Of a DNA stretch of 63,024 nt, positions 1 through 63,024 are shown in pieces; the stretch's first letter is position 1, and each line of letters starts with the position of its first letter. Location: the NCBI GenBank assembly GCA_029561255.1, contig JAKQJH010000038.1, positions 1 to 63,024 on the forward strand, read 5' to 3'. Origin of the DNA: Bacteroidota bacterium (GTDB lineage: Bacteria > Bacteroidota > Bacteroidia > Chitinophagales > Chitinophagaceae). The position numbers and the translations under genes are program-made. Below the pieces are notes generated by a model, which saw only the letters and a program-made list of their open reading frames with translations, was not told where the DNA came from and made no database searches.

Positions 1-30
1 TTGTTTTCTTAGGACAATATTTTTTATAAA

Positions 31-60
31 GAAGCCCTGGTGTATGCCGGGGCTTTTCTT
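31..60 (+). terminator. Rho-independent terminator of an upstream gene
   Basis: A 9-bp hairpin (AAGCCCTGG, 6-nt loop, CCGGGGCTT, with one T-G wobble) is followed by a T-rich tract. It probably ends a gene lying left of the window. Confidence 0.7.
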
Positions 61-63
61 TGC

Positions 64-228
64 AGTTGAAAAGTTGATAAGTTAAAAAGTTGACAAGGCC
101 CTAAACCAGAAAAAGTCATATCGGCGTGGAAAAAAACCTATATGGTAAATAAGCAAATAGTTCAAAATCTTTGCTACCTTTTCTAAGTAAACTCCCTGTC
201 AACTTATCAACCTTTCAACCTGTTAACT
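64..228. repeat. Inverted arms of period-8 words
   Basis: Left arm 64-95 is four octamers in exact phase: AGTTGAAA, AGTTGATA, AGTTAAAA, AGTTGACA. Right arm 197-228 is TGTCAACT, TATCAACC, TTTCAACC, TGTTAACT. The arms are roughly reverse complements with about 100 nt between them. The structure ends 5 nt before the exonuclease start. It belongs to the same kind of structure as the period-7 arms elsewhere in the window. Confidence 0.75.
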
Positions 229-232
229 TCCC

Positions 233-946
233 ATGTATCCCTACCTCAACACCCTCTTCCTCGATATCGAAACCGTTCCGCAGGAACCCTCCTTTGACGG
301 ATTGCCGGAGGAGTGGAAAAAATTATGGGAGTTGAAATCACAGCACCTGATCCGGAATAAAGAGGAGGAGACAGCGGCCACCATCTATCCGCGGGCGGGT
401 ATCTATGCTGAGTTTGGAAAAATTATCTGTATCAGTTGTGGCTTCTTACAAGGGTCTGGGGTGGATAAAAAAATAATCCTGAAATCTTTTGCGGGGGATG
501 ATGAGAAACAGCTGCTCACTGATTTTATTGATATGTTGAAAAAATGGTCGGCTACCGGCAGCCGCCATCTCTGTGCCCACAACGGCAAGGAGTTTGACTT
601 TCCCTATCTCTGCCGCCGCATGATCATCAACAAGCTGGCGATCCCGGCTATGCTGAACATAGCCGGTAAGAAACCCTGGGAGATCCCGCACCTGGATACG
701 ATGGAACTCTGGAAATTTGGTGATTTTAAAAGTTATACTTCCCTCAACCTGCTGGCCCATACATTGGGAATTCCCACTCCTAAAGATGATATTGACGGAA
801 GTATGGTGTGGGAAGTATACTGGAAAGAAAAGAACCTGTCCCGCATCATCACCTATTGCCAGAAAGATGTGATCACCGTCGCGCAGGTCTTACTGAGGAT
901 GGGCGGAGAAACCCTGATACCTGAACATAACATTGAAATAAAATAA
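233..946 (+). CDS. Predicted 3'-5' exonuclease (RNase H-like, PolB-exonuclease-related)
   Basis: A DnaQ-like 3'-5' exonuclease of 237 residues. The ExoI motif DIETVP gives D11 and E13. The ExoII region HNGKEFDFP gives N117 and D122. The ExoIII-like motif YCQKD gives Y208 and D212. These four acidic residues are those that bind two metal ions in the family. No polymerase domain is attached, so it is a stand-alone nuclease, probably acting in DNA repair. It is followed 2 nt later by the RidA gene, so the two are co-transcribed. Two near-consensus -7 boxes (AATCTTTG and TACCTTTT) lie upstream at about 168-184. The exact substrate is unknown. Confidence 0.85.
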   Translation: MYPYLNTLFLDIETVPQEPSFDGLPEEWKKLWELKSQHLIRNKEEETAATIYPRAGIYAEFGKIICISCGFLQGSGVDKKIILKSFAGDDEKQLLTDFIDMLKKWSATGSRHLCAHNGKEFDFPYLCRRMIINKLAIPAMLNIAGKKPWEIPHLDTMELWKFGDFKSYTSLNLLAHTLGIPTPKDDIDGSMVWEVYWKEKNLSRIITYCQKDVITVAQVLLRMGGETLIPEHNIEIK

Positions 947-948
947 CC

Positions 949-1341
949 ATGGAACGAATTAATTACTCCTCCGGTGCCAAATGGGAAGATATTGTCGGTT
1001 ACAGCCGCGCCGTTAAGATTGGAAATACGATTGAGATCACGGGTACCGTAGCCGTGGATGCCAATAACGAACTGGTCGGGAAAAATGACGCCTATGCACA
1101 GACCCGTTTCATTATTGAAAAAATAGAAGCCGTATTAAAAAGAGCCGGCGCTTCCTTATCCGATGTGGTGCGCACCCGTATGTTTGTCACCGACATCTCC
1201 CGCTGGGAAGAATATGGCCGTGCTCACGGCGAATTTTTCAGTACCATCAAACCCTGTACCTCCATGATCGAGGTAAAGGGCCTCATCGATCCGGAGTATT
1301 TGATTGAGATTGAAGCGACGGCAATCATTTCTGATAAATAA
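949..1341 (+). CDS. RidA family (YjgF/YER057c/UK114) enamine/imine deaminase
   Basis: A 130-residue full-length RidA-family protein. Known members hydrolyse reactive 2-aminoacrylate and related enamines released by PLP enzymes. The conserved segment VRTRMFVTDI around residues 74-83 carries the substrate-carboxylate arginine, and E122 in the terminal EIEATA segment matches the conserved acidic position. The central segment KPCTSMIEV replaces the more common P-x-R-S motif, so this may be a divergent subgroup. It starts 2 nt after the exonuclease. A PLP aminotransferase lies 1 kb downstream, a sensible functional neighbour. Confidence 0.85.
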   Translation: MERINYSSGAKWEDIVGYSRAVKIGNTIEITGTVAVDANNELVGKNDAYAQTRFIIEKIEAVLKRAGASLSDVVRTRMFVTDISRWEEYGRAHGEFFSTIKPCTSMIEVKGLIDPEYLIEIEATAIISDK

Positions 1342-1351
1342 AAATAGTATT

Positions 1352-2014
1352 TTGAAAAAAACTTTTGTTCCGCTACTATTATTGGTGGCGCTTTCCTGCA
1401 CCGAACACAAAAAGCCGGACACTGAACCCACACCGGTTATCACCCCGCTGCCACCAATTGTTGACAGCCTGCTTATCACCGACAGCAGCTGGGGGCTGAT
1501 CCAACAGGACATGAACTATTCTGATCTGAAAGTGATTTACGGAGAAAGCAAGCTCAAAGACGAACGCATCTGCGGACCTGAGTGTGTGGACTCTGTGGAT
1601 GTCACCAAGCTATTCCCGGGTACCTCCAACGAAGCGATCATATACTGGAAAGACAAAGCCTGGCATAAAACCATCTCGATGATCGTCTGCTACCAGGAAG
1701 GCGCACAGTATCACACCGACAAGGGACTGAAAATAAAAAGCGGGATCATTGAACTGCTACAACTGAATGGAAAAAAGATCAGCTTTATGGGTTTTGGCTG
1801 GGATTATGGAGGTACCATCACCTCCTACAACTGGGGTGCATTAGAAAAGTCAGTCCTCCGCTATGAACTGGACCTGGCTATAGCACCCGCTGAAAACGAG
1901 ATGTCCGTGTTTGGCGACACATACTTCGATACCGATATGCCACTCGTAAAAAAACTATTACCGGATATTTATATCCGAAAAATAACTTTAGTCCTTAATC
2001 ACCATGAATATTGA
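1352..2014 (+). CDS. Putative lipoprotein of unknown function
   Basis: I do not recognise a domain. An ATG at 1304 lies inside the RidA gene; the TTG at 1352 is preferred because it gives a clean lipoprotein signal (MKKTFVPLLLLVALSC, with Cys as the lipidation site) and a 220-residue product. A Pro/Thr-rich linker follows the Cys. The body has a mixed alpha/beta pattern with scattered Trp and Cys (a CGPEC motif near residue 70). It is probably anchored in a membrane facing the periplasm. It is 10 nt downstream of RidA and its 3' end overlaps the next gene by 11 nt, so it belongs to the same transcription unit. Confidence 0.6.
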   Translation: MKKTFVPLLLLVALSCTEHKKPDTEPTPVITPLPPIVDSLLITDSSWGLIQQDMNYSDLKVIYGESKLKDERICGPECVDSVDVTKLFPGTSNEAIIYWKDKAWHKTISMIVCYQEGAQYHTDKGLKIKSGIIELLQLNGKKISFMGFGWDYGGTITSYNWGALEKSVLRYELDLAIAPAENEMSVFGDTYFDTDMPLVKKLLPDIYIRKITLVLNHHEY

Positions 2015-2321
2015 ATCCCTCCGCGATTACTGTCTCTCCAAACCCGGTGCAGAAGAAACCATGCCTTTTGGTCCTGATACGCTGGTGTATAAAGTAAATA
2101 ACAAGATCTTCCTGTTGGTAGGGCTTGATTCGGCGGACCTGCGATTTAATGTAAAATGTGATCCCGACAAAGCTATTGAACTCCGCGATGAATACGCCTG
2201 TGTGCTCCCCGGCTTTCACATGAATAAAAAGCACTGGAACACCGTTGTCGTCGATGGATCTGTTTCCAATGCATTATTAAAAGAGTGGATCGATCATTCG
2301 TACACCCTGGTGGCCCGGTAA
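2004..2321 (+). CDS. MmcQ/YjbR family protein
   Basis: A 105-residue protein of the MmcQ/YjbR family (CyaY-like fold), recognised by the opening MNIESLRDYCLSKPGAEET, the segment VNNKIFLLV, the motif FNVKCDPDKAIELR and the late HMNKKHWNTV. Family members bind DNA in some reports, but their role is poorly known. The start ATG lies inside the end of the lipoprotein gene, typical of translational coupling. A near-consensus -7 box (TAACTTTA) at 1983-1990 could also give it its own promoter. Confidence 0.85.
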   Translation: MNIESLRDYCLSKPGAEETMPFGPDTLVYKVNNKIFLLVGLDSADLRFNVKCDPDKAIELRDEYACVLPGFHMNKKHWNTVVVDGSVSNALLKEWIDHSYTLVAR

Positions 2322-2345
2322 GAGGCTGAGCGCTGGTGGTGTGAG

Positions 2346-2420
2346 TGCTGTTGGTGTTATCACCAACAGCAATATCACCAACAGCATAGCATATCTTTGT
2401 TGGTGATAACACCAACAAAG
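2346..2420 (+). promoter_or_regulatory. Twin palindromic operator over the aminotransferase promoter
   Basis: Two strong inverted repeats share the core TTGGTG-N4-CACCAA. Palindrome 1 (2346-2371) has 11-bp arms around TTAT. Palindrome 2 (2395-2420) has 11-bp arms around ATAA. A lone half-site CACCAACAGC lies between them at 2376-2385. The centres are 49 bp apart. A perfect -7 box TATCTTTG (2392-2399) overlaps the left edge of palindrome 2, whose right edge is 5 nt before the ATG. A dimeric repressor at these sites would block transcription; as RNA, palindrome 2 would also fold against the start codon. Confidence 0.65.
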
Positions 2421-2425
2421 TACAT

Positions 2426-3574
2426 ATGACCCCCACGATCAACTCCAAGCTCCCCAACGTAGGTACCACCATCTTCACCGTCATGAGCGGACTGGCCACC
2501 GAGTATAATGCTGTCAACCTCGGACAGGGCTTTCCTGATTTTCCGATGAGTCATGAGCTGACCGGGCTGGTGGACAAGGCTATGAAGGATAATTTCAATC
2601 AGTATGCACCTATGCCGGGCTGGATGCCCCTCCGTGAAGCGATTGCAGAAAAAGCGAATTTCCTCTACGGCGCTTCGGTGAATCCTGATACCGAAATCAT
2701 TATTACGCCCGGGGGTACCTATGCAATCTATTCCGCTTTTACGGCGATTCTTCGTCCGGGTGATGAAGTGATTGTGTTTGAACCCGCTTATGATAGTTAT
2801 ATCCCGAATATTGAGATCAATGGTGCGGTAGCCGTACGCATTCCGCTGGTCTATCCCGATTATCATATTGATTGGGAGGCGGTAAAAAAAGCCATCACTC
2901 CGAAAACAAAAGCGATCATTATTAATTCGCCACACAATCCTACCGGTAGTGTAATTGGTGAAAAAGATATTGAAGCCCTGCGGGCCATTATAGCCGGCAC
3001 GGGTATTTTTATTATCAGTGATGAGGTGTATGAACACCTGATTTTTGATGCGATTCCGCACCAGAGTATGCTTCGCTATCCGGATCTGCTGGAGCGTAGC
3101 TTTGTTTGTTTCTCCTTTGGTAAGGTGTATAACTGTACCGGCTGGAAGCTGGGTTATTGTATTGCCCCGGCCCCGCTGATGAAAGAATTCAGGAAAGTAC
3201 ATCAGTTCAATTGCTTCAGTTGCTTTACCCCCTCCCAGGTGGCGCTGGCGTCTTTTTTAAAAAACCGGGAGGCCTATCTAGGACTTTCATCCTTTATGCA
3301 GTCGAAAAGGGATGCGTTCAGCCAACTGATGCAAGCCACCCGTTTTGACCTGCTGGTCAGTCATGGCAGTTATTTCATCTGTGCAAAGTATAACCGCATC
3401 AGCGATGAAGCCGATAAGGACTTCGCGATCCGTCTCACGAAGGAAGCGGGGGTGGCCACTATTCCCGTTTCTGCTTTTTACCAGGATAGCAAGGATGATA
3501 AAGTCCTGCGGTTCTGTTTTTCGAAAAACCAGGATACCCTGGAAAGGGCCGTGGAAAAACTGGTGCATCTCTGA
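2426..3574 (+). CDS. Methionine-type PLP-dependent aminotransferase (class I/II)
   Basis: A 382-residue fold-type I aminotransferase, full length. Features of the family: the substrate loop LGQGFPDFP (residues 32-40), the PLP-contacting NSPHNPTG (168-174), D199 and Y202 in SDEVYEHL, and the Schiff-base lysine K233 in SFGKVYN. The closest known group is the kynurenine/methionine aminotransferases (YbdL-like), which use 4-methylthio-2-oxobutyrate or methionine, so a role in methionine salvage or transamination of bulky amino acids is inferred. It is controlled separately from the genes upstream, since the paired palindromes cover its promoter. Confidence 0.85.
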   Translation: MTPTINSKLPNVGTTIFTVMSGLATEYNAVNLGQGFPDFPMSHELTGLVDKAMKDNFNQYAPMPGWMPLREAIAEKANFLYGASVNPDTEIIITPGGTYAIYSAFTAILRPGDEVIVFEPAYDSYIPNIEINGAVAVRIPLVYPDYHIDWEAVKKAITPKTKAIIINSPHNPTGSVIGEKDIEALRAIIAGTGIFIISDEVYEHLIFDAIPHQSMLRYPDLLERSFVCFSFGKVYNCTGWKLGYCIAPAPLMKEFRKVHQFNCFSCFTPSQVALASFLKNREAYLGLSSFMQSKRDAFSQLMQATRFDLLVSHGSYFICAKYNRISDEADKDFAIRLTKEAGVATIPVSAFYQDSKDDKVLRFCFSKNQDTLERAVEKLVHL

Positions 3575-3599
3575 CCTTGTTGCTTCAGATTGCACTTTA

Positions 3600-4113
3600 T
3601 CTTATTCACCTCAATACAAGATTCCTCCTTCGTCGGAATTTTTATCCAATACTTACAGACCCTCTTCTACCCCTCCTGCGTCGGGGTGACAAGGCCTCTT
3701 AGAGCATTCATTAACGGAGACAGGGCTGTTTTGTCATCCCGACGAAGGTGGGAGTGATCTTTCGCTACTTTCTTTTTGTAATAATTCCGGAGAACGGGCT
3801 GTTTTGTCATCCTGACGAAGGAAGGATTGTCATCCCGAAGCGTAGCGAGGGACAAGCGCTACCCCGCTAACCACCATACTACGATTCCGACGAAGGAGGA
3901 ATCTGGCTGTTCACCAAAGCCCGGCCTTATCGGGAATCCAACAAAATACAAGATTCCCCCTGCGTCGGGACGACATGGCCTCTTAGGGCATTCTTTACCG
4001 GAGAATGGGCTGTTTTGTCATCCTGACTAAGGAAGGATAAGTGCTACCACACTAACCACCCCACTACAATTCCGGAGTTTACCCTGAGTTATCGAAGGGA
4101 AGGAGGAATCTGG
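3600..4113. repeat. Interspersed-repeat cluster, left of the GIY-YIG gene
   Basis: This gap is built from mosaic copies of short repeats. The recurring words are AAGATTCCTCC-TTCGTCGGAA and its inverse, CTGTTTTGTCATCCTGACGA, and GGCCTCTTAG. One block at about 3677-3740 recurs at about 3961-4025 (offset 284 nt), and the stretch around 3850-3890 recurs around 4036-4075. A 46-bp segment at 4068-4113 is repeated exactly at 4896-4941. No convincing gene is present apart from the GIY-YIG 3' end, which runs into the last copy. Confidence 0.8.
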
Positions 4114-4433
4114 TATTTCGGAGGAGGCCAAGATCCACAAACTTTTTCATTAAGAATTTCCCATGAAGGGTTCTTCGAATTAATTAACTCCTCTTTCTTC
4201 TCCCTTCTCCAACCTTTAATTTCTTTTTCTCTGGCAATGGCATTATTGATATACTTATACTCTTCGAAGTATATGAGGTTATAACAAAAGTACCTGCCGG
4301 TAAACGTATGTGAGACACCCCTGCTTTTCCAATGTTGTATAATACGTAATGCCAGGTTGTTTGTTACACCGGTATAAAGCATTTTGCGTTGTGGATTAGT
4401 CAGCATGTAAACGTAAAAAATGTCTTTGTTCAT
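4089..4433 (-). CDS. GIY-YIG superfamily nuclease (URI type)
   Basis: A small single-domain GIY-YIG nuclease of 114 residues. The opening FYVYMLTN and the motif LYTGVTNNLALR (residues 19-30) supply the two tyrosines and the catalytic Arg. The helix AREKEIKGWRR supplies the metal-binding Glu. Relatives are structure- or sequence-specific endonucleases of unknown role, common in Bacteroidota. The last 8-10 residues (around QIPPSLR) and the stop are encoded by an interspersed repeat that also occurs at 4896-4941, so the original C-terminus was probably replaced. Repeat clusters lie on both sides. Confidence 0.85.
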   Translation of the reverse strand: MNKDIFYVYMLTNPQRKMLYTGVTNNLALRIIQHWKSRGVSHTFTGRYFCYNLIYFEEYKYINNAIAREKEIKGWRREKKEELINSKNPSWEILNEKVCGSWPPPKYQIPPSLR

Positions 4434-4519
4434 AATTGATAAGGTTTTTTGTTACGATAAATTTATAGGGGAAAACAAATTGAAAAGCTGTCCGTCGCCG
4501 GATATGGATGTGTTTTTTT

Positions 4520-5010
4520 TGTGCTTCCGTTGCAATACAAGATTCCTCCTGCGTCGGAATCTAAATCCTGTTCTAATATACAGTCTTCGACCCCTCCCTA
4601 CGGTCGGGGTGACAAGTTTTCTAAGAAGGATTGTCTTCCCGAAGAGCTGCGAGTGATAATAGCGACCGGTTTTTCTACTACTCTAAGATGTATAATTCGA
4701 CCCTCCCTGCGGTCGGGGTGATAAATGTTCATATCGCTTTTGGCTATAAAACCTTCCTGTTGTTTTTATCCCTGCAACCCTGTAAAGGGGCTGTTTTTTC
4801 ACCCTGACGAAAGGCTGTTTTGTCGCGCTGATGAAGGGCTGTTTTGTCATCCTGACGAAGGAAGGATTGGCGCAACCTACAAGATTACGCACTTGAATTC
4901 CGGAGTTTACCCTGAGTTATCGAAGGGAAGGAGGAATCTGGCTGTTCACCACAGCCCGGTTTCATCGTGAATCCAACAAAATACAAGACTCCTCCTGCGT
5001 CGGAATATAT
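4520..5010. repeat. Interspersed-repeat cluster, right of the GIY-YIG gene
   Basis: The same repeat families as at 3600-4113: AAGATTCCTCCTGCGTCGGA, two copies of a CCCTCC-(T/G)-CGGTCGGGGTGA block (about 4591 and 4693), three successive CTGTTTTNTC blocks between 4790 and 4860, and the exact 46-bp copy at 4896-4941. From about 4930 to 5006 the sequence closely matches 3895-3970 (GGCTGTTCACCA, then AGCCCGG, then GAATCCAACAAAATACAAGA). No gene was recognised between 4434 and 5078. Confidence 0.8.
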
Positions 5011-5078
5011 GTACTAAGGATACCTGTTGATCTTCATTCATTAACAATATTCTATTTTTACAAACAGTCACGATTTTA

Positions 5079-5984
5079 ATGTTCAAAGACCCCCGATATA
5101 AAGGCATTTTCTTCATGCTCCTGGCGGCGCTGGGCTTTTCCATTATGGGCGGGGCGGCCAAGGCACTGAAAGGAAGTTTCAGCGCCGGGCAATTGGTGCT
5201 TTACCGTAACGGCATCGGCCTCTTGTTTTTATTACCCGGCCTTTTTATAAAACCGCCTGTACAAGAGGGCGGGAAACTGCTCCGCCTGGTTTTCCGGGGT
5301 TGTATGGGAGCTACGGCTTTATATACCTTGTTGTACTGTATCCTGCATATTCCGTTGGGTACAGCCATGAGTTATAACCTCACGTCCACCTTGTTTATCG
5401 CGGTCTTTTCCTGGATGGTTTTTGGGGAACACCATGGAAAGGGTGTGGCATTCGCGGTAATCCTTGGTTTTGCCGGTATGCTGCTGATCTATAAACCCGT
5501 GATGCACCTGCCCTGGTACTATCATCTGGCCGGTTTGATTTCCGGTATCAGTTCGGCAATTGCTTATATGACTGTCAACCGGCTGGCGAAGTTTTATGAC
5601 CCGCGGATCATTGTGCTTTCCTTTCTCTCCGCCGGTTTTATCATACCCATCATTACCATGGTGCTGCATTATGGTTTTGGCTTACAGGCTGATGGTTTGT
5701 TCATCATTGATTTCCGTGCACCGCAGGGTATTGAATGGGGCTGGGTCTTGTTGATGGGCATCTCGGCGTTGCTTGGTCAGTATTTTGTTACACGCTCTTT
5801 TGGTGCAGACAAGGCCGGGATCGTATCGGTATTTGGTTATGCCAATATCATTTATTCCGTGTTCATCGGCCTGCTGCTGAATGATCCATTCCCCGACTGG
5901 TTCAGCTGGGCCGGCATTTTCTGTATCATCGGTAGTGGTGTAATTATTGCCCTGAAGAAAGGAAAACAAAAGACCGTCGCCTGA
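5079..5984 (+). CDS. EamA/DMT-superfamily transporter
   Basis: A 301-residue integral membrane protein with about ten hydrophobic segments arranged as two EamA repeats, the usual size and layout of drug/metabolite transporters. The first repeat has the typical G-F-S-I-M-G-G start and FVLYRNGIG-like helix 2; the second starts near residue 150. The C-terminus is short and basic (KKGKQK), consistent with a cytoplasmic end. These inner-membrane carriers export or import small metabolites or amino acids; the substrate cannot be read from the sequence. It stands alone between the repeat island and the M24 peptidase. Confidence 0.85.
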   Translation: MFKDPRYKGIFFMLLAALGFSIMGGAAKALKGSFSAGQLVLYRNGIGLLFLLPGLFIKPPVQEGGKLLRLVFRGCMGATALYTLLYCILHIPLGTAMSYNLTSTLFIAVFSWMVFGEHHGKGVAFAVILGFAGMLLIYKPVMHLPWYYHLAGLISGISSAIAYMTVNRLAKFYDPRIIVLSFLSAGFIIPIITMVLHYGFGLQADGLFIIDFRAPQGIEWGWVLLMGISALLGQYFVTRSFGADKAGIVSVFGYANIIYSVFIGLLLNDPFPDWFSWAGIFCIIGSGVIIALKKGKQKTVA

Positions 5985-6018
5985 TCTTTCTTTATTATTT
6001 TAGGATCAAATTGACGCC

Positions 6019-7347
6019 ATGTTAAAAAAGATCTTCTTCTCCCTTCTTTTTTTCAGCAGTCTGCAATTATCCGCACAGGTGTTATCCCTGCGTGAGCAGG
6101 CCCGTGTAGTGGATGAATTAATGGGGGACCGGCTGAATAACCTGTTGCCTTCATTAATGGAAAAAAACAAGGTGGACATGTGGGTCCTGATCAGCCGCGA
6201 ATACAATGAGGACCCGGTATTGAAAACGATGTTGCCGGCGGAATGGCTGTTCGCCAGGCGAAGAACGATCCTTGTTTTTTATAATAACCCGGCCAAAAAG
6301 CAATTGGAGAAACTGGCCATTGCCCGATACAATGTAGGCGAACATATCAAAGCTGCCTGGGACATGAAGCAATTTCCCGACCAGTGGGAAGCACTGATTG
6401 ACCTGATCCGTTCGCGTAACCCGCAACAGATCGCGGTGAATATGTCGAAAAATTATGGACATGCCGACGGACTTGACCATACGGAGTATACCGAATTCAT
6501 GGAAAAACTGCCTGCTGCCTTTAAATCCAAGGTAGTATCCGCAGAAACCCTGGCAGTGAACTGGCTGGAAACCCGCACCGAACGTGAAATGCAAATTTAT
6601 CCGCAGCTGGTGGCCATGACCCATAAAATCATCGAAGTGGGTTTTTCAGAAAAAATAATCACACCCGGAATTACCACCACCGATGATTTGGTCTGGTGGT
6701 TTCGTCAGAAAATCCGCGACCTAGGTCTCGAGACCTGGTTCCACACTTCGGTGGCTATACAGCGCAGTGATAGTATGAGTTTTGAACACCTCCGCAGTTT
6801 TTCCAACCGGCCCAAAGACGAAGTGATCATTCCCGGCGATTTATTACATGTGGATATCGGCATCACATACCTGCGGCTGAATACCGATTGTCAGCAGCAC
6901 GCCTATATTCTTAAACCGGGGGAGACCGGTCTCCCGCCGGCCTTGCAACAGGCTTTTGAAAAAGCAAACCGGCTGCAGGATATCCTGACTTCGAATTTTG
7001 TGAAAGGACGGACCGGCAACCAGATCCTGAGCGCTTCACTCGCGCAGGCAAAAAGCGAAGGCATCAAAGCCAGCATTTATACCCATCCCCTCGGTTTTCA
7101 TGGCCATGCGGCCGGACCCACGATTGGTATGTGGGACCAGCAGGGGGGAGTACCCGGCAGTGGCGATTTTCCTCTGAACTATAATACCGCCTATTCCATC
7201 GAACTCAACGCCGCCACTTTTATTCCCGAATGGAAAAAAGAAATCCGCATCATGCTCGAAGAAGATGGCTACTATGATGCGACCGGATTCCGCTATATCG
7301 GCGGCCGGCAGAAGGCTGTGTACCTGGTTAATCGGCCGAAAGGATGA
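6019..7347 (+). CDS. Secreted M24-family metallopeptidase (Xaa-Pro aminopeptidase-like)
   Basis: A 442-residue protein with a signal peptide ending at QLSAQ, so it acts in the periplasm or outside. The C-terminal half has the creatinase/methionine-aminopeptidase fold: HVDIGITY, HPLGFHGHA and a late EEDGYY segment correspond to metal-ligand regions. The N-terminal 200 residues are the creatinase-type domain. Known members cleave the N-terminal residue of Xaa-Pro peptides or are inactive relatives. In IELNAATFIPEWKKE the expected ligand Glu is followed by an unusual Leu-Asn, so activity should be checked. The stop codon overlaps the first copy of a period-7 repeat. Confidence 0.8.
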   Translation: MLKKIFFSLLFFSSLQLSAQVLSLREQARVVDELMGDRLNNLLPSLMEKNKVDMWVLISREYNEDPVLKTMLPAEWLFARRRTILVFYNNPAKKQLEKLAIARYNVGEHIKAAWDMKQFPDQWEALIDLIRSRNPQQIAVNMSKNYGHADGLDHTEYTEFMEKLPAAFKSKVVSAETLAVNWLETRTEREMQIYPQLVAMTHKIIEVGFSEKIITPGITTTDDLVWWFRQKIRDLGLETWFHTSVAIQRSDSMSFEHLRSFSNRPKDEVIIPGDLLHVDIGITYLRLNTDCQQHAYILKPGETGLPPALQQAFEKANRLQDILTSNFVKGRTGNQILSASLAQAKSEGIKASIYTHPLGFHGHAAGPTIGMWDQQGGVPGSGDFPLNYNTAYSIELNAATFIPEWKKEIRIMLEEDGYYDATGFRYIGGRQKAVYLVNRPKG

Positions 7348-7508
7348 GCAATGAACAATGAGTAATGAGTAAAACGGGAAGCCGCCGAAAGCTCCGTAAC
7401 AGCCTGAAAGCGGGTCGTGTGTAATATATCCACCCTTCCCCCTTTCAGAAGGCCTCCTTCCTATTAGTGTTTGCCCCCCGTACTCATTACTGATTACTCA
7501 TTACTCAT
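7344..7508. repeat. Inverted arms of period-7 words (ATGAGTA family)
   Basis: Left arm: ATGAGCA, ATGAACA, ATGAGTA, ATGAGTA in exact register (7344-7371), beginning over the stop codon of the M24 gene. Right arm: TACTCAT, TACTGAT, TACTCAT, TACTCAT (7481-7508). About 110 nt of unremarkable sequence lies between. The same word family recurs at 56235-56357 in the same arrangement. Confidence 0.85.
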
Positions 7509-7528
7509 TCCCTTCTTCTATAAAAAAA

Positions 7529-7570
7529 TTTGGAAATAATATTCCTCATCGTATATTTGCGATATAAGAT
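7529..7570 (+). promoter_or_regulatory. arsR promoter and probable ArsR operator
   Basis: The best promoter in the window: -33 TTTG (7529-7532), a 19-nt spacer and -7 TATATTTG (7552-7559). An imperfect 23-bp palindrome, ATCGTATAT-N5-ATATAAGAT (7548-7570), with 8 of 9 arm positions paired, covers the -7 box and predicted start point. Its position and AT-rich form fit an ArsR dimer that represses its own operon and is released by As(III). The arsR ATG is 6 nt further on. Confidence 0.75.
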
Positions 7571-7576
7571 TAATCT

Positions 7577-7912
7577 ATGGCCTTTCATAAGAAAGAAGAA
7601 TTTACCCAGAAAGAACAGGATCTCGCGGCCTTCGCCAAAGCGATGAGCCACCCTGCCCGGATCGCGATCCTTAAAATTCTGGCACAACGGAATGAATGTA
7701 TCTGCGGAGAGATCGTGGATGTGCTGCCCCTGGCCCAAAGCACCGTTTCCCAGCACCTGAAAGAATTAAAAAACGCCGGCCTGATCAACGGTACCGTGGA
7801 AGGTCCGCGCAGCTGCTATTGCATCAACTGGAAAGCCTTTGAAAAATTCAGCAGTGAGTTCAATATTCTTTTTAATCATTTGAAAGTGAAGAACGAGAAA
7901 GCGTGTTGTTAG
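7577..7912 (+). CDS. arsR: ArsR/SmtB-family arsenic-responsive repressor
   Basis: An 111-residue winged-helix repressor. The metal-sensing motif ECICGEIV corresponds to ELCVCDL of classical ArsR and supplies two cysteines. The recognition helix is AQSTVSQHLKELKNAGLI, followed by the wing NGTVEGPRSCYCINW. The protein ends in KACC, extra thiols that could join As(III) binding. It is the first gene of the arsenic cluster and has its own promoter with an operator-like palindrome. Known function: binds the ars promoter and is released by arsenite. Confidence 0.92.
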   Translation: MAFHKKEEFTQKEQDLAAFAKAMSHPARIAILKILAQRNECICGEIVDVLPLAQSTVSQHLKELKNAGLINGTVEGPRSCYCINWKAFEKFSSEFNILFNHLKVKNEKACC

Positions 7913-7914
7913 TT

Positions 7915-8140
7915 ATTGTCACCCTTCTATACGTCCCGCATGCTTCGGCAAGCTCAGCATGACAAGGACATTCCGCTTCGAATGTAGAAAAACAGGCCGG
8001 GCATCAAAGAATAGAAAAGACCTATAAAGTAACCAATAAGAAACGAGAAGTTCGTGTCATCCTGAGTAGCCGCAACCAAGAATTCCAAGGCGGTAGAAAA
8101 TTGTTCAACGGCGTATCGAAGGAAGACGAAAACAAAAAAA
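7915..8140. repeat. Interspersed-repeat fragments between arsR and arsM
   Basis: This 254-nt gap holds fragments of the repeat type seen around 3.6-5.0 kb: CGGCAAGCTCAGCATGACAA near 7952, GTCATCCTGAGTAGC near 8056, and CGTATCGAAGGAAGACG near 8112. No gene or clear terminator is visible. An AT-rich stretch (8128-8166) before the arsM ATG could hold a promoter, but no consensus -7 box is present. Confidence 0.55.
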
Positions 8141-8166
8141 TATTATTTACTTATAAATACCTCATC

Positions 8167-9006
8167 ATGACAACCGATGAACAACTCAAAGAAATCGTCA
8201 AACAGAAATACAGCGAAATCGCCCTGCAGGACAAGGAAACCAACCAGTCCTCCTGTTGCGGATCGGGCTGTTGCTCCACCGAAGTGTATAATATCATGAG
8301 TGATGATTATACCGAACTGGAAGGCTATAACCCGGATGCGGACCTGGGACTGGGCTGTGGTTTACCTACACAATTTGCAAAAATAAAAGCCGGTGATACC
8401 GTGATCGACCTCGGCAGCGGGGCGGGCAATGATTGTTTTATCGCCCGCGCCGAAACCGGCGAGAGTGGCAAAGTGATCGGTATTGATTTTACGCCGGCAA
8501 TGATCGACAAAGCCAGGGTCAATGCTGAGAAAAGAGGATTTCATAATGTGGAATTCCGCCAGGGCGATATTGAAAAAATGCCGGTGACCTCCAATGTAGC
8601 CGATGTGATCGTGAGTAACTGCGTGTTGAACCTCGTCCCCAACAAAGACGGTGTGATCAGCGAAATCTACCGCGTACTGAAACCCGGTGGTCACTTCAGC
8701 ATCTCCGATGTGGTATTGATGGGCGAATTGCCCGAAGCTTTACAGAAAGACGCGGAAATGTATGCAGGCTGTGTGGCCGGCGCTATTCAGAAACAGGATT
8801 ATCTCGGACTGATTGAAAAGAATGGTTTTAAAAATATCACCGTTCAGAAAGAAAAGCCGATCGTGATCCCCGACGATATCCTAAACAACTATCTCGGCAC
8901 GAAAGAACTGGAAGATTTTAAAGCGGGTAAGACGGGGATCTACTCCGTAACAGTTTACGCTGAAAAACCAGTGGAATGTTGCACTCCGGGAGGTGGATGT
9001 TGTTAA
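8167..9006 (+). CDS. arsM: Arsenite S-adenosylmethionine methyltransferase ArsM
   Basis: A class I SAM methyltransferase of 279 residues. The open frame extends to 8101, but those codons lie in repeat sequence; ATG 8167 gives the normal family N-terminus. SAM motif I is VIDLGSGAGNDC (79-90). The three As(III)-binding cysteines of ArsM are present: C64 (LGLGCGLP), C152 (SNCVLN) and C202 (YAGCVAG). Extra Cys pairs sit near the N-terminus (CCGSGCC) and at the very end (CCTPGGGCC). Known function: stepwise methylation of arsenite to volatile or exportable methylarsenicals. It lies between arsR and acr3. Confidence 0.93.
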   Translation: MTTDEQLKEIVKQKYSEIALQDKETNQSSCCGSGCCSTEVYNIMSDDYTELEGYNPDADLGLGCGLPTQFAKIKAGDTVIDLGSGAGNDCFIARAETGESGKVIGIDFTPAMIDKARVNAEKRGFHNVEFRQGDIEKMPVTSNVADVIVSNCVLNLVPNKDGVISEIYRVLKPGGHFSISDVVLMGELPEALQKDAEMYAGCVAGAIQKQDYLGLIEKNGFKNITVQKEKPIVIPDDILNNYLGTKELEDFKAGKTGIYSVTVYAEKPVECCTPGGGCC

Positions 9007-9050
9007 GAAAAATTATTGGAGCCGCTCATAGTTGTGGGTGTCTAATTATA

Positions 9051-9275
9051 GATTATTGATTATTGAGGTCGTTTAAAAGCGGAAAGAGCCTGCAATTTGA
9101 TTATTAAATAATTAATGAGAGAAAATCAGCTATCATAAACGACCCCAATAATCAATAATTTTCTTTAAGACTTTTTCCGCTTTAAACGACCCCAATAATT
9201 AATAATCTACTTTAACGCTCTTCCTGCTTTAAACGACCCAAATAATCAATAATAGTCTTTACCCCTTTTTCTACT
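9051..9275. repeat. 47-bp tandem repeats plus an inverted copy between arsM and acr3
   Basis: The motif AAACGACCCCAATAATCAAT occurs at 9137, 9184 and 9231, an exact 47-bp period, each time preceded by a CCGCTTT-like word and followed by CTTTAA-like sequence. An inverted copy lies at 9052-9088 (GATTATTGATTATTGAGG, then TCGTTTAAAAGCGGAAAGAG). The first and last copies can pair as RNA into a long hairpin upstream of the acr3 start. The 288-nt gap contains no gene. Confidence 0.8.
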
Positions 9276-9294
9276 AATAAAAACCCTCTCTGCT

Positions 9295-10332
9295 TTGAAG
9301 AAACTCTCCTTCCTCGATCGTTACCTCACCCTCTGGATCTTCCTGGCTATGGGAGCGGGAGTGGCCATTGGGTATTTTTTTCCCTCCGCCGAGGGCTTTA
9401 TCAACTCCTTCCAATCCGGCAGCACCAATATTCCGATTGCCATTGGCCTTGTACTAATGATGTATCCACCCCTGGCAAAAGTGAAGTATGAGGAATTACC
9501 AAAAGTCTTTGCCAATAAAAAAATTCTGGGTCTCTCCCTGATCCAGAACTGGATCGTGGGACCCATCCTGATGTTTTTATTGGCGGTTGTTTTTCTCCGG
9601 GATCATCCTGGCTATATGACCGGACTGATCCTGATCGGGATCGCCCGCTGTATCGCGATGGTGATTGTATGGAACGATCTCGCCGGAGGCGACCGGCTAT
9701 ATGCCGCCGGACTGGTAGCTTTCAACAGTATTTTCCAGGTACTCTTTTATAGTCTGTATGCCTGGATCTTTATCACCAAACTCCCTCCCTTACTCGGACT
9801 GAAAGGATATGAAGTCAATATTACCATCGGTGATGTGGCGCAAAGTGTATTTATCTATCTCGGTATTCCCTTCCTGGCCGGATTGGTTTCCCGTTATGTA
9901 TTAATCAAATGGAAAGGCGAAGACTGGTTCAATAACCGCTACCTCCCGGCCATCAGCCCGATCACACTGATTGCTTTATTATTCACCATCCTGGTAATGT
10001 TCAGCCTGAAGGGAAAACTGATCGTTCAGATTCCCGGAGATGTATTACTGATTGCCATCCCGCTCAGCATCTATTTTGCCATCATGTTTTTCTCGGCCTT
10101 CTTTCTGTCGAAAAAAGCAGGAACCGATTATCCGAAATCCGTTTCCCTGGCATTTACCGCCGCGGGTAATAATTTTGAACTGGGAATCGCCGTCGCTATT
10201 TCGGTTTTCGGTATTGCCTCACCGGCTGCTTTTGCCGCGGTGATCGGTCCGCTGATCGAAGTACCCGTACTGATCTTACTCGTACGCTTTGCTCTCGCTC
10301 AACAACATAAATTTAAATCAACGAAAGCATGA
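9295..10332 (+). CDS. acr3: ACR3-family arsenite efflux permease
   Basis: A 345-residue inner-membrane protein with about ten transmembrane segments. The segment [20 protein letters not shown] contains C119, the cysteine known to be essential in ACR3 proteins. ACR3 permeases expel trivalent arsenite using the proton gradient. The start is a TTG codon, which gives the standard N-terminus [15 protein letters not shown]. It follows arsM after a repeat-rich gap and overlaps the arsenate reductase gene by 4 nt (ATGA), so these two are translationally coupled. Confidence 0.93.
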
Positions 10333-10727
10333 AGAAGAAACTTCTCTTTGTTTGTATCGAAAACAGTAACCGCAGCCAGATGAGTCAGGCTTTTGCAAAG
10401 ATCCTCGGTGGTGATCAGGTGGAAGCTTATAGTGCGGGATCCAAACCATCCGGTATCGTAAACCCCAAAGCGATTGCGGCGATGAAAGAACTGGGTTATG
10501 ATCTCAGCACACATGACAGCAAGAGCCTCGACGAAGTAAAAGCCTTTGCGCCCTTTGATGTGGTGGTGACGATGGGTTGTGGGGATGCGTGTCCCTGGAT
10601 GCCGGCGAAACGCTTTGTGGACTGGCAGATCCCTGATCCCAAACATATGGAACCGGCCGAATTCAATCAGGTGCGTGATTTTATCCGGGATAAAATTGCC
10701 AGTCTGTTGATTGAGCTGGCGGATTAA
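10329..10727 (+). CDS. arsC: Arsenate reductase, low-molecular-weight phosphatase type (ArsC)
   Basis: A 132-residue reductase of the LMW tyrosine phosphatase fold. The P-loop is C9-IENSN-R15-S. The two further redox cysteines C84 and C88 (MGCGDACP) match the three-cysteine relay of thioredoxin-coupled ArsC. It reduces arsenate to arsenite for the neighbouring ACR3 pump and ArsM. Its ATG overlaps the acr3 stop. Its stop shares the palindrome TTAA with the stop of the convergent gene, leaving no room for a terminator between them. Confidence 0.93.
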
Positions 10728-11257
10728 TTTAAATATTGCCTGGGAATCGGGTTATCGGTTGATTCTCCCTGCCAGAATACAGTGAGAATCCACCAGCGCT
10801 TCCCATCAAACCATAATTGTATGCTATTGATGCCCCGCATAAACGGTTTTTCATCATTTAGTGTTCTCCTTGATTCATACGTGCTGAAAATTTGGACCAC
10901 GCTGCCGTATTGATCCGTTTTCCGGCTGATTTCCTTTTCAAAAAAACCATCTTTCTCCAGCGAGGGTCCGGCTGTTTTTATATAGTCCTCCAGCGTCATT
11001 ACCCGCTTACCCATCATTCCATCGGGCTTCTTGCCGGTGGCCACCAGTTTGGCTTCAGGCAAAAACAGGGTCCGCATCCGGTCCCAGTTACGGGTTTGTC
11101 CCGCCGGACCGGAGATCACCGAATATAGGGCTGCAATAATAGCCTCCTGGCTTTCCACATCTTTCGTTTCGGCCGGAATGCTGTCAGTAATTACACGAGT
11201 GTTGGCGGGTGTTTGTATAAACAGGAATAGGAGTAAAAGGCTAATAATGGGGCGCAT
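10724..11257 (-). CDS. Secreted NTF2-like (SnoaL-type) protein
   Basis: A 177-residue protein with a signal peptide ending near IQTPAN, so it is exported. The mature part has the NTF2-like cone-fold pattern: an N-terminal helix with AIIAALYSVISG, then WDRMRTLFLPEAKLV, and a C-terminal strand run ending in GKRWWILTVFWQGES. Family members include ketosteroid isomerase-like enzymes and non-catalytic binding proteins; no function can be assigned. It is convergent with arsC, with a 4-nt overlap of stops, and is not part of the arsenic operon. Confidence 0.7.
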   Translation of the reverse strand: MRPIISLLLLFLFIQTPANTRVITDSIPAETKDVESQEAIIAALYSVISGPAGQTRNWDRMRTLFLPEAKLVATGKKPDGMMGKRVMTLEDYIKTAGPSLEKDGFFEKEISRKTDQYGSVVQIFSTYESRRTLNDEKPFMRGINSIQLWFDGKRWWILTVFWQGESTDNPIPRQYLN

Positions 11258-11348
11258 CAGCTGATTTTTATGACAATTTACAGCCTTAATGGCTGAATTC
11301 AGGTCCGTTCATCAAATGCCGGACTTCTTTATTTACTTTGCCGGAGAA

Positions 11349-13007
11349 ATGCCACTAACTGATAAACCGGTTTTATCCGGGAAGCTCTATACGTTTCTTT
11401 TTCTACTGCTGGGAGGGGTCTATGTTGCGGGTTTGTTTGTCCCGCTGATGGATAACGACTCTGCCCATCATGCCAATATCGCCCTGCATATGTACCTGAC
11501 CGGGGATTATGTAAACCTGGTGGACAAGGGCAGCGACTACCTGGATAAACCGCATCTGCATTTCTGGCTGGCCGCCTGGAGTTTTAAAATTTTTGGCGTA
11601 ACCGGCTTTGCTTATAAACTTCCTTCTTTTCTCCTGACTATCCTGGGTGTGTATTCTGTATACCGGTTGGGCAAATCGCTGTACAATACAGAAACAGGTC
11701 GCCTGGCTGCCCTGATTATGGCTTCGGCTGTTTCCTTTATTCTGGCCAATAATGATGTGCGGATGGATGCCATCCTCACCGCTATGATTGCTTTTGCCGC
11801 CTGGCAATTAACGGATCTGCTCCTGCACAACCGGTGGATCCATGTGCTGGGTGCCGCAGCGGGACTGGCCCTGGCATTTTCCACCAAGGGGGCTATCGGG
11901 GTGCTGATGCCGGGATTATTTGTGCTGTTGCTGGCTATTAGCCGCCGGCAGCTGCGATCACTTTTCTCCCTGAAATGGTTGGCGCTTATATTATTGTTTG
12001 TTGCCGGTATCAGCCCGGTACTTTATTGTTATTACCTGCAGTTTAACCTGCACCCGGAAAAATTAGTCCGCGGAAAAGATCATATTGACGGGGTTCGTTT
12101 TATTTTATTCAACCAGAGTACGGAACGGTATACCGGTGTGATGGGTGATACCCTGAAACAGGACTATTTCTTTTTTATACATACATTCCTATGGGCCTTT
12201 GCTCCCTGGTCCTTCCTTTCTTTTTATGTTTTTTACAAAATAGTAAGAGGAATAAAAGAACAAAAAACAGAAATCGCCAGTGCCCTGGTATTCATTTTCT
12301 TTATAGGGCTGGTCAGTTTCTCCGGTTTTAAACTGCCCCATTACCTGAACAGTGGTTTTCCTTTTGCTGCAGTGTTTACAGCGGGTTTCCTGCTGCGATC
12401 TGCAAATAATCTTTTACTGGTAAAAAGAATCTACCAGTTACAACTGATCCTGACTTTATTAATATTACTGGCCGTAGCCATCCTGAATTTCTGGTCCTTC
12501 CAGGTCAATAGTTATTTCATTCTTACAGGAGTCATTCTGTTGTTAAGTGTGTATTTCCATTTTATCCGCAGCAGCCTGATGCATACCCTGGCGAAATCCA
12601 TCAGCCTTTCTGTAACAGCCTTGGTATTGTCTTTCTTTTTACTGAATACTAATTTTTACCCGCAGGTGCTGAATTACCAGGGAGGAAACAAGCTGGCCGC
12701 AGCCATAAAAGGAAAAGCAGATCCAAGGGATATTTATTTCTGGGAAGGAAGCAACAGCGCTTCGTTTGATTTTTATACAAAAACATTACGCAAAGGCTAT
12801 CTGGGCCGGGAAGGGAAAGCCGGAAAAAAAGTATGGCTCGTGTATTACCCGAAAGATACCCTGGCGATCAAAGAAAAAGGAATAAAGCTGGCGAATACGA
12901 TCCGCATTAAAGATTATGAAATCACTAAAATGGATGCAGCCTTCCTGAATCCGGGAAAAAGAGATAGTGTCTGCTCGGTAATCATGATGTCCGAAATTCT
13001 CCCCTGA
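11349..13007 (+). CDS. ArnT/PMT-like glycosyltransferase, GT39-related
   Basis: A multi-spanning membrane protein of 552 residues. An ATG at 11289 is possible, but a near-consensus -7 box (TTACTTTG, 11333-11340) lies just before the ATG at 11349, which I prefer. The first periplasmic loop has the acidic motif DNDSAHHANIA and then DYLDKPHLHFWLAAW, as in enzymes that use polyprenyl-phosphate sugars. Such enzymes transfer a sugar to lipid A, a glycolipid or protein on the periplasmic face. About eleven hydrophobic helices are followed by a soluble C-terminal domain from about residue 455. The acceptor is not known. Confidence 0.8.
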   Translation: MPLTDKPVLSGKLYTFLFLLLGGVYVAGLFVPLMDNDSAHHANIALHMYLTGDYVNLVDKGSDYLDKPHLHFWLAAWSFKIFGVTGFAYKLPSFLLTILGVYSVYRLGKSLYNTETGRLAALIMASAVSFILANNDVRMDAILTAMIAFAAWQLTDLLLHNRWIHVLGAAAGLALAFSTKGAIGVLMPGLFVLLLAISRRQLRSLFSLKWLALILLFVAGISPVLYCYYLQFNLHPEKLVRGKDHIDGVRFILFNQSTERYTGVMGDTLKQDYFFFIHTFLWAFAPWSFLSFYVFYKIVRGIKEQKTEIASALVFIFFIGLVSFSGFKLPHYLNSGFPFAAVFTAGFLLRSANNLLLVKRIYQLQLILTLLILLAVAILNFWSFQVNSYFILTGVILLLSVYFHFIRSSLMHTLAKSISLSVTALVLSFFLLNTNFYPQVLNYQGGNKLAAAIKGKADPRDIYFWEGSNSASFDFYTKTLRKGYLGREGKAGKKVWLVYYPKDTLAIKEKGIKLANTIRIKDYEITKMDAAFLNPGKRDSVCSVIMMSEILP

Positions 13008-13009
13008 TC

Positions 13010-13942
13010 TTACTGGCAGTTTTTCTTAATCAATTCATTTACTTCAGGACCATATTGTTTTTCAAACTGCAGCTCCCTGGCCTTCTGCAGGTCCTTACAG
13101 GCTTCCTCTTTTTTATCAAGGGCAATGTAGACCAACGCCCTGTTCTTGTAAGCATAGGCATTGGTGGCGTACAGAATAATGGATTTATCGATATCCTCCA
13201 GCGCACCCGCCAGGTTATTTAATTTATAGCGGGTATAACCGCGGTTATTGAGCGTGAGGGGTTCATCTTTATCCAGTTCAAGTGCTTTATTAAAGTAAAC
13301 CAGCGCTTCCTCATACCGCCCCATCTGGGTGTATTGAAATCCGATATTCACATAAGGACCTACAAAATTACTATCCAGCGCAATGGCTTTTTTAAGATAC
13401 ATTATACCTTCTTCCCGGCGGTCCAGTTCATCGAGCACGGTACCAAGGTTATTCAGTACAGAAATATCGGTGGTATCATAACTGTAAGCCCGGTAAAAGT
13501 CTTCATATGCTCCTTTGAAATCCCTTTTTTGTTCTTTGGCACTGCCCCGGTTAATAAAACAGCCAAGCAGGAATTTTTCATCCGAGGTCCGTTCAATAGC
13601 CCGGGTATTATCCGCAATGGCCTCATCGGTATAATTCAGTACATACATCAGGTTAGCCCGGTAATGATAGGCTAAGGCTGAATCGGGTTCCAGGGCTATG
13701 GCTCTTGAAAAATCATCAAAACAAAGCTGGAATTCCTTTAATTCAAAATAAGCAGTACCCCGGCCGGTAAAGACATCATACTTTGTGGAATCTTTTTTAA
13801 AGGCTTTATTGTACGTATCGAGGGCTTCGGTAAACTTCTTTTCTCCCAGTAACTGCTGACCCCGGGTGATCAGTTCTTTGACTGACTGACCGGCAGCGGT
13901 CAGGCCAATAAAAAAGGAAAGTAAAAAAAGGAGTTTTTTCAT
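13010..13942 (-). CDS. Secreted tetratricopeptide-repeat protein
   Basis: A 310-residue protein with a signal peptide (ending TAAGQ) and about seven consecutive TPR units from residue 20 to 300, recognisable by A-x-Y-x-x-R/N and G-x-x-x-x-x-x-x-x-Y-A patterns such as EALVYFNKALELDKDEP. TPR arrays are scaffolds for protein binding. It starts 15 nt after the nadA stop on the same strand, so the two are probably co-transcribed. No enzymatic domain is visible. It is likely periplasmic. Confidence 0.8.
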   Translation of the reverse strand: MKKLLFLLSFFIGLTAAGQSVKELITRGQQLLGEKKFTEALDTYNKAFKKDSTKYDVFTGRGTAYFELKEFQLCFDDFSRAIALEPDSALAYHYRANLMYVLNYTDEAIADNTRAIERTSDEKFLLGCFINRGSAKEQKRDFKGAYEDFYRAYSYDTTDISVLNNLGTVLDELDRREEGIMYLKKAIALDSNFVGPYVNIGFQYTQMGRYEEALVYFNKALELDKDEPLTLNNRGYTRYKLNNLAGALEDIDKSIILYATNAYAYKNRALVYIALDKKEEACKDLQKARELQFEKQYGPEVNELIKKNCQ

Positions 13943-13957
13943 AGCGGAGCATTAGCG

Positions 13958-14968
13958 TTAAAGCCCGGCCTGGCTGCTGATTTCCAGCATTCGTTTAATT
14001 GGCTTCAATGCGGCCAGCCTTAATTCTTCGTCCATATTGATTTCCGGCAACTCATACTTCATACAGAGATATAATTTCTCGAGCGTATTCAGTTTCATAT
14101 GCGGGCAATCATTACATGCACAGTTATTGGTGGGGGGAGCCGGAATAAAGGTCTTTTGAGAAGAAGCCTTCATCATCTGGTGAAGTATTCCCGTTTCGGT
14201 AGCCACGATATATTCCATGGCATCATCGGTCTCGGTATACTTCAACAAGCCCGTGGTGGAGCCAATATAATCGGCCAGGCGCAGTACGGGTTCCTCACAT
14301 TCCGGATGGGCTATAAATTTTGCTTTTGGGTGACGGGTTTTCAGTTTAGTGATCTTCTCCAGGCTGAAAATTTCATGAACCATACAGGCTCCGTTCCAGA
14401 GGAGCATATTTCTTCCCGTGACTTTGTTGATATACGCCCCCAGGTTTTTATCCGGCGCAAAAATAATTTTCTGCTCTTTTGGAAAACTTTCCACGATCAC
14501 CCGGGCATTGCTGCTGGTCACGATCACATCACTCAGGGCCTTGATTCCCGCGCTGCAGTTGATGTAGCTCACGACGATATGATCCGGGTGCTGCTCTTTG
14601 AATTTTTTGAAAAGGGGAGGTGGGCAGCTGTCACTCAGGGAACATCCGGCTTTAAAATCCGGAATCACCACTTTTTTGCCCGGGTTGAGGATCTTGGCCG
14701 TTTCCGCCATGAAATGTACGCCGGCAAAAACGATCATGTCGGCATTGGTCTTTTCCGCCTGTTGAGCAAGTCCGAGACTGTCGCCGATATAATCCGCCAC
14801 ATCCTGGATATCCGGTTCCTGGTAGTAGTGCGCCAGGAGCACCGCATTTTTTTCTTTTTTGAGTTTTTCGATTTCTGCAAACAAATCCAGGGAAGGATCC
14901 AGCTCGATATCGAGAAATCCCGTTTTTTCAACATTGGCAATCGCGGTGTCCGTTAAAACTGTGTTCAT
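13958..14968 (-). CDS. nadA: Quinolinate synthase A
   Basis: A 336-residue NadA, the [4Fe-4S] enzyme that condenses iminoaspartate with dihydroxyacetone phosphate to quinolinate in NAD synthesis. The three cluster cysteines are in [22 protein letters not shown] and CACNDCPHM. The early [18 protein letters not shown] motif is typical. The open frame continues to 15004, but ATG 14968 matches the usual length. nadB and nadC are not in the window; nadD, another NAD-pathway gene, is 33 kb away. Divergent from the S46 gene across the candidate origin. Confidence 0.93.
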
Positions 14969-15054
14969 GAGACTTTCGGTTTTGTTTGTTCGATCAGGGT
15001 GCAATATTCCACCAGCCCGTGCAATTTTTCAAAACAAAATTTTTTAACCTGGCG

Positions 15055-15520
15055 ATTAATACAATAATAGTATTAATATATTTTTATAAAAAAGAGTATA
15101 TTATTATTACAGCTGTGGATTCGTGGAAAACTCGTTTGTTTTATTGGATACAAATTTACAATTTCCCTGTTATACACATTTGAGTTACGGTAATTCACAA
15201 TGCCGGATTCAGTACTGGCGCGGTTCTGACACAGATTTCCACATACTTGTGCATTATTTTAGGCGTAAAACTATCCGGATCCTTTTTAAATTTTATCTGT
15301 GGATAGTTGTAGAACAAATGTGCATTTATGGACATCGTTTCAGATCCGGTAAGCCAGGTGTGAATTTTAAAGCCATTCGTCCCCTTTCCTGTTAACGTTC
15401 CACAGCCGGTTATGCACATAATTTTTCACCCATGCACAGTGCGATGTGGAGAAAATTCCGGTTATCCTGCATACCTGGATCATCCGGAAGCACCCAATTA
15501 TTTTCAATTGTGCAAAAATC
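15055..15520. other. Candidate chromosomal replication origin (oriC)
   Basis: A 0.6-kb gap between divergent nadA and the S46 gene. It starts with a very AT-rich run (15058-15111, a possible unwinding element), followed by many DnaA-box-like 9-mers. Perfect matches to TTWTNCACA are at 15170-15178 (TTATACACA), 15410-15418 (TTATGCACA) and 15509-15517 (TGTGCAAAA, reverse strand). Single-mismatch boxes are at 15235-15243, 15248-15256, 15298-15306 (TGTGGATAG) and 15445-15453 (TGTGGAGAA). I see no gene here. dnaA is not in the window. Confidence 0.55.
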
Positions 15521-15599
15521 AGTCCCGTTTACTAATTCGATGAGCGGAATTTCCCGTATGAATGAATGAACTAATTTTACTTCTTTAAATATATTAACG

Positions 15600-17771
15600 A
15601 TGAAATCCATAAAACGAAGTCTTGTCGCCTTTTTGCTTTTCCTGGTTATTACTGCCCGTGCCGATGAAGGTATGTGGCTTCCCTTATTTCTCCAGCAACT
15701 GAACGAAAAGCAGATGAAATCCATGGGGATGAAGATATCCGCCAGTGATATATATAATATTAACAAAGGAAGTCTGAAAGATGCCATTGTGAGTTTTGGC
15801 GGTTTTTGTACCGGGGAAGTGATTTCGGAGCAGGGATTGGTACTAACCAACCACCATTGCGGCTTTGATGCCATCCAGAACCACTCTACCCTGGATCGTA
15901 ATTATATAAGGGATGGTTTCTGGGCCCGTAATAAGGGGGAGGAAATCCCGAATCCCGGGCTGTTTGTAACCTTTATTGTGCGGATTGAAGAAGTAACGAA
16001 ATCTGCTCTTGAGGGAGTAAAACCTACAATGACCGAACAGGAACGTCAATCAACCATTGATAAAAATATAGCCGCTTTACGCTCCGGGGTGAAGAAAGAA
16101 GCGTACCAGGACTATTTTGTCCGGTCATTTTTTGAAGGAAACCAGTATTTCATGTTTGTTACTGAGACGTATAAGGATGTCCGTCTTGTAGGAGCACCGC
16201 CATCCGCCATCGGTAATTTTGGAAAGGATACTGATAACTGGATGTGGCCCCGGCATACCGGTGATTTTTCCATGTTCCGGATTTATGCCGGTAAGGATAA
16301 TAAACCCGCAGAATTTTCAGAGAATAATGTGCCTTACAAGCCTAAAAAAGCCCTTTCTATCTCCCTGGATGGCATGAAAGAAGGCGATTTTACGCTTGTC
16401 TTCGGTTTTCCCGGCCGTACCACCCAATACCTGCATTCTGCCGCAGTGGAGCAGATTGTACAGGTAAATGACCCGGCTAAAATTGCGATCCGTGACAAAG
16501 CCCTTGGCGTGATTGATGGGTTTATGCGTCGGGATGAGCAGATCAAGATTCAATATGCCGCAAAATATGCCAGTATCAGTAACTCCTGGAAGAAATGGCA
16601 GGGGGAAGTACTGGGTTTGACCAGTACCAATGCGGTAGCAAAGAAAAAGGCCAATGAAGCTGAATTTCAGAAAAGAGTCAATGCCAATCCAGCCTTTAAA
16701 GAACAGTATGGCACCCTGCTCGGTGATCTTGAATCTGCCTACCAGGAACTGAATAAATATGGGCTGGCCAGGGATTATTATACAGAAACTCTCAGCCGCA
16801 TTGAAGCTTTTGCCATTGGTTCCAGAATAAACAGCCTGGCCGGCATCAAACAAAAAAACGGGGATAAAGCATTTAAGGATGCAGTACCCAAGACCATCGA
16901 AATATTGGGCGAACTCTATAAAGAATATAGTCCAACGGTGGATAAGAAACTCTTTGAAGTGCTGATGGAGAAATTTACCAAAGATCAGCCGGAAGAGTTC
17001 CTGGCGCCGGAACTGGTTACACTCACCAAGACCTACCAATCCGATTTTGCAAAAATGGCGGATGATTTTTACAGCAATGTCGACCTGCTGAATAACGGGG
17101 CTAAAGTATTGGCTAACCTGCAGGCAAATCCGGATCTGGTGCTGATGGCTAATGACCTGAATAAGGCTAACCAGTTGCTTTTACAGTTGAACAGCCACTA
17201 TGCATCCAGTGTAACGAAGAAGTTGAGTGGTATTCAGGCCCGGGTCAACCAATTGCAGCGTACCTATATGAAGGCCCAGATGGAGGTGATGAAGGAAAAG
17301 AAATTCTATCCCGATGCCAACAGCACCCTCCGGGTTACTTATGGGAATGTAAAGGGATATCAGCCGAGAGATGCCGTGAAATTTGATTTCTACACTTATC
17401 TGGATGGGGTTATGGATAAATACAAACCAGGAGATTATGAATTTGATGTACCAGAAAAACTCCGGATCTTATATAAAAACAAAGATTTTGGCCAATATGG
17501 TAAAAACGGTAAAATGCCGGTTTGCTTTATCGCGATGAACCACACTACTGGTGGAAATTCCGGAAGCCCGGCCCTGGATGCCAACGGTAACCTGGTAGGT
17601 CTCAATTTTGACCGCGCCTGGGAGGGTACGATGAGTGATATCAACTACGACCCCAGTATTTGCCGGAATATTATGGTAGATATTCGTTATGTGTTGTTTA
17701 TCGTCGACAAATACGCAGGAGCCGGTCACCTGGTCCAGGAAATGAAACTGGTCAGGGCTGGGAAAAAATAG
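15600..17771 (+). CDS. S46-family dipeptidyl-peptidase, DPP11-like
   Basis: A 723-residue secreted serine peptidase with a signal peptide ending ITARA. The S46 catalytic residues are visible: His85 in VLTNHHCGFD, a conserved Asp around NWMWPRHTGDFS, and Ser654 in GGNSGSP. Arg672 in LNFDRAWEG occupies the position that in Porphyromonas DPP11 (Arg673) selects Asp/Glu at P1, where DPP7 has Gly, so acidic specificity is inferred. These periplasmic enzymes release dipeptides from peptides taken in by the cell. A terminator follows. It is monocistronic and faces away from the candidate origin. Confidence 0.92.
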   Translation: MKSIKRSLVAFLLFLVITARADEGMWLPLFLQQLNEKQMKSMGMKISASDIYNINKGSLKDAIVSFGGFCTGEVISEQGLVLTNHHCGFDAIQNHSTLDRNYIRDGFWARNKGEEIPNPGLFVTFIVRIEEVTKSALEGVKPTMTEQERQSTIDKNIAALRSGVKKEAYQDYFVRSFFEGNQYFMFVTETYKDVRLVGAPPSAIGNFGKDTDNWMWPRHTGDFSMFRIYAGKDNKPAEFSENNVPYKPKKALSISLDGMKEGDFTLVFGFPGRTTQYLHSAAVEQIVQVNDPAKIAIRDKALGVIDGFMRRDEQIKIQYAAKYASISNSWKKWQGEVLGLTSTNAVAKKKANEAEFQKRVNANPAFKEQYGTLLGDLESAYQELNKYGLARDYYTETLSRIEAFAIGSRINSLAGIKQKNGDKAFKDAVPKTIEILGELYKEYSPTVDKKLFEVLMEKFTKDQPEEFLAPELVTLTKTYQSDFAKMADDFYSNVDLLNNGAKVLANLQANPDLVLMANDLNKANQLLLQLNSHYASSVTKKLSGIQARVNQLQRTYMKAQMEVMKEKKFYPDANSTLRVTYGNVKGYQPRDAVKFDFYTYLDGVMDKYKPGDYEFDVPEKLRILYKNKDFGQYGKNGKMPVCFIAMNHTTGGNSGSPALDANGNLVGLNFDRAWEGTMSDINYDPSICRNIMVDIRYVLFIVDKYAGAGHLVQEMKLVRAGKK

Positions 17772-17795
17772 AAACAGGCAAATGGGTTTCCCTTT

Positions 17796-17834
17796 AAAAC
17801 GGGCTGATTCGCTAAAAACGGGTCAGCCCGTTTT
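17796..17834 (+). terminator. Rho-independent terminator of the S46 gene
   Basis: A perfect 12-bp stem (AAAACGGGCTGA / TCAGCCCGTTTT) with a 15-nt loop, 24 nt after the stop codon. The A/T-rich outer pairs make it work in both directions. Confidence 0.85.
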
Positions 17835-17927
17835 ATTTGCCCGAAATCAGCCCCCATACCCGTTTTTTCGTCTACTTTCACCTCCAAAACGGTAGCACTT
17901 TTTATAGATTTTCCACAGTTTTTCCCC

Positions 17928-17935
17928 TATTTTTG
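17928..17935 (+). promoter_or_regulatory. -7 box of the PpiD-like gene
   Basis: TATTTTTG is a perfect TAnnTTTG match, 31 nt before the ATG at 17967. No clear -33 TTG is visible at the usual distance. Confidence 0.55.
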
Positions 17936-17966
17936 CCATCCTTAAAAAAATCAGTAATAATATATT

Positions 17967-20120
17967 ATGTCTATTATCCAGGATATCCGAGACAAGTACG
18001 CCAAACTTACTGTAGTGTTGATCGCACTGGCCCTGGTAGGGTTCATTCTGACCGATTATTTTGCCGGTAAATCAAGGGGCATGGTGGGTGGTCCATCGAA
18101 TACCGTTGGTGTCGTAAATGGCAAAAAAATTCTGTTTGATGATTTCAGTAAAAAAGTAACGCAGGCAGAAGAGAGTATGAAAGCACAGGGCTATCCGGCT
18201 GCTGCTGCCAGTCAGCAGGCATTGGATCAGGCCTGGACACAGGAGATCAACCAGGCCTTACTGAGTGATGAGTTTGAAAGACTCGGAATTGAAGTAGGTA
18301 AAAAAGAACTGGGTGATATCTTATACGGACAAAATGCACCGCAGGATATCAAACAACAGTTTACCGATGAAAAAACCGGCATGTTCAACCCGGTGCTGGC
18401 CAAACAAAATATTGATCAGAAACTGAAAAAAGGAACAGAAGAAGAAAAGGCAAATATCAATGCCTATATCGGACAGCTGATCAACCTGCGCATGGCTGAT
18501 AAATATTTCTCCCTGATGACAGGTACGACCAATTACCCCAAGTGGATGATTGAAAAACAAAATGCGGATAACGCACAGATGGCCCGTATTTCATTGGTAA
18601 GAGAAACCTATGCCAGTGTTCCTGACAGCAGTATTAAAGTAGAAGACAGCGAGATCGATGCTTTTGTAAGTAAGAATAAAAGCCTGTTCAAGCAAAATGA
18701 AAGCCGCAGCATCAGTTTTGTAAGTTTCAGTGCTGAGCCGAATGCCAAAGACAGTGCGGCCACCCTGAACAGTGTGCTGACACTTCGTGATCGTTTCTCT
18801 GCAACCGATAGTATTGCTCAATATCTTGCCGGAGAAGGAGCTCAGTATTTTGACGGGTATGTAAGTGGCAATGCCATTCAGATTCCCGTTAAGGATTCTA
18901 TTTTAAAATTACCGGTAGGTGGTGTGTTTGGTCCTTACCTTGATGGAAACAGTTATGTGTTAGCCAGGATGATAGGTATGAGAGTATTACCTGATTCCAT
19001 TAAATGCCGCCACGTATTGGTCAGCAACAATCCCCAGCAAGGTGGTGTGGATGACAGTACCGCTTCCCGCAGAATCGACAGCGTTAAATTAGCGATTAAC
19101 AGTGGCGCCAACTGGGACTCCATGGTACAGAAATACAATCCGGTAAGTGACGGAAGCCGCCAGAACAAAGGCGAAATGACCTTCTCTTCCACACAGATCC
19201 AGGACGTGAACTTTGCCAAAGAATTTGCCCAGTTCATTTTATTTGATGGTAAAGTGGGTGAACGCAAAGTGGTGAAGACTTCATTTGGTTATCATTTTAT
19301 CGAGATCATGTCTGCGATCAAACCGTCTACGCACTACAAAGTTGCCTACCTGCCCAAAGAAATCATTGCCAGCCAGGAAACAGATAATGCGGCCCTGAAT
19401 GAAGCCAATTCGTTTGCAGGCGAAAGTACTGACATCAAAAGCTTTGATGATAATTATGAAAAGAAACTGAAAACAAAAGGATTCCAGAAAGGAATTGCTA
19501 CGGATATCGCCCGTTCCAGTTCTTCTATCCGTGGACTGGAAAGCGCTTCCCGTTCTTTTGTAAAAGATATTTATGACGCGAAAAGAGGGGAAGTCCTGAA
19601 GCCGGTTCGTGTGGATAACAGCTATGTGGTTGCTGTAGTTACAGAAGCCCTCGAAGAAGGTACCATGAGTACTACCCGTGCCCGTGCTGCCGGTGCAGAA
19701 TCAGAAGTACGTACCAAAAAGAAAGGGGAACTCCTGAAAAAGAAAATCGGTACAGTTACAACACTGGAAGACGCTATTGCTAAACTGGGTGGAGTCAAAA
19801 TGATTGAACCCGTGGATAGCCTCCGGATGACTGGTGGTTCTGCTATTTCTTACGAGCCCAAAGTGATTGGTGCCGCTTTCAATCCTTCCAATAAAGGAAA
19901 AGTGGTTCCTGAAGTGATTGTTGGAAAACAAGGGGTGTACGTGGTTCGTGTGGAAGATCAAACTGCAACAGCTGTGGCAGCAGAAGACATTAATGCTGTG
20001 CGCAATGCCCGTTACCTGCAGGCCAAGCAAAGCATGGGTAACCAGTATAGCCCGAACAATCCGCTTTCTATCCTGCGAAATGCAGCAGATATTAAGGATA
20101 AACGTTCTGAGCGCTACTAA
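17967..20120 (+). CDS. PpiD/SurA-like peptidyl-prolyl isomerase
   Basis: A 717-residue protein anchored by one N-terminal transmembrane helix (about residues 13-31), with the rest in the periplasm. A SurA-type N-terminal chaperone domain (about 45-200) is followed by a degenerate parvulin-like domain (about 230-340) and a more typical parvulin domain starting at KCRHVLVSN (about 345-455). This is the PpiD layout: a chaperone near the Sec translocon that helps outer-membrane and secreted proteins fold. The gene has its own -7 box and its own terminator, so it is monocistronic. Confidence 0.88.
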   Translation: MSIIQDIRDKYAKLTVVLIALALVGFILTDYFAGKSRGMVGGPSNTVGVVNGKKILFDDFSKKVTQAEESMKAQGYPAAAASQQALDQAWTQEINQALLSDEFERLGIEVGKKELGDILYGQNAPQDIKQQFTDEKTGMFNPVLAKQNIDQKLKKGTEEEKANINAYIGQLINLRMADKYFSLMTGTTNYPKWMIEKQNADNAQMARISLVRETYASVPDSSIKVEDSEIDAFVSKNKSLFKQNESRSISFVSFSAEPNAKDSAATLNSVLTLRDRFSATDSIAQYLAGEGAQYFDGYVSGNAIQIPVKDSILKLPVGGVFGPYLDGNSYVLARMIGMRVLPDSIKCRHVLVSNNPQQGGVDDSTASRRIDSVKLAINSGANWDSMVQKYNPVSDGSRQNKGEMTFSSTQIQDVNFAKEFAQFILFDGKVGERKVVKTSFGYHFIEIMSAIKPSTHYKVAYLPKEIIASQETDNAALNEANSFAGESTDIKSFDDNYEKKLKTKGFQKGIATDIARSSSSIRGLESASRSFVKDIYDAKRGEVLKPVRVDNSYVVAVVTEALEEGTMSTTRARAAGAESEVRTKKKGELLKKKIGTVTTLEDAIAKLGGVKMIEPVDSLRMTGGSAISYEPKVIGAAFNPSNKGKVVPEVIVGKQGVYVVRVEDQTATAVAAEDINAVRNARYLQAKQSMGNQYSPNNPLSILRNAADIKDKRSERY

Positions 20121-20142
20121 GAAAACTCAATAACTTATAATG

Positions 20143-20174
20143 AAACCCCGGAGGCCTAACTTCCGGGGTTTTTT
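20143..20174 (+). terminator. Rho-independent terminator of the PpiD-like gene
   Basis: A 10-bp stem AAACCCCGGA / TCCGGGGTTT with a 9-nt loop and a following T-run, 22 nt after the stop codon. Confidence 0.88.
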
Positions 20175-20235
20175 GTTTTCCAAAACTCGCAACCATCCGG
20201 TCCGGCAATTTGTTATTTTTACATATCCAAAGCAC

Positions 20236-20760
20236 ATGAGCGAACCTTTTGTAAATAAAGTGGCCGATAGCGGACTGATCACCCTGGATCTCGAGAAATG
20301 GTATCCGAGGGAGGAGACTGCCGTATTTGATCTGAAGGACCACCTGTTTATGGGCATGATCCTGAAAGAAAAGGATTTCCGGGAAGCGCTGAAAGCGATG
20401 GACTGGACGGCTTATCAGGGCAAAAATGTGGCGCTTACCTGTAGTGTAGATGCCATCATTCCTGTTTGGGCCTATATGCTGGTTGCGGCGAATCTGCAGC
20501 CCTTTGCCAAAGAAATTGTGATGGGGGAGGAGAAGGAATTACATAAAACTATTTTCCTGAAAAATCTTTCCAAAATTGATGTGCAGGAATTCGAGGATAA
20601 ACGCGTGGTGATTAAAGGCTGTGGCGAAACGCCCATCGCGGATTATGTCTATATGGAGATCACTAAACTCCTTCGCCCCGTTGCTAAAAGCATCATGTAT
20701 GGCGAGCCCTGCAGTACGGTGCCGGTGTTTAAAAAACCGGCCACAGCAAAGACAGATTAA
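20236..20760 (+). CDS. DUF2480 family protein
   Basis: A 174-residue protein of the Bacteroidota family DUF2480, recognised by VNKVADSGLITLDLEKWYP at the start, KEKDFREALKAMDW, the central CSVDAIIPVWAYMLVA and the end GEPCSTVPVFKKP. An upstream ATG at 20140 lies in the terminator of the previous gene, so ATG 20236 is the start. Two conserved cysteines (VVIKGCGETP and GEPCSTV) suggest metal or thiol chemistry, but the family has no known function. Its stop overlaps the convergent nucleotidase stop in a TTAA. Confidence 0.85.
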   Translation: MSEPFVNKVADSGLITLDLEKWYPREETAVFDLKDHLFMGMILKEKDFREALKAMDWTAYQGKNVALTCSVDAIIPVWAYMLVAANLQPFAKEIVMGEEKELHKTIFLKNLSKIDVQEFEDKRVVIKGCGETPIADYVYMEITKLLRPVAKSIMYGEPCSTVPVFKKPATAKTD

Positions 20761-22316
20761 ATCTTTTTTATTCTTCCTTCTAATAAGGGTTGATATTCTT
20801 TATATTGCTTCAGGTAACTGATCATTGATTGTACAATCTCCTGGGTGGTTTTTTTCCTGGTCAGGGCTTTCTTAAAAGCTACGAACCCATCTCCTCCATC
20901 AGACAGAAAATTGGAAGTAAGTACTTTATAGGTTTTATCCCGATCGATATCCATACCATTCAGTTTACAGCTTATAATACGGGAACCAACCGGTTTGTTT
21001 TCATCACATTGAATTTCAACTCCTTTTGATACCTGTAATATACCATTCGTAAGTCCGGCACCATGTTCAAATAGTTCATATAAATCAACCCCCCTGATTT
21101 CTAACTGATGTATGGTATTTGGAAAAGGAAAAGCAGAGATAATGTTTCCAACCGTTACAGTACCTGCATCGATATCCTGACGCAAGCCCCCACTGTTTGT
21201 TACAGCCATATCATAACCGGGATAAGTATACAAGATGGCATCCGCAACCATATTACCCATGACTGATTCTTCACCATAAGAACGGGTAAGCGACACGGGT
21301 ATAGTAGTTACTTTTTCGTCCGTGATCTGTTTTACTTTTTGTTTCCAATCAGCTATCACCCTGGCTGTTGCCGTATCATCGGCTACTTCGTCATCATACA
21401 GGTAATTAAGGGTGTTGTTATGGGCAGTGATTTTATCCTTCAGGGGGTTATAACTTATTTCAAGTTTTCCCAGTTCGGTACCTAAAGCATCCGTAGAAAC
21501 AATTATCGTTCCGTTCGAAAGCAAGGCTTGCGGGGTACCCTGGTGGGCATGACCGGTAATCATAATATCTATACCAGGTATAGTGGCGGCAAGATCAATA
21601 TCCCTTTGCAGGTTACGGGCTACATCTGTATTTCCTGTGGAGGATTGACGACCAGGTATTCCCTGATGAACCAACAGGATAACGAGATCTGCTTTTTTGC
21701 GCAGCTCTTTTATATATTTTCTTAAATATTTCTCCTCATCCCGGGTTTCCACCCCCTGGATCATTTCATCGGCTATAGTATCATAGAAAGCAAATTGACC
21801 ATGGAGACCAATAACTCCGATGCGAATACCATTCATCTGAATAATGGTATAGGGATTATTCCAGAGCAATTTTTTCTTTCCTTTGAGAAAGATATTCCCG
21901 TTAAGTACCGGAAACCGGGCTTTACGCAGTTGATCAGGTACATTCTCCCAGCCATGATCAAATTCATGATTTCCTATACAGGCGGCATCGATTGACAGGT
22001 AATTCATAACATTGATCACCGCCTCTCCCTTGGTCAATGAGCTGATAAAGGGACCGGTAAAAAAATCACCGGCATCAAAATAGAGCGTATTTGGATTGGC
22101 AGCTTTTTCCTGTTTTACCCGGGTGGCAATATTAGCAAAACCACCGACCAATCGGGTATTACTTATCCAGGGAACCCGGTGCGGGTCGAGATGGGCGTGG
22201 AGGTCATTGGTATATAGTATGGTAATCTTCTTAGCTGTATCAATGGAAACTCCTTCTTGCGCACGGGTTTGCAGCATCAGCAACAAGCCAATTATTACCA
22301 CACTCACTTTATACAT
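20757..22316 (-). CDS. Bifunctional UDP-sugar hydrolase / 5'-nucleotidase
   Basis: A 519-residue secreted enzyme: signal peptide to QTRAQ, an N-terminal calcineurin-like metallophosphatase domain (TNDLHAHLDPHR, GNHEFDHGWENV, and a GHAHQGTP motif) and a C-terminal 5'-nucleotidase substrate-binding domain (NSGGLRQDIDAG, SDGGDGFVAFKKA). Known relatives such as UshA hydrolyse nucleotides and UDP-sugars in the periplasm. It lies 24 nt downstream of psuG on the same strand, so it may be co-transcribed with psuK-psuG. That would join extracellular nucleotide hydrolysis to pseudouridine breakdown. Confidence 0.9.
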   Translation of the reverse strand: MYKVSVVIIGLLLMLQTRAQEGVSIDTAKKITILYTNDLHAHLDPHRVPWISNTRLVGGFANIATRVKQEKAANPNTLYFDAGDFFTGPFISSLTKGEAVINVMNYLSIDAACIGNHEFDHGWENVPDQLRKARFPVLNGNIFLKGKKKLLWNNPYTIIQMNGIRIGVIGLHGQFAFYDTIADEMIQGVETRDEEKYLRKYIKELRKKADLVILLVHQGIPGRQSSTGNTDVARNLQRDIDLAATIPGIDIMITGHAHQGTPQALLSNGTIIVSTDALGTELGKLEISYNPLKDKITAHNNTLNYLYDDEVADDTATARVIADWKQKVKQITDEKVTTIPVSLTRSYGEESVMGNMVADAILYTYPGYDMAVTNSGGLRQDIDAGTVTVGNIISAFPFPNTIHQLEIRGVDLYELFEHGAGLTNGILQVSKGVEIQCDENKPVGSRIISCKLNGMDIDRDKTYKVLTSNFLSDGGDGFVAFKKALTRKKTTQEIVQSMISYLKQYKEYQPLLEGRIKKI

Positions 22317-22340
22317 GGATTAGTATTTAATAAGTAACAA

Positions 22341-23258
22341 CTAAGATTCCAATGCGGCATACGCGACTGCAATCATCGCCCCTACTTTTGCATTGTGTTT
22401 AATCAGCGCAATATTCGCTTCCAGGCTTTCTCCCTTAGTATGATCCGAGATATACTTTAACAGGAAGGGCGTGACTTCTTTTCCGGTGATTTTTTTCTCT
22501 TTGGCCGCGTTCAAAGCAATCTGTATATGAATCTCCATTTCATCACTCACGATTTCCCGGTCAGCTGGTACCGGATTGGCAATAAGGACCGTGCCCTCCA
22601 ACCCCAATTTCCATTTGGTATACAGCAAAGAGGCAATTTCTTCCGGTGTATCCAGGCGCAGCGGAGAGTTAAAGCCGCTTTTCCGGGAATAGAAGCTGGG
22701 AAACTCATCTTGTCCGTATGTGACCACCGGAATTCCCTTTGTTTCGAGATATTCCAACGTGAGGCCAATATCCAGTATCGATTTAACACCGGCCGAAACA
22801 ACGGCCACCGATGTATGACCCATTTCCGTCAGATCCGCGGAGATATCCATGCTGCTGGCGGCATCGCGATGTACACCACCAATTCCACCGGTTACAAATA
22901 TCCTTATTCCCGCCAGGGAAGCAATCCGCATGGTGGCAGCAACGGTTGTGGCCCCGTATAGTTTTTTACTGAGTACATAGGGCATATCCCGGAGACTTAC
23001 TTTCCATACATTTTCTGCCTGACCGAAATAGCGGATCTGTTCCTCCGTCAGACCGGCATAGCATTTTCCGTTGAAAATGGCAATGGTGGCTGGTATGGCC
23101 CCCGTTTCACGCACTGCCGCTTCAACAGCAAATGCGGTTTCCACATTTTTGGGATAAGGCATACCATGGGAAATTATGGTTGACTCCAGCGCTACAACAG
23201 GTTGTCCGTTAGTCAGCGCTTTTTGTACTTCGGGGTGTATTTCTAAATAGGGGTGCAT
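22341..23258 (-). CDS. psuG: Pseudouridine-5'-phosphate glycosidase
   Basis: A 305-residue PsuG (indigoidine synthase A-like family). Typical segments: VALESTIISHGMPYP near residue 20, FVTGGIGGVHRD near residue 125 and the closing SLEANIALIKHNAKVGAMIAVA. The enzyme splits pseudouridine 5'-phosphate to uracil and ribose 5-phosphate. Its ATG overlaps the psuK stop by one base (TGATG), so translation is coupled, matching the known substrate order: kinase first, glycosidase second. Confidence 0.94.
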   Translation of the reverse strand: MHPYLEIHPEVQKALTNGQPVVALESTIISHGMPYPKNVETAFAVEAAVRETGAIPATIAIFNGKCYAGLTEEQIRYFGQAENVWKVSLRDMPYVLSKKLYGATTVAATMRIASLAGIRIFVTGGIGGVHRDAASSMDISADLTEMGHTSVAVVSAGVKSILDIGLTLEYLETKGIPVVTYGQDEFPSFYSRKSGFNSPLRLDTPEEIASLLYTKWKLGLEGTVLIANPVPADREIVSDEMEIHIQIALNAAKEKKITGKEVTPFLLKYISDHTKGESLEANIALIKHNAKVGAMIAVAYAALES

Positions 23259-24184
23259 CAGGAGGGGTAATATTCGTGAATAAGACGCAATAGTTTTTCC
23301 TGGTTCAGGTGGGTGGCAATGGCCCCGTTGACCTGCAGAATCTCAGCGGAGAGGGTATGGGCCAGTTTCAGGCAATCCATATCTTCCATATTCAGGTATT
23401 TGCCGAGTATGAATCCGGTAAGCGATCCATCTCCGGCACCGGTGCAATCACGTACCTCAATTGAAGGGGCGTGCAGGGTAATGGCTTTGTCTTTTTTATA
23501 AAGGGCTGAGCCCATTTTACCATTGTGCAGCCAGATATTATGCACCCCGTTATCGAGTAATTCTTCAATCTGCATCTGGGTCATGGTCGCCTGTTCAGAA
23601 CAAAGTACCGGCAACTCATCTTCATTGGGCGTAACCATATATAAGCCACCCAGGTTTACATGACGGAACTTACGGGCCGGTGGTACGGATACGGGTTCAA
23701 GGATAAATGGTATCCCGGTTTGCTGGCTGAAACTCAACAGCCATTCTGCGGTATCCACACTGATATTCGCGTCAGCGAGAATATAAGAAGCGGTTTTCAG
23801 CAACTCTATATGTGCTGAAAGATGTTCTGGAGTAATCAGGTGATTGGCGGCATTGGTCAGGAAGGCAGAAAACAAGGAGCCATCCACATTCAGGATACCG
23901 GTGTATTTTCCGGTCAGGCCATCCTTGGTGATACTGGCATCCATTTTTACGCCGGCTTCATAACAGACCCGTTTGATCCATTCCCCATCGCTGTCATTTC
24001 CCACTACCGTGATGAGTTGTACCGGCACCCCGAGAATGGCAAGCTGATGAGCGATATTGCGGCTCACACCTCCGGCGGTTTTGGTAACGGTTGCATCATT
24101 AGTGGTGGACAGCAGCATTTCAGAAGTGGCGTGGAAGAGTTCGTCGACCAGGGCGGCGCCGATGCAGATGACGGGTTTTGACAT
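23258..24184 (-). CDS. psuK: Pseudouridine kinase (PfkB family)
   Basis: A 308-residue PfkB-type sugar/nucleoside kinase. The first signature GGVSRNIAHQLAILG is near residues 38-52. The second, DCTGAGDGSLTGFILGKYL near 240, holds the catalytic Asp of the GAGD motif. The N-terminus lacks any fused DNA-binding domain. Overlap with psuG assigns it to pseudouridine phosphorylation. A perfect -7 box ends 5 nt before the ATG, so the mRNA should have almost no leader. Confidence 0.9.
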   Translation of the reverse strand: MSKPVICIGAALVDELFHATSEMLLSTTNDATVTKTAGGVSRNIAHQLAILGVPVQLITVVGNDSDGEWIKRVCYEAGVKMDASITKDGLTGKYTGILNVDGSLFSAFLTNAANHLITPEHLSAHIELLKTASYILADANISVDTAEWLLSFSQQTGIPFILEPVSVPPARKFRHVNLGGLYMVTPNEDELPVLCSEQATMTQMQIEELLDNGVHNIWLHNGKMGSALYKKDKAITLHAPSIEVRDCTGAGDGSLTGFILGKYLNMEDMDCLKLAHTLSAEILQVNGAIATHLNQEKLLRLIHEYYPS

Positions 24185-24188
24185 GCTG

Positions 24189-24196
24189 CAAAAGTA
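24189..24196 (-). promoter_or_regulatory. -7 box of psuK-psuG
   Basis: On the minus strand this reads TACTTTTG, a perfect TAnnTTTG match ending 5 nt before the psuK ATG, predicting a leaderless or near-leaderless mRNA. Confidence 0.6.
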
Positions 24197-24207
24197 ATAG
24201 CAAAAGT

Positions 24208-24591
24208 TTACTCTTCTTTCTTCTTTACGATCAAATACCAGTCGTTTTCCAGGGCTAAGTATCCGTAGTCATAACAGTAATAATAACTGCGGCCGGTCTT
24301 GGTGGTATAGACATGGGTCTGGTAGCCAAAATGAAATCCCAGTCGCAATAGTTTATCCCGGTTAGCCCGGGCGGTTTCCATCCGGTCTGTAAGTACCGTA
24401 GCCAGGATGCGCCGGTTTTTCAACAAGGCATTATTGATATTCCGGATCACCGGACTATACCGGTTCCTGGATTTCTGTTCATTGTTATAATTGTTCCTGC
24501 AGTAATCGTTGCAGAACTTTTTATCGACCCGTCCCCGCAAGGGATTACCGCAGGAGTGACAGGTTCTTTTTTCAGTCTGAATGGATTCCAT
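24208..24591 (-). CDS. Small zinc-ribbon protein, function unknown
   Basis: A 127-residue protein. The N-terminus has a four-cysteine zinc-finger-like motif, CHSCGNPLRGRVDKKFCNDYC (spacings C-x2-C and C-x3-C), followed by a basic RNNYNNEQKSRNR stretch. The C-terminal half has a tyrosine-rich strand region (YYYCYDYGYL). The zinc ribbon and basic patch suggest nucleic-acid binding, but I do not recognise a characterised family. It is 24 nt upstream of psuK on the same strand, but psuK has its own -7 box. It is divergent from ssb across a 213-nt gap with an inverted repeat (TACCCGTTT at 24649, AAACGGGTA at 24670). Confidence 0.7.
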   Translation of the reverse strand: MESIQTEKRTCHSCGNPLRGRVDKKFCNDYCRNNYNNEQKSRNRYSPVIRNINNALLKNRRILATVLTDRMETARANRDKLLRLGFHFGYQTHVYTTKTGRSYYYCYDYGYLALENDWYLIVKKKEE

Positions 24592-24804
24592 AATTGCTAT
24601 TTTCTGGCAATCAAATTACTACAGACCGATCCGTGTGCAAACGTTTTTTACCCGTTTAGTTTCGGGAAGAAACGGGTAAAAACCGGTTAAGGGATCAGCG
24701 GGAAGCCATATTTGTCCCGTCATCCGGCGTGACGTCCCCGGTGATTGAAATAAATAAATACTTAACCGTCCCGGTGAAATACCCGGGGCACAAACTCAAA
24801 AACA

Positions 24805-25152
24805 ATGTTCGCATTAAAAAACAAAGTGCAGCTGATTGGAAATCTGGGTAACACCCCCGAAATCAAAACGCTGGAGACCGGTAAGAAAATGGCCCGTTTT
24901 TCCGTGGCCACCAATGAGATCTACCGTAACGCCAAAGGTGAGAAAGTCACCGAAACCCAATGGCACAACCTCGTGGTATGGGGTAAAATGGCGGATATCG
25001 CCGAAAAGTACCTGGCCAAGGGCCGCGAAGTACTGATCGAAGGAAAGATCGTCAACCGGAGCTACAATGACAAGGAAGGACAGAAAAAGTACGTCACCGA
25101 AATCCAGGTGAACGAACTCCTCCTCCTGGGCGGCCGCTCCAACGAAGCGTAG
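24805..25152 (+). CDS. ssb: Single-stranded DNA-binding protein, short form
   Basis: A 115-residue OB-fold SSB. The start KNKVQLIGNLGNTPEI and the conserved TQWHNLVVWGKMADIAEKYL and KGREVLIEGKIVNRSY segments are typical. The protein ends right after the last OB strand (NELLLLGG). It has no disordered tail and none of the acidic DDDIPF tip that SSBs use to recruit partners, so it is probably an accessory paralogue. The stop is directly followed by the left arm of the GxxExxY element. Confidence 0.92.
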   Translation: MFALKNKVQLIGNLGNTPEIKTLETGKKMARFSVATNEIYRNAKGEKVTETQWHNLVVWGKMADIAEKYLAKGREVLIEGKIVNRSYNDKEGQKKYVTEIQVNELLLLGGRSNEA

Positions 25153-25156
25153 AATT

Positions 25157-25637
25157 TAGCCACGAAATTGCACGAAAACACACAAAGTGTAAGTAGGTGA
25201 TTTCGTGGCATTTTTATCAAATTATGACAGACATTTTATATAAAGAAGAAGTTTATACTATCATTGGATATTGTATGGAAGTGTGGAGAACCCTGGGATA
25301 TGGTTTTTCAGAAGTAGTGTATAAAGACGCCATGGAACTGGAATTTATCGAACATAACATACCCTATCTTCGGGAAGAGGATTTGTTTGTTTTTTATAAA
25401 ACCAATAAACTTAAACACCGGTTCAGATCTGATTTTACTATGTATAACAAAATCATTGTAGAAGTAAAGGCAAACGAGGTGGCGACATTCAGCGGGCATT
25501 TTGAACAAACTATTAATTACCTGAGGGCTTCTGATTTCAGATTAGGAGTCATTGTAAATTTTGGTAAAAAGCGCTTGGAATATAAGCGGATCATTGTTTG
25601 ATTTTAATTCGTGTGTATTCGTGTTTTTTAGTGGCTA
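25157..25637. repeat. Inverted arms of period-10 words flanking the GxxExxY gene
   Basis: Left arm 25157-25186: TAGCCACGAA, ATTGCACGAA, AACACACAAA. Right arm 25608-25637, read on the minus strand: TAGCCACTAA, AAAACACGAA, TACACACGAA. Both are three 10-mers in exact register and are inverted relative to each other. A further TTTCGTGGCA is at 25201. The arms enclose only the GxxExxY gene and start and end within a few nt of the neighbouring genes. Confidence 0.8.
25224..25601 (+). CDS. GxxExxY family protein (PD-(D/E)XK nuclease-like)
   Basis: A 125-residue protein named for its GFSEVVY motif (G-x-x-E-x-x-Y) at residues 28-34. The later RSDFTMYNKIIVEVKA segment supplies the D...E-x-K pattern of PD-(D/E)XK nucleases. 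ATG 25224 is chosen over 25197 because the latter lies in the arm region and adds non-family residues. The family has no proven function. Base composition is more AT-rich than its neighbours, and it sits alone between inverted arms, as if inserted between ssb and the helicase. Confidence 0.85.
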   Translation: MTDILYKEEVYTIIGYCMEVWRTLGYGFSEVVYKDAMELEFIEHNIPYLREEDLFVFYKTNKLKHRFRSDFTMYNKIIVEVKANEVATFSGHFEQTINYLRASDFRLGVIVNFGKKRLEYKRIIV

Positions 25638-25685
25638 AATTTTTTGCCTGGCTTTAGCCAGACAAAACTTATTCCTGGCATATAT

Positions 25686-28220
25686 ATGAGTGGATTTAAA
25701 ATAGATATATCTAATCAGTTTTTTATCCTGGCTGCCGATCTGATTAATCAGACGGACCGGACGATATTTCTTACCGGCAAAGCCGGTACGGGCAAGACGA
25801 CTTTTCTGAAATATATCCGTGAGCATTGCACTAAACAAATGGCCATCGTGGCTCCCACCGGGGTGGCGGCCATCAATGCGGGTGGGGTAACCATCCATTC
25901 GTTTTTTCAATTGCCCCTTGCGCCGTTTGTACCCGTGGCCCGGGGACAGGGTTTTGCTCCGGCCGGACAGGAAATAAGCAATCCCCACAGCCTCGTCAGT
26001 CGCCTCCGGTTTAACGGCGACAAGAAGAAAGTAATCCAGCAAATGGAATTGCTCATTATTGATGAGATCAGTATGGTCAGGGCCGATATCCTGGATGCGA
26101 TAGACACGGTGCTCCGGCATATACGCCGAAAGCCCCGCGAACGATTCGGTGGCGTACAACTATTATTTATCGGGGATATGTTTCAGCTGCCCCCGGTGGT
26201 CAAAGAACCGGAGTGGAGTCTGCTTTCACCCTATTATAATAGTCCCTACTTCTTTGACAGCCTGGTGTTGAAAGAAGCGCCCCCGCTTTACATAGAGTTC
26301 GACAAGATTTACCGGCAACGCGAAGCTGACTTTATCAGTCTGCTGAACCAGGTGCGAAACAATGAACTTAATCCCGAAGGAAAGGCCATCCTCGAAAGCC
26401 GGTTCCAACCCGGGTTCAGACGCAGCAAAGATGACGGCTATATCATCCTGACCACCCATAATGAACAGGCCCGGAATATTAATAACCAGCAATTGAATCA
26501 GCTGACCAGTCCGCTGGTGCAATATGAGGCAGAACTGGAGAATGATTTTCCACCCAATGCCTTTCCCGCCGAACAGACCCTGGTTCTTAAAGAAGGCGCC
26601 CAGGTGATGTTTATCCGTAATGATACGTCGGATAAAGGCAAGCGTTATTATAACGGGAAGATAGGAACGGTAACCCGGCTGGAAGAAGCCAAGATTTATG
26701 TACGCTGTGAAACTGATGGGGAGGAAATAGAAGTGATCCGGGATAAGTGGGAGAATATCCGGTATTCACTGGATAAGACCAGCCAGTCCATGAAAGAGGA
26801 ACTGCTGGGATCCTTTACCCAGTTTCCCCTGAGACTCGCCTGGGCCATTACCATCCATAAAAGCCAGGGTCTCACCTTTGAAAAAGCCATTATAGATGCC
26901 GGTGAAGCGTTTGCTGCCGGGCAGGTATATGTGGCCCTTAGCCGTTGTACCAGTTTATCCGGGATGATCCTGAGAAGCAAAGTGCGGACCAACAGCTTAT
27001 TCACTGACCCCCGTATTGTGGAATTTACCAGGCGCAGTGCCAGTTCTGATTTACTGCAAACAGAACTGAAGGCCTCCCGGCGTTCTTACCAATTGAAGAT
27101 GCTGACCGCTGCCTTTAGTTTTGACCGGCAGGCCGGCGAGGTCATAGAGTTAAAAAAATTCATCCTTGATAATACCGGAAGCTTTACTAAAGAAGCCCGG
27201 GCCTGGACCGACGAGCTATTGGTCAAGTTGAATACATTACAAGACACCGCCCTCCGGTTTCATCAGTGGTTAGCAGGACAGTTTCAATCTGACTTGCCCC
27301 CTGAAGAAAACACGGTATTGCTGGAAAGACTTCAAAAGGCTTCGGAACATTTTACACAAGAAGCGGAGTCAGTGATTACATTTATTCAGCAACCGTCCAT
27401 GGTTACCGATAGCCGTCAGCACTCAAAGGAGGTGAACGATTTACTGAAAGACCTGTTTGCCGGTTTATCGCTGGCTATTCATTTATATAAAGGATTTAAC
27501 GGTAGCCTGGATACGGATACCTGGCACCAGCGACGCCGGAGTTTTATACTTCCCCATTTTTCTGTCAACGTGTATGCGGGTGTCAGTTCAGCAGTCACTG
27601 ACAGTAGTACACACCCGGACCTATACCATGCATTAAAGAAACAACGCGATGCTTTCTGTGCACAGAAAGATCTCCCCGTTTATATGGTGGCTTCTGGTGT
27701 AACCCTGGGTGAAATGTGTCTTTACCTCCCCCATGATCTCCAGGAAATGCGAAAGATCAGCGGGATGGGAGAAGTCAGGACAGCCCAATACGGACAAGAC
27801 TTCCTGGATATTATCCTGGACTATTGCCAGCAACATGAATTGGGGTCATTGATACACGCAAAAGGGGAGAAAAGAGAACGCAAGGCCAAAAAGGAAAAAC
27901 CAATCAGGAAAGGGGATACTTATCTGGCTTCGCTGGAGTTGTTTAAGCAAGGTTTATCTCCGCAGGAAATTGCCGAATCCCGAAATCTTGCTTTATCTAC
28001 GATTGAAGGGCACCTGACCCGTTTTGTGTCTTCCGGTGATATTGATATTGCTTCCCTGGTTGCACCCGGGAAATTGAGCCAGATTGAGGAAGTGCTTAAC
28101 AAAGCAGAAGGTTATGCATTGGGACCACTCAAACAAGTACTGGGGGAAGAAGTAAGTTTCGGAGAAATCCGCTGGGTACTGGCCGCTAAAGGTCTGGATC
28201 GGGTGACCTCAACGGATTAA
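25686..28220 (+). CDS. PIF1-like helicase with HRDC and C-terminal HTH domains
   Basis: An 844-residue helicase. Walker A GKAGTGKTTFLK is near residue 30, Walker B LLIIDEISMV near 130, and IGDMFQLPPV near 170. The UvrD/RecD-like C-terminal core has AITIHKSQGLTFEKA and VYVALSRCTSLSGM. This is the PIF1/RecD-like SF1B set. An HRDC domain follows (about 650-720, LYHALKKQRDAFC to ISGMGEVRTAQYG), then a helix-turn-helix (GLSPQEIAESRNLALSTIEGHL). PIF1-type enzymes unwind DNA 5'-3' and act on blocked forks and G-quadruplexes. The ATG at 25644 lies before a hairpin, so 25686 is preferred. The 3' end overlaps the convergent gene by 12 nt. Confidence 0.88.
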   Translation: MSGFKIDISNQFFILAADLINQTDRTIFLTGKAGTGKTTFLKYIREHCTKQMAIVAPTGVAAINAGGVTIHSFFQLPLAPFVPVARGQGFAPAGQEISNPHSLVSRLRFNGDKKKVIQQMELLIIDEISMVRADILDAIDTVLRHIRRKPRERFGGVQLLFIGDMFQLPPVVKEPEWSLLSPYYNSPYFFDSLVLKEAPPLYIEFDKIYRQREADFISLLNQVRNNELNPEGKAILESRFQPGFRRSKDDGYIILTTHNEQARNINNQQLNQLTSPLVQYEAELENDFPPNAFPAEQTLVLKEGAQVMFIRNDTSDKGKRYYNGKIGTVTRLEEAKIYVRCETDGEEIEVIRDKWENIRYSLDKTSQSMKEELLGSFTQFPLRLAWAITIHKSQGLTFEKAIIDAGEAFAAGQVYVALSRCTSLSGMILRSKVRTNSLFTDPRIVEFTRRSASSDLLQTELKASRRSYQLKMLTAAFSFDRQAGEVIELKKFILDNTGSFTKEARAWTDELLVKLNTLQDTALRFHQWLAGQFQSDLPPEENTVLLERLQKASEHFTQEAESVITFIQQPSMVTDSRQHSKEVNDLLKDLFAGLSLAIHLYKGFNGSLDTDTWHQRRRSFILPHFSVNVYAGVSSAVTDSSTHPDLYHALKKQRDAFCAQKDLPVYMVASGVTLGEMCLYLPHDLQEMRKISGMGEVRTAQYGQDFLDIILDYCQQHELGSLIHAKGEKRERKAKKEKPIRKGDTYLASLELFKQGLSPQEIAESRNLALSTIEGHLTRFVSSGDIDIASLVAPGKLSQIEEVLNKAEGYALGPLKQVLGEEVSFGEIRWVLAAKGLDRVTSTD

Positions 28221-29681
28221 CATCAGGGTTCCTTTTTTAGCTGATTTAGCTTGTCCGGGTAATATATACTCACAATACCAGGTATACAAAGCGTTCATCC
28301 CGGTCGTTTCTGACGGTCTTCCATCCCATTGTTCGAAGGGATTCTTACTGCTATATACCAATTGTCCCCAGCGATTGTAGATCCTTAGTTTATATTCTTT
28401 GGCTGCTGCCACACTTCCCATCGGATCAAACCGGTCATTCAAGCCATCTCCATTCGGTGTAAAAGCAGAGGGAAAGACCAGTTCACGACAGGAAGAATCA
28501 ATCGTAACCACCCCGCTATCTGTTGCCGTACAGATATCCTGTCCGGTAACAATCACATTGTAAGTGCCGGTACCAAGGTTGGTAGCTACCGGAGTTTGCT
28601 GTACCGGGTTGGTATTCCAGGTATAATTGACAGGCGTTGTTCCGGCCCCTCTTACGGTAGCGATTAACGATCCTCCGGTGTTGGTTTCGCAGGCAGCCGA
28701 TTTTACCTGCGCCACGTTCACATCCACAATAAGTATATCCCTGGTCGTGGTAGAATAGAGGTTACCCGGACCATCTACGGTCAGGGTAACGGTGTAGTTT
28801 CCGGGAAAGGCATAGGTATGCGTTGGGTTAGCGAGACCGGATGTGTTGTTACCGGAAGAAAGCGGGTCATCAAATTCCCATCGGAAACTGGTAGGACAAA
28901 ATGCCGAAGTATTGGTAAACTGGATAGTCCGGTTGGCATTGCAGGTGAATGTAAAAGCCGCATCATTGGGAGGTGCCGCACTGATATTGATCGAATCCAC
29001 CGCGAATCCATCATAATTATTACAGGTAGTACCTGCTCCGAAGATAAAGCGGAACACGACTGAAGATTCTCCCCCGAGGGACGGTAAGGTTCTGGAGACC
29101 TGCACCCAGGTTTTGCTACCGCTTCCTCCCCTGCAGGATCCATTATTAGCGAGGTTATTACCGGTCCAGCCGTGCGTGCTTCCGCTGGTGCCGGCCATGC
29201 CATTCAGACCGTTTATACCCGGTGTATTGAACCAGTTTTTATTAAAGCAATCCTGTCTTTCATTGGCAACACCAAGGGTCGTCCAGCTGAGACCATCATC
29301 CAAAGAATATTGGAATGAGGCACCATCCCATTGCTGTTCGGTTTCCCAGAACAGTTTCATTGTGAGTAATGGGTATTGCAGATTGGTAAAATCAAAGCAT
29401 GGACTTTGCAGCCAGGATTGTTCCCCGGATCCATAGTTGCTACCAGCAGCCAATCCCCCAACTACCCAGCAGCGGGTTCCATCACCTGCCTGATTAATCA
29501 CTGCTTTTGCCGGGGTTCCCCATTGCCAGGTGGAACTATTACCCGCAGTGGTCCAGCCACCATTACTGGTTTCAAAACTCTCCTGGTAAGGAAAGCTGTT
29601 GATCGGTTGGGCGCATTGAGCATACAAACTGATTGTATAACAAACGAATAAAGGAATTAATATAATCGAACGGGCATTCAG
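28209..29681 (-). CDS. Secreted PKD-domain protein with gliding-motility C-terminal (T9SS type B) domain
   Basis: A surface protein of about 490 residues. After the signal peptide comes a MAM/adhesin-like domain (ESFETSNGGWTTAGNSSTWQWGTP), then a PKD domain near residue 240-310 (WEFDDPLSSGNNTSG, THTYAFPGNYTVTLTV), and a CHU/gliding-type C-terminal domain (VFPSAFTPNGDGLNDRFDP and YKLRIYNRWGQLVYSS) that directs T9SS type B secretion. The start is a problem: a TTG at 29627 cuts the signal peptide. The frame stays open upstream to a good signal peptide (NARSIILIPLFVCYTISLYA), but the only start-like codon is CTG at 29681. Confidence 0.8.
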   Translation of the reverse strand: MNARSIILIPLFVCYTISLYAQCAQPINSFPYQESFETSNGGWTTAGNSSTWQWGTPAKAVINQAGDGTRCWVVGGLAAGSNYGSGEQSWLQSPCFDFTNLQYPLLTMKLFWETEQQWDGASFQYSLDDGLSWTTLGVANERQDCFNKNWFNTPGINGLNGMAGTSGSTHGWTGNNLANNGSCRGGSGSKTWVQVSRTLPSLGGESSVVFRFIFGAGTTCNNYDGFAVDSINISAAPPNDAAFTFTCNANRTIQFTNTSAFCPTSFRWEFDDPLSSGNNTSGLANPTHTYAFPGNYTVTLTVDGPGNLYSTTTRDILIVDVNVAQVKSAACETNTGGSLIATVRGAGTTPVNYTWNTNPVQQTPVATNLGTGTYNVIVTGQDICTATDSGVVTIDSSCRELVFPSAFTPNGDGLNDRFDPMGSVAAAKEYKLRIYNRWGQLVYSSKNPFEQWDGRPSETTGMNALYTWYCEYILPGQAKSAKKGTLMLIR

Positions 29682-29892
29682 GGTCGTTGAATTTAATCAG
29701 TGAATTAAGCCGATAAAGATAACAAACCGAATGGTAAACGGTTGAAGCCTTCTTCCGGGTTGCCCCATTCATCAATGAAATTTGAATGTTATCCGTTTGC
29801 AGTTACTCAACCTTTATTCACATTTATTTTCATTGAACTTGTCACATTAAACTTTATCTATAACTTCATTCTAATACTTACCAAACTCATTT

Positions 29893-30399
29893 ATGGACTC
29901 TTCTTCAACCCCTGGCTACCGGCCAGTCAGTAACCATGTAATTGCCGAAGTACGGCAACATATCAGCAGTGGTCAGAATGCCCTTTTTACCCTGCGCAGC
30001 TGGCAGCCCGGAGAAGTAATCGCCGATTTTTCCGCAGGTACTATTTCCGCTGAACCTACCTATTTAACGGTGCAGATAGCGGAAGGAAAACACATCACGC
30101 TGCAACCTGAGTTTCTTCAGTATATCAATCATAGTTGTGAGCCCAATGTCTTCTTTGATACTACGTTGATGCAACTGGTGGCTTTAAAGGACATTCCGGC
30201 CGGTACTGAATTTGCATTCTTCTACCCTTCTTCTGAATGGGAAATGACTCAATCTTTCCAGTGTTACTGTGGTAAGCCGGGTTGCCTGGGAGAAATCAGG
30301 GGCGCTGCCCACCTTTCATCAGAAGCTGTTTCCCAACACCGGTTCACTGATTTTATTCAATCCCGCCTGGCTAAAAAAGCCGATAAAAAAGTAGCCTGA
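29893..30399 (+). CDS. SET-domain protein (putative methyltransferase)
   Basis: A stand-alone SET domain of 168 residues. The pseudoknot motif NHSCEPN is at 79-85, the second SET motif TEFAFFYP at about 105-112 takes the place of the ELTFDY consensus, and a post-SET-like C-x-C-x4-C is at C124, C126 and C131. SET domains known to date use SAM to methylate lysine side chains, mostly in proteins. In bacteria their targets are largely unknown. It is the first gene of a four-gene same-strand cluster; the ATP-grasp gene starts 4 nt later. The AT-rich 190-nt gap upstream must hold the promoter, but no perfect -7 box is visible. Confidence 0.85.
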   Translation: MDSSSTPGYRPVSNHVIAEVRQHISSGQNALFTLRSWQPGEVIADFSAGTISAEPTYLTVQIAEGKHITLQPEFLQYINHSCEPNVFFDTTLMQLVALKDIPAGTEFAFFYPSSEWEMTQSFQCYCGKPGCLGEIRGAAHLSSEAVSQHRFTDFIQSRLAKKADKKVA

Positions 30400-30403
30400 G
30401 CCG

Positions 30404-31561
30404 ATGAAGCCATCTGAATCCGCCCTGTTTGCGCCCTATATAGTATGGGTTCTTGCCCCGCACCTGGAGTCTGAAGACCCCAATATTCAATACTATTACG
30501 ATTTTTCGCAAAGCATTAAAGAATATACGCGTGTATTTGAGGAACTGAATGTTGAATGGAAATGGCAACCGGTGACCATGGATAATTTCCAGGATATTAT
30601 CGGCTCTATTCAAACCAATTCCCCGGGAAAGACGCCATTAATATTAAACCTTTGCGATGGCGATGAAGTGAATGGTACACCGGGTGTATCTGTCATTCAT
30701 GAAATCGAAAAGAACGGCCTCATTTATACAGGATCCGATGCTCATTTTTACGATATCACAACGTCTAAGATACCCATGAAGAAGGCTTTTGATAAGGCCG
30801 GAGTGGCGACGGCCAACTGGAGGGTAATTACAGAAAAAAAGGGTACCGTTAAGGGAATCTGCAAAAGGGTTGGAATCCCGCTGATCATTAAACCTGCCGT
30901 TTCCGGGGGAAGCATGGGTGTATCTGTTAAAAATGTGGTGAACTCCGAGGAAGAACTGGCCGAAAGAGTGGAAGAGATCAAAAAGGGTTACCGGGGCTGG
31001 AACCTGCTGGCCGATGGTTTATTTGTAGAACAATTCATCACCGGACCCGAATACACCACCTTTATTACCGGTTCTGCCAATGACCCCGAGCATTGTATCG
31101 TATACGAACCCGTTGAACGGGTCTTTCATCCTTCTCTTCCGGATGCGGAAAAGTTCCTCTCTTTTGACCGTCTATGGGAAATCTATGAAGACGAAGCGCC
31201 CATGCCGGAAGAAGGTAATTTTTATGAGTACACGACGGTCAAACCCGAACTCGCAGCTGAACTGAAACAGATAAGCATGGATGCTTATGTTGCCTGTGGA
31301 GGGCGAGGTTATACCCGAATCGATATCCGCCAGGATATGCATACCGGGAAACTATATATGCTGGAGGCCAATGCTCAATGCGGATTGAGCGAAGATGAAA
31401 ACTATACTTCAATTGGTGCCATCCTGAAAGTATCCGGAGTTTCTTTTACCCAGGTTATTGCAGAGATTCTTAAAGATGCCCTCCGCCGGAGTGTGGTTAC
31501 AGAGACTGCAACGGCTAAATCAAAGCGAACTAAAAAAGTGAAAGCGGTTTCTGCGAAATAA
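30404..31561 (+). CDS. ATP-grasp ligase, D-Ala-D-Ala ligase-like
   Basis: A 385-residue ATP-grasp enzyme. The nucleotide-binding strand IPLIIKPAVSGGSMGVSV (about 162-179), the hinge FVEQFITGPEYTTF (about 209-222) and the Mg-binding RIDIRQD plus LEANAQCGL (about 306-330) are all present, so it should be active. It differs from true Ddl in its N-terminal substrate region and has a basic Lys/Ala/Thr-rich tail of about 25 residues. Such enzymes join a carboxylate to an amine through an acyl phosphate. Its position next to two SET domains and a second ATP-grasp excludes routine cell-wall synthesis as the first guess. Confidence 0.88.
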   Translation: MKPSESALFAPYIVWVLAPHLESEDPNIQYYYDFSQSIKEYTRVFEELNVEWKWQPVTMDNFQDIIGSIQTNSPGKTPLILNLCDGDEVNGTPGVSVIHEIEKNGLIYTGSDAHFYDITTSKIPMKKAFDKAGVATANWRVITEKKGTVKGICKRVGIPLIIKPAVSGGSMGVSVKNVVNSEEELAERVEEIKKGYRGWNLLADGLFVEQFITGPEYTTFITGSANDPEHCIVYEPVERVFHPSLPDAEKFLSFDRLWEIYEDEAPMPEEGNFYEYTTVKPELAAELKQISMDAYVACGGRGYTRIDIRQDMHTGKLYMLEANAQCGLSEDENYTSIGAILKVSGVSFTQVIAEILKDALRRSVVTETATAKSKRTKKVKAVSAK

Positions 31562-31582
31562 GTTTTGTATTCCCCTGATTAT

Positions 31583-31590
31583 TACCTTAG
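31583..31590 (+). promoter_or_regulatory. Possible internal -7 box before the ATP-grasp-SET gene
   Basis: TACCTTAG matches TAnnTTTG at 7 of 8 positions and lies 6 nt before the ATG at 31597. It could drive the last two genes of the cluster separately. Confidence 0.35.
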
Positions 31591-31596
31591 CAAATC

Positions 31597-33024
31597 ATGA
31601 AAGTATGTGTACTTCAACCAGACTACTCCACCACGGGTGTGGATTATAAGAACTATGACCCACCCAGGGATTTAGCGGTATTGATACCCGAACATGAAGT
31701 ACATACGGTTTTCCTCAATAAACTGACGACTTACAGCCAGCTGAAAGATTTAAGCAAGCAAGGTTATGATATTTTCGTCAACCTTTGCGAAGGCTATCTT
31801 GAATGGGAAGTTCCGAGTATTGATGTGATTTATACCCTTGAACTACTGAACCTGCCTTTCACAGGCCCCACTACCAAACTTTATGATCCTCCCAAGGAGC
31901 TGATGAAATACCTGGCTTATTGTGAAGGGGTCAAAACACCGGGGTATGTCCTGATCAACGAATTGTCTGATGTCGACGAAGCGGTAAAGCATTTAACCTT
32001 TCCTCTTTTTGTAAAGCCGGCAAAAGCCGGTGACAGTCTTGGGGTGGACGATCGTTCACTGGTGAATAACAAGATTGAACTTCAACAGAAATGTATCAGT
32101 ATACTGGAAGAATATGGACCGTTGCTGGTAGAAGAATATATTGCCGGCAGAGAGTTTACTGTATTGGTGGCTGCCAATGCCGATGAGCACAGTTGTACGG
32201 TCTTTCGCCCGGTCGAGTATCTTTTCCCCGAGGGAAGGTCTTTTAAAACCTATGCCCTTAAGACTTCAGAGTTACACCCGGATTGCAATGTTCCCTGTAC
32301 GGATGAACTACTCGATCGTCAGTTAAGGACGGCTACAGAAAAAATATTCAAAGGTTTTAATGGGGTTGGTTATGCCCGTCTTGATTTCCGGGTCAATGAG
32401 CAACAGGAGATCTATTTCCTCGAAATCAATTTTACCTGTTCTGTTTTTTATGTAGATGGCTATGAAGGTTCCGCGGATTTTATCATCAAGTTTGACGGAA
32501 TTGGTCAGGCCGGATTCCTCCGCCATATGATTGCTGAAGGGATTGCCCGCCACCAGCGCAAACTGAAGCCCTTTATTATGAAGGGGAATTCGATAGCCGG
32601 TTATGGTATCTATGCTAACCGGGATATCCGGAAAGGGGAAACCATCTTTAAAGGAGAAGGTCGCGCTCAACGCATCATCACCAAACGTTTTGTAGAGAAG
32701 AACTGGAATGAAGACGAAAAACTGCATTTCCGCCGGTATGCCTACCCCATCAGTGATGAGGTATTCATTTTATGGGATGACGACCCCTCCGAATGGGCGC
32801 CACAGAACCATTGTTGTACGCCGAACACCGAATTTGACGGCCTGAACGTATTAGCCATTAGTGATATATCTAAAGGTCAGGAACTCACCCTTGATTATGC
32901 TAATTTTCTAGACGAGCATATGGAACCGTTTGATTGTCAATGTGGTACAAAAATGTGTCGCGGAAATATTTCGGGGCAAACCGGTAATTCTTTAAATTTG
33001 CGGGAGAAATCTATTACCCGTTAA
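31597..33024 (+). CDS. ATP-grasp ligase fused to a C-terminal SET domain
   Basis: A two-domain protein of 475 residues. Residues 1-310 form a D-Ala-D-Ala-ligase-like ATP-grasp: LFVKPAKAGDSLGV (137-150), LLVEEYIAGREFTV (176-189), ARLDFRVN (260-267) and FLEINFTCSVF (274-284). Residues 325-460 form a complete SET domain: IAGYGIYANRDIRKGETIF (333-351), NHCCTPN (404-410), GQELTLDY (427-434) and the post-SET cysteines C447, C449 and C454. The fusion says that ligation and methylation work on the same product or the same protein target. The gene follows the separate ATP-grasp by 35 nt. Confidence 0.9.
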   Translation: MKVCVLQPDYSTTGVDYKNYDPPRDLAVLIPEHEVHTVFLNKLTTYSQLKDLSKQGYDIFVNLCEGYLEWEVPSIDVIYTLELLNLPFTGPTTKLYDPPKELMKYLAYCEGVKTPGYVLINELSDVDEAVKHLTFPLFVKPAKAGDSLGVDDRSLVNNKIELQQKCISILEEYGPLLVEEYIAGREFTVLVAANADEHSCTVFRPVEYLFPEGRSFKTYALKTSELHPDCNVPCTDELLDRQLRTATEKIFKGFNGVGYARLDFRVNEQQEIYFLEINFTCSVFYVDGYEGSADFIIKFDGIGQAGFLRHMIAEGIARHQRKLKPFIMKGNSIAGYGIYANRDIRKGETIFKGEGRAQRIITKRFVEKNWNEDEKLHFRRYAYPISDEVFILWDDDPSEWAPQNHCCTPNTEFDGLNVLAISDISKGQELTLDYANFLDEHMEPFDCQCGTKMCRGNISGQTGNSLNLREKSITR

Positions 33025-33107
33025 ACGACTTACTCACCCCAGAGTCTATTACTTACTCCATTAGATTTTACTGACCCGATAGATGAATTTATCTAAACAG
33101 ATGAACT

Positions 33108-34016
33108 ATGTCCCGTTTTGCCGTACTCCGTACAATCATGCTTCAGCACCGTTACCGGCTGGTGCTGACCTATATCTTGTTTACCCTGGAAATGCTAGGC
33201 AGCCTGATGCGCCCTTTTTTCCTGGGATGGGCCGTGAATGACCTGATCAAGGGTAGTTACCAGGGTCTTTTGTTGCTATCAGGGGTCCATGTGGGTTGGC
33301 TGATTATTGGCACAATCCGGCACCGGCTGGATACCCGGACGTATACCGCTATTTATACCTCACTGGTTACAAAGTTCCTGGCCCGGCGATATGGTAAGGA
33401 GGATGTATCCAGGCTGAGTGCCCACTCCAACCTGGCGCGTGAATTTGTGGACTTCCTGGAATTTGACCTGGTCTATGTAATTGAAGCTTTTTATAGTTTG
33501 TTTGGTTCGCTGGTACTTTTATTCTTCTATGATACATCCGTAGTATTAGTGTGTCTGAGTATACTTTTACCCGTCAGCGGCTTTAGTTATTTCTATGGAA
33601 AGAAAATGAAGAAGCTGAATAAACAGAAGAATGACGAACTTGAACACCAGGTAAATATCATTGCTACAGGAAACAATCATCTGATCCGGCAGCACTATGA
33701 TAATCTCCGTAAATGGCAGATCCGCATCAGTGACCAGGAAGCGTGGAACTTTGGGATAATGGAAATTCTGGTGATGATTGTAATCGGGATATCATTATTG
33801 GTTACCAATAAAGCGGCAGGATCGGGTATTGAAGCGGGTAGCCTGATCGGTATATATAGCTATATCCAGAAATTCGTTTCCGGGCTGGATACTATACCGT
33901 ATACGGTACAACGACTTTCCTCGTTGAATGATATTACCCGGCGAATTGAACTGGAAGAAGATGATCTTGGCAAACCGGTATTACATAAAAAAGAAGGATT
34001 AAAGGAAGTAGCCTGA
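33108..34016 (+). CDS. ABC transporter six-transmembrane domain protein without ATPase
   Basis: A 302-residue membrane protein resembling the six-helix membrane half of ABC exporters (ABC_membrane_3 type). Hydrophobic segments are near 15-35, 50-70, 125-165 and 220-260. The coupling region between helices 4 and 5 is rich in charge (GKKMKKLNKQKNDELEHQVN). No Walker A, signature or Walker B motif is present, so it must borrow an ATPase or have lost transport. Last gene of the SET/ATP-grasp cluster, 83 nt after the fusion gene, and followed by a strong terminator. Export of the cluster's product is the obvious guess. Confidence 0.75.
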   Translation: MSRFAVLRTIMLQHRYRLVLTYILFTLEMLGSLMRPFFLGWAVNDLIKGSYQGLLLLSGVHVGWLIIGTIRHRLDTRTYTAIYTSLVTKFLARRYGKEDVSRLSAHSNLAREFVDFLEFDLVYVIEAFYSLFGSLVLLFFYDTSVVLVCLSILLPVSGFSYFYGKKMKKLNKQKNDELEHQVNIIATGNNHLIRQHYDNLRKWQIRISDQEAWNFGIMEILVMIVIGISLLVTNKAAGSGIEAGSLIGIYSYIQKFVSGLDTIPYTVQRLSSLNDITRRIELEEDDLGKPVLHKKEGLKEVA

Positions 34017-34048
34017 GCGGTTCCTTTAATCCTTTAATAATTTTTTTT
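33994..34048. terminator. Bidirectional terminator between the SET cluster and the giant surface protein
   Basis: A perfect 14-bp stem (AAGGATTAAAGGAA at 33994-34007, inverse at 34021-34034) with T-runs on both sides (34040-34048 on plus; the A-run at 33988-33995 for minus). It starts inside the last codons of the ABC-membrane gene and lies 5 nt from the stop of the convergent gene. Confidence 0.9.
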
Positions 34049-34052
34049 CTAA

Positions 34053-37000
34053 CTACTGTTTTACAAATTTATAGTACACCGGTATTCCGTTTTTTCTGTA
34101 AAGAACCGCAATATACAGCCCCCCGGGTAAAGAGTAGGTGTTGATTGTTATCGCGTTTCTGTTTGAAATAGTAAACTCATTGATCAACACTCCGCTTTCA
34201 GCAGAATACAGTTTAAAGGAATACCATTTGTCAGATAATTTCAGGCTGTCCACCACCAGGTAATCCTGTACCGGATTTGGATAGAACCTGATTCCATACC
34301 GGTTGGCCGGTACCGGATCAACGGCCGTAACCGGACTAACAGTAAAGCTGAGTATATTGCTGGTTACCTGTGTTGGGCTTACACAACCCGCATTGCTGGT
34401 CAAAATACTCCTTATTTTATCTCCCGAATTTGCGGGAGTGTAGTTAAGTGTAGCCCCGGTAGCCCCAACAATATCCTGCCAGCTATGCACGGACGTGCTA
34501 TCCTGCCAACGATAGGCCGGAGCTGTACCTCCGTTGGAAATACTGCTGCTGATTAAGGTTGCCTGGCCACTGGTTACGGACGTATTTCCGGATAAGGTAA
34601 TAGCAGGAGCCACCGCATTACCAACAGTTATGGTTATTATATTACTGGTGGCTGTAACCGGATTGATACAGGGAACACTACCCGTCATTATTACCTTTAT
34701 CTGGTCATTATTATTAAGAGATGAGCTCGTATACACCGGACTGTTTGTTCCGGTATTACTGCCATTTAACAACCACTGGAAAACGGGGACGGAACCGCCA
34801 TTTACAGGGGTGGCTGTAAATGTAACACCGGACCCGGTACATATGGTTGTTTGAGAAGCAGCAATGGTAACACCCGGAGCAACAATGGGTGATACCGTTA
34901 CGGTAATGACATTACTGTTTATGGCAAAAGACTGGTTACACCCGTTTGTGGTTCTCAGAACTACTTTTACCTGGTCATTATTACTGAGTGTGCTGCTGGT
35001 GAACGCGGTACTGTTTGTGCCTGCGTTGTTCCCGTTAATAAGCCATTGATAGGAGGTGGCTGTTCCTGTGTTAACAGGTAATGCGGTAAACGTAATACTG
35101 CCTCCTGTACAAATGCTGGTTTGGCTGGCCGTAATGCTTATTGAAGGGGTTGCGCCGGAGGAAAAGTTTACAGGAACAGTATTACTAGCTGCGGTAGCAG
35201 AGTTAATACAGGATTCATTGCTGGTTAATACCACATCAATAATATCCCCCTGGTTCAGTTCCTGCGATGTATATTGGTTACTGTTCAGACCGGTGTTAAT
35301 TCCGTTGCGCCGCCATTGATACAAGGGACTACTGCCTCCATTCACCGGGGTGGCTGTAAAGGTTACCGGAATTTGAGGACAGGTCATGCTGGTGGAACTG
35401 ATGGTAACCACTGGCTGTACCTGGGTATTGGTGTGATGTGTTATACTGTTGCTTGTGGCTGAGGAGCTGCTTAAACAAACCTCATTGCTGGTCATTACCA
35501 CTGTAACAAGGTCATTTGCTGCCAGGGAAGTAGTACTGAAAGAAGGTCCGTTAGCTCCTTGATTATTTCCATTTATTTTCCACTGGTAAGCAGGCGAAAA
35601 TCCTCCGTTTATTGAAGTAGCGGTAAAATTAACCTGTCCACCAGCACAAGAGGGGTTATTATCACTGGTTATGCTGACAAGCGGGGTAAGCGAAGGGTTA
35701 ACCCGCATGGTTATAATATTACTTTGTGCATTTTGAGAAACCAGGCAGGTGGCATTCACAACAACGGTTACCTGTACTGTATTGTTGTTCCCGAGCAGGT
35801 TGCTTGTGAATGTTGCTGAATTAGTCCCGGTGTTTATGCCGTTAACTTTCCATTGGTAGGAAGTATTGTTGTTATCACGGGTTACCGCTGCTGTGAAAGT
35901 AACCGGGTTTCCGGCGCAAATAACAGTATCTGTTGCCGTGATTGTAGCCTGTGGTGTAAGACTGTTGCCAACGTGCATTACTATGGCATTGCTGTAAGCG
36001 GTATCGTTAACAGCACAATCCTGACGTTTAACTTTCAGCATTACAATATCGTTATTGTTCAAAGCAGATGTTGTAAACGTATTACTGTTGCTACCGGCCG
36101 GGGTGCCATTCACCGTCCAGGTGTATGAAGGACCCGCACCGGCACTTTCTGTTACTGCAGTAAACGTAACAGATTCACCGGCACATATAAGTGAATCGCT
36201 AGCCGAAATAGTAACAGAGAAACGCGTGGACTCATAGGGCCCCATATCCACCACATTATTTTTTATGCGGACGCTATCCCTTATATCCTTGTCCAGTGTG
36301 CCCAGCAGCTCATTATTACCGGCATCGATTGTTCTTGAACAGGCAGCTGCCTGCAGGCCATCATCCGCGGTAAACCAAAGGTTATCCGCTCCTGCTCCAT
36401 TGCTTACATTCACAAAATCGGCCCAGCTATTGGGTATATTGTAGCTGAATCCGCTGGTTGTTGCGCTGTTGGTGGCACAGTTTCTCATATTATACCAGGG
36501 GATTGTTTCTCCACTGCCGCCATTATACCATAACATGTCAAGATTGGTGTAATTATTAGGTGTATTCATCAGGGTATTATCGCGGAAAACAGAATTAAAC
36601 ACTTTTACATTAAGTTCTCCCTGAATATAGGAGTTACTGCAATGTATACCCGCACCGAGCGAATTGGTGGTGACATTATTTGAAACAAAGGCCGAGTTTT
36701 TAATGGTCAGGTAGGGCTGACCGGTTATGCGCAGCCCGGCTCCTGTATAACTTTCATTTTTATAGAAAACAGAATTATCGATACTGATATTTGACCGATT
36801 GACAATTACATCTGTGCCCGCAATAACCCCGCCCGACCCTGTATTGTGGCTTACCACTGAATTGACCATCCTGAATTCAGGCCCCCAGGGCAGGCCATTA
36901 ACTACCATATATACATCGTGCAGGTAAAAACCGCCGCCATAGGCGCCGGATGTATTATTTGTAATAACAGTCTTTTTAAGAAACACATTGCTGTTAGTGC

Positions 37001-40000
37001 TGAAAAGGCCGCCACCGTTTGAAGCATAGTTTTTCCTGATTATGCAATTATTGATATTCAGTTTCCTGTTTCCAATGGCGAGTATTCCACCCCCCCCGGA
37101 GGCTGGGCCGGATGTACTATTTGAATTTCCGGATTCTATAACAAGTCCATCCAGAATAACAGTGGTGTCTGGGCAATGTACCCGGACCACAGAATAACTG
37201 TTATCTGCAGAATCATTCTGAATGCCGATATCACCACTGAGTATGGTTGGATATAAAACCGGGTTCCTGTCTGCCTCCCCCGGATTTCCTGAATCCGGGT
37301 ATCCACCGAGAAGTGTAATACCGGTATATATATTAAAACTGCTGTCCCTTTCGGATGACGAGGGTTTGTAAACTCCTTTGGCCACTTTTATGGTGTCGGC
37401 GCAGTTGTTTTGAATTGCTTTTTGCAGGTTGTTATAGGCGTTCGCCCAACTGCTTCCGTTTCCATTGATAGTTCCCGGTTTTACATAATATACTTTTGAT
37501 GATACATTACCCGATTGTAATTCATAGGCACCACGGTCAATGGTCCCGTTATAGATTCGGCCAGCCGACAAAATATCAACTGGCAGCTGGTTGAAATTGT
37601 TATTCCCGGAATTGATGGCAGCTGAGCAATCACAGGGGATATAGCCATCATCAGCACTGAAGAGCACCCCGTCTGGTCCGGTGGCTGTTGATAAGTCGCG
37701 TAATCTTGGATTAACACCGCTGGTGCTGTTTATCCTGTTACCCTGATCCTGCTTAAATAAGATACTATTTTGTATATCACATATAGCTGGATTGGTATTA
37801 TCCGAGGTTATGATATCATTTACAGATGCTGTATTCATTAGCCCGGATCCATAGCGCCAGAGAATGCTGTTATAAACCTTAACGGTGGAACCGCTGGCAC
37901 TGTTGATGAGCGGCAGTGCAATAACCGTGTTGCCGATTAATGTGCTGTTTACAACAGTCAGCGCAGAACTGCCCTCGTTGGTAACAAAGGTTCCGTTATA
38001 GTAAAGATTCGTGTTGTCTGTAAAATATTTTATAAAACCCACACAGTTGTCAATCCGGACTTCACTGTTTTTGTTAGCAATGGCAGAAGTGCCGGACTGA
38101 TCACCACCGGGCGCATTAAAAAAGCAGCTACGGTATACTACTTTACTGTTTTCATTGTAACTGACAGCCCCCTTTGCATACGTATAGGAGTTTTTGAATT
38201 CACAATGATCATACACGGCGTCAGAATTATCCATATTATTAACAGTTCCCCCACTGTAATCATAACTATAGGTTGTATCAGCAAATTGGCAGTTTTTTAC
38301 GAGCGGATAACTCCCACTGTTATAAATACTCCTTCCGTTTGTTTTACGGAAAACAGTGTTTTTAATCAGTGGATTTGAACCGGTATTGTATATCGCATTA
38401 GCCGCGGCACGTAAAAAATAGCAGCTGTCAAAAACCCCTGATGACTGATTAATTGTTACCGGCATTCCAAGTATTCCGGTTTGTGCACTGGTACTGTCTT
38501 TTCCAAAAAAGCAGCGTATGAAAGAAGGGTTACTGCCATTCCTGATCAGGATATCCCGTTTTTCAGATAATTGTGATTGATTGGTTATTACATTATAGAA
38601 AACGGATTTATAGAATACCGGTGAGCTGCCGGAGTGGATATGCAATGTATTATACGCATAGGATTTGGAGGCATCCAACTTAATATTTTCAAACCGGGCC
38701 GAACTTTTATAACCAACTTTTATGGAAGCCGGGTTTCTGGTGGTGGTATAATCCGGATGGCCTGCATTTATTAACCTGAAACCGGAAATTTTTGCAGTAC
38801 TGTCGTTGTTTATTGAAAGCACCAGGATTTTAACCCGTTGGGTACTGTTTACGGTACCATCAATAATGGTGGGATTAGCTTCCGGATCAGCAACGCCGTT
38901 TCCATTTTCCGGATATCCACCAATTACCACCCGGTTATTGCTTAACTGGTAAGTGGCATTTACGTCAGTTAAAGAAACCGGATAGCTACCGGCTGCAACT
39001 TTAATCGTATCAGAACAAACGGAAAAGGCTGATTGCAGATCAGTAAAGGCATTTGCCCAACTGGAACCATTATTAAGTCCCGTGACTGATTTTTTTACAT
39101 ATAGCACCTGTGCAGGAGGAGCCTGTGTTTCCTGGACTTCGTACGCACCAAGATCAGTGAACCCGTTTTTTATCCTGGGACGCCCTGTAATATCAAATGA
39201 AAGCCCGGATATAAATTCATTATTCCCCGTGTTTATAGCCGGGCTGCAGGGATTAAGCAGTGTCAGTCCGTCGTCGGGAGTAAAATACATATTATCGGCT
39301 CCTGCTATTCGGAGAGAATCAGTAAACCTTGGGTTTTGCCCGTTATATCCAGGGTTAATATAATTATATATTTCGGTTATACTGTTTGAAACCGTTATAG
39401 TTGAATAAACATCTTTATAGAACTCACTGGTATCTGTTATAAATGCCCCCGCATTTTGATACAGGATACTGTTTTGTAATAACAGGCTGCTGGTGTCGTG
39501 AATCCTGCTGTATCCGTAATTTTTAAACAGGGTACTGTTTAGCAGTTTGAGATCTGAATCAGCGAGATTAATAACAAAGGATGATTTGTTTTTGGCTATG
39601 ATATTATTGACGGCTGTGACTACAGAACCTTGCTGAATATTTAGAACGGCAGCTACAGAATCAACCCAGGTGGCCGTATTGTTTTCGAAAATATTATTTA
39701 GAGATTGCAGTACCGAGTTTTGAATGTTGAACCCGCAACCGTATGTTCCGTTGAAATTATTACGTATAACACAGCGGCTGATAATAATATTACTGTTATT
39801 AATATAGACCGGACCCCTGGTTTCATAATATCCTTCATACCCGTTTTCAACAATAAAGCCATCTACCAGGGCGCCCTTGACATTGTTTATGGTCAGGATG
39901 GTCCGGGTATTATCAGTTTGGGCAGAAGTGCCTATTTCGCCACTCAGAATAGTTTGGTTTGAGCTGATATTACGGTCGGTGTTACCGGGATTTCCTGTAT

Positions 40001-42260
40001 TAGGATAACCACCCAGAAGCACCAGTGAATCTCTTAAAGAGTAGGTATTGGTGTTTGAGGTTCCGGCCGTATATACCCCTTTTGCCACTTTTATTGTATC
40101 ACCGGTGGTTGCTACCAGCAAAGCGGATTGGATATTGCTTAAAGCAGTTGCCCAGGACAAACCATTGCCCCCGGTTGGTGCCCCCTGTTTGATATAGAAT
40201 GAAAAGCGGTTGGTCACCGGGCTTGTCAGGTTGAGGGTAACCTTATAATCTTCTATCTCACCGGTTCCGCCTGTACTGCAAGGACCAGGATAGAAACTGC
40301 TGTTACTAACCAAAACGCGCAAACCGGTTTCGCCAGCCGAACAATTAAAGGGTATTTTCAGTGTGCCGCTTATGAAACCCTGGCTGGTAATACCACTGAA
40401 CAGTCTTTCTGTATTCTCAAAAGTACCATTTCGGTTTATATCCAGCATAACCCAAACATAACGGGTCACAGAACCAGGCCTGAAACGGATATAAACCGGA
40501 ACGAGGGTTCCGTTTTCTATCGTTGTGCCAATAGAGCTATAGTTACCATATCCCCCGGTACTGCAAACTGATCCGTTTGTAATACTACCAATACTCACCG
40601 AGTCTATACCGTACGTATTGCAAACAGAGCTTTCTGGTACACAATAACAGGTAAATATGCTACTCGTAGTAACCTGAACCGGTGGTGTAACGGATGATTG
40701 CCCGCTGGCAATACAGGTATCTGTAAGTCTGTAATACCGGTTACTGTTCTGGCTGATGCTTAGCGGATTTACCAGATAAGTGGTATTGTTGATGTTTGAC
40801 CAGCTGGTACCGTCTGTTGATTGCTGCCAGGCGTATTTCATCTGGCCCTGATTTGTGGTTGTTCCCGTTGCACTGATTGAAAAGAAGGTATTGGGACATA
40901 CCGTTGCAGGCGCTGAAATAGTACCCGCAGAGACAGGTCCCGAACAGGACGGGGCATCAGAAATGATGATTTTGTAATCTTCCGCCTCTCCAACATAGTA
41001 AGCATCGCCGCAGGCTTCTGTCCAGGATATAACCGGAATATTTGCGTTGAAATATTTAATTTTTATGCGGAGCCGGGTTTCTCCGGTGATGGCGTTGATG
41101 GGAACCGCATATTGTAGCATATTACTCACCCCGGTTAAACCTGATATGGTTTGCAATTCCTGCTCATCAAATGAACCGTTGTGATTTATGTCAAGCCACG
41201 CTCCTATCGAGTAGGGAATACCGGTACCGTTACTGACTGCCAGTTGAATTTGGAAAGACAATCCCCTGTAAGTTGTTGCGCTGCCGGCCGTGGTAAAATT
41301 GGTATACCCGGAGACCGGACAACCGCTTGTGTTATTTATTGTACTCCCGGGAATTGTAACATTAGTAATATTCAGGCTATAACAACCGAGGTTATTTACT
41401 GTACAATAACAGTTGCTGAAAGGGGCATCATTAATTTGCAGCGTGTTGCTTACTGCGGAAGCGCCCGAAACCGTACAGGTATCCGTCAGGCGGTAAAAGG
41501 CCGGGGTTGTATGTGTTACCTGGAGTTGGTAAGGAGGGGTGAATCCATTGGTGATATTTGTCCAGGTTGTTCCGTCTAAAGATTTCTGCCAGGCATACCG
41601 TATACCAGTTGAATTTGTAGTCAGACCGGAAACAGAGAGTGTTAATGCGGCACCCGGACAAGCCGTCGAATTGCTTGAACTGATTGTTCCGGCATTCACG
41701 GTACTGCAATTATTTAGTTGTGATAATTCTGTAAAACTGAATTCATCTATCAGGGTGCCATTAGTGGATGAATTGGGTGAACTGTTCTGAAACCCTATAT
41801 AATAGGTACCGGAAGTTTCACAAACTAACGTATCCTCAACCAGGACAAAACTCAATGTACTGCCGGGAAAACTCGAGCGAACCTGTAAGGAAGGGCTGTT
41901 ATAGTCAGGAATTAATTTAATGTGTGTGCGGAGTACAGCTGTACTGTGAAGTTTTGCATAATATTTAAGCACATATTTTTTTCCGGCTGTAAGGATTTGA
42001 CCTGGTGTAAATAGCCAGGAGTTACCATTGGTTACATTTGGAAATGCCGCAGCGGAATAGTTTCCACTGTATACATCATAGCTGTATTGAATCCAGTTAT
42101 TTCCCCCCGGAGTATATCCCTGTACTGTCCATCCGGGTGATGGATAGCCGGCTTCGAAGCCTTCAGATAGCAATATTGTTTGGGAAAAAGAATGATAGGA
42201 AACGCCCAATAACATTAGAAGAAGTGTTTTCCGGGCCAGTTTAATTACAGAACTGTTCAT
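34053..42260 (-). CDS. Giant secreted beta-helix / Ig-repeat surface protein with T9SS type A sorting domain
   Basis: A 2735-residue exported protein. In order: signal peptide (to YHSFSQ); an adhesin/MAM-like domain (about 28-185); two Ig-like segments each starting (V/N)AGTIS, each followed by a GEVED-type domain (GEAEDYKI, GEIEDYKV); three right-handed beta-helix modules, each opened by a G-S-(S)-WA-A-NLQ-A motif with DTIKVA-G-Y and LLGGYP and closed by an A-I-N-(T/S)-GNN and D-x-GAYE motif; seven Ig-like repeats of about 88 residues (SI-C-G, TFTA, YQW-NG, SN-I-V); and a C-terminal sorting domain beginning YPNPVQDYL. Likely an adhesin or glycan-binding protein on the cell surface; no catalytic motif is obvious. 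Confidence 0.88.
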   Translation of the reverse strand: MNSSVIKLARKTLLLMLLGVSYHSFSQTILLSEGFEAGYPSPGWTVQGYTPGGNNWIQYSYDVYSGNYSAAAFPNVTNGNSWLFTPGQILTAGKKYVLKYYAKLHSTAVLRTHIKLIPDYNSPSLQVRSSFPGSTLSFVLVEDTLVCETSGTYYIGFQNSSPNSSTNGTLIDEFSFTELSQLNNCSTVNAGTISSSNSTACPGAALTLSVSGLTTNSTGIRYAWQKSLDGTTWTNITNGFTPPYQLQVTHTTPAFYRLTDTCTVSGASAVSNTLQINDAPFSNCYCTVNNLGCYSLNITNVTIPGSTINNTSGCPVSGYTNFTTAGSATTYRGLSFQIQLAVSNGTGIPYSIGAWLDINHNGSFDEQELQTISGLTGVSNMLQYAVPINAITGETRLRIKIKYFNANIPVISWTEACGDAYYVGEAEDYKIIISDAPSCSGPVSAGTISAPATVCPNTFFSISATGTTTNQGQMKYAWQQSTDGTSWSNINNTTYLVNPLSISQNSNRYYRLTDTCIASGQSSVTPPVQVTTSSIFTCYCVPESSVCNTYGIDSVSIGSITNGSVCSTGGYGNYSSIGTTIENGTLVPVYIRFRPGSVTRYVWVMLDINRNGTFENTERLFSGITSQGFISGTLKIPFNCSAGETGLRVLVSNSSFYPGPCSTGGTGEIEDYKVTLNLTSPVTNRFSFYIKQGAPTGGNGLSWATALSNIQSALLVATTGDTIKVAKGVYTAGTSNTNTYSLRDSLVLLGGYPNTGNPGNTDRNISSNQTILSGEIGTSAQTDNTRTILTINNVKGALVDGFIVENGYEGYYETRGPVYINNSNIIISRCVIRNNFNGTYGCGFNIQNSVLQSLNNIFENNTATWVDSVAAVLNIQQGSVVTAVNNIIAKNKSSFVINLADSDLKLLNSTLFKNYGYSRIHDTSSLLLQNSILYQNAGAFITDTSEFYKDVYSTITVSNSITEIYNYINPGYNGQNPRFTDSLRIAGADNMYFTPDDGLTLLNPCSPAINTGNNEFISGLSFDITGRPRIKNGFTDLGAYEVQETQAPPAQVLYVKKSVTGLNNGSSWANAFTDLQSAFSVCSDTIKVAAGSYPVSLTDVNATYQLSNNRVVIGGYPENGNGVADPEANPTIIDGTVNSTQRVKILVLSINNDSTAKISGFRLINAGHPDYTTTRNPASIKVGYKSSARFENIKLDASKSYAYNTLHIHSGSSPVFYKSVFYNVITNQSQLSEKRDILIRNGSNPSFIRCFFGKDSTSAQTGILGMPVTINQSSGVFDSCYFLRAAANAIYNTGSNPLIKNTVFRKTNGRSIYNSGSYPLVKNCQFADTTYSYDYSGGTVNNMDNSDAVYDHCEFKNSYTYAKGAVSYNENSKVVYRSCFFNAPGGDQSGTSAIANKNSEVRIDNCVGFIKYFTDNTNLYYNGTFVTNEGSSALTVVNSTLIGNTVIALPLINSASGSTVKVYNSILWRYGSGLMNTASVNDIITSDNTNPAICDIQNSILFKQDQGNRINSTSGVNPRLRDLSTATGPDGVLFSADDGYIPCDCSAAINSGNNNFNQLPVDILSAGRIYNGTIDRGAYELQSGNVSSKVYYVKPGTINGNGSSWANAYNNLQKAIQNNCADTIKVAKGVYKPSSSERDSSFNIYTGITLLGGYPDSGNPGEADRNPVLYPTILSGDIGIQNDSADNSYSVVRVHCPDTTVILDGLVIESGNSNSTSGPASGGGGILAIGNRKLNINNCIIRKNYASNGGGLFSTNSNVFLKKTVITNNTSGAYGGGFYLHDVYMVVNGLPWGPEFRMVNSVVSHNTGSGGVIAGTDVIVNRSNISIDNSVFYKNESYTGAGLRITGQPYLTIKNSAFVSNNVTTNSLGAGIHCSNSYIQGELNVKVFNSVFRDNTLMNTPNNYTNLDMLWYNGGSGETIPWYNMRNCATNSATTSGFSYNIPNSWADFVNVSNGAGADNLWFTADDGLQAAACSRTIDAGNNELLGTLDKDIRDSVRIKNNVVDMGPYESTRFSVTISASDSLICAGESVTFTAVTESAGAGPSYTWTVNGTPAGSNSNTFTTSALNNNDIVMLKVKRQDCAVNDTAYSNAIVMHVGNSLTPQATITATDTVICAGNPVTFTAAVTRDNNNTSYQWKVNGINTGTNSATFTSNLLGNNNTVQVTVVVNATCLVSQNAQSNIITMRVNPSLTPLVSITSDNNPSCAGGQVNFTATSINGGFSPAYQWKINGNNQGANGPSFSTTSLAANDLVTVVMTSNEVCLSSSSATSNSITHHTNTQVQPVVTISSTSMTCPQIPVTFTATPVNGGSSPLYQWRRNGINTGLNSNQYTSQELNQGDIIDVVLTSNESCINSATAASNTVPVNFSSGATPSISITASQTSICTGGSITFTALPVNTGTATSYQWLINGNNAGTNSTAFTSSTLSNNDQVKVVLRTTNGCNQSFAINSNVITVTVSPIVAPGVTIAASQTTICTGSGVTFTATPVNGGSVPVFQWLLNGSNTGTNSPVYTSSSLNNNDQIKVIMTGSVPCINPVTATSNIITITVGNAVAPAITLSGNTSVTSGQATLISSSISNGGTAPAYRWQDSTSVHSWQDIVGATGATLNYTPANSGDKIRSILTSNAGCVSPTQVTSNILSFTVSPVTAVDPVPANRYGIRFYPNPVQDYLVVDSLKLSDKWYSFKLYSAESGVLINEFTISNRNAITINTYSLPGGLYIAVLYRKNGIPVYYKFVKQ

Positions 42261-42679
42261 TTACTTTTATTTAATACATTTTAGAGACCGCTCCTTAATA
42301 ATATCGGTTTTTTTTATTTTAAACTGTAAATGGATTGGTTCTTATCGGTAATACAGTTTGTGTATAAGCATGGGGTTGTTTGCTATTTATATATGCAGGT
42401 GCCGCTCATTGATAAGGTTTGGAGAATACAAAATACATAATTTTACAAATAACGCTTATGATTTGGCTGTTCATTAAAGTGATAAGGGAATGTGTACTAT
42501 AATTTGTTGTATTACAGTGGTATACAAGAATACCTGGTTTGGGTTTTTCTAAACTGATACCTATATGCGGAAATTTATTTTACAAGGAGCGTAAAAAGTT
42601 AACACCTATATCAAGCTGTTTAAAAAGAAGGAGAGTCGGATACCCGGTAAAGATGTGATCAGCTCCCCTTTATTATTTT
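42261..42679. other. Gene-free 419-nt gap upstream of the giant protein
   Basis: AT-rich sequence that must hold the promoter of the giant protein gene (minus strand). I found no perfect TAnnTTTG box on that strand, no terminator and no ORF worth reporting. Confidence 0.5.
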
Positions 42680-44008
42680 CTAGTGAAGCTTTTCGATAAG
42701 TCGTGTACCACCGCCAACCAGTGCTTTACCGGCCGCATCATTGGCCTTCCCTTCATACTTTCCCTCAATTTTCTGGGTACCGGCCATTGAGCCATCAGCC
42801 AGTTTTGTAAGCTGCATGCTTCCTTCAATGGTAAAGCTGGAGAGTGCATTGGGGTCAGTATTTTTAATCGCTTTCAGTAAGCCACCCACTTTACTGCCGC
42901 TCTTGATTTTTGACAGTTCACTATTGAGCAGGTAATCACATTTCATGGTTTTGGCTTCGTCGGCACTGCTCACTGCTATGGCTTCAATATTACCGGTAGT
43001 AAATGTGCCAACCAGTAAAGCCTGTAATTCGGTGGGTTGCACTTGCTCGTCCCCTTTCGGAGGCAGCACCCCTACCCGGATCATATCCGGGGCTTTTTCA
43101 TCGGATACCGGTTTTTCCTTCATTTGTTTTTTCGCTTTATTCATGACCTCATCGAGCATACCGCTCATGTCCATTTTATCCTGCAGGTCCTCTTCGTTTT
43201 TTGTTTCTGTATATCCGGGCGGTATTTCAAACAGCATGGAATCCAGTTTTTGCATCGAGAAATCCAATGTTTCGATATCCGTTTTGAATTCGGTTGTCTT
43301 TGCGCCCTGTGCGCCCATGATCATGGTCGTGGTTTCTATCAGGGGAAAGCCGAGTTTTCCTTTTCCACTACGACGGGTTACAAAGCGGTCCTGGCAATCC
43401 GGCATGGGCTTTTCGTCGGGTTGACGTTGCATTTGTTGCGGGCGATAACGGACCGGACAATTGAACTTGGGCAAATCAATATACCAGCCATCCGTTTTAA
43501 TCAGGAAACTATCCTTCATCATACAGGCATCCGGGGAGGGTTTCATTTTCTGAGTGGTCCACACATGGCGGGCGGTAAGGCCATACATTTTTTTTCGTTC
43601 TCCCGTATCCCGGATACTATAGTAGATAGTGATTACTCCAACTTTCTCGATATTTTTCTTTGGCGCTTTTTCTTTGACCGGAGTAGCCGGTTTTTTTGCT
43701 GGTGCGTCATCTTCATCAATAATTTCCTCGGATACTTTATAGAAAGAATCAATGTAGTAGAGTTTCTTTTTATCATTGATCTTAATGGTACGCTGGAGGT
43801 CGCATTGTTCGATAGTAACGGGCTGGGACATGCCCATCATGGCCCCGCTTTCGGTCCGCTTACGCATGCCTTTTACATATACCGTGGATTCCATTTTCAT
43901 TCCCATCAGGGAGGAGGACTGACGAATTTTGTATTCCTGGGCTGAAAGATCAGCCGATGATATAAATAGAATGAGTGCAGCTAATAGCCGGAGGAGGTTT
44001 TTTTTCAT
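42680..44008 (-). CDS. Secreted protein of unknown function, GLPGLI/DUF4412-like N-terminus
   Basis: A 442-residue protein with a signal peptide (ending ADLSAQ). The first half (QEYKIRQSSSLMGMKMESTVYVKGMRKRTE to an EIPPGYTE motif) resembles the lipoprotein-like DUF4412 group that often follows the same pattern of a modified-substrate strand sheet. A Lys/Pro/Ala-rich linker (about 105-120) interrupts it. The second half, after residue 300, contains a GVLPPKGDEQVQPTELQALL segment and may be a separate domain. The family call is tentative. A near-consensus -7 box (TACCTTTA on minus, 44025-44032) lies 17 nt before the ATG. Confidence 0.5.
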   Translation of the reverse strand: MKKNLLRLLAALILFISSADLSAQEYKIRQSSSLMGMKMESTVYVKGMRKRTESGAMMGMSQPVTIEQCDLQRTIKINDKKKLYYIDSFYKVSEEIIDEDDAPAKKPATPVKEKAPKKNIEKVGVITIYYSIRDTGERKKMYGLTARHVWTTQKMKPSPDACMMKDSFLIKTDGWYIDLPKFNCPVRYRPQQMQRQPDEKPMPDCQDRFVTRRSGKGKLGFPLIETTTMIMGAQGAKTTEFKTDIETLDFSMQKLDSMLFEIPPGYTETKNEEDLQDKMDMSGMLDEVMNKAKKQMKEKPVSDEKAPDMIRVGVLPPKGDEQVQPTELQALLVGTFTTGNIEAIAVSSADEAKTMKCDYLLNSELSKIKSGSKVGGLLKAIKNTDPNALSSFTIEGSMQLTKLADGSMAGTQKIEGKYEGKANDAAGKALVGGGTRLIEKLH

Positions 44009-44081
44009 AATCAGCAGGTTTGAATAAAGGTATTAAAACCGCTGATTGAAAAGACTGATTATTTACTGGTTCAATAAAAAA

Positions 44082-45944
44082 TCATCGTCCCATAAAAACC
44101 ATTAAAATCTGAATGTCGCTGGGGTTAATACCGGATATCCGGCTGGCCTGTCCCAAAGTGCGTGGACGGATACGTGATAGCTTTTCCCGGGCCTCATTTC
44201 CTAAGGAACCAATTTTTTTATAGTCAAAGGTTTCGGGAATTTCCAGTTCTTCCAGCTGGGACATCCGGTTTACGAGTTCTCGTTCTTTTTCTATGTACAC
44301 ATCATACTTTACCTGTATGGCCGCTTGCTCAATGGCATCATCGGTAAATAAAGAAAGGGCATCTTTTAATTTGGGAAGGGTGGTGGCCATATCGGTCAGT
44401 TCCACAGAGGGTCTGAGCAGAATTTTTTCTGCTTTTTGTTTTTCTGTTATCGGGGAGGATCCGATCTGTTCAAACCAGCCATTTATTTCTGCCGGTTCCA
44501 CGGACATTTCTTTCAATATTTTTTTAATCTGCTCAACGGAAGATTTTTTATCAATGACCTTATCCATCCTTTCCTGGCTGGCCAATCCGAGATTGTAGCT
44601 TATTTCTGTAAGTCGGATATCTGCATTGTCCTGACGAAGTAAGGTTCTGAATTCTGCCCGGGAGGTAAACATGCGGTAAGGTTCCTGGGTTCCTTTGCTG
44701 ATCAGGTCATCGATGAGCACTCCAATATAGGCGTCACTTCTTTTTAATATCAGTGCCTCTTTCTCCATGGCTTTCTGATGAGCATTGATACCGGCCATTA
44801 AACCCTGACAGGCCGCTTCTTCATAGCCGGTGGTTCCGTTGATTTGTCCGGCAAAAAACAGATTGTTGATGAGCTTTGTCTCCAGTGAATATTTCAATTG
44901 GGTCGGCGGAAAGAAATCATATTCGATGGCATAACCCGGACGGAACATCCGGGCATTCTCGAAACCGGGTATACTACGAAGTGCTTCGTATTGTGTTTCT
45001 TCTGGTAAGGAAGTAGAGAAGCCATTAAGATAAATTTCTACTGTATTCCATCCCTCCGGTTCAACGAAGAGCTGGTGACGATCTCTTTCGGCAAAGCGGT
45101 TGATCTTATCTTCTATACTGGGACAGTAACGAGGACCTACCCCATCGATACGACCAGCAAACATGGGACTACGATCAAAGCCGGTTTTTAAAATATCGTG
45201 AACCTTCTGATTGGTATACGTGATCCAGCAACTTCTTTGTTTGCCGGGCTTTTCTGTATCCAGGTATGAGAAGCCAACATGTTCGGAATCTCCTGGCTGC
45301 TCTTCCATTTTGGAATAGTCCAGGCTACGTCCATCTACCCGGGGCGGTGTTCCGGTTTTAAGCCGGTCACTTTCAAAGCCCAGACTCACTAGCTGTTCAG
45401 TTATTCCTGTCGCTGCTTTTTCGGCAATCCGGCCACCTCCGAAATTCTTTTCTCCTATATGTACTATACCATTGAGGAAGGTACCATTGGTGAGTACTAC
45501 CGATTTTGCCTGGATCTGATGACCCATGCCGGTAATGATCCCGTAGCACCGACCTTCTTTTACCAATAAACCATTGACCATATCCTGGTAGAAATCCAGG
45601 TTTGGCGTGTTCTCCAGCATTTCTCTCCACTTCAGGTGAAAGAGCATCCGGTCGTTCTGTGCTCTCGGGCTCCACATTGCCGGACCCTTGCTCCGGTTCA
45701 GCATCCGGAATTGTATGGTTGAGAGATCTGTGACAATACCAGAGTACCCTCCCATGGCATCAATCTCCCGTACAATCTGTCCTTTGGCAATACCACCCAT
45801 GGCGGGATTACAACTCATCTGGGCAATGGTCTGCATATTCATGGTCACCAACAGGGTTTTAGAACCCAGGTTGGCCGCCGCGGCAGCTGCCTCACAACCG
45901 GCATGGCCGGCACCTACTACTATGACATCGTAAATTGGAAACAT
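44082..45944 (-). CDS. mnmG: tRNA uridine-5-carboxymethylaminomethyl modification enzyme MnmG (GidA)
   Basis: A 620-residue FAD enzyme that, with MnmE, modifies the wobble uridine U34 of several tRNAs. The FAD-binding VGAGHAGCEAA is at the N-terminus. Other conserved stretches are SCNPAMGGIAKGQIVREIDAMGG, GTPPRVD, CPSIEDKI and a GYEEAACQGLMAG motif; the C-terminal helical domain ends with RTLGQASRISGI. A TTG at 45953 would lie inside the -7 box, so the ATG at 45944 is the start. MnmH, 15 kb away, acts on the same wobble position. Confidence 0.96.
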   Translation of the reverse strand: MFPIYDVIVVGAGHAGCEAAAAAANLGSKTLLVTMNMQTIAQMSCNPAMGGIAKGQIVREIDAMGGYSGIVTDLSTIQFRMLNRSKGPAMWSPRAQNDRMLFHLKWREMLENTPNLDFYQDMVNGLLVKEGRCYGIITGMGHQIQAKSVVLTNGTFLNGIVHIGEKNFGGGRIAEKAATGITEQLVSLGFESDRLKTGTPPRVDGRSLDYSKMEEQPGDSEHVGFSYLDTEKPGKQRSCWITYTNQKVHDILKTGFDRSPMFAGRIDGVGPRYCPSIEDKINRFAERDRHQLFVEPEGWNTVEIYLNGFSTSLPEETQYEALRSIPGFENARMFRPGYAIEYDFFPPTQLKYSLETKLINNLFFAGQINGTTGYEEAACQGLMAGINAHQKAMEKEALILKRSDAYIGVLIDDLISKGTQEPYRMFTSRAEFRTLLRQDNADIRLTEISYNLGLASQERMDKVIDKKSSVEQIKKILKEMSVEPAEINGWFEQIGSSPITEKQKAEKILLRPSVELTDMATTLPKLKDALSLFTDDAIEQAAIQVKYDVYIEKERELVNRMSQLEELEIPETFDYKKIGSLGNEAREKLSRIRPRTLGQASRISGINPSDIQILMVFMGR

Positions 45945-45950
45945 GGGGGG

Positions 45951-45958
45951 CAAAGGTA
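45951..45958 (-). promoter_or_regulatory. -7 box of mnmG
   Basis: On the minus strand TACCTTTG, a perfect match ending 6 nt before the ATG at 45944. The predicted mRNA is practically leaderless. Confidence 0.65.
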
Positions 45959-45972
45959 TCTTGTTATTGGGG

Positions 45973-46587
45973 CTATTTGGCTAAGTTTTTATTGAATTCG
46001 CTTTCCCTTCTTACTTCTTCTATACTTCGGCCACTATTCAACATTTCAAATTCAAAACTGGAATATCCTTCCAGGAGCAGGAGGTAATCAAAATGTTCTT
46101 TTATAAACGCCCCCTGCGCGCCTGTGTTTACTGTTTCGGTCTGTTCAATCAGATCAATTTTTTTCAATAAGTCCCTGCAAATCGGGTATTGAGTCTTATC
46201 CAGTAAGTCTTTAAAGAAGTTCCGGGCCACCAGAAGATCAGGCCTGGCCCCCTTTTCTTTGTTTACATCTATGAACTCCACCCGGATATTTACAAAGTTC
46301 CAGCAAATTCTTAGCTCTTCCTCTAAAGCGAAATCAAAAAAGGTGACCGGGATAACATGCTCAAATTGCCATTTTTCTCCGAAATTCTCCCAGGAAGCCC
46401 CGTCTTTAAACTGGTATTCGAACCAGCGACGCATATTTTCAATATCCAATCCGAAATAGGGTGCATAGGCAGCACAGGGGGACTTTTCCAACACATACCT
46501 CCTTAGAGCAATCTGCCACTTCCTTTTTTCCCTGAATTTCAGCAATTCGGGCGTATCCTCCTGCTTGGTGTATCGCTTCCTGGCCAT
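45973..46587 (-). CDS. HNH-endonuclease-like protein
   Basis: A 204-residue protein. The centre (about residues 66-115) reads WENFGEKWQFEHVIPVTFFD, then EEELRICWNFVNIRV and later NKEKGARPD. This matches the order of phage-type HNH domains (W-x-I-D-H-I-I-P, then C-x-x-x-x-N-L-x-P, then N-x-x-K-G), with Glu replacing the Asp before His. It may be an active relative or a degenerate one. The highly charged N-terminus (MARKRYTKQEDTPELLKFREKRKW) could bind DNA. It is 28 nt upstream of mnmG, which has its own promoter. I know of no characterised close relative. Confidence 0.6.
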   Translation of the reverse strand: MARKRYTKQEDTPELLKFREKRKWQIALRRYVLEKSPCAAYAPYFGLDIENMRRWFEYQFKDGASWENFGEKWQFEHVIPVTFFDFALEEELRICWNFVNIRVEFIDVNKEKGARPDLLVARNFFKDLLDKTQYPICRDLLKKIDLIEQTETVNTGAQGAFIKEHFDYLLLLEGYSSFEFEMLNSGRSIEEVRRESEFNKNLAK

Positions 46588-46602
46588 ATAAACCTGTTTC
46601 TA

Positions 46603-46610
46603 CAAAGATA
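46603..46610 (-). promoter_or_regulatory. -7 box of the HNH-like gene
   Basis: On the minus strand TATCTTTG, a perfect match ending 15 nt before the ATG. The 45-bp palindrome at 46614-46658 lies just upstream of it, at the -15 to -60 region. Confidence 0.6.
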
Positions 46611-46613
46611 GGT

Positions 46614-46658
46614 GTTTCACGGGACACTGTTTCAGCCTGAAACGGTGTCCCGTGGAAC
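46614..46658. promoter_or_regulatory. 45-bp near-perfect palindrome with parS-like half-sites
   Basis: Arms of 22 nt (46614-46635 and 46637-46658) around a single central base, with only two mismatches. The left arm starts with GTTTCACGGGACAC; the outer half TGTTTCAC (46613-46620) equals half of the parS consensus TGTTTCACGTGAAACA, and the centre has TGTTTCAG-C-CTGAAACG. There is no T-run, so it is not a normal terminator. It abuts the HNH-gene promoter. Confidence 0.6.
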
Positions 46659-46665
46659 GGAAATT

Positions 46666-46924
46666 AAGCTAGAAGCAAGAAGCTAGAAGCGAGAAGAGGG
46701 TTTCTGCCGGGTCTTTTGTATTTCTCTGCGCTCTCCGCGGTTAACAAGCGAGAAGCGAGAGGCTAGAAGCAAGAAGGAAGTTTCTGCCGGGCCATTGTAT
46801 ATTACTCTGGGCTCTCTATGCTCTCTGCGGTTAAAAAATTATAAGGTATGAGCCGCGAGTTATGAGGAAGCCGAAACTAACGACTATCGACTAATGACTA
46901 TCGACTCTTTACCATCGACTATTT
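46666..46924. repeat. Cluster of period-7 word arrays and a duplicated 70-nt unit
   Basis: Array 1 (46666-46693): AAGCTAG, AAGCAAG, AAGCTAG, AAGCGAG. Array 2 (46746-46780): AAGCGAG, AAGCGAG, AGGCTAG, AAGCAAG, AAGGAAG. Each is followed by a near-duplicate of TTTCTGCCGGG...CTCTGCG-CTCT. Array 3 (46847-46867): TATGAGC, CGCGAGT, TATGAGG. Array 4 (46876-46924): ACTAACG, ACTATCG, ACTAATG, ACTATCG, ACTCTTT, ACCATCG, ACTATTT, ending on the ybeY stop codon. All are in exact 7-nt phase. No gene lies here. Confidence 0.85.
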
Positions 46925-47378
46925 AATACGAAAAGTACCGGGAAAGCCAGTAATCCTCTTTATTCCTCATAACGAGTTCTTCTTCCTTTTTTTTATCGCC
47001 ATATCCACACAGATGCAGGGCGCCATGGAAGATTACCCGGTGCAGTTCGGATTTGATGCTGGTGCCCAGGGTGCGGGCATTGTCTTTTACCCGGTCGATG
47101 CTGATATAGATTTCGCCAATGGTGGCCGGGCCGGCAGAGAGGTCGAATGTGATGATATCTGTATAATAATCATGCTGCAGGTACTGCCGGTTGATTTCAA
47201 GGAGGCGCTCATCGGTACAGAAGATATAGTTGAGGGACTCCAGCGACTTCCTTTCTTTCTTAAAAAGGCTTTCAATACAAACGTGCAGTGCGCGGCGGTT
47301 TTCCAATGAAAACCCCTTGGTTTCGAAGAAGAAACAAACTTTTGACGGGGATAGCATATTTTCAAAATTCGTAAACAA
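46923..47378 (-). CDS. ybeY: Endoribonuclease YbeY (rRNA maturation factor)
   Basis: A 151-residue zinc-dependent RNase that matures the 16S rRNA 3' end. The zinc motif HRVIFHGALHLCGYGDKK has two His in H-x3-H; the third ligand expected after G-Y is replaced by the GYGDKK form, similar to Bacteroidota YbeY where the motif is less regular. The sequence HDYYTDIITFDLS is the family's other signature. The internal ATG at 47354 also fits the family length (143 residues). The stop codon lies within a period-7 repeat array. Divergent from feoA. Confidence 0.87.
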   Translation of the reverse strand: MFTNFENMLSPSKVCFFFETKGFSLENRRALHVCIESLFKKERKSLESLNYIFCTDERLLEINRQYLQHDYYTDIITFDLSAGPATIGEIYISIDRVKDNARTLGTSIKSELHRVIFHGALHLCGYGDKKKEEELVMRNKEDYWLSRYFSY

Positions 47379-47423
47379 ATACCAATCAACAAGGGTAGTT
47401 TTGTACTATAATACATTGGCTAA

Positions 47424-47654
47424 ATGATTGCAAGGCTTTCAGATTTAAAACCAGGACAGGAAGGAATAATTAAGGAATTTCAAAACAATGAAATATTCCT
47501 GAAGTTAATGGAAATGGGCTGTGTACCCGGAGAACGGATCCTGCTCGAACAAGTGGCTCCTCTGGGCGATCCGATCTCGGTGAATGTGGCCGGATATCAC
47601 CTGAGTCTCAGACTTAACGAGGCGGAACATATTCTTGTAGAACTAAAACATTGA
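47424..47654 (+). CDS. feoA: FeoA-family ferrous iron transport protein
   Basis: A 76-residue SH3-like FeoA domain: RLSDLKPGQEGIIKEF, LKLMEMGCVPGERI and a C-terminal HLSLRLNEAEHILV. FeoA supports Fe(II) uptake by FeoB. Here it is not next to feoB (51.8-53.9 kb, other strand), nor fused to it. Instead it is 15 nt upstream of nadD, with which it probably shares a transcript. Confidence 0.88.
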   Translation: MIARLSDLKPGQEGIIKEFQNNEIFLKLMEMGCVPGERILLEQVAPLGDPISVNVAGYHLSLRLNEAEHILVELKH

Positions 47655-47669
47655 TTATCAATATTTTAA

Positions 47670-48242
47670 ATGAAAATCGGATTATATTTCGGCTCTTTTA
47701 ACCCCATTCATGCCGGCCATCTGATCATCGCCAGTCATATCCTGAACGAATCGGATATCGAAAAAGTCTGGTTAGTTGTTTCTCCCCAGAATCCTTTTAA
47801 GCAGGAAAACGGTCTCCTGAATGAATACCATCGTCTGCACCTGGCCCAGTTAGCCACCGAGCTGGATAACCGGATAAAGGCTTCCGATATTGAGTTTAAT
47901 TTGCCCAAGCCTTCTTATACCATTAACACCCTCACCTATCTCGCCGAAAAATTTCCGGAACACGAGTTTTCCATTATCATGGGCAGTGATAGTTTTCAAA
48001 ACCTGCATAAATGGAAAAACGCGGACTTGATTATCCGGGATTATGCCATTTATGTCTACCCCCGGCCGGGCTTCCCCGCGGAAAATACCATTCATGCCCG
48101 GATGAAAATGATAGACGCGCCCCTGTTACAACTATCGGCCACGCATATACGAAAATGTATTGCAGCCGGAAAATCGATCCGGTATATGGTACCGGATATC
48201 GTTCTGGAAGAAATTGAAAAGGGCGGCTATTACAAAAAATAA
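47670..48242 (+). CDS. nadD: Nicotinate-nucleotide adenylyltransferase
   Basis: A 190-residue nucleotidyltransferase of the NAD pathway. The H-x-G-H signature is in [14 protein letters not shown] (residues 7-20), and the ATP-binding end motif is SATHIRK near residue 154. [14 protein letters not shown] is the family's central motif. It converts nicotinate mononucleotide to deamido-NAD. It is convergent with chrA, the two overlapping by 13 nt. Confidence 0.94.
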
Positions 48243-49468
48243 CCCAGGAGCAGGCAGACCATTACAATCAGTGGGGGTATGAACCGGGTAAACTGCAGCA
48301 ACAGGATGGTGCCCAGAATCACCAGGATATTTATTTTACTAATGGTGTTTGGACCCACTAATGAAATATCCCGCATTATATAAAAGGAAGAAGCGATCAT
48401 GATACCGACCACCACGGCGTTGATCCCTTCGAGCGACCGGTAGACGACCGCATATTTCCGGAGATTATGCCAGATCGGAAAAAAGAATAAAACCAACAGG
48501 GCGCTGGGTAAAAAAATGGCGATCATTCCGATCAGGCAGCCCAGCACCTGCATTTCGGTCCCCATATCTTTCAGGGCCATACCCCCGGTAAAGGAGGCAA
48601 TTGAAAAGACGGGCCCGGGTACGGCCTGTACAATCCCCATCCCGGTATATAATTTTTCCTGGTCTATCTGGACCGCATTCGGGTTTTTCTCTTTTATCGC
48701 TTCCGGACGTACACTCCATTGTTCATACATCATAGGCATGAGCACCTGCCCGCCGCCAAATACGAGGCTGCCCATCCGGTAGGTATTTTCAAATAAGTTG
48801 ATCGGTTTTCGGTTGTCCCAGTCATTTTTACGGGCGGTCTCCGAAAGAATACCCGCGGCAATAAATATGATCCCGAATAACCAGAAATTCCACCAACGGA
48901 TTTTTCGGGGCTTTTCATCCACCTGACGGATACGGGTCTGACTGAAATTGGTGGCAATACCCCCGGCCACTATCAATGCCGGAATCACCCAGGTTTTTCC
49001 GAAAAGAAAATAAGTAGCGGCCACACTGCAGATCATAATGATCCACGTGATCGTGTTTTTTATGGCATGAGGAAAAATATGCAGCACGGCATATCCAAGG
49101 AAGCCGGCCGCCATTGGTGGAATGAATTTAAAAATATCGGTGCCCAGTTGTCTTTTATCAATATACTGTAAGAGAAAAGAAAGCGCCCCCATTAATATAG
49201 AAGCTGGCAGGATCCAGATAATCAGCGTGAGTACGGCTAAAGGAACCCCTCCCCGTTTATAACCGATCAGGGTCAGCGTTTGTGTAGAAGACGCCCCGGG
49301 TAATAACTGACAGAAAGCGTTGTATTCCATCAGTTCCTTTTCAGTAACATAAGGCGTTTGCTCCACAAACGTTTTCATCATCATGCCCATATGCGCCTGT
49401 GGTCCGCCGAAAGCAGAAACACTGTGGAAGAAAACAGCCCTTAAAAATGGCAGGTGACGTAGCAGCAT
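48230..49468 (-). CDS. chrA: CHR-family chromate transporter
   Basis: A 412-residue membrane protein made of two CHR halves with about ten to eleven hydrophobic helices. Half 1 carries [17 protein letters not shown] and [14 protein letters not shown]; half 2 carries [16 protein letters not shown] and [19 protein letters not shown]. The GG and PGP motifs are those of characterised chromate exporters. The substrate could also be sulfate or another oxyanion. No adjacent chrB regulator is present. Together with the ars operon it suggests exposure to toxic oxyanions. Confidence 0.9.
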
Positions 49469-49566
49469 TGAGGTTTAAATATAAAAAATTTAACCCAAGC
49501 AATTACTGATCACACAATTGGCGCGGAATTATACTAAATTCATTACTTAATTAATAATAGGTCCAG

Positions 49567-50892
49567 ATGAAACAAAAACTGCTTACACTCCTGCTGTTTT
49601 CCCCATTTATCCTTCCGGCACAAAAGGGTACAACCGACCTGACGGCAAAAATCAATGCGGCCGCCGATAAAATTGAAGCCAAAACCATTACCTGGCGCCG
49701 TGACCTGCACGAACACCCGGAGCTGGGCAATAATGAAGTCCGGACGGCAAAAATCATTGCGGACCATCTCCGCTCACTGGGCATTGAAGTAATTGAAGGC
49801 GTGGGAAAAACAGGGGTCGTGGGTGTGCTCAAAGGCGCCAAACCGGGACCCTGTATCGGTTTAAGGGCCGACATGGACGGACTACCGGTAGTAGAAAGGG
49901 TAAACCTGCCCTTTGCTTCCAAAGTGAAGTCGACTTATAACGGACAAGCCGTTGGCGTGATGCATGCCTGTGGTCACGATACACATGTATCTATATTAAT
50001 GGGGGTGGCCGAAATCCTCGCCGGTATGAAGAAAGACCTTGCCGGAACCATCAAATTTGTTTTCCAACCCGCGGAGGAAGGTCCGCCCGAAGGGGAAGAA
50101 GGCGGCGCTCCATTAATGATTAAAGATGGCGTGCTGGAAAACCCACAGGTCGATGTGATGTTTGGCCTGCATATCAACTCCCAGACCGAGGTCGGCAAAA
50201 TCAAATACCGGACAGGTGGCATTATGGCGGCTTCCGATTGGTTCAAGATAAAAGTAAAGGGAAAACAGACCCATGGTTCACAGCCCTGGGCCGGTATAGA
50301 TCCCGTAGTGGTGTCGGCGCAAATCATCAACGGTCTTCAGACAATTGTGAGCCGGCAGACCGAACTGACCAAAAACCCGGCGGTGATTTCGGTCAGTGTG
50401 ATCAATGGTGGAGTCCGTTCCAATATTATCCCCGAAGATGTAACCATGCTGGGCACCATCCGGACACTCGACACGGGTATGCAGCGGATTATTCATGAAA
50501 AAATCGCCCTGACGGCTGCAAAAATTGCTGAAAGTTCCGGCGCCAGCGCCGAAACAACGATTGACAAAAAAACCCTGGTCACGTATAATGATCCGGCATT
50601 AACCAAAAAAATGATCCCCAGTTTTATCAAAGCGGCCGGAGAGGAAAATGTAATTGAAACAGAGGCCGTGACCGGTGCAGAGGATTTTTCCTTCTTTGCC
50701 GAAAAAGTGCCCTCCATATTTTTTTTCATAGGTGGAATGGAAAAAGGAAAGGATCCTAAAACGGCGTTTCCACATCACACTCCCGACTTCGTATTGGATG
50801 AAAGCGGGATGAAAACCGGGGTAAAAGCCTTTTGCCACCTCGTGTTTGATTACCTGCAGTCAGCCGCAACTCCAGCTAAAAAAGCATTCTGA
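49567..50892 (+). CDS. Secreted M20-family amidohydrolase / carboxypeptidase
   Basis: A 441-residue dinuclear-metal amidohydrolase with a signal peptide ending LPAQ. Metal-ligand and catalytic motifs: LHEHPELGNNE, RADMDGLPV, MHACGHDTHV, QPAEEGPPEGEEGGA, and a late TGAEDFSFF with a C-terminal PHHTPDF His. The M20D subgroup hydrolyses N-acyl amino acids, hippurate and related amides. It ends in TGATG, sharing an A with the next gene, so the two are translationally coupled. Confidence 0.9.
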   Translation: MKQKLLTLLLFSPFILPAQKGTTDLTAKINAAADKIEAKTITWRRDLHEHPELGNNEVRTAKIIADHLRSLGIEVIEGVGKTGVVGVLKGAKPGPCIGLRADMDGLPVVERVNLPFASKVKSTYNGQAVGVMHACGHDTHVSILMGVAEILAGMKKDLAGTIKFVFQPAEEGPPEGEEGGAPLMIKDGVLENPQVDVMFGLHINSQTEVGKIKYRTGGIMAASDWFKIKVKGKQTHGSQPWAGIDPVVVSAQIINGLQTIVSRQTELTKNPAVISVSVINGGVRSNIIPEDVTMLGTIRTLDTGMQRIIHEKIALTAAKIAESSGASAETTIDKKTLVTYNDPALTKKMIPSFIKAAGEENVIETEAVTGAEDFSFFAEKVPSIFFFIGGMEKGKDPKTAFPHHTPDFVLDESGMKTGVKAFCHLVFDYLQSAATPAKKAF

Positions 50893-51767
50893 TGATAAAG
50901 CTTTTCATATTAAGCGGTACATTTTTTCTGTGTGCCGCTTTTTCTATCCAGGCACAACGCACGGATAAAAAATTACAAACCGAACTTCGGTCGATGGTCA
51001 GTGGTTACCATGGCGATATCGGTATTTATGTCAAAAACCTGCGTACCGGGAAAACAGCCGTGATCAATGCGGATACGGTTTTTCCGACTGCGAGTATTGT
51101 AAAAGTGCCGATCCTGCTGGGCATTGCCGACCGCATGAATAAAGGAGAGCTTGCCTACGATTCTTCTCTTACTTATAGAGATTCCCTCTTGTATGAAGGT
51201 TCCGATATACTGGGTTCATTCAAATCCGGCGAGAAGATCGCCCTGAAAAAAGTATTGATGCTGATGCTGACCACCAGTGATAATACCGCCAGTCTCTGGC
51301 TGCAAAGCCTGGCTGGCACCGGCACCCGGATCAATGCCATCCTGGATAGTTTGGGTTTCAGGGAAACACGCGTCAATTCCCGTACGCCCGGCCGGGAAGC
51401 CAACCGGGGTCAATATGGCTGGGGACAAACCACGCCCCGTGAAATGGGAATGCTTTTTGAAAAGATTTACCGGTATGAGCTATTTTCAAAAACAAGCAGC
51501 GAACGCATGCTACGTTTACTGGGAAGAAATTTCTGGGATGAAGAGGAAGCAATTTCTGTTTTCCCGCCGACTATTGAAGTCTTCAGTAAAAACGGATGTG
51601 TGAACGCTTCCCGAAGCGAAGCGATGATCGTGAATGCCCCGGGGAATCCTTTTGTATTTTGCATTTTCACGAAGAACAATAAAGACACGAGCTGGAACCG
51701 GGAGAACGAGGCATGGGTAATGGCCAGAAAAATAGCCACTTATTTGTGGGAGTACTATAATAAATAA
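50892..51767 (+). CDS. Class A beta-lactamase-related serine hydrolase
   Basis: A 291-residue secreted protein (signal peptide to FSIQAQ). The beta-lactamase/PBP fold motifs are S68-x-x-K71 (TASIVKVP), S129-D130-N131 and a K-N-G near residue 230 in place of K-T-G. I do not see the ExxLN motif of class A beta-lactamases (the segment after SDN reads RTPGREANRGQYGWGQTTPREM), so resistance activity is uncertain. A peptidase, esterase or carboxypeptidase role is possible. Coupled to the M20 gene by a one-base overlap. Confidence 0.75.
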   Translation: MIKLFILSGTFFLCAAFSIQAQRTDKKLQTELRSMVSGYHGDIGIYVKNLRTGKTAVINADTVFPTASIVKVPILLGIADRMNKGELAYDSSLTYRDSLLYEGSDILGSFKSGEKIALKKVLMLMLTTSDNTASLWLQSLAGTGTRINAILDSLGFRETRVNSRTPGREANRGQYGWGQTTPREMGMLFEKIYRYELFSKTSSERMLRLLGRNFWDEEEAISVFPPTIEVFSKNGCVNASRSEAMIVNAPGNPFVFCIFTKNNKDTSWNRENEAWVMARKIATYLWEYYNK

Positions 51768-51778
51768 GCCGGAGGAAA

Positions 51779-53896
51779 TTACTTCAATAACTGATACACC
51801 AGTAAACTCAGCAAATAAGCCAGTCCGGTCATATAGACCAGCTGTATTGCGGGCCATTTCCAGCTGCGGGTTTCCCTTTTCACTACGGCGAGTGTACTCA
51901 TACACTGCATGGCAAATACATAAAAAATCAGGAGCGATAAACCACTGGCCAGGGTAAAGACCGGTGTGCCGTCTGGACGAACCGCCGCTTTCATTTTTTC
52001 CTTGAGTAATAAACCATCATCATCGGTATCCCCCACACTATATAATGTAGCCATGGTTCCCACAAAAACTTCGCGGGCGGCAAAAGAAGTAACAAGGGCG
52101 ATCCCGATTTTCCAGTCATAGCCCAAAGGAGTAATCGCGGGCTCAATGGATTTTCCGATAATACCGGCAAAAGAACTTTCCAGTTTTTCGGTATGATAGG
52201 CTTTATCCAGTTTGGCAACATCGGCACCGGGCTGTGATTTCAGTTGTTCATATTTAGCGGTGATCTCCTGCATCGTATTGCCCGGACCAAATGAACTCAG
52301 GGCCCAGAGCACCAGGCTGATGATCATGATGATTTTTCCCGCATCCACCACAAAGATCTTTGCCTTGCTGATCATAGTGGGGATCACATTTTTCCAGCGT
52401 GGCGCCCGGTAGGTGGGTAATTCCAGGATGAAGAAACTCTTTTCTTTAATATGGATAAACCATTTGGCGATATAGGATACGATCAACGCCATGACCAGTC
52501 CCAGAAGGTAGAGTCCCATCATCACCAGTCCCTGCAGACTCATAAAGCCGAGTATATAATTTTGCGGTATAACCAATCCTATGAGAATGGTGTAAACAGG
52601 TAAACGGGCTGAACAACTCATTAACGGGGTGATCAAAATGGTGAGTAACCGTTCTTTCCTGTTTTCAATATTCCGGGCGCTCATGATGGCGGGTACGGCG
52701 CAGGCAAATCCACTGATCATCGGCATCACGCTTTTTCCGTTCAGTCCCACACTGCGCATCAGCCGGTCGGAGAGAAAACTGATCCGGGCCATATAACCGC
52801 TGTCTTCGAGTAAAGTGATCAACCCAAACAGGATCATAATCTGGGGCACAAAGACAAAAATCCCACTCAGGCCGGCAATGACTCCATTCAGCAGCAGGTC
52901 AGTCCAACGCGTATCGGGCAAAGCCTGTGACAGGGTTTGGTTTATTTTGGAAAAACCGAGATCGATCCAGTCCATCGGATATTGGGCCAGCCAGAACACG
53001 CTCTGGAAAAGCAGGAACAATACGGCCAGCAGGATCAGGTAACCCCAGCGGCGGTGGAGCAGCAGGTTATCCAGCCGTTCCGTGAAAATTGATTTTTTCA
53101 GTGGATCGGGTTCGGAAACGGCCTGTTGCATGATCTGCCGGATCCGGCTATACCGTTGTACGATTTCTTCGGCCTGGGTCTTGGTGGGATTGAACTGGTG
53201 CCTTGCTTCGATGTTTTCTATCGTATCCTGCATCGGCGCTTTCAGGTCAAATGACTCGTGATTGATCAGGTAATGGATCGCCTTATAATCGCTTAAGGCC
53301 GGAAAATGCTGTTTTATTTCTTCAATCGGGGCTTCTGCCAGGGCTTTATTGTCAATAAAATCCCGGACCGGTGTTTTATATGCCTGTTGAATCGTCAGGG
53401 AGATCGCTCTTTTCAGTTCCACGATTCCCTTGTTTTTTCTTGGATTAACGGCCACTACGGGCACGCCCAGTTCCCGCTCCAGCGTGGGAATGTCAATTTT
53501 GATTCCTTTTTGCCTGGCCAGGTCCATCATGGTAAGCACCACCACCACCGGCACTTTGAGGTCAATGATCTGGGTACAGAAAAGCAGGTTTCTTTTCAGG
53601 TTGCTGGCGTCGGCCACGGCCACCACCACATCGGCTTTGATGTCTTTGTCTTCCCCGATCAGGACTTTATAACTCACCCATTCATCCAGCCGCTTGGGGT
53701 AAAGGCTGTAGGAGCCGGGCAGGTCGATCAATTCAGCTCTGAAACTGCCAAATTCAGCCGTACCGGTTTTCTTGTCCACCGTCACTCCCGGAAAATTGCC
53801 GACCTGCTGATTCAGACCGGTCAGGCAGTTAAATAGCGAACTTTTTCCGCTGTTGGGATTTCCAACCAGGGCGATATGTGGTTTTTTTTGCTCCAT
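51779..53896 (-). CDS. feoB: Ferrous iron transport protein B
   Basis: A 705-residue Fe(II) permease. The N-terminal G domain has G1 GNPNSGKSS (12-20), the G2-region GNFPGVTVDKKTG, G3 DLPGSYSL and G4 NPRKNKG-type sequence in place of NxxD. The membrane part has two Gate motifs and ends in a hydrophobic tail. Most of the C-terminal half shows the usual eight or so helices. It is separated from feoA by 4 kb and four genes. A perfect -7 box lies 28 nt before the ATG. Confidence 0.94.
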   Translation of the reverse strand: MEQKKPHIALVGNPNSGKSSLFNCLTGLNQQVGNFPGVTVDKKTGTAEFGSFRAELIDLPGSYSLYPKRLDEWVSYKVLIGEDKDIKADVVVAVADASNLKRNLLFCTQIIDLKVPVVVVLTMMDLARQKGIKIDIPTLERELGVPVVAVNPRKNKGIVELKRAISLTIQQAYKTPVRDFIDNKALAEAPIEEIKQHFPALSDYKAIHYLINHESFDLKAPMQDTIENIEARHQFNPTKTQAEEIVQRYSRIRQIMQQAVSEPDPLKKSIFTERLDNLLLHRRWGYLILLAVLFLLFQSVFWLAQYPMDWIDLGFSKINQTLSQALPDTRWTDLLLNGVIAGLSGIFVFVPQIMILFGLITLLEDSGYMARISFLSDRLMRSVGLNGKSVMPMISGFACAVPAIMSARNIENRKERLLTILITPLMSCSARLPVYTILIGLVIPQNYILGFMSLQGLVMMGLYLLGLVMALIVSYIAKWFIHIKEKSFFILELPTYRAPRWKNVIPTMISKAKIFVVDAGKIIMIISLVLWALSSFGPGNTMQEITAKYEQLKSQPGADVAKLDKAYHTEKLESSFAGIIGKSIEPAITPLGYDWKIGIALVTSFAAREVFVGTMATLYSVGDTDDDGLLLKEKMKAAVRPDGTPVFTLASGLSLLIFYVFAMQCMSTLAVVKRETRSWKWPAIQLVYMTGLAYLLSLLVYQLLK

Positions 53897-53924
53897 TTAA
53901 ATGACAGGCGTCCTTCAGGGTAGG

Positions 53925-53932
53925 CAAAAGTA
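53925..53932 (-). promoter_or_regulatory. -7 box of feoB
   Basis: On the minus strand TACTTTTG, a perfect TAnnTTTG match, 28 nt from the ATG. I saw no convincing Fur-box palindrome around it. Confidence 0.55.
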
Positions 53933-54041
53933 TTGCGGTAAGGGGAAACAGCCTTACGAAATACGATTTTTAGCAGGGGCAATCCGGAAAAAGATTGACG
54001 GATTTATGGCAATAAACTCGGAAAGAAACAGGCAGGCGCAA

Positions 54042-54049
54042 TACCTTTG
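54042..54049 (+). promoter_or_regulatory. -7 box of the M28 peptidase gene
   Basis: TACCTTTG is a perfect match. The ATG at 54047 falls inside it, so translation must start at the ATG at 54071. Confidence 0.65.
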
Positions 54050-54070
54050 CCACTTATCAATCGATTTATT

Positions 54071-55753
54071 ATGGTTCGCGCTTTTTCAAAATCCCTGATT
54101 GGCCTGCTGGTATTTGTCATGGCCTGCTCGCCCTCCAAAAAAATTAATAAAGAGGAAGTTCAGTTGCTGGATAACCTGAAAGCTCATATTCAGTACCTGT
54201 CTGATGATAAACTGGAGGGTCGCCGTACCGGTAGCGCCGGGGAAAAGCTGGCCATGGAATATATCAGTAATCAGTTCAGCAGTAACGGACTGCTTCCAAA
54301 GGGTACCAGTAATTATTACCAGGCTTTTGAAGTGAATGAAGGAAAACAGATCGATCCGTCCACGGAATTCATCATCAATGGCAGCAAGCTGGAAGCAGGA
54401 AAAGACTATTTCCCTTTTGCCTACAGTGCTACTGGTAAAATGGAAGCCCTCCCTTCTATTGCAGTACAAGAGGCAGACATGCCCTGGTTTGTGGACCTGA
54501 AAGATGCCCTGGAGGAGAACAAGACCAACCCGCATTTTGACCTGGCTAATTATATATATACCAATTCCAAAAAAGCAAAGGAAAAGGGTGCCACAGCGGT
54601 GATTGTTTACAATACAGCTCCCGCAGAGGATAAACTCCTTTTTAACGGAAAGGATAAATCTGAAACCCTGACCATTCCGGTTATTTATATTAAAAAGGAA
54701 GCCGCTGCAAAATACCTGAAAGACCCTTCCGCCACGATCAATGTGAAATTCGCGGTTTCACTCAGTGATAAAAAAAGAACCGGCTATAATGTGGTCGGTT
54801 ACCTGGACAATGGCGCGGCCACCACGGTGGTATTGGGTGCGCACTTCGATCACCTGGGTTATGGAGAAGATGGAAACTCCCGGAACACTACGACTGAACC
54901 TGCAATTCATAATGGCGCGGATGATAATGCCAGCGGAACTGCCGCACTTATCGAATTGTCCAAAAAATTAAAATATTCTTCTTTAAAGAATAATAACTAT
55001 CTCTTTATTGCTTTTTCCGGGGAGGAACTCGGTCTTTACGGATCCAAGTATTTCACCGAACATCCGACCATTGACCTGAAGACCGTAAACTATATGATCA
55101 ATATGGATATGGTGGGCCGGTTGAACGACAGCAGCAAAGTACTGACCATTGGTGGTTATGGCACTTCTCCGACCTGGGAGAAAGTGATCAACAACAATGA
55201 TTTTTTCAAATTGCCCTATAAGACTAATGTACAGCCGCCGTTGGTGATCCGCACCGACAGCAGCGGAACCGGTCCCAGTGATCACACTTCCTTCTATCGG
55301 AAGGACATTCCGGTATTGTTTTATTTTACCGGCCTGCATACCGATTACCATAAACCGTCGGATGATGCGGATAAGATCAACTACGGCGGGGAGCAATTAA
55401 TAGTAAAGCATGTGTTGGGTGTAGTGCAGCAGCTGGACAACCAACCTAAACTCGCTTTTCTCAAAACCCGCGAAGCGCAAACCACTACTTCAGCCCGTTT
55501 CAGTGTATCCATGGGCATCATGCCTGATTATACATGGTCCGGTAATGGGTTGCGTTCTGATGGGGTAAGTGAGGGTAAGCCGGCGCAGAAAGCCGGACTG
55601 AAAGCAGGGGATATTATCCTCCAGATCGGGGAACATAAGATCACCTCAATGGAAAGTTATATGCAGACCCTGGGTAAGTTTAAGAAAGGAGATAAAGCGA
55701 AAGTCATTTACCTCCGCGGGAAAGACACCCTGGAGACCACGGTTGAATTCTAA
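54071..55753 (+). CDS. M28-family metallopeptidase lipoprotein with PDZ domain
   Basis: A 560-residue zinc aminopeptidase. The signal LLVFVMACSPSKK predicts a lipoprotein. The M28 catalytic core (about residues 245-460) has AHFDHLGYG, HNGADDNASGTA, AFSGEELGLYGS, NMDMVGR and a late HTDYHKPSDD for the zinc ligands and catalytic Glu. Before it (about 85-240) is a PA-like inserted domain. A PDZ domain closes the protein (about 480-555, SEGKPAQKAGLKAGDIILQIG). Expected to hydrolyse peptides at the outer or inner membrane. The start at 54071 is set by the -7 box. The next gene follows 15 nt later. Confidence 0.88.
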   Translation: MVRAFSKSLIGLLVFVMACSPSKKINKEEVQLLDNLKAHIQYLSDDKLEGRRTGSAGEKLAMEYISNQFSSNGLLPKGTSNYYQAFEVNEGKQIDPSTEFIINGSKLEAGKDYFPFAYSATGKMEALPSIAVQEADMPWFVDLKDALEENKTNPHFDLANYIYTNSKKAKEKGATAVIVYNTAPAEDKLLFNGKDKSETLTIPVIYIKKEAAAKYLKDPSATINVKFAVSLSDKKRTGYNVVGYLDNGAATTVVLGAHFDHLGYGEDGNSRNTTTEPAIHNGADDNASGTAALIELSKKLKYSSLKNNNYLFIAFSGEELGLYGSKYFTEHPTIDLKTVNYMINMDMVGRLNDSSKVLTIGGYGTSPTWEKVINNNDFFKLPYKTNVQPPLVIRTDSSGTGPSDHTSFYRKDIPVLFYFTGLHTDYHKPSDDADKINYGGEQLIVKHVLGVVQQLDNQPKLAFLKTREAQTTTSARFSVSMGIMPDYTWSGNGLRSDGVSEGKPAQKAGLKAGDIILQIGEHKITSMESYMQTLGKFKKGDKAKVIYLRGKDTLETTVEF

Positions 55754-55768
55754 TCCGTAAATTACAGT

Positions 55769-56212
55769 ATGGCCGAAAAAAACAAACTGGTGTTGGATAC
55801 CAAGGAGCTCATGGAGGGCTTTTTTGAAGACACCCGTTTGCTGGGCGTGATGGCCCCGATCAAGGACTACCAGTTTTGCTGGCACCTGAATAATACGATT
55901 GGCCTCGACTTCCGGATCAACGATATTGAGATCAGGCTGATCAAAAAGAAACGGGATTATTTTTTTACCGTGTACGAGTACCGGGTTCCCACCGGAACCC
56001 TGGAACACTATATTTATAACAACCAGTTCGACGGCGAATACCTCTTGCCCGAATTCAAGCACTTCGATTTTCTCTGGCTGATGAAAGGCGATGAAGTAAA
56101 TGATGACACGTTGCAGGAAACGATCCAGACGATCCGGAGTATTAATAGTGTGCAGCTGGTGACGGAGTTGTCGATTGAGCAGATCAGGAATAAAGAAAAT
56201 CTCGTGTTTTAA
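55769..56212 (+). CDS. IPExxxVDY family protein
   Basis: A 147-residue protein of the Bacteroidota family named for its IPExxxVDY motif; here it reads LPEFKHFDF (positions about 91-99), a conservative variant. The preceding stretch FRINDIEIRLIKKKRDYFFTVYEY is a basic strand region. No function is known. It follows the M28 gene after 15 nt and is probably co-transcribed. Confidence 0.75.
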   Translation: MAEKNKLVLDTKELMEGFFEDTRLLGVMAPIKDYQFCWHLNNTIGLDFRINDIEIRLIKKKRDYFFTVYEYRVPTGTLEHYIYNNQFDGEYLLPEFKHFDFLWLMKGDEVNDDTLQETIQTIRSINSVQLVTELSIEQIRNKENLVF

Positions 56213-56234
56213 TGAGGAACCGGCATAAGTTAGG

Positions 56235-56357
56235 ATGAGTAATGAGTAATCAGTAATGAGTAGCTGATCGCACATAACTATCTTTCTGAACTTCCCGCAT
56301 TGGGAAATGTTCTTTCCGTTTATTCTTTTCCACCTTTACTCATTATTGATTACTCAT
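56235..56357. repeat. Inverted arms of period-7 words (ATGAGTA family), second copy
   Basis: Left arm 56235-56262: ATGAGTA, ATGAGTA, ATCAGTA, ATGAGTA. Right arm 56337-56357: TACTCAT, TATTGAT, TACTCAT. Same words, same inverted layout and similar internal length as at 7344-7508. The right arm ends 20 nt before the pterin dehydratase ATG. Confidence 0.85.
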
Positions 56358-56377
56358 TTTTCAAAACGCTTCATACT

Positions 56378-56608
56378 ATGTGGACTCATACTGACAACAA
56401 ACTCTACTGTAAATTCCAGTTCAGCAACTTCAGCGAAGCTTTTGCTTTTATGACAAGAGTGGCGATTGAGGCGGAGAAGATGGATCATCATCCGCTATGG
56501 ACCAATGTGTGGAACACCGTAGAGATCTGGCTGAGTACGCATGATGCGGGGGATATCGTTACGGAAAAAGACCACTTGCTCGCCGAAAAAATTGATGGAT
56601 TGATTTAA
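56378..56608 (+). CDS. 4a-hydroxytetrahydrobiopterin dehydratase (PCD/DCoH)
   Basis: A 76-residue pterin-4a-carbinolamine dehydratase. The motif [33 protein letters not shown] contains the two His of the pterin-binding site and the catalytic His-Asp region. The ATG at 56300 is inside the repeat spacer; the one at 56378 gives the family's normal start. It recycles the oxidised pterin cofactor of aromatic amino acid hydroxylases, which are not in the window. Confidence 0.93.
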
Positions 56609-56617
56609 TTTAATACT

Positions 56618-56980
56618 ATGAATATAAAAGGGCTGTTGCCGGTATTCGGTTTGGTACTTTTTGCCTGTAATAACGGGGACAATGTGGTTGCTGGCGGGCC
56701 CTGCAGCTATAAAGAAACCATTCATCCGGCGAAACTGATTAAACTCGAAACCACGGACAGCACCTGGTACAATGTATGGCTGGAACTGGAAGCCGGTATC
56801 CAATCTAAGGATAAGAAGGATACATTGTATTCAAGACAATTTAATGGAAGTCTGCTTCATATAGACCAGATAAAAAAAGACAGCATTGCTGTGGGGAATA
56901 CTTATAAGTTCGTGGTACAGGAAATTCTAAGCGGAAATTGTACACCCCGCGTTACTATGTTTCGGTTTGAAAAATTTTAA
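56618..56980 (+). CDS. Small putative lipoprotein, function unknown
   Basis: A 120-residue protein with a lipoprotein signal (MNIKGLLPVFGLVLFACNN). The mature part has two further cysteines (CSYKETIHP and GNCTPRV) that could pair in the periplasm and looks like a small beta-sandwich. I do not recognise the family. It is 9 nt downstream of the dehydratase and 9 nt upstream of ctlX, so it lies in one operon with them. Confidence 0.6.
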   Translation: MNIKGLLPVFGLVLFACNNGDNVVAGGPCSYKETIHPAKLIKLETTDSTWYNVWLELEAGIQSKDKKDTLYSRQFNGSLLHIDQIKKDSIAVGNTYKFVVQEILSGNCTPRVTMFRFEKF

Positions 56981-56989
56981 TTTCATCAT

Positions 56990-57919
56990 TTGCCCATCGC
57001 GTCTACTTTGTTAATGGTGAGGCCGGCTTCGTTTGGCTATAATGACGAAACGGCTGCCAATAATTTCTTCCAGCACCATCCCGGGCTGGACCGTAATACG
57101 CTGCAACAAAAAGCCCTGGCTGAATTTGATGCAATGGTTGATTTGTTGCGCAGTCACGATGTGGAACTGCTGGTGCTGGAAGACAGCAAGGAGCCACCCA
57201 AGCCAGATGCCGTATTTCCCAATAACTGGATCAGTACTTCTCCAGATGGAAAAATATTTATTTATCCCATGTATGCCCCCAACCGGCGTACGGAGAAAAG
57301 GGATGAATTGATTGATCAGATTGTCCGCGAGTATATGGTAACAGATGTACAGGACTGGAGTGAGTTTGAGGCAGAAGGGCGTTTCCTCGAAGGCACAGGG
57401 AGTATGGTCATCGACTATGATCATGAAATGATCTATGCGGCAATTTCGGAGCGTACTAATTTATCGGTCCTGGAGAAATTCGCTTCTGCCAACGGATTTC
57501 AGGCCATTGTATTTCTGGCCACGGATAAAGAAGGTCACCCTATCTATCATACCAATGTGGTGATGGCCCTGGGAGAGAAATTTGCTGTGCTTTGTGAAGA
57601 GGCGATCGAAGAAGAATGGGAACTCATTGCGGTGAAACAGTTACTGGAATCCACAGGTCATACCATTATCCCCATAACCCGTGACCAGCTCTATGCTTTT
57701 GCAGGCAATATGCTTGAGATCAGAAACAAAAAAGGAGAATCGCTGATCGTGCTCAGTCAGACGGCAATGAAAGCATTACGGCCGGACCAGATACAACAGC
57801 TACAGAGTTTTGCAACACTGGTACCCGTTGCCGTCCCCACCATTGAACAGGTCGAAGGCGGCAGTGTACGTTGTATGTTGGCGGAGATCTTTCTGCAGCG
57901 AAAAGTTAAGGAAGGATGA
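56990..57919 (+). CDS. ctlX: Citrulline utilisation hydrolase CtlX-like (arginine-deiminase superfamily)
   Basis: A 309-residue guanidino-group-modifying enzyme. A TTG start is required for the usual N-terminus (ASTLLMVRPASFGYNDET). The catalytic elements are the Asp/His-containing FPNNWIS and EGTGSMV, H in IYHTNVVMAL and the nucleophile Cys in GGSVRCMLAEIF near the end. Members hydrolyse citrulline, arginine or dimethylarginine. The CtlX assignment follows overall similarity of pattern, so the substrate is tentative. The gene overlaps the convergent selD by 14 nt. Confidence 0.78.
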   Translation: MPIASTLLMVRPASFGYNDETAANNFFQHHPGLDRNTLQQKALAEFDAMVDLLRSHDVELLVLEDSKEPPKPDAVFPNNWISTSPDGKIFIYPMYAPNRRTEKRDELIDQIVREYMVTDVQDWSEFEAEGRFLEGTGSMVIDYDHEMIYAAISERTNLSVLEKFASANGFQAIVFLATDKEGHPIYHTNVVMALGEKFAVLCEEAIEEEWELIAVKQLLESTGHTIIPITRDQLYAFAGNMLEIRNKKGESLIVLSQTAMKALRPDQIQQLQSFATLVPVAVPTIEQVEGGSVRCMLAEIFLQRKVKEG

Positions 57920-58967
57920 CCACGGCTTTTTCCCCTTTAGCTTTCATCTGTCCGAGAGGGGTGATGAATCCACCCAGTCCATTCTTTTCAAGTACAGTAA
58001 TCAATTCGTCTTTTGTTTCCGGCGCAATGGCAATCAATAATCCGCCATTGGTTTGCGGATCCGGTAATAATTTAAAAGCTTCCGCCACCGGGGTGCCTTT
58101 TTCAAATTTTACTTTCTCGCCATAGCTGCTCCAGTTGCGGGTGGTGCCATCGGGGAATACGCCCTGGGCGATATACTCTTTCACGCCGGGGATGGCAGGG
58201 ATTTTATCATACCATACTTCGGCGCTGAGTCCGCTGCCCTCGGCCATTTCAATGAGGTGACCCAGGAAGCCGAAGCCGGTGACGTCGGTCATGGCGTGTA
58301 CGCCTTTAATTTTTCCCAACTCCTCCCCTGTTTTATTCAGGGTGGTCATTTGTTTGATGATCACGGCCAGCAGGTCGTCGGTGATTAATCCTCTTTTCTG
58401 TGCGGTCGATAAAATACCTACTCCTAGTGGTTTGGTGAGGAAGAGCAGGTCGCCTTCTTTAGCAGTATTATTTTGTTTCAGGTTTTCAATGGGAAGTATA
58501 CCGGTTACGGCCAGTCCAAAGATTGGTTCCGGAGAATCAATGCTGTGTCCGCCGGCCAGTGGAATACCGGCCTCGAGGCAGATGCTGCGTCCACCTTCCA
58601 CTACTTTCTGTGCCACATCGGCCGGCAATTTATTCACCGGCCATCCAAGAACAGCAATGGCCATCAGGGGTTTGCCGCCCATGGCATAGACATCGCTGAT
58701 GGAATTGGCCGCAGCGATCCGTCCGAATTCAAAGGGATCATCCACGATCGGCATAAAGAAATCCGTGGTCGAGATGATGGCGGTCCCGTTACCGAGATCA
58801 TAAACGGCCGCATCATCCCGGCTGTGATTTCCCACCAATAGTTTATCATTATCAGGGAACGCTACAGAAGTTTTTAAAATTTCATCCAGTACTTTAGGCG
58901 AAATTTTACAACCACAGCCCGCGCCATGGGAGAACTGGGTCAGTCTTACAGGATCCTGCGTCATCAT
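57906..58967 (-). CDS. selD: Selenide, water dikinase
   Basis: A 353-residue SelD that makes selenophosphate. The active site HGAGCGCK supplies C18 and K21, matching Cys17 and Lys20 of the E. coli enzyme, so a Cys-form rather than a selenocysteine-form enzyme. Further motifs are DFFMPIVDDPFEFGRIAAANS and a TDVTGFGFLGH stretch. ATG 58997 would lie upstream of the -7 box, so the MM start at 58967 is used. Together with mnmH, 2.4 kb away on the same strand, it supports selenouridine formation. No selA or selB is in the window. Confidence 0.94.
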   Translation of the reverse strand: MMTQDPVRLTQFSHGAGCGCKISPKVLDEILKTSVAFPDNDKLLVGNHSRDDAAVYDLGNGTAIISTTDFFMPIVDDPFEFGRIAAANSISDVYAMGGKPLMAIAVLGWPVNKLPADVAQKVVEGGRSICLEAGIPLAGGHSIDSPEPIFGLAVTGILPIENLKQNNTAKEGDLLFLTKPLGVGILSTAQKRGLITDDLLAVIIKQMTTLNKTGEELGKIKGVHAMTDVTGFGFLGHLIEMAEGSGLSAEVWYDKIPAIPGVKEYIAQGVFPDGTTRNWSSYGEKVKFEKGTPVAEAFKLLPDPQTNGGLLIAIAPETKDELITVLEKNGLGGFITPLGQMKAKGEKAVVILP

Positions 58968-58984
58968 ATGATTTATTGAGGGAG

Positions 58985-58992
58985 CAAAGTTA
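58985..58992 (-). promoter_or_regulatory. -7 box of selD
   Basis: On the minus strand TAACTTTG, a perfect match, 17 nt before the ATG at 58967. Confidence 0.6.
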
Positions 58993-59021
58993 GTCATTCA
59001 GTGCTGGAATGGAACCGGTTC

Positions 59022-59804
59022 CTATTTCAGCGATTCAAAAATGCGGTCAATCGCCGGTTTGCGGATACTGAAGTGATTCGCGTTTCCGATTTCATTTTTC
59101 CGGATCCAGCAGCCGGTATATTTCCGGCCACTGACTGTATTATAAAAGTTGCGGGTGGAGTACAGCACTTTATTCAGGAACTCAAGTCCGCCTACATAAA
59201 TAGTGATATCCGCCTTCAGGGCTTTGTGATTCTTTGCGTATTGCGCTTCGATCTTATCCAGTTCATTATAGTTGGCCCAGACCGATGGACTGATCGCAAA
59301 ATGTTTATCAAACAGTTTATCCTCCTGTAATAAGGTATATAAGCAAAACAACCCGCCGAAGGAATGTCCGATAAAAGCACGGCCCTTTTTGTTGGGCATA
59401 CTTTTTTCAATTCGGGGAATCAGTTCTTTTTTCATAAACTGATAAAACGTATTCGCATTCCCAAAATTAGCCTCCACATTCTTCGTAATGTCTGATGGAA
59501 TAAAATCCCTTCTTCTCTTTTCCTCCCAATCACCGATATGAGAAATGGCAATGATCACACAGCTGTTGGGTATGGTAGCGGCCCAGGATTTCTCTTTACC
59601 AAATACATAATCCGCAATACCGAGTGAACCATCGGTCATGTATACGTGGTGATACTTCTTTGTATCGGAATAGCCGGCCGGTTTACGAACCGTAATAACA
59701 AACTTGTCTTTTACCTGGGTGGAGTAGACTGTATCAATACGGGTGGTTTGGGACAGGCAGATCGTATGAATCAATAAAAAAACAAGAAGACCGGAAAGCT
59801 TCAT
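59022..59804 (-). CDS. Secreted alpha/beta-hydrolase, putative esterase
   Basis: A 260-residue esterase-type protein with a signal peptide (HTICLSQ). The nucleophile elbow is GHSFGG, with a following AISPSVW typical of the IroE/enterochelin-esterase-like group; the HHVYMTDG stretch and C-terminal NHFSIRKP His complete the pattern. The substrate is unknown (siderophore ester, sugar ester or peptide). The gene starts 9 nt after the stop of the Pro/Val-rich protein, so they are co-transcribed. Confidence 0.8.
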   Translation of the reverse strand: MKLSGLLVFLLIHTICLSQTTRIDTVYSTQVKDKFVITVRKPAGYSDTKKYHHVYMTDGSLGIADYVFGKEKSWAATIPNSCVIIAISHIGDWEEKRRRDFIPSDITKNVEANFGNANTFYQFMKKELIPRIEKSMPNKKGRAFIGHSFGGLFCLYTLLQEDKLFDKHFAISPSVWANYNELDKIEAQYAKNHKALKADITIYVGGLEFLNKVLYSTRNFYNTVSGRKYTGCWIRKNEIGNANHFSIRKPAIDRIFESLK

Positions 59805-59813
59805 GCTATTAAA

Positions 59814-61448
59814 TTACTGCTTTCTCCGGAACACAATCCCTGAACTTTTCTGGAAGTCGGAACTGAAGCGAAGATTGTAAACATCATTGCCATCGCGGAT
59901 CACGAGCAGACCGGTATTGGGCGGGTATTTACCCAGGCTTTCAGCAAACATCACCAGGGTAAATGTTTCGAGGCCGTCATCCATATGAATGATTTTGCGG
60001 ATAGCTGAACTTTTTAATCCCTGGCTGGGCATCACTACTTCCCCGTTCAGGTATACACTTACCGTGTCTCCATCAATTTCTCCATTGTCATAAAGGGTCA
60101 GGATCAGGCTGTCGGATTTGAAATAGACTTCCTGGCTGAACTCTGATTTGCGGCCGGCGATCATCGTTGATTTTTTGATCGGGTCTTCTACTGATTTTTT
60201 AACCAGCAGGGCCGTTGGATCAATGACTCTTGGTTTGGGCAGGTTTGTTTCAACCGGATTGGAAATAACCGTTTTATTGCTGACCGGTGTCAGGGCCGGT
60301 GCTGTTGCTGTTGGTTTTGTTTTAGCGACGGCTTTTTCATCCTGTGTCGGGCCTGGTTTAACAGTTGGGGCGGTTACCGGGGGTGCTGTTGGCTGTGTTT
60401 TTACAACCGGGTTGGTTACCGGGACTGGCTTTACGGCGGCGACTTTGGGGTTAGCGGTATTGGTGTTTGCTGTTTCGTTAGCTGAATTAGCCGGGGCTGC
60501 CGTTCTAATGGGAGGGGTTTCTGTTTTTGCAGCAACCACCGGGATGTTAGTTTCGGCGGTCAGTTTATCCCCGGGCTTAGGTTCTGCGATTTTTTTATCC
60601 GGAACAACGGTCAGAACCGGCTCGTTTTTCACTACTGCAGTTTCCTGGGCCGGGTTGTTGGTAGCCACCGGATTTTTTCCAGGTAAGGCATCTGCTGGTA
60701 AAACGGGTACTGTTTTGGTTTCCGGAACCGTTTGTACTGCCACTTCAGGCACGACAGGTTGCGCCGGCTGGGGCAATTCCGGTTTTTTCACCGAAAGCGA
60801 TTTTTCCTCATTTTTGGTCAAAATATCGGCCTTTTCGGTGTATTCTGACTGAATTCGCTCTGGTTTTGCCACTTTTACGAATGGGGCCGGTTCGTTTCTT
60901 TCTTTATAAAAAACCATTTCGTCGGCCTTATTCAGTTCTTCGAGGTGGGGAAATAGTTTGGATGCGGTCAGGTCTTTTTCCTCCGCGAGGTTCACTTTTC
61001 CGGTAACTGAATAGTATTTTTTAGTGGCATTGGTTTTCCAGCTTCCGTCAAGCTGCCAGGTGCTATCAGTCTGGTTACGTCGGAATGTACTGGTTACTTT
61101 AATCCCCTTGTCCAGTTTCCCCCTGAAATTATAAGAAATGATTTCATCGTCTTTTACTTCACATATATCCCCTTCAATGGTTCCTTTGACACGCTTAACA
61201 ATATAATACAGGGTATCATTTACAATGAATTCACTGCGGGAATAGCCAAATACCTTTCCGCGGTATTCGGTAAGAGCGATTTCAAAAGACTGGTCTTTTC
61301 GTACAGAGCTGCTGTCGTTGTGAAGAGCCCCTACCCAGAGACCGGTCAGGGTCTGGCTATAAAAAAACAGGGGGGCAAGCAGGAACAGGAAACTAAGCCA
61401 GAGGTGTCTGGCTTTGAGCAGTGGCTTCACGGATAAGGAGATCGGCAT
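59814..61448 (-). CDS. Secreted protein with Pro/Val/Thr/Ala-rich central linker, function unknown
   Basis: A 544-residue protein with a hydrophobic signal after a basic start (RHLWLSFLFLLAPLFF). N-terminal domain (about 32-175) has a GLWVGALHNDSS and FGYSRSEFIVNDTLYYIVKRVKG pattern, a beta-rich unit. A long low-complexity P/V/T/A/K linker follows (about 210-420). The C-terminal domain (about 440-540) carries YFKSDSLILTLYDNGEIDGD and FAESLGKYPPNTGLLVIRDG, similar to small periplasmic modules. Its 5' end overlaps the end of mnmH by 56 nt. I cannot assign a function. Confidence 0.65.
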   Translation of the reverse strand: MPISLSVKPLLKARHLWLSFLFLLAPLFFYSQTLTGLWVGALHNDSSSVRKDQSFEIALTEYRGKVFGYSRSEFIVNDTLYYIVKRVKGTIEGDICEVKDDEIISYNFRGKLDKGIKVTSTFRRNQTDSTWQLDGSWKTNATKKYYSVTGKVNLAEEKDLTASKLFPHLEELNKADEMVFYKERNEPAPFVKVAKPERIQSEYTEKADILTKNEEKSLSVKKPELPQPAQPVVPEVAVQTVPETKTVPVLPADALPGKNPVATNNPAQETAVVKNEPVLTVVPDKKIAEPKPGDKLTAETNIPVVAAKTETPPIRTAAPANSANETANTNTANPKVAAVKPVPVTNPVVKTQPTAPPVTAPTVKPGPTQDEKAVAKTKPTATAPALTPVSNKTVISNPVETNLPKPRVIDPTALLVKKSVEDPIKKSTMIAGRKSEFSQEVYFKSDSLILTLYDNGEIDGDTVSVYLNGEVVMPSQGLKSSAIRKIIHMDDGLETFTLVMFAESLGKYPPNTGLLVIRDGNDVYNLRFSSDFQKSSGIVFRRKQ

Positions 61449-62508
61449 TTTCTGGACTAACGGATTTACAGTTTATCGTATGTAATAACGTTTCTAACCC
61501 CTCCCGATTGTGCAGGGACCGGAAATAAAACTTGTCGTAGTACCGGAGCAAAATGTCAAAACTTTCGCTGATTTTGCCCTCTTTTAGCAGTAAAATGGCC
61601 GTTTTTGCGTTCAAATGACCCAATTTCTGGCTAATTCGCTCAATTGCAGCAATCAGCTTTTCCTCTTCCAAAACCCCATATTCGGGGATAATATGTTTCA
61701 GTCTTTCTTCAAAAGGGATGTCCAGGAACCAGACTTTCGAACCGCGCATGTTTTTCCAGAGTTCGCCGGGGATGTTGATGAGGCCGATGCGTTGAGATTC
61801 GTCTTCCAACCAGATACAACTAGTTAGTAGTTCGTAGTTAGTAGTTCGTAGTCCCTCCTGAGAACTAATAGCTGACAATTCTGTACTGAGGAGATTTTCA
61901 AACATCTCCTGGGTGGGTTGCGGGGGCAGGCCGATGGCGCCGAAGGCGGAGCCTTTATGATTGGCGATGGCTTCCAGGTCAATAACCTTCTCCCCTTTTT
62001 CTTTCAGGGTTTTGAGTAATTCAGTTTTACCTGAACCGGTATATCCACCGATGATGTTGAAGTGGTAGGGTTTTTTAAACGTATCGAGTACATGGTTCCG
62101 GAACTTCTTGTATCCGCCAATAAGTGTGTAGACTTTGAATCCGTACATATCCAGCAACCAGGATACAGCGCCGCTGCGCATACCGCCGCGCCAGCAATAT
62201 ACCAGTATGCAGTTGGCACCAGGCAGGCTGCCAACTGCCGACTGCCTGCTGCCGACTGCTTCTACCTCTTCCACCATGTTGCGCATCTTAGGGCCGAAGT
62301 AGTCGAGGCCGATCTTAATGGCTTGTTCGCGGCTTATTTGTTTGTAGGCGGTACCGACCTGCTTGCGTTCCTCATCGGTGAATAAAGGAAGAGAGATTGC
62401 CCCCGGCATATGCGCATGGTTGTATTCGCCGGGTGAACGTACATCGAATACAGGGTGTGTTTCCGCCAGTTTCAGAAATTCGTCTATGTGGATGCGTTGG
62501 ACGGCCAT
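61393..62508 (-). CDS. mnmH: tRNA 2-selenouridine(34) synthase MnmH, with two repeat-derived inserts
   Basis: A 371-residue enzyme that replaces sulfur by selenium in 2-thiouridine at tRNA position 34, using selenophosphate from SelD. The rhodanese domain (1-125) has catalytic C105 in YCWRGGMRS; the P-loop domain has GGYTGSGKT (154-162). Two stretches look foreign: residues 84-97 (AVGSRQSAVGSLPG) and 212-230 (SAISSQEGLRTTNYELLTS). Both are encoded by period-7 tandem words, AGTCGGC-type and ACTAACT/ACGAACT-type. They fall where the E. coli protein has shorter loops, so the core should still fold. Confidence 0.9.
   Translation of the reverse strand: MAVQRIHIDEFLKLAETHPVFDVRSPGEYNHAHMPGAISLPLFTDEERKQVGTAYKQISREQAIKIGLDYFGPKMRNMVEEVEAVGSRQSAVGSLPGANCILVYCWRGGMRSGAVSWLLDMYGFKVYTLIGGYKKFRNHVLDTFKKPYHFNIIGGYTGSGKTELLKTLKEKGEKVIDLEAIANHKGSAFGAIGLPPQPTQEMFENLLSTELSAISSQEGLRTTNYELLTSCIWLEDESQRIGLINIPGELWKNMRGSKVWFLDIPFEERLKHIIPEYGVLEEEKLIAAIERISQKLGHLNAKTAILLLKEGKISESFDILLRYYDKFYFRSLHNREGLETLLHTINCKSVSPENADLLIREATAQSQTPLA
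61822..61849. repeat. Period-7 word array inside mnmH (site 2)
   Basis: Four words in exact register: AGTTAGT, AGTTCGT, AGTTAGT, AGTTCGT, then AGTCCCT. It encodes part of residues 212-230 of MnmH in frame. Confidence 0.85.
62230..62257. repeat. Period-7 word array inside mnmH (site 1)
   Basis: Four words in exact register: GCCAACT, GCCGACT, GCCTGCT, GCCGACT. It encodes part of residues 84-97 of MnmH in frame, just before the rhodanese active site. Confidence 0.85.
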
Positions 62509-62589
62509 GGTTGTTTGTAAAAATAATCAATTCGAAGGGCAAGTTGAAAAGGAGGTTTTTATCATTGGTCAGTAGTTGTTTTGATGAAG

Positions 62590-63024
62590 TGTATAGTTCA
62601 ACCCCGTTGGGGTTGCAGGACATTTATATCACCTTGTATCCCGGGTTGGCACCCGGGGCTATTAATGATTCAACCCCATTCGGGGTTAGCAGAAGAAGGC
62701 AATTAAAGGGATATTGTTTGTTTTTGAAATCGTGCCAGATGTTTTTTCCGGGTCATTAATAGTTCAACCCCGTTGGGGTTGGAGGGCATTCAACTGATCA
62801 CCTACCCCCGGGTTGACACCTGGGGCTATGAATGGTTCAACCCCATCTACCTTCGCCAAGGCTTCGGTGGACAAGTCGGGGTTAGCAGTTAAAGTCAATC
62901 AGTGTGATAAATTTAATTCCAGGGTTGGATAGCCCGGAGGGCTTAAATTTTTAATAGCCCCGGGTGCCAACCCGGGGAAACGTGTCCGCCTTTGCCCCCT
63001 CGAACCCCGAATGGGGTTGAACTA
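62590..63024. repeat. Palindromic repeat units (CAACCCC...GGGGTTG) at the window's right end
   Basis: Unit 1 (about 62594-62692): TTCAACCCCGTTGGGGTTG, a spacer, CCCGGGTTGGCACCCGGGGC, then CAACCCCATTCGGGGTTAG. Unit 2 (about 62758-62888) has the same order, but its last palindrome is split by 29 nt (62847-62875, CTACCTTCG...GACAAG). A third unit (about 62942-63024) is inverted and runs off the window. No gene lies between 62509 and 63024. Confidence 0.8.

What the first reader, a model, noticed from the sequence alone, without database searches (positions are those of the whole stretch)
29893..34016. Undescribed SET / ATP-grasp / ATP-grasp-SET / ABC-membrane gene cluster
Four same-strand genes: a stand-alone SET domain, a D-Ala-D-Ala-ligase-like ATP-grasp, an ATP-grasp fused to a SET domain, and an ABC membrane half without ATPase. 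A strong terminator closes the set. Two ligases and two methyltransferase-type domains with intact motifs suggest a pathway: ligation of an amino acid or peptide (ATP-grasp), methylation (SET) and perhaps export (ABC). The alternative is modification of a protein tail by ligated, methylated residues. The two SET domains share the same post-SET C-x-C-x4-C arrangement. SET domains act on lysines in known cases, so a small-molecule substrate would be new. I know of no characterised system with this make-up.
Basis: partly seen in the sequence, partly recalled or inferred. Interest (0 to 1): 0.88.

Follow-up and report, generated by a model that had tools for sequence, protein, structure and literature searches.

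The report
Paired SET methylase–ATP-grasp ligase module
Many Bacteroidota carry an undescribed set of three genes that pairs two peptide-bond-forming enzymes with two SET-type methyl-adding enzymes, one of them closest to an enzyme that methylates free methionine, so the set probably makes an unknown methylated small peptide.

Summary
In detail: 29893-34016 encodes a stand-alone SET (SETn), a Ddl-like ATP-grasp (AG1), an ATP-grasp-SET fusion (AG2-SETc) and an ABC membrane half without ATPase (ABCm), then a terminator.
The conserved unit is the first three genes, adjacent in 65 of 80 named loci (once with SETn and AG1 fused). ABCm is optional (42 of 80). No other gene family recurs beside them in 5 or more of 21 divergence groups. 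Strong SETn matches occur in 6 of 10 module genomes tested, three of them unlinked, and in 0 of 24 without it.
Neither ATP-grasp meets a Ddl model; the genome's own Ddl does.
The premise that SETs act only on lysine is out of date: SETn is closest, by sequence and fold, to BurB, which S-methylates free methionine (PMC12542666).
Best reading: a non-ribosomal pathway in which each ligase works with a SET methyltransferase to make a small methylated peptide, sometimes exported. Substrates are not shown. Of 5.39 million open papers two hold both 'ATP-grasp' and 'SET domain', neither about bacteria by title and abstract.

The parts
29893..30399 (+). SETn: stand-alone SET-domain methyltransferase, BurB-like
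30404..31561 (+). AG1: Ddl-like ATP-grasp ligase with altered substrate loops
   Evidence: Pfam Dala_Dala_lig_C; below the cut-off of every NCBIfam Ddl model shown; Mg ligands D307, E321, N323 invariant
31597..32560 (+). AG2: ATP-grasp part of the fusion protein (about residues 1-322)
32590..33024 (+). SETc: SET domain of the fusion protein with post-SET cysteines
   Evidence: Pfam SET residues 335-434; nearest solved SETs KMT2A-type, BurB close behind; N404, H405, C407, Y434, C447, C449, C454 invariant
33108..34016 (+). ABCm: ABC transporter membrane half without ATPase, accessory
   Evidence: PF13748 162 bits; adjacent in 42 of 80 loci
33993..34048 (+). intrinsic terminator: 15-pair stem and U8, overlapping the ABCm stop
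   Evidence: fold -21.6 kcal/mol, z -4.9

Best explanation
The three genes SETn, AG1 and AG2-SETc make one small-molecule pathway built from two ligase-methyltransferase couples. AG1 and AG2 use ATP to activate a carboxylate as an acyl phosphate and join it to an amine, as Ddl does, but on other substrates. SETn uses SAM to methylate the side chain of a free amino acid or of the peptide; by its kinship with BurB a thioether (methionine) or a side-chain amine is the likely acceptor. SETc, tied to AG2, adds a second methylation. The product would be a methylated di- or tripeptide, in some lineages moved across the membrane by an ABC protein. Shown: the module, its conservation, its motifs, its distance from Ddl and its kinship with BurB. 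Inferred: that both ligases and both methylases are active, and that they act in one pathway. Not known: the substrates, the order of steps and the product.
Against: No substrate or product is shown. BurB is the only small-molecule SET with a structure that I met, so 'nearest' may mark a bacterial branch and not a shared substrate; the rmsd to BurB (3.4) is larger than to ASH1L (2.3). SETn keeps the canonical Asn of NHSC where BurB has Leu, and BurB's adenine-binding His138 is not kept. SETc matches a protein-lysine SET first. ABCm has no ATPase, is not seen in 38 of 80 loci (at least L140 and L203 are cut there), and G013 keeps it without the rest. No SETn was found in G465, G476, G266 and G395, which have AG2-SETc. 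Two green sulfur genomes have no AG1, so two ligases are not always needed. 215 of 294 sampled Chitinophagaceae genomes and 6 of 35 of the genus lack AG2-SETc.
Confidence: 0.55

Rival explanations
1. The module modifies the tail of a cellular protein: the ATP-grasps add residues (as RimK or tubulin tyrosine ligases do) and the SETs methylate them or nearby lysines.
For: SETc matches KMT2A-type protein methylases first. Human TTLL12 joins a SET-like and a TTL-like domain in one protein (PMC3520985, abstract and outline). Kept in reduced genomes of about 2 Mb such as G023, which suits a basic role.
Against: SETn is nearer BurB than protein SETs. The ATP-grasps match Ddl and not RimK or TTL (AG2 also by fold). 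An ABC protein accompanies it in 42 of 80 loci and a complete ABC protein in a green sulfur bacterium. No other gene family recurs nearby.
Confidence: 0.2
2. A ribosomal peptide (graspetide-like RiPP) pathway with its precursor encoded elsewhere: ligases cross-link, SETs methylate, ABCm exports.
For: Some graspetide loci hold two ATP-grasps, and methyltransferases and ABC transporters are frequent neighbours (PMC8939145, passages).
Against: No small-ORF family tied to the genes within 1 kb in 80 loci, and genes that often overlap. The ATP-grasps are of the Ddl type.
Confidence: 0.08
3. AG1 and AG2 are extra Ddl isozymes acting in cell-wall synthesis, and the SETs are passengers.
For: Best PDB and NCBIfam matches are Ddl.
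Against: All NCBIfam Ddl models shown score far below cut-off (78 and 82 bits against 245.65 for TIGR01205), while the genome's own Ddl passes. The Ddl-type end of the ATP-grasp is replaced in both. AG2 is nearer AG1 than the host Ddl (69 against 46 bits).
Confidence: 0.03
4. SETn makes S-methylmethionine for DMSP as BurB does, and the ligases are a separate function kept nearby.
For: SETn-BurB kinship.
Against: No other gene family recurs beside the module, so no decarboxylase, transaminase or dehydrogenase is regularly linked. SETn occurs with the ligases even when unlinked to AG2-SETc, and a SETn-AG1 fusion exists.
Confidence: 0.08

Closest known systems
BurB, SET-domain methionine S-methyltransferase of Burkholderia thailandensis (PDB 9l4t, 9l4v)
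   Same: Length (172 against 168 aa), fold, post-SET cysteines, T-x-Q then H then P before the HSC-x-PN motif, and Y-x-S-T/S-E after it
   Different: 27-30% identity; SETn keeps NHSC and has FFYP where BurB has MDYA; the genomic partners are ATP-grasp ligases, not the DMSP and malleicyprol genes; substrate unknown
D-alanine--D-alanine ligase (Ddl)
   Different: Substrate loops replaced (NLC[ED]G; CGLSEDENY or CSVFYxDGYEGSAD in place of the PG-containing Ddl motif); fused or coupled to SET; below Ddl cut-offs
TTLL12, human SET-like plus tubulin-tyrosine-ligase-like protein
   Same: A SET-like and a TTL-like ligase domain in one protein (PMC3520985, abstract)
   Different: TTL-type ligase, eukaryotic, reported inactive in vitro; here Ddl-type, bacterial and with intact motifs
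Graspetide and ATP-grasp amidoligase pathways
   Same: ATP-grasps (in some loci two), methyltransferases and ABC proteins near each other (PMC8939145, passages)
   Different: No precursor peptide found; SET instead of the methyltransferases named in those passages (isoaspartate O-methyltransferase, UbiE-like)

Membership tests
BurB-type small-molecule SET (for SETn) | BurB nearest solved relative by sequence | tested here: met
   3.4e-18 against 4.9e-9 for the next sequence, profile; 6.5e-13 against 1.1e-6, single protein. Controls: one stand-alone SET of the same genus matches Set1/KMT2A at 1e-17 and BurB is not among the best 60 of 111; one small SET of green sulfur bacteria ties (3.0e-10 Set1, 3.1e-10 BurB)
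BurB-type small-molecule SET (for SETn) | BurB nearest fold | tested here: met
BurB-type small-molecule SET (for SETn) | SAM- and Met-contact residues | tested here: inconclusive
   H93 and T73 have counterparts H80 (68 of 68) and T59 (T in 66, S in 2 of 68); H138 is not kept; Met contacts in BurB are main-chain
BurB-type small-molecule SET (for SETn) | linked DMSP-pathway genes | tested here: not met
   No gene family but the module and ABCm recurs in 5 or more of 21 groups
BurB-type small-molecule SET (for SETn) | methylates free methionine | not testable with these tools
   needs an assay
BurB-type small-molecule SET (for SETc) | BurB nearest solved relative by sequence | tested here: inconclusive
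   KMT2A 1.3e-10 over residues 332-457, BurB 9.6e-10 over 405-463; SETc was not searched alone by fold
Ddl | score above the curated NCBIfam Ddl cut-off | tested here: not met
   AG1 77.7 and AG2-SETc 81.7 bits against 245.65 for TIGR01205; the own Ddl scores 274.2
ATP-grasp superfamily, Ddl-like branch | fold and metal-binding residues | tested here: met
   (AG2 by model, AG1 by sequence only)
SET-domain methyltransferases | N-H-x-C motif, catalytic-position Tyr, post-SET cysteines | tested here: met
   SETn N79, H80, C82, Y111, C124, C126, C131 in 68 of 68 rows; SETc N404, H405, C407, Y434, C447, C449, C454 invariant in A4 and A7
Graspetide RiPP | precursor peptide gene beside the ligases | tested here: not met
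   551 small ORFs near the genes in 80 loci; the widest family was in 8 loci (antisense-like by eye) and the next in 7 (resembles a single-strand DNA-binding protein by eye)
TTL/TTLL12 | TTL-type ligase domain | tested here: not met
   no TTL family among Pfam matches up to E 1
Known anti-phage defence systems | PADLOC model match | tested here: not met
   no match for the four proteins at E up to 0.01

The most novel reading that the evidence does not exclude
A new class of natural product or solute made without ribosome or NRPS: a di- or tripeptide joined by two dedicated ATP-grasps and carrying sulfonium or multiply methylated side chains placed by SET enzymes, spread through Chitinophagaceae and in related form in green sulfur bacteria, and a second, far wider home for BurB-type SET chemistry.
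Probability: 0.4. Interest if true: 0.85.

Novelty: new variant of a known kind. Interest (0 to 1): 0.72.

Why it matters
SET domains are known almost wholly as protein-lysine methylases. BurB has been described as found only in some Burkholderia (PMC9135737, passage), though another paper counts a Streptomyces enzyme as its homologue (PMC12542666). Here a BurB-like SET sits in 69 of 80 Bacteroidota loci, bound by operon, fusion and co-retention to peptide ligases. If the reading is right, it reveals an unnoticed methylated metabolite, and it makes a testable question of how SET enzymes moved between small molecules and proteins. The same proteins are easily misread as Ddl and histone methyltransferase.

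Tried and rejected
Ddl isozymes: rejected by curated cut-offs and the substrate loops. RiPP precursor: no small-ORF family tied to the module. Defence system: no PADLOC match. Mobile or viral origin: no relative by tblastn in viral contigs; plasmids 425 records and phages 10, all below 60% identity and none covering 80% of the query, and the rows shown (10 and 10) cover the ATP-grasp part only. Three plasmid loci were opened and list no SET gene, in a gene table that is incomplete. The Bacteroidota-type promoter pattern (recalled) gave one match in the window, far away and within chance. Papers: nine searches; only two of 5.39 million held papers have both 'ATP-grasp' and 'SET domain'. The 2009 amidoligase survey by Iyer and colleagues, which I recall as the likeliest place for an earlier mention, is not held, so I cannot say that it is silent. 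Alignment A9, SETn and AG1 rows on the natural fusion, came out misaligned and was not used. Other phyla could not be reached with the genome search; the genome scan kept 80 of 431 relatives, so the full spread is unknown. The fold search of AG2-SETc showed only Ddl-type chains among the rows listed; the SETc part was not tested alone, so its kinship rests on sequence. AG1 was not modelled. My simple gene caller missed SETn in G534 and G552, where one search finds it beside AG1, so a few SETn absences may also be misses.

Full report
What is there. The window lies in a Bacteroidota metagenome assembly (3.63 Mb, 76% complete). Its family also holds genome G544, one contig of which has the length of a record named Terrimonas sp., so I place it in Chitinophagaceae (lineage of Terrimonas). 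A 15-pair hairpin followed by U8 overlaps the last stop codon.

Conservation. In the genus, 28 of 35 genomes have a long AG2-SETc match (in G020 split over two contigs) and one more, G028, has a fragment at a contig end; G002, G006, G009, G013, G017 and G022 do not, two of them under 90% complete. Gene orders of the fetched regions show SETn and AG1 just upstream of it in most regions where the contig reaches, while the flanking genes change. Among 80 named loci from the GTDB genome set (80 best of 431 relatives), 33 read SETn AG1 AG2-SETc ABCm, 31 read SETn AG1 AG2-SETc, and one has SETn fused to AG1; three more have extra or split frames between the genes. AG1 is seen in 77, SETn in 69 (7 of the 11 without it are cut at a contig end) and ABCm in 42. 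Named hosts include Terrimonas, Sediminibacterium, Ferruginibacter and Hydrotalea. At family level 79 of 294 sampled genomes and 33 of 87 genera carry AG2-SETc, so it is common but far from universal. In a phylum sample 21 of 395 genomes match; four of these (family f36) match over the ATP-grasp only, leaving 17. When 99 loci were grouped by AG2-SETc similarity into 21 groups, the only families (frames of 90 or more residues, in the stretches held) recurring in 5 or more groups were the ATP-grasps, SETn and ABCm.

Linkage is not the only sign. Ten genomes with AG2-SETc, most of them chosen because no SETn was seen nearby, were searched for SETn: G347, G544, G267, G534, G552 and G172 have it at E below 1e-50. 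In G347, G544 and G267 it lies away from AG2-SETc; in G534 and G552 it lies beside AG1, where my gene caller had missed it. G465 and G476 (90% and 96% complete) and the divergent G266 and G395 have none beyond matches within AG2-SETc itself. Of 24 genomes without the module (no AG1 match, or no full AG2-SETc match) none had a match better than 1.4e-12, the level of other SET genes. In G267, SETn and AG1 are neighbours on one contig, AG2-SETc on another and ABCm on a third. ABCm was found in 2 of 15 module genomes, a set not chosen to be representative, and in 1 of 24 others, G013, a genus member that lacks the rest.

Two couples. SETn and AG1 are separated by a median of 4 bases and overlap or abut in 21 of 67 loci; in G019/L161 they are one 556-residue protein. 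AG2 is fused to SETc in all 80 named loci. AG1 and AG2 are related to each other (27% identity over 321 columns, hhalign E 1.1e-35), and AG2 is nearer AG1 than the host Ddl (69 against 46 bits). Pairwise distances of the three proteins correlate at r 0.73 (SETn-AG1), 0.72 (SETn-AG2-SETc) and 0.84 (AG1-AG2-SETc) in 66 loci; shared descent of the hosts alone would also give such values.

Variants. Two genomes of family f37, genus g80, carry the chlorosome protein family PF02043 (2 of 2 tested in that family; 0 of 5 tested outside it), so I take that genus for green sulfur bacteria. The two g80 loci opened hold SETn, AG2-SETc, an ABC protein (in L127 with membrane and ATPase domains) and a second SET of 120 residues; two g80 genomes have no AG1. 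In G266, AG2-SETc is followed by N-formylglutamate amidohydrolase, a MATCAP/DUF1704 protein and a glutathione-synthetase-type ATP-grasp, and preceded by gamma-glutamyltranspeptidase.

Mechanism. The most economical reading is a small-molecule pathway with two ligation and two methylation steps. For a small molecule: BurB kinship, Ddl-type ligases that join amino acids, ABC proteins beside it in several lineages, no precursor peptide found and no other gene family regularly nearby. For a protein target: SETc's first match and retention in reduced genomes. I give the first 0.55 and the second 0.2. Whether methylation comes before or after ligation, and whether the acceptor is sulfur or nitrogen, cannot be told from sequence. 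AG1 has conserved acidic stretches (D255-R-L-W-E-x-Y-x-x-E264 and S329-x-D-E332) that could suit a cationic substrate; this is speculation.

Novelty. Each family is known, and SET chemistry on a small molecule is known from BurB. The combination of two Ddl-like ligases each tied to a SET methylase was not found in the open literature searched, though most subscription papers are not held, including the likeliest survey. I therefore call it a new variant of a known kind, with a fair chance of being more.

Noticed in passing
L031 (G000:C142:1-8000); L032, L033, L034 (G004): The assembly holds a second version of the module (AG1 92%, AG2-SETc 96%, ABCm 95% identical), and G004 holds three. Probably mixed strains in the bins, not true paralogues.
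   Followed up: partly
L127:5815-10074 and L126:5839-10074: A genus of green sulfur bacteria carries a version with an ABC protein and an extra 120-residue SET that is about equally close to Set1 and BurB.
   Followed up: partly
L124:4044-12099: AG2-SETc beside gamma-glutamyltranspeptidase, N-formylglutamate amidohydrolase, MATCAP/DUF1704 and a glutathione-synthetase-type ATP-grasp.
   Followed up: partly
L062 (G013:C1:308000-316138): G013 keeps ABCm and part of its flank, but SETn, AG1 and a full AG2-SETc are not found; a short SET-like piece lies at the contig end. Loss or a gap in the assembly.
   Followed up: partly
window 34053-42260, - strand: A 2735-residue repetitive frame next to the module, perhaps a secreted surface protein; families not tested.
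   Followed up: no
L221 (Thioflavicoccus mobilis plasmid pTHIMO01): A Ddl-like ATP-grasp distantly similar to AG2 lies beside genes annotated for diaminobutyrate and diaminopropionate synthesis, with no SET gene listed.
   Followed up: no
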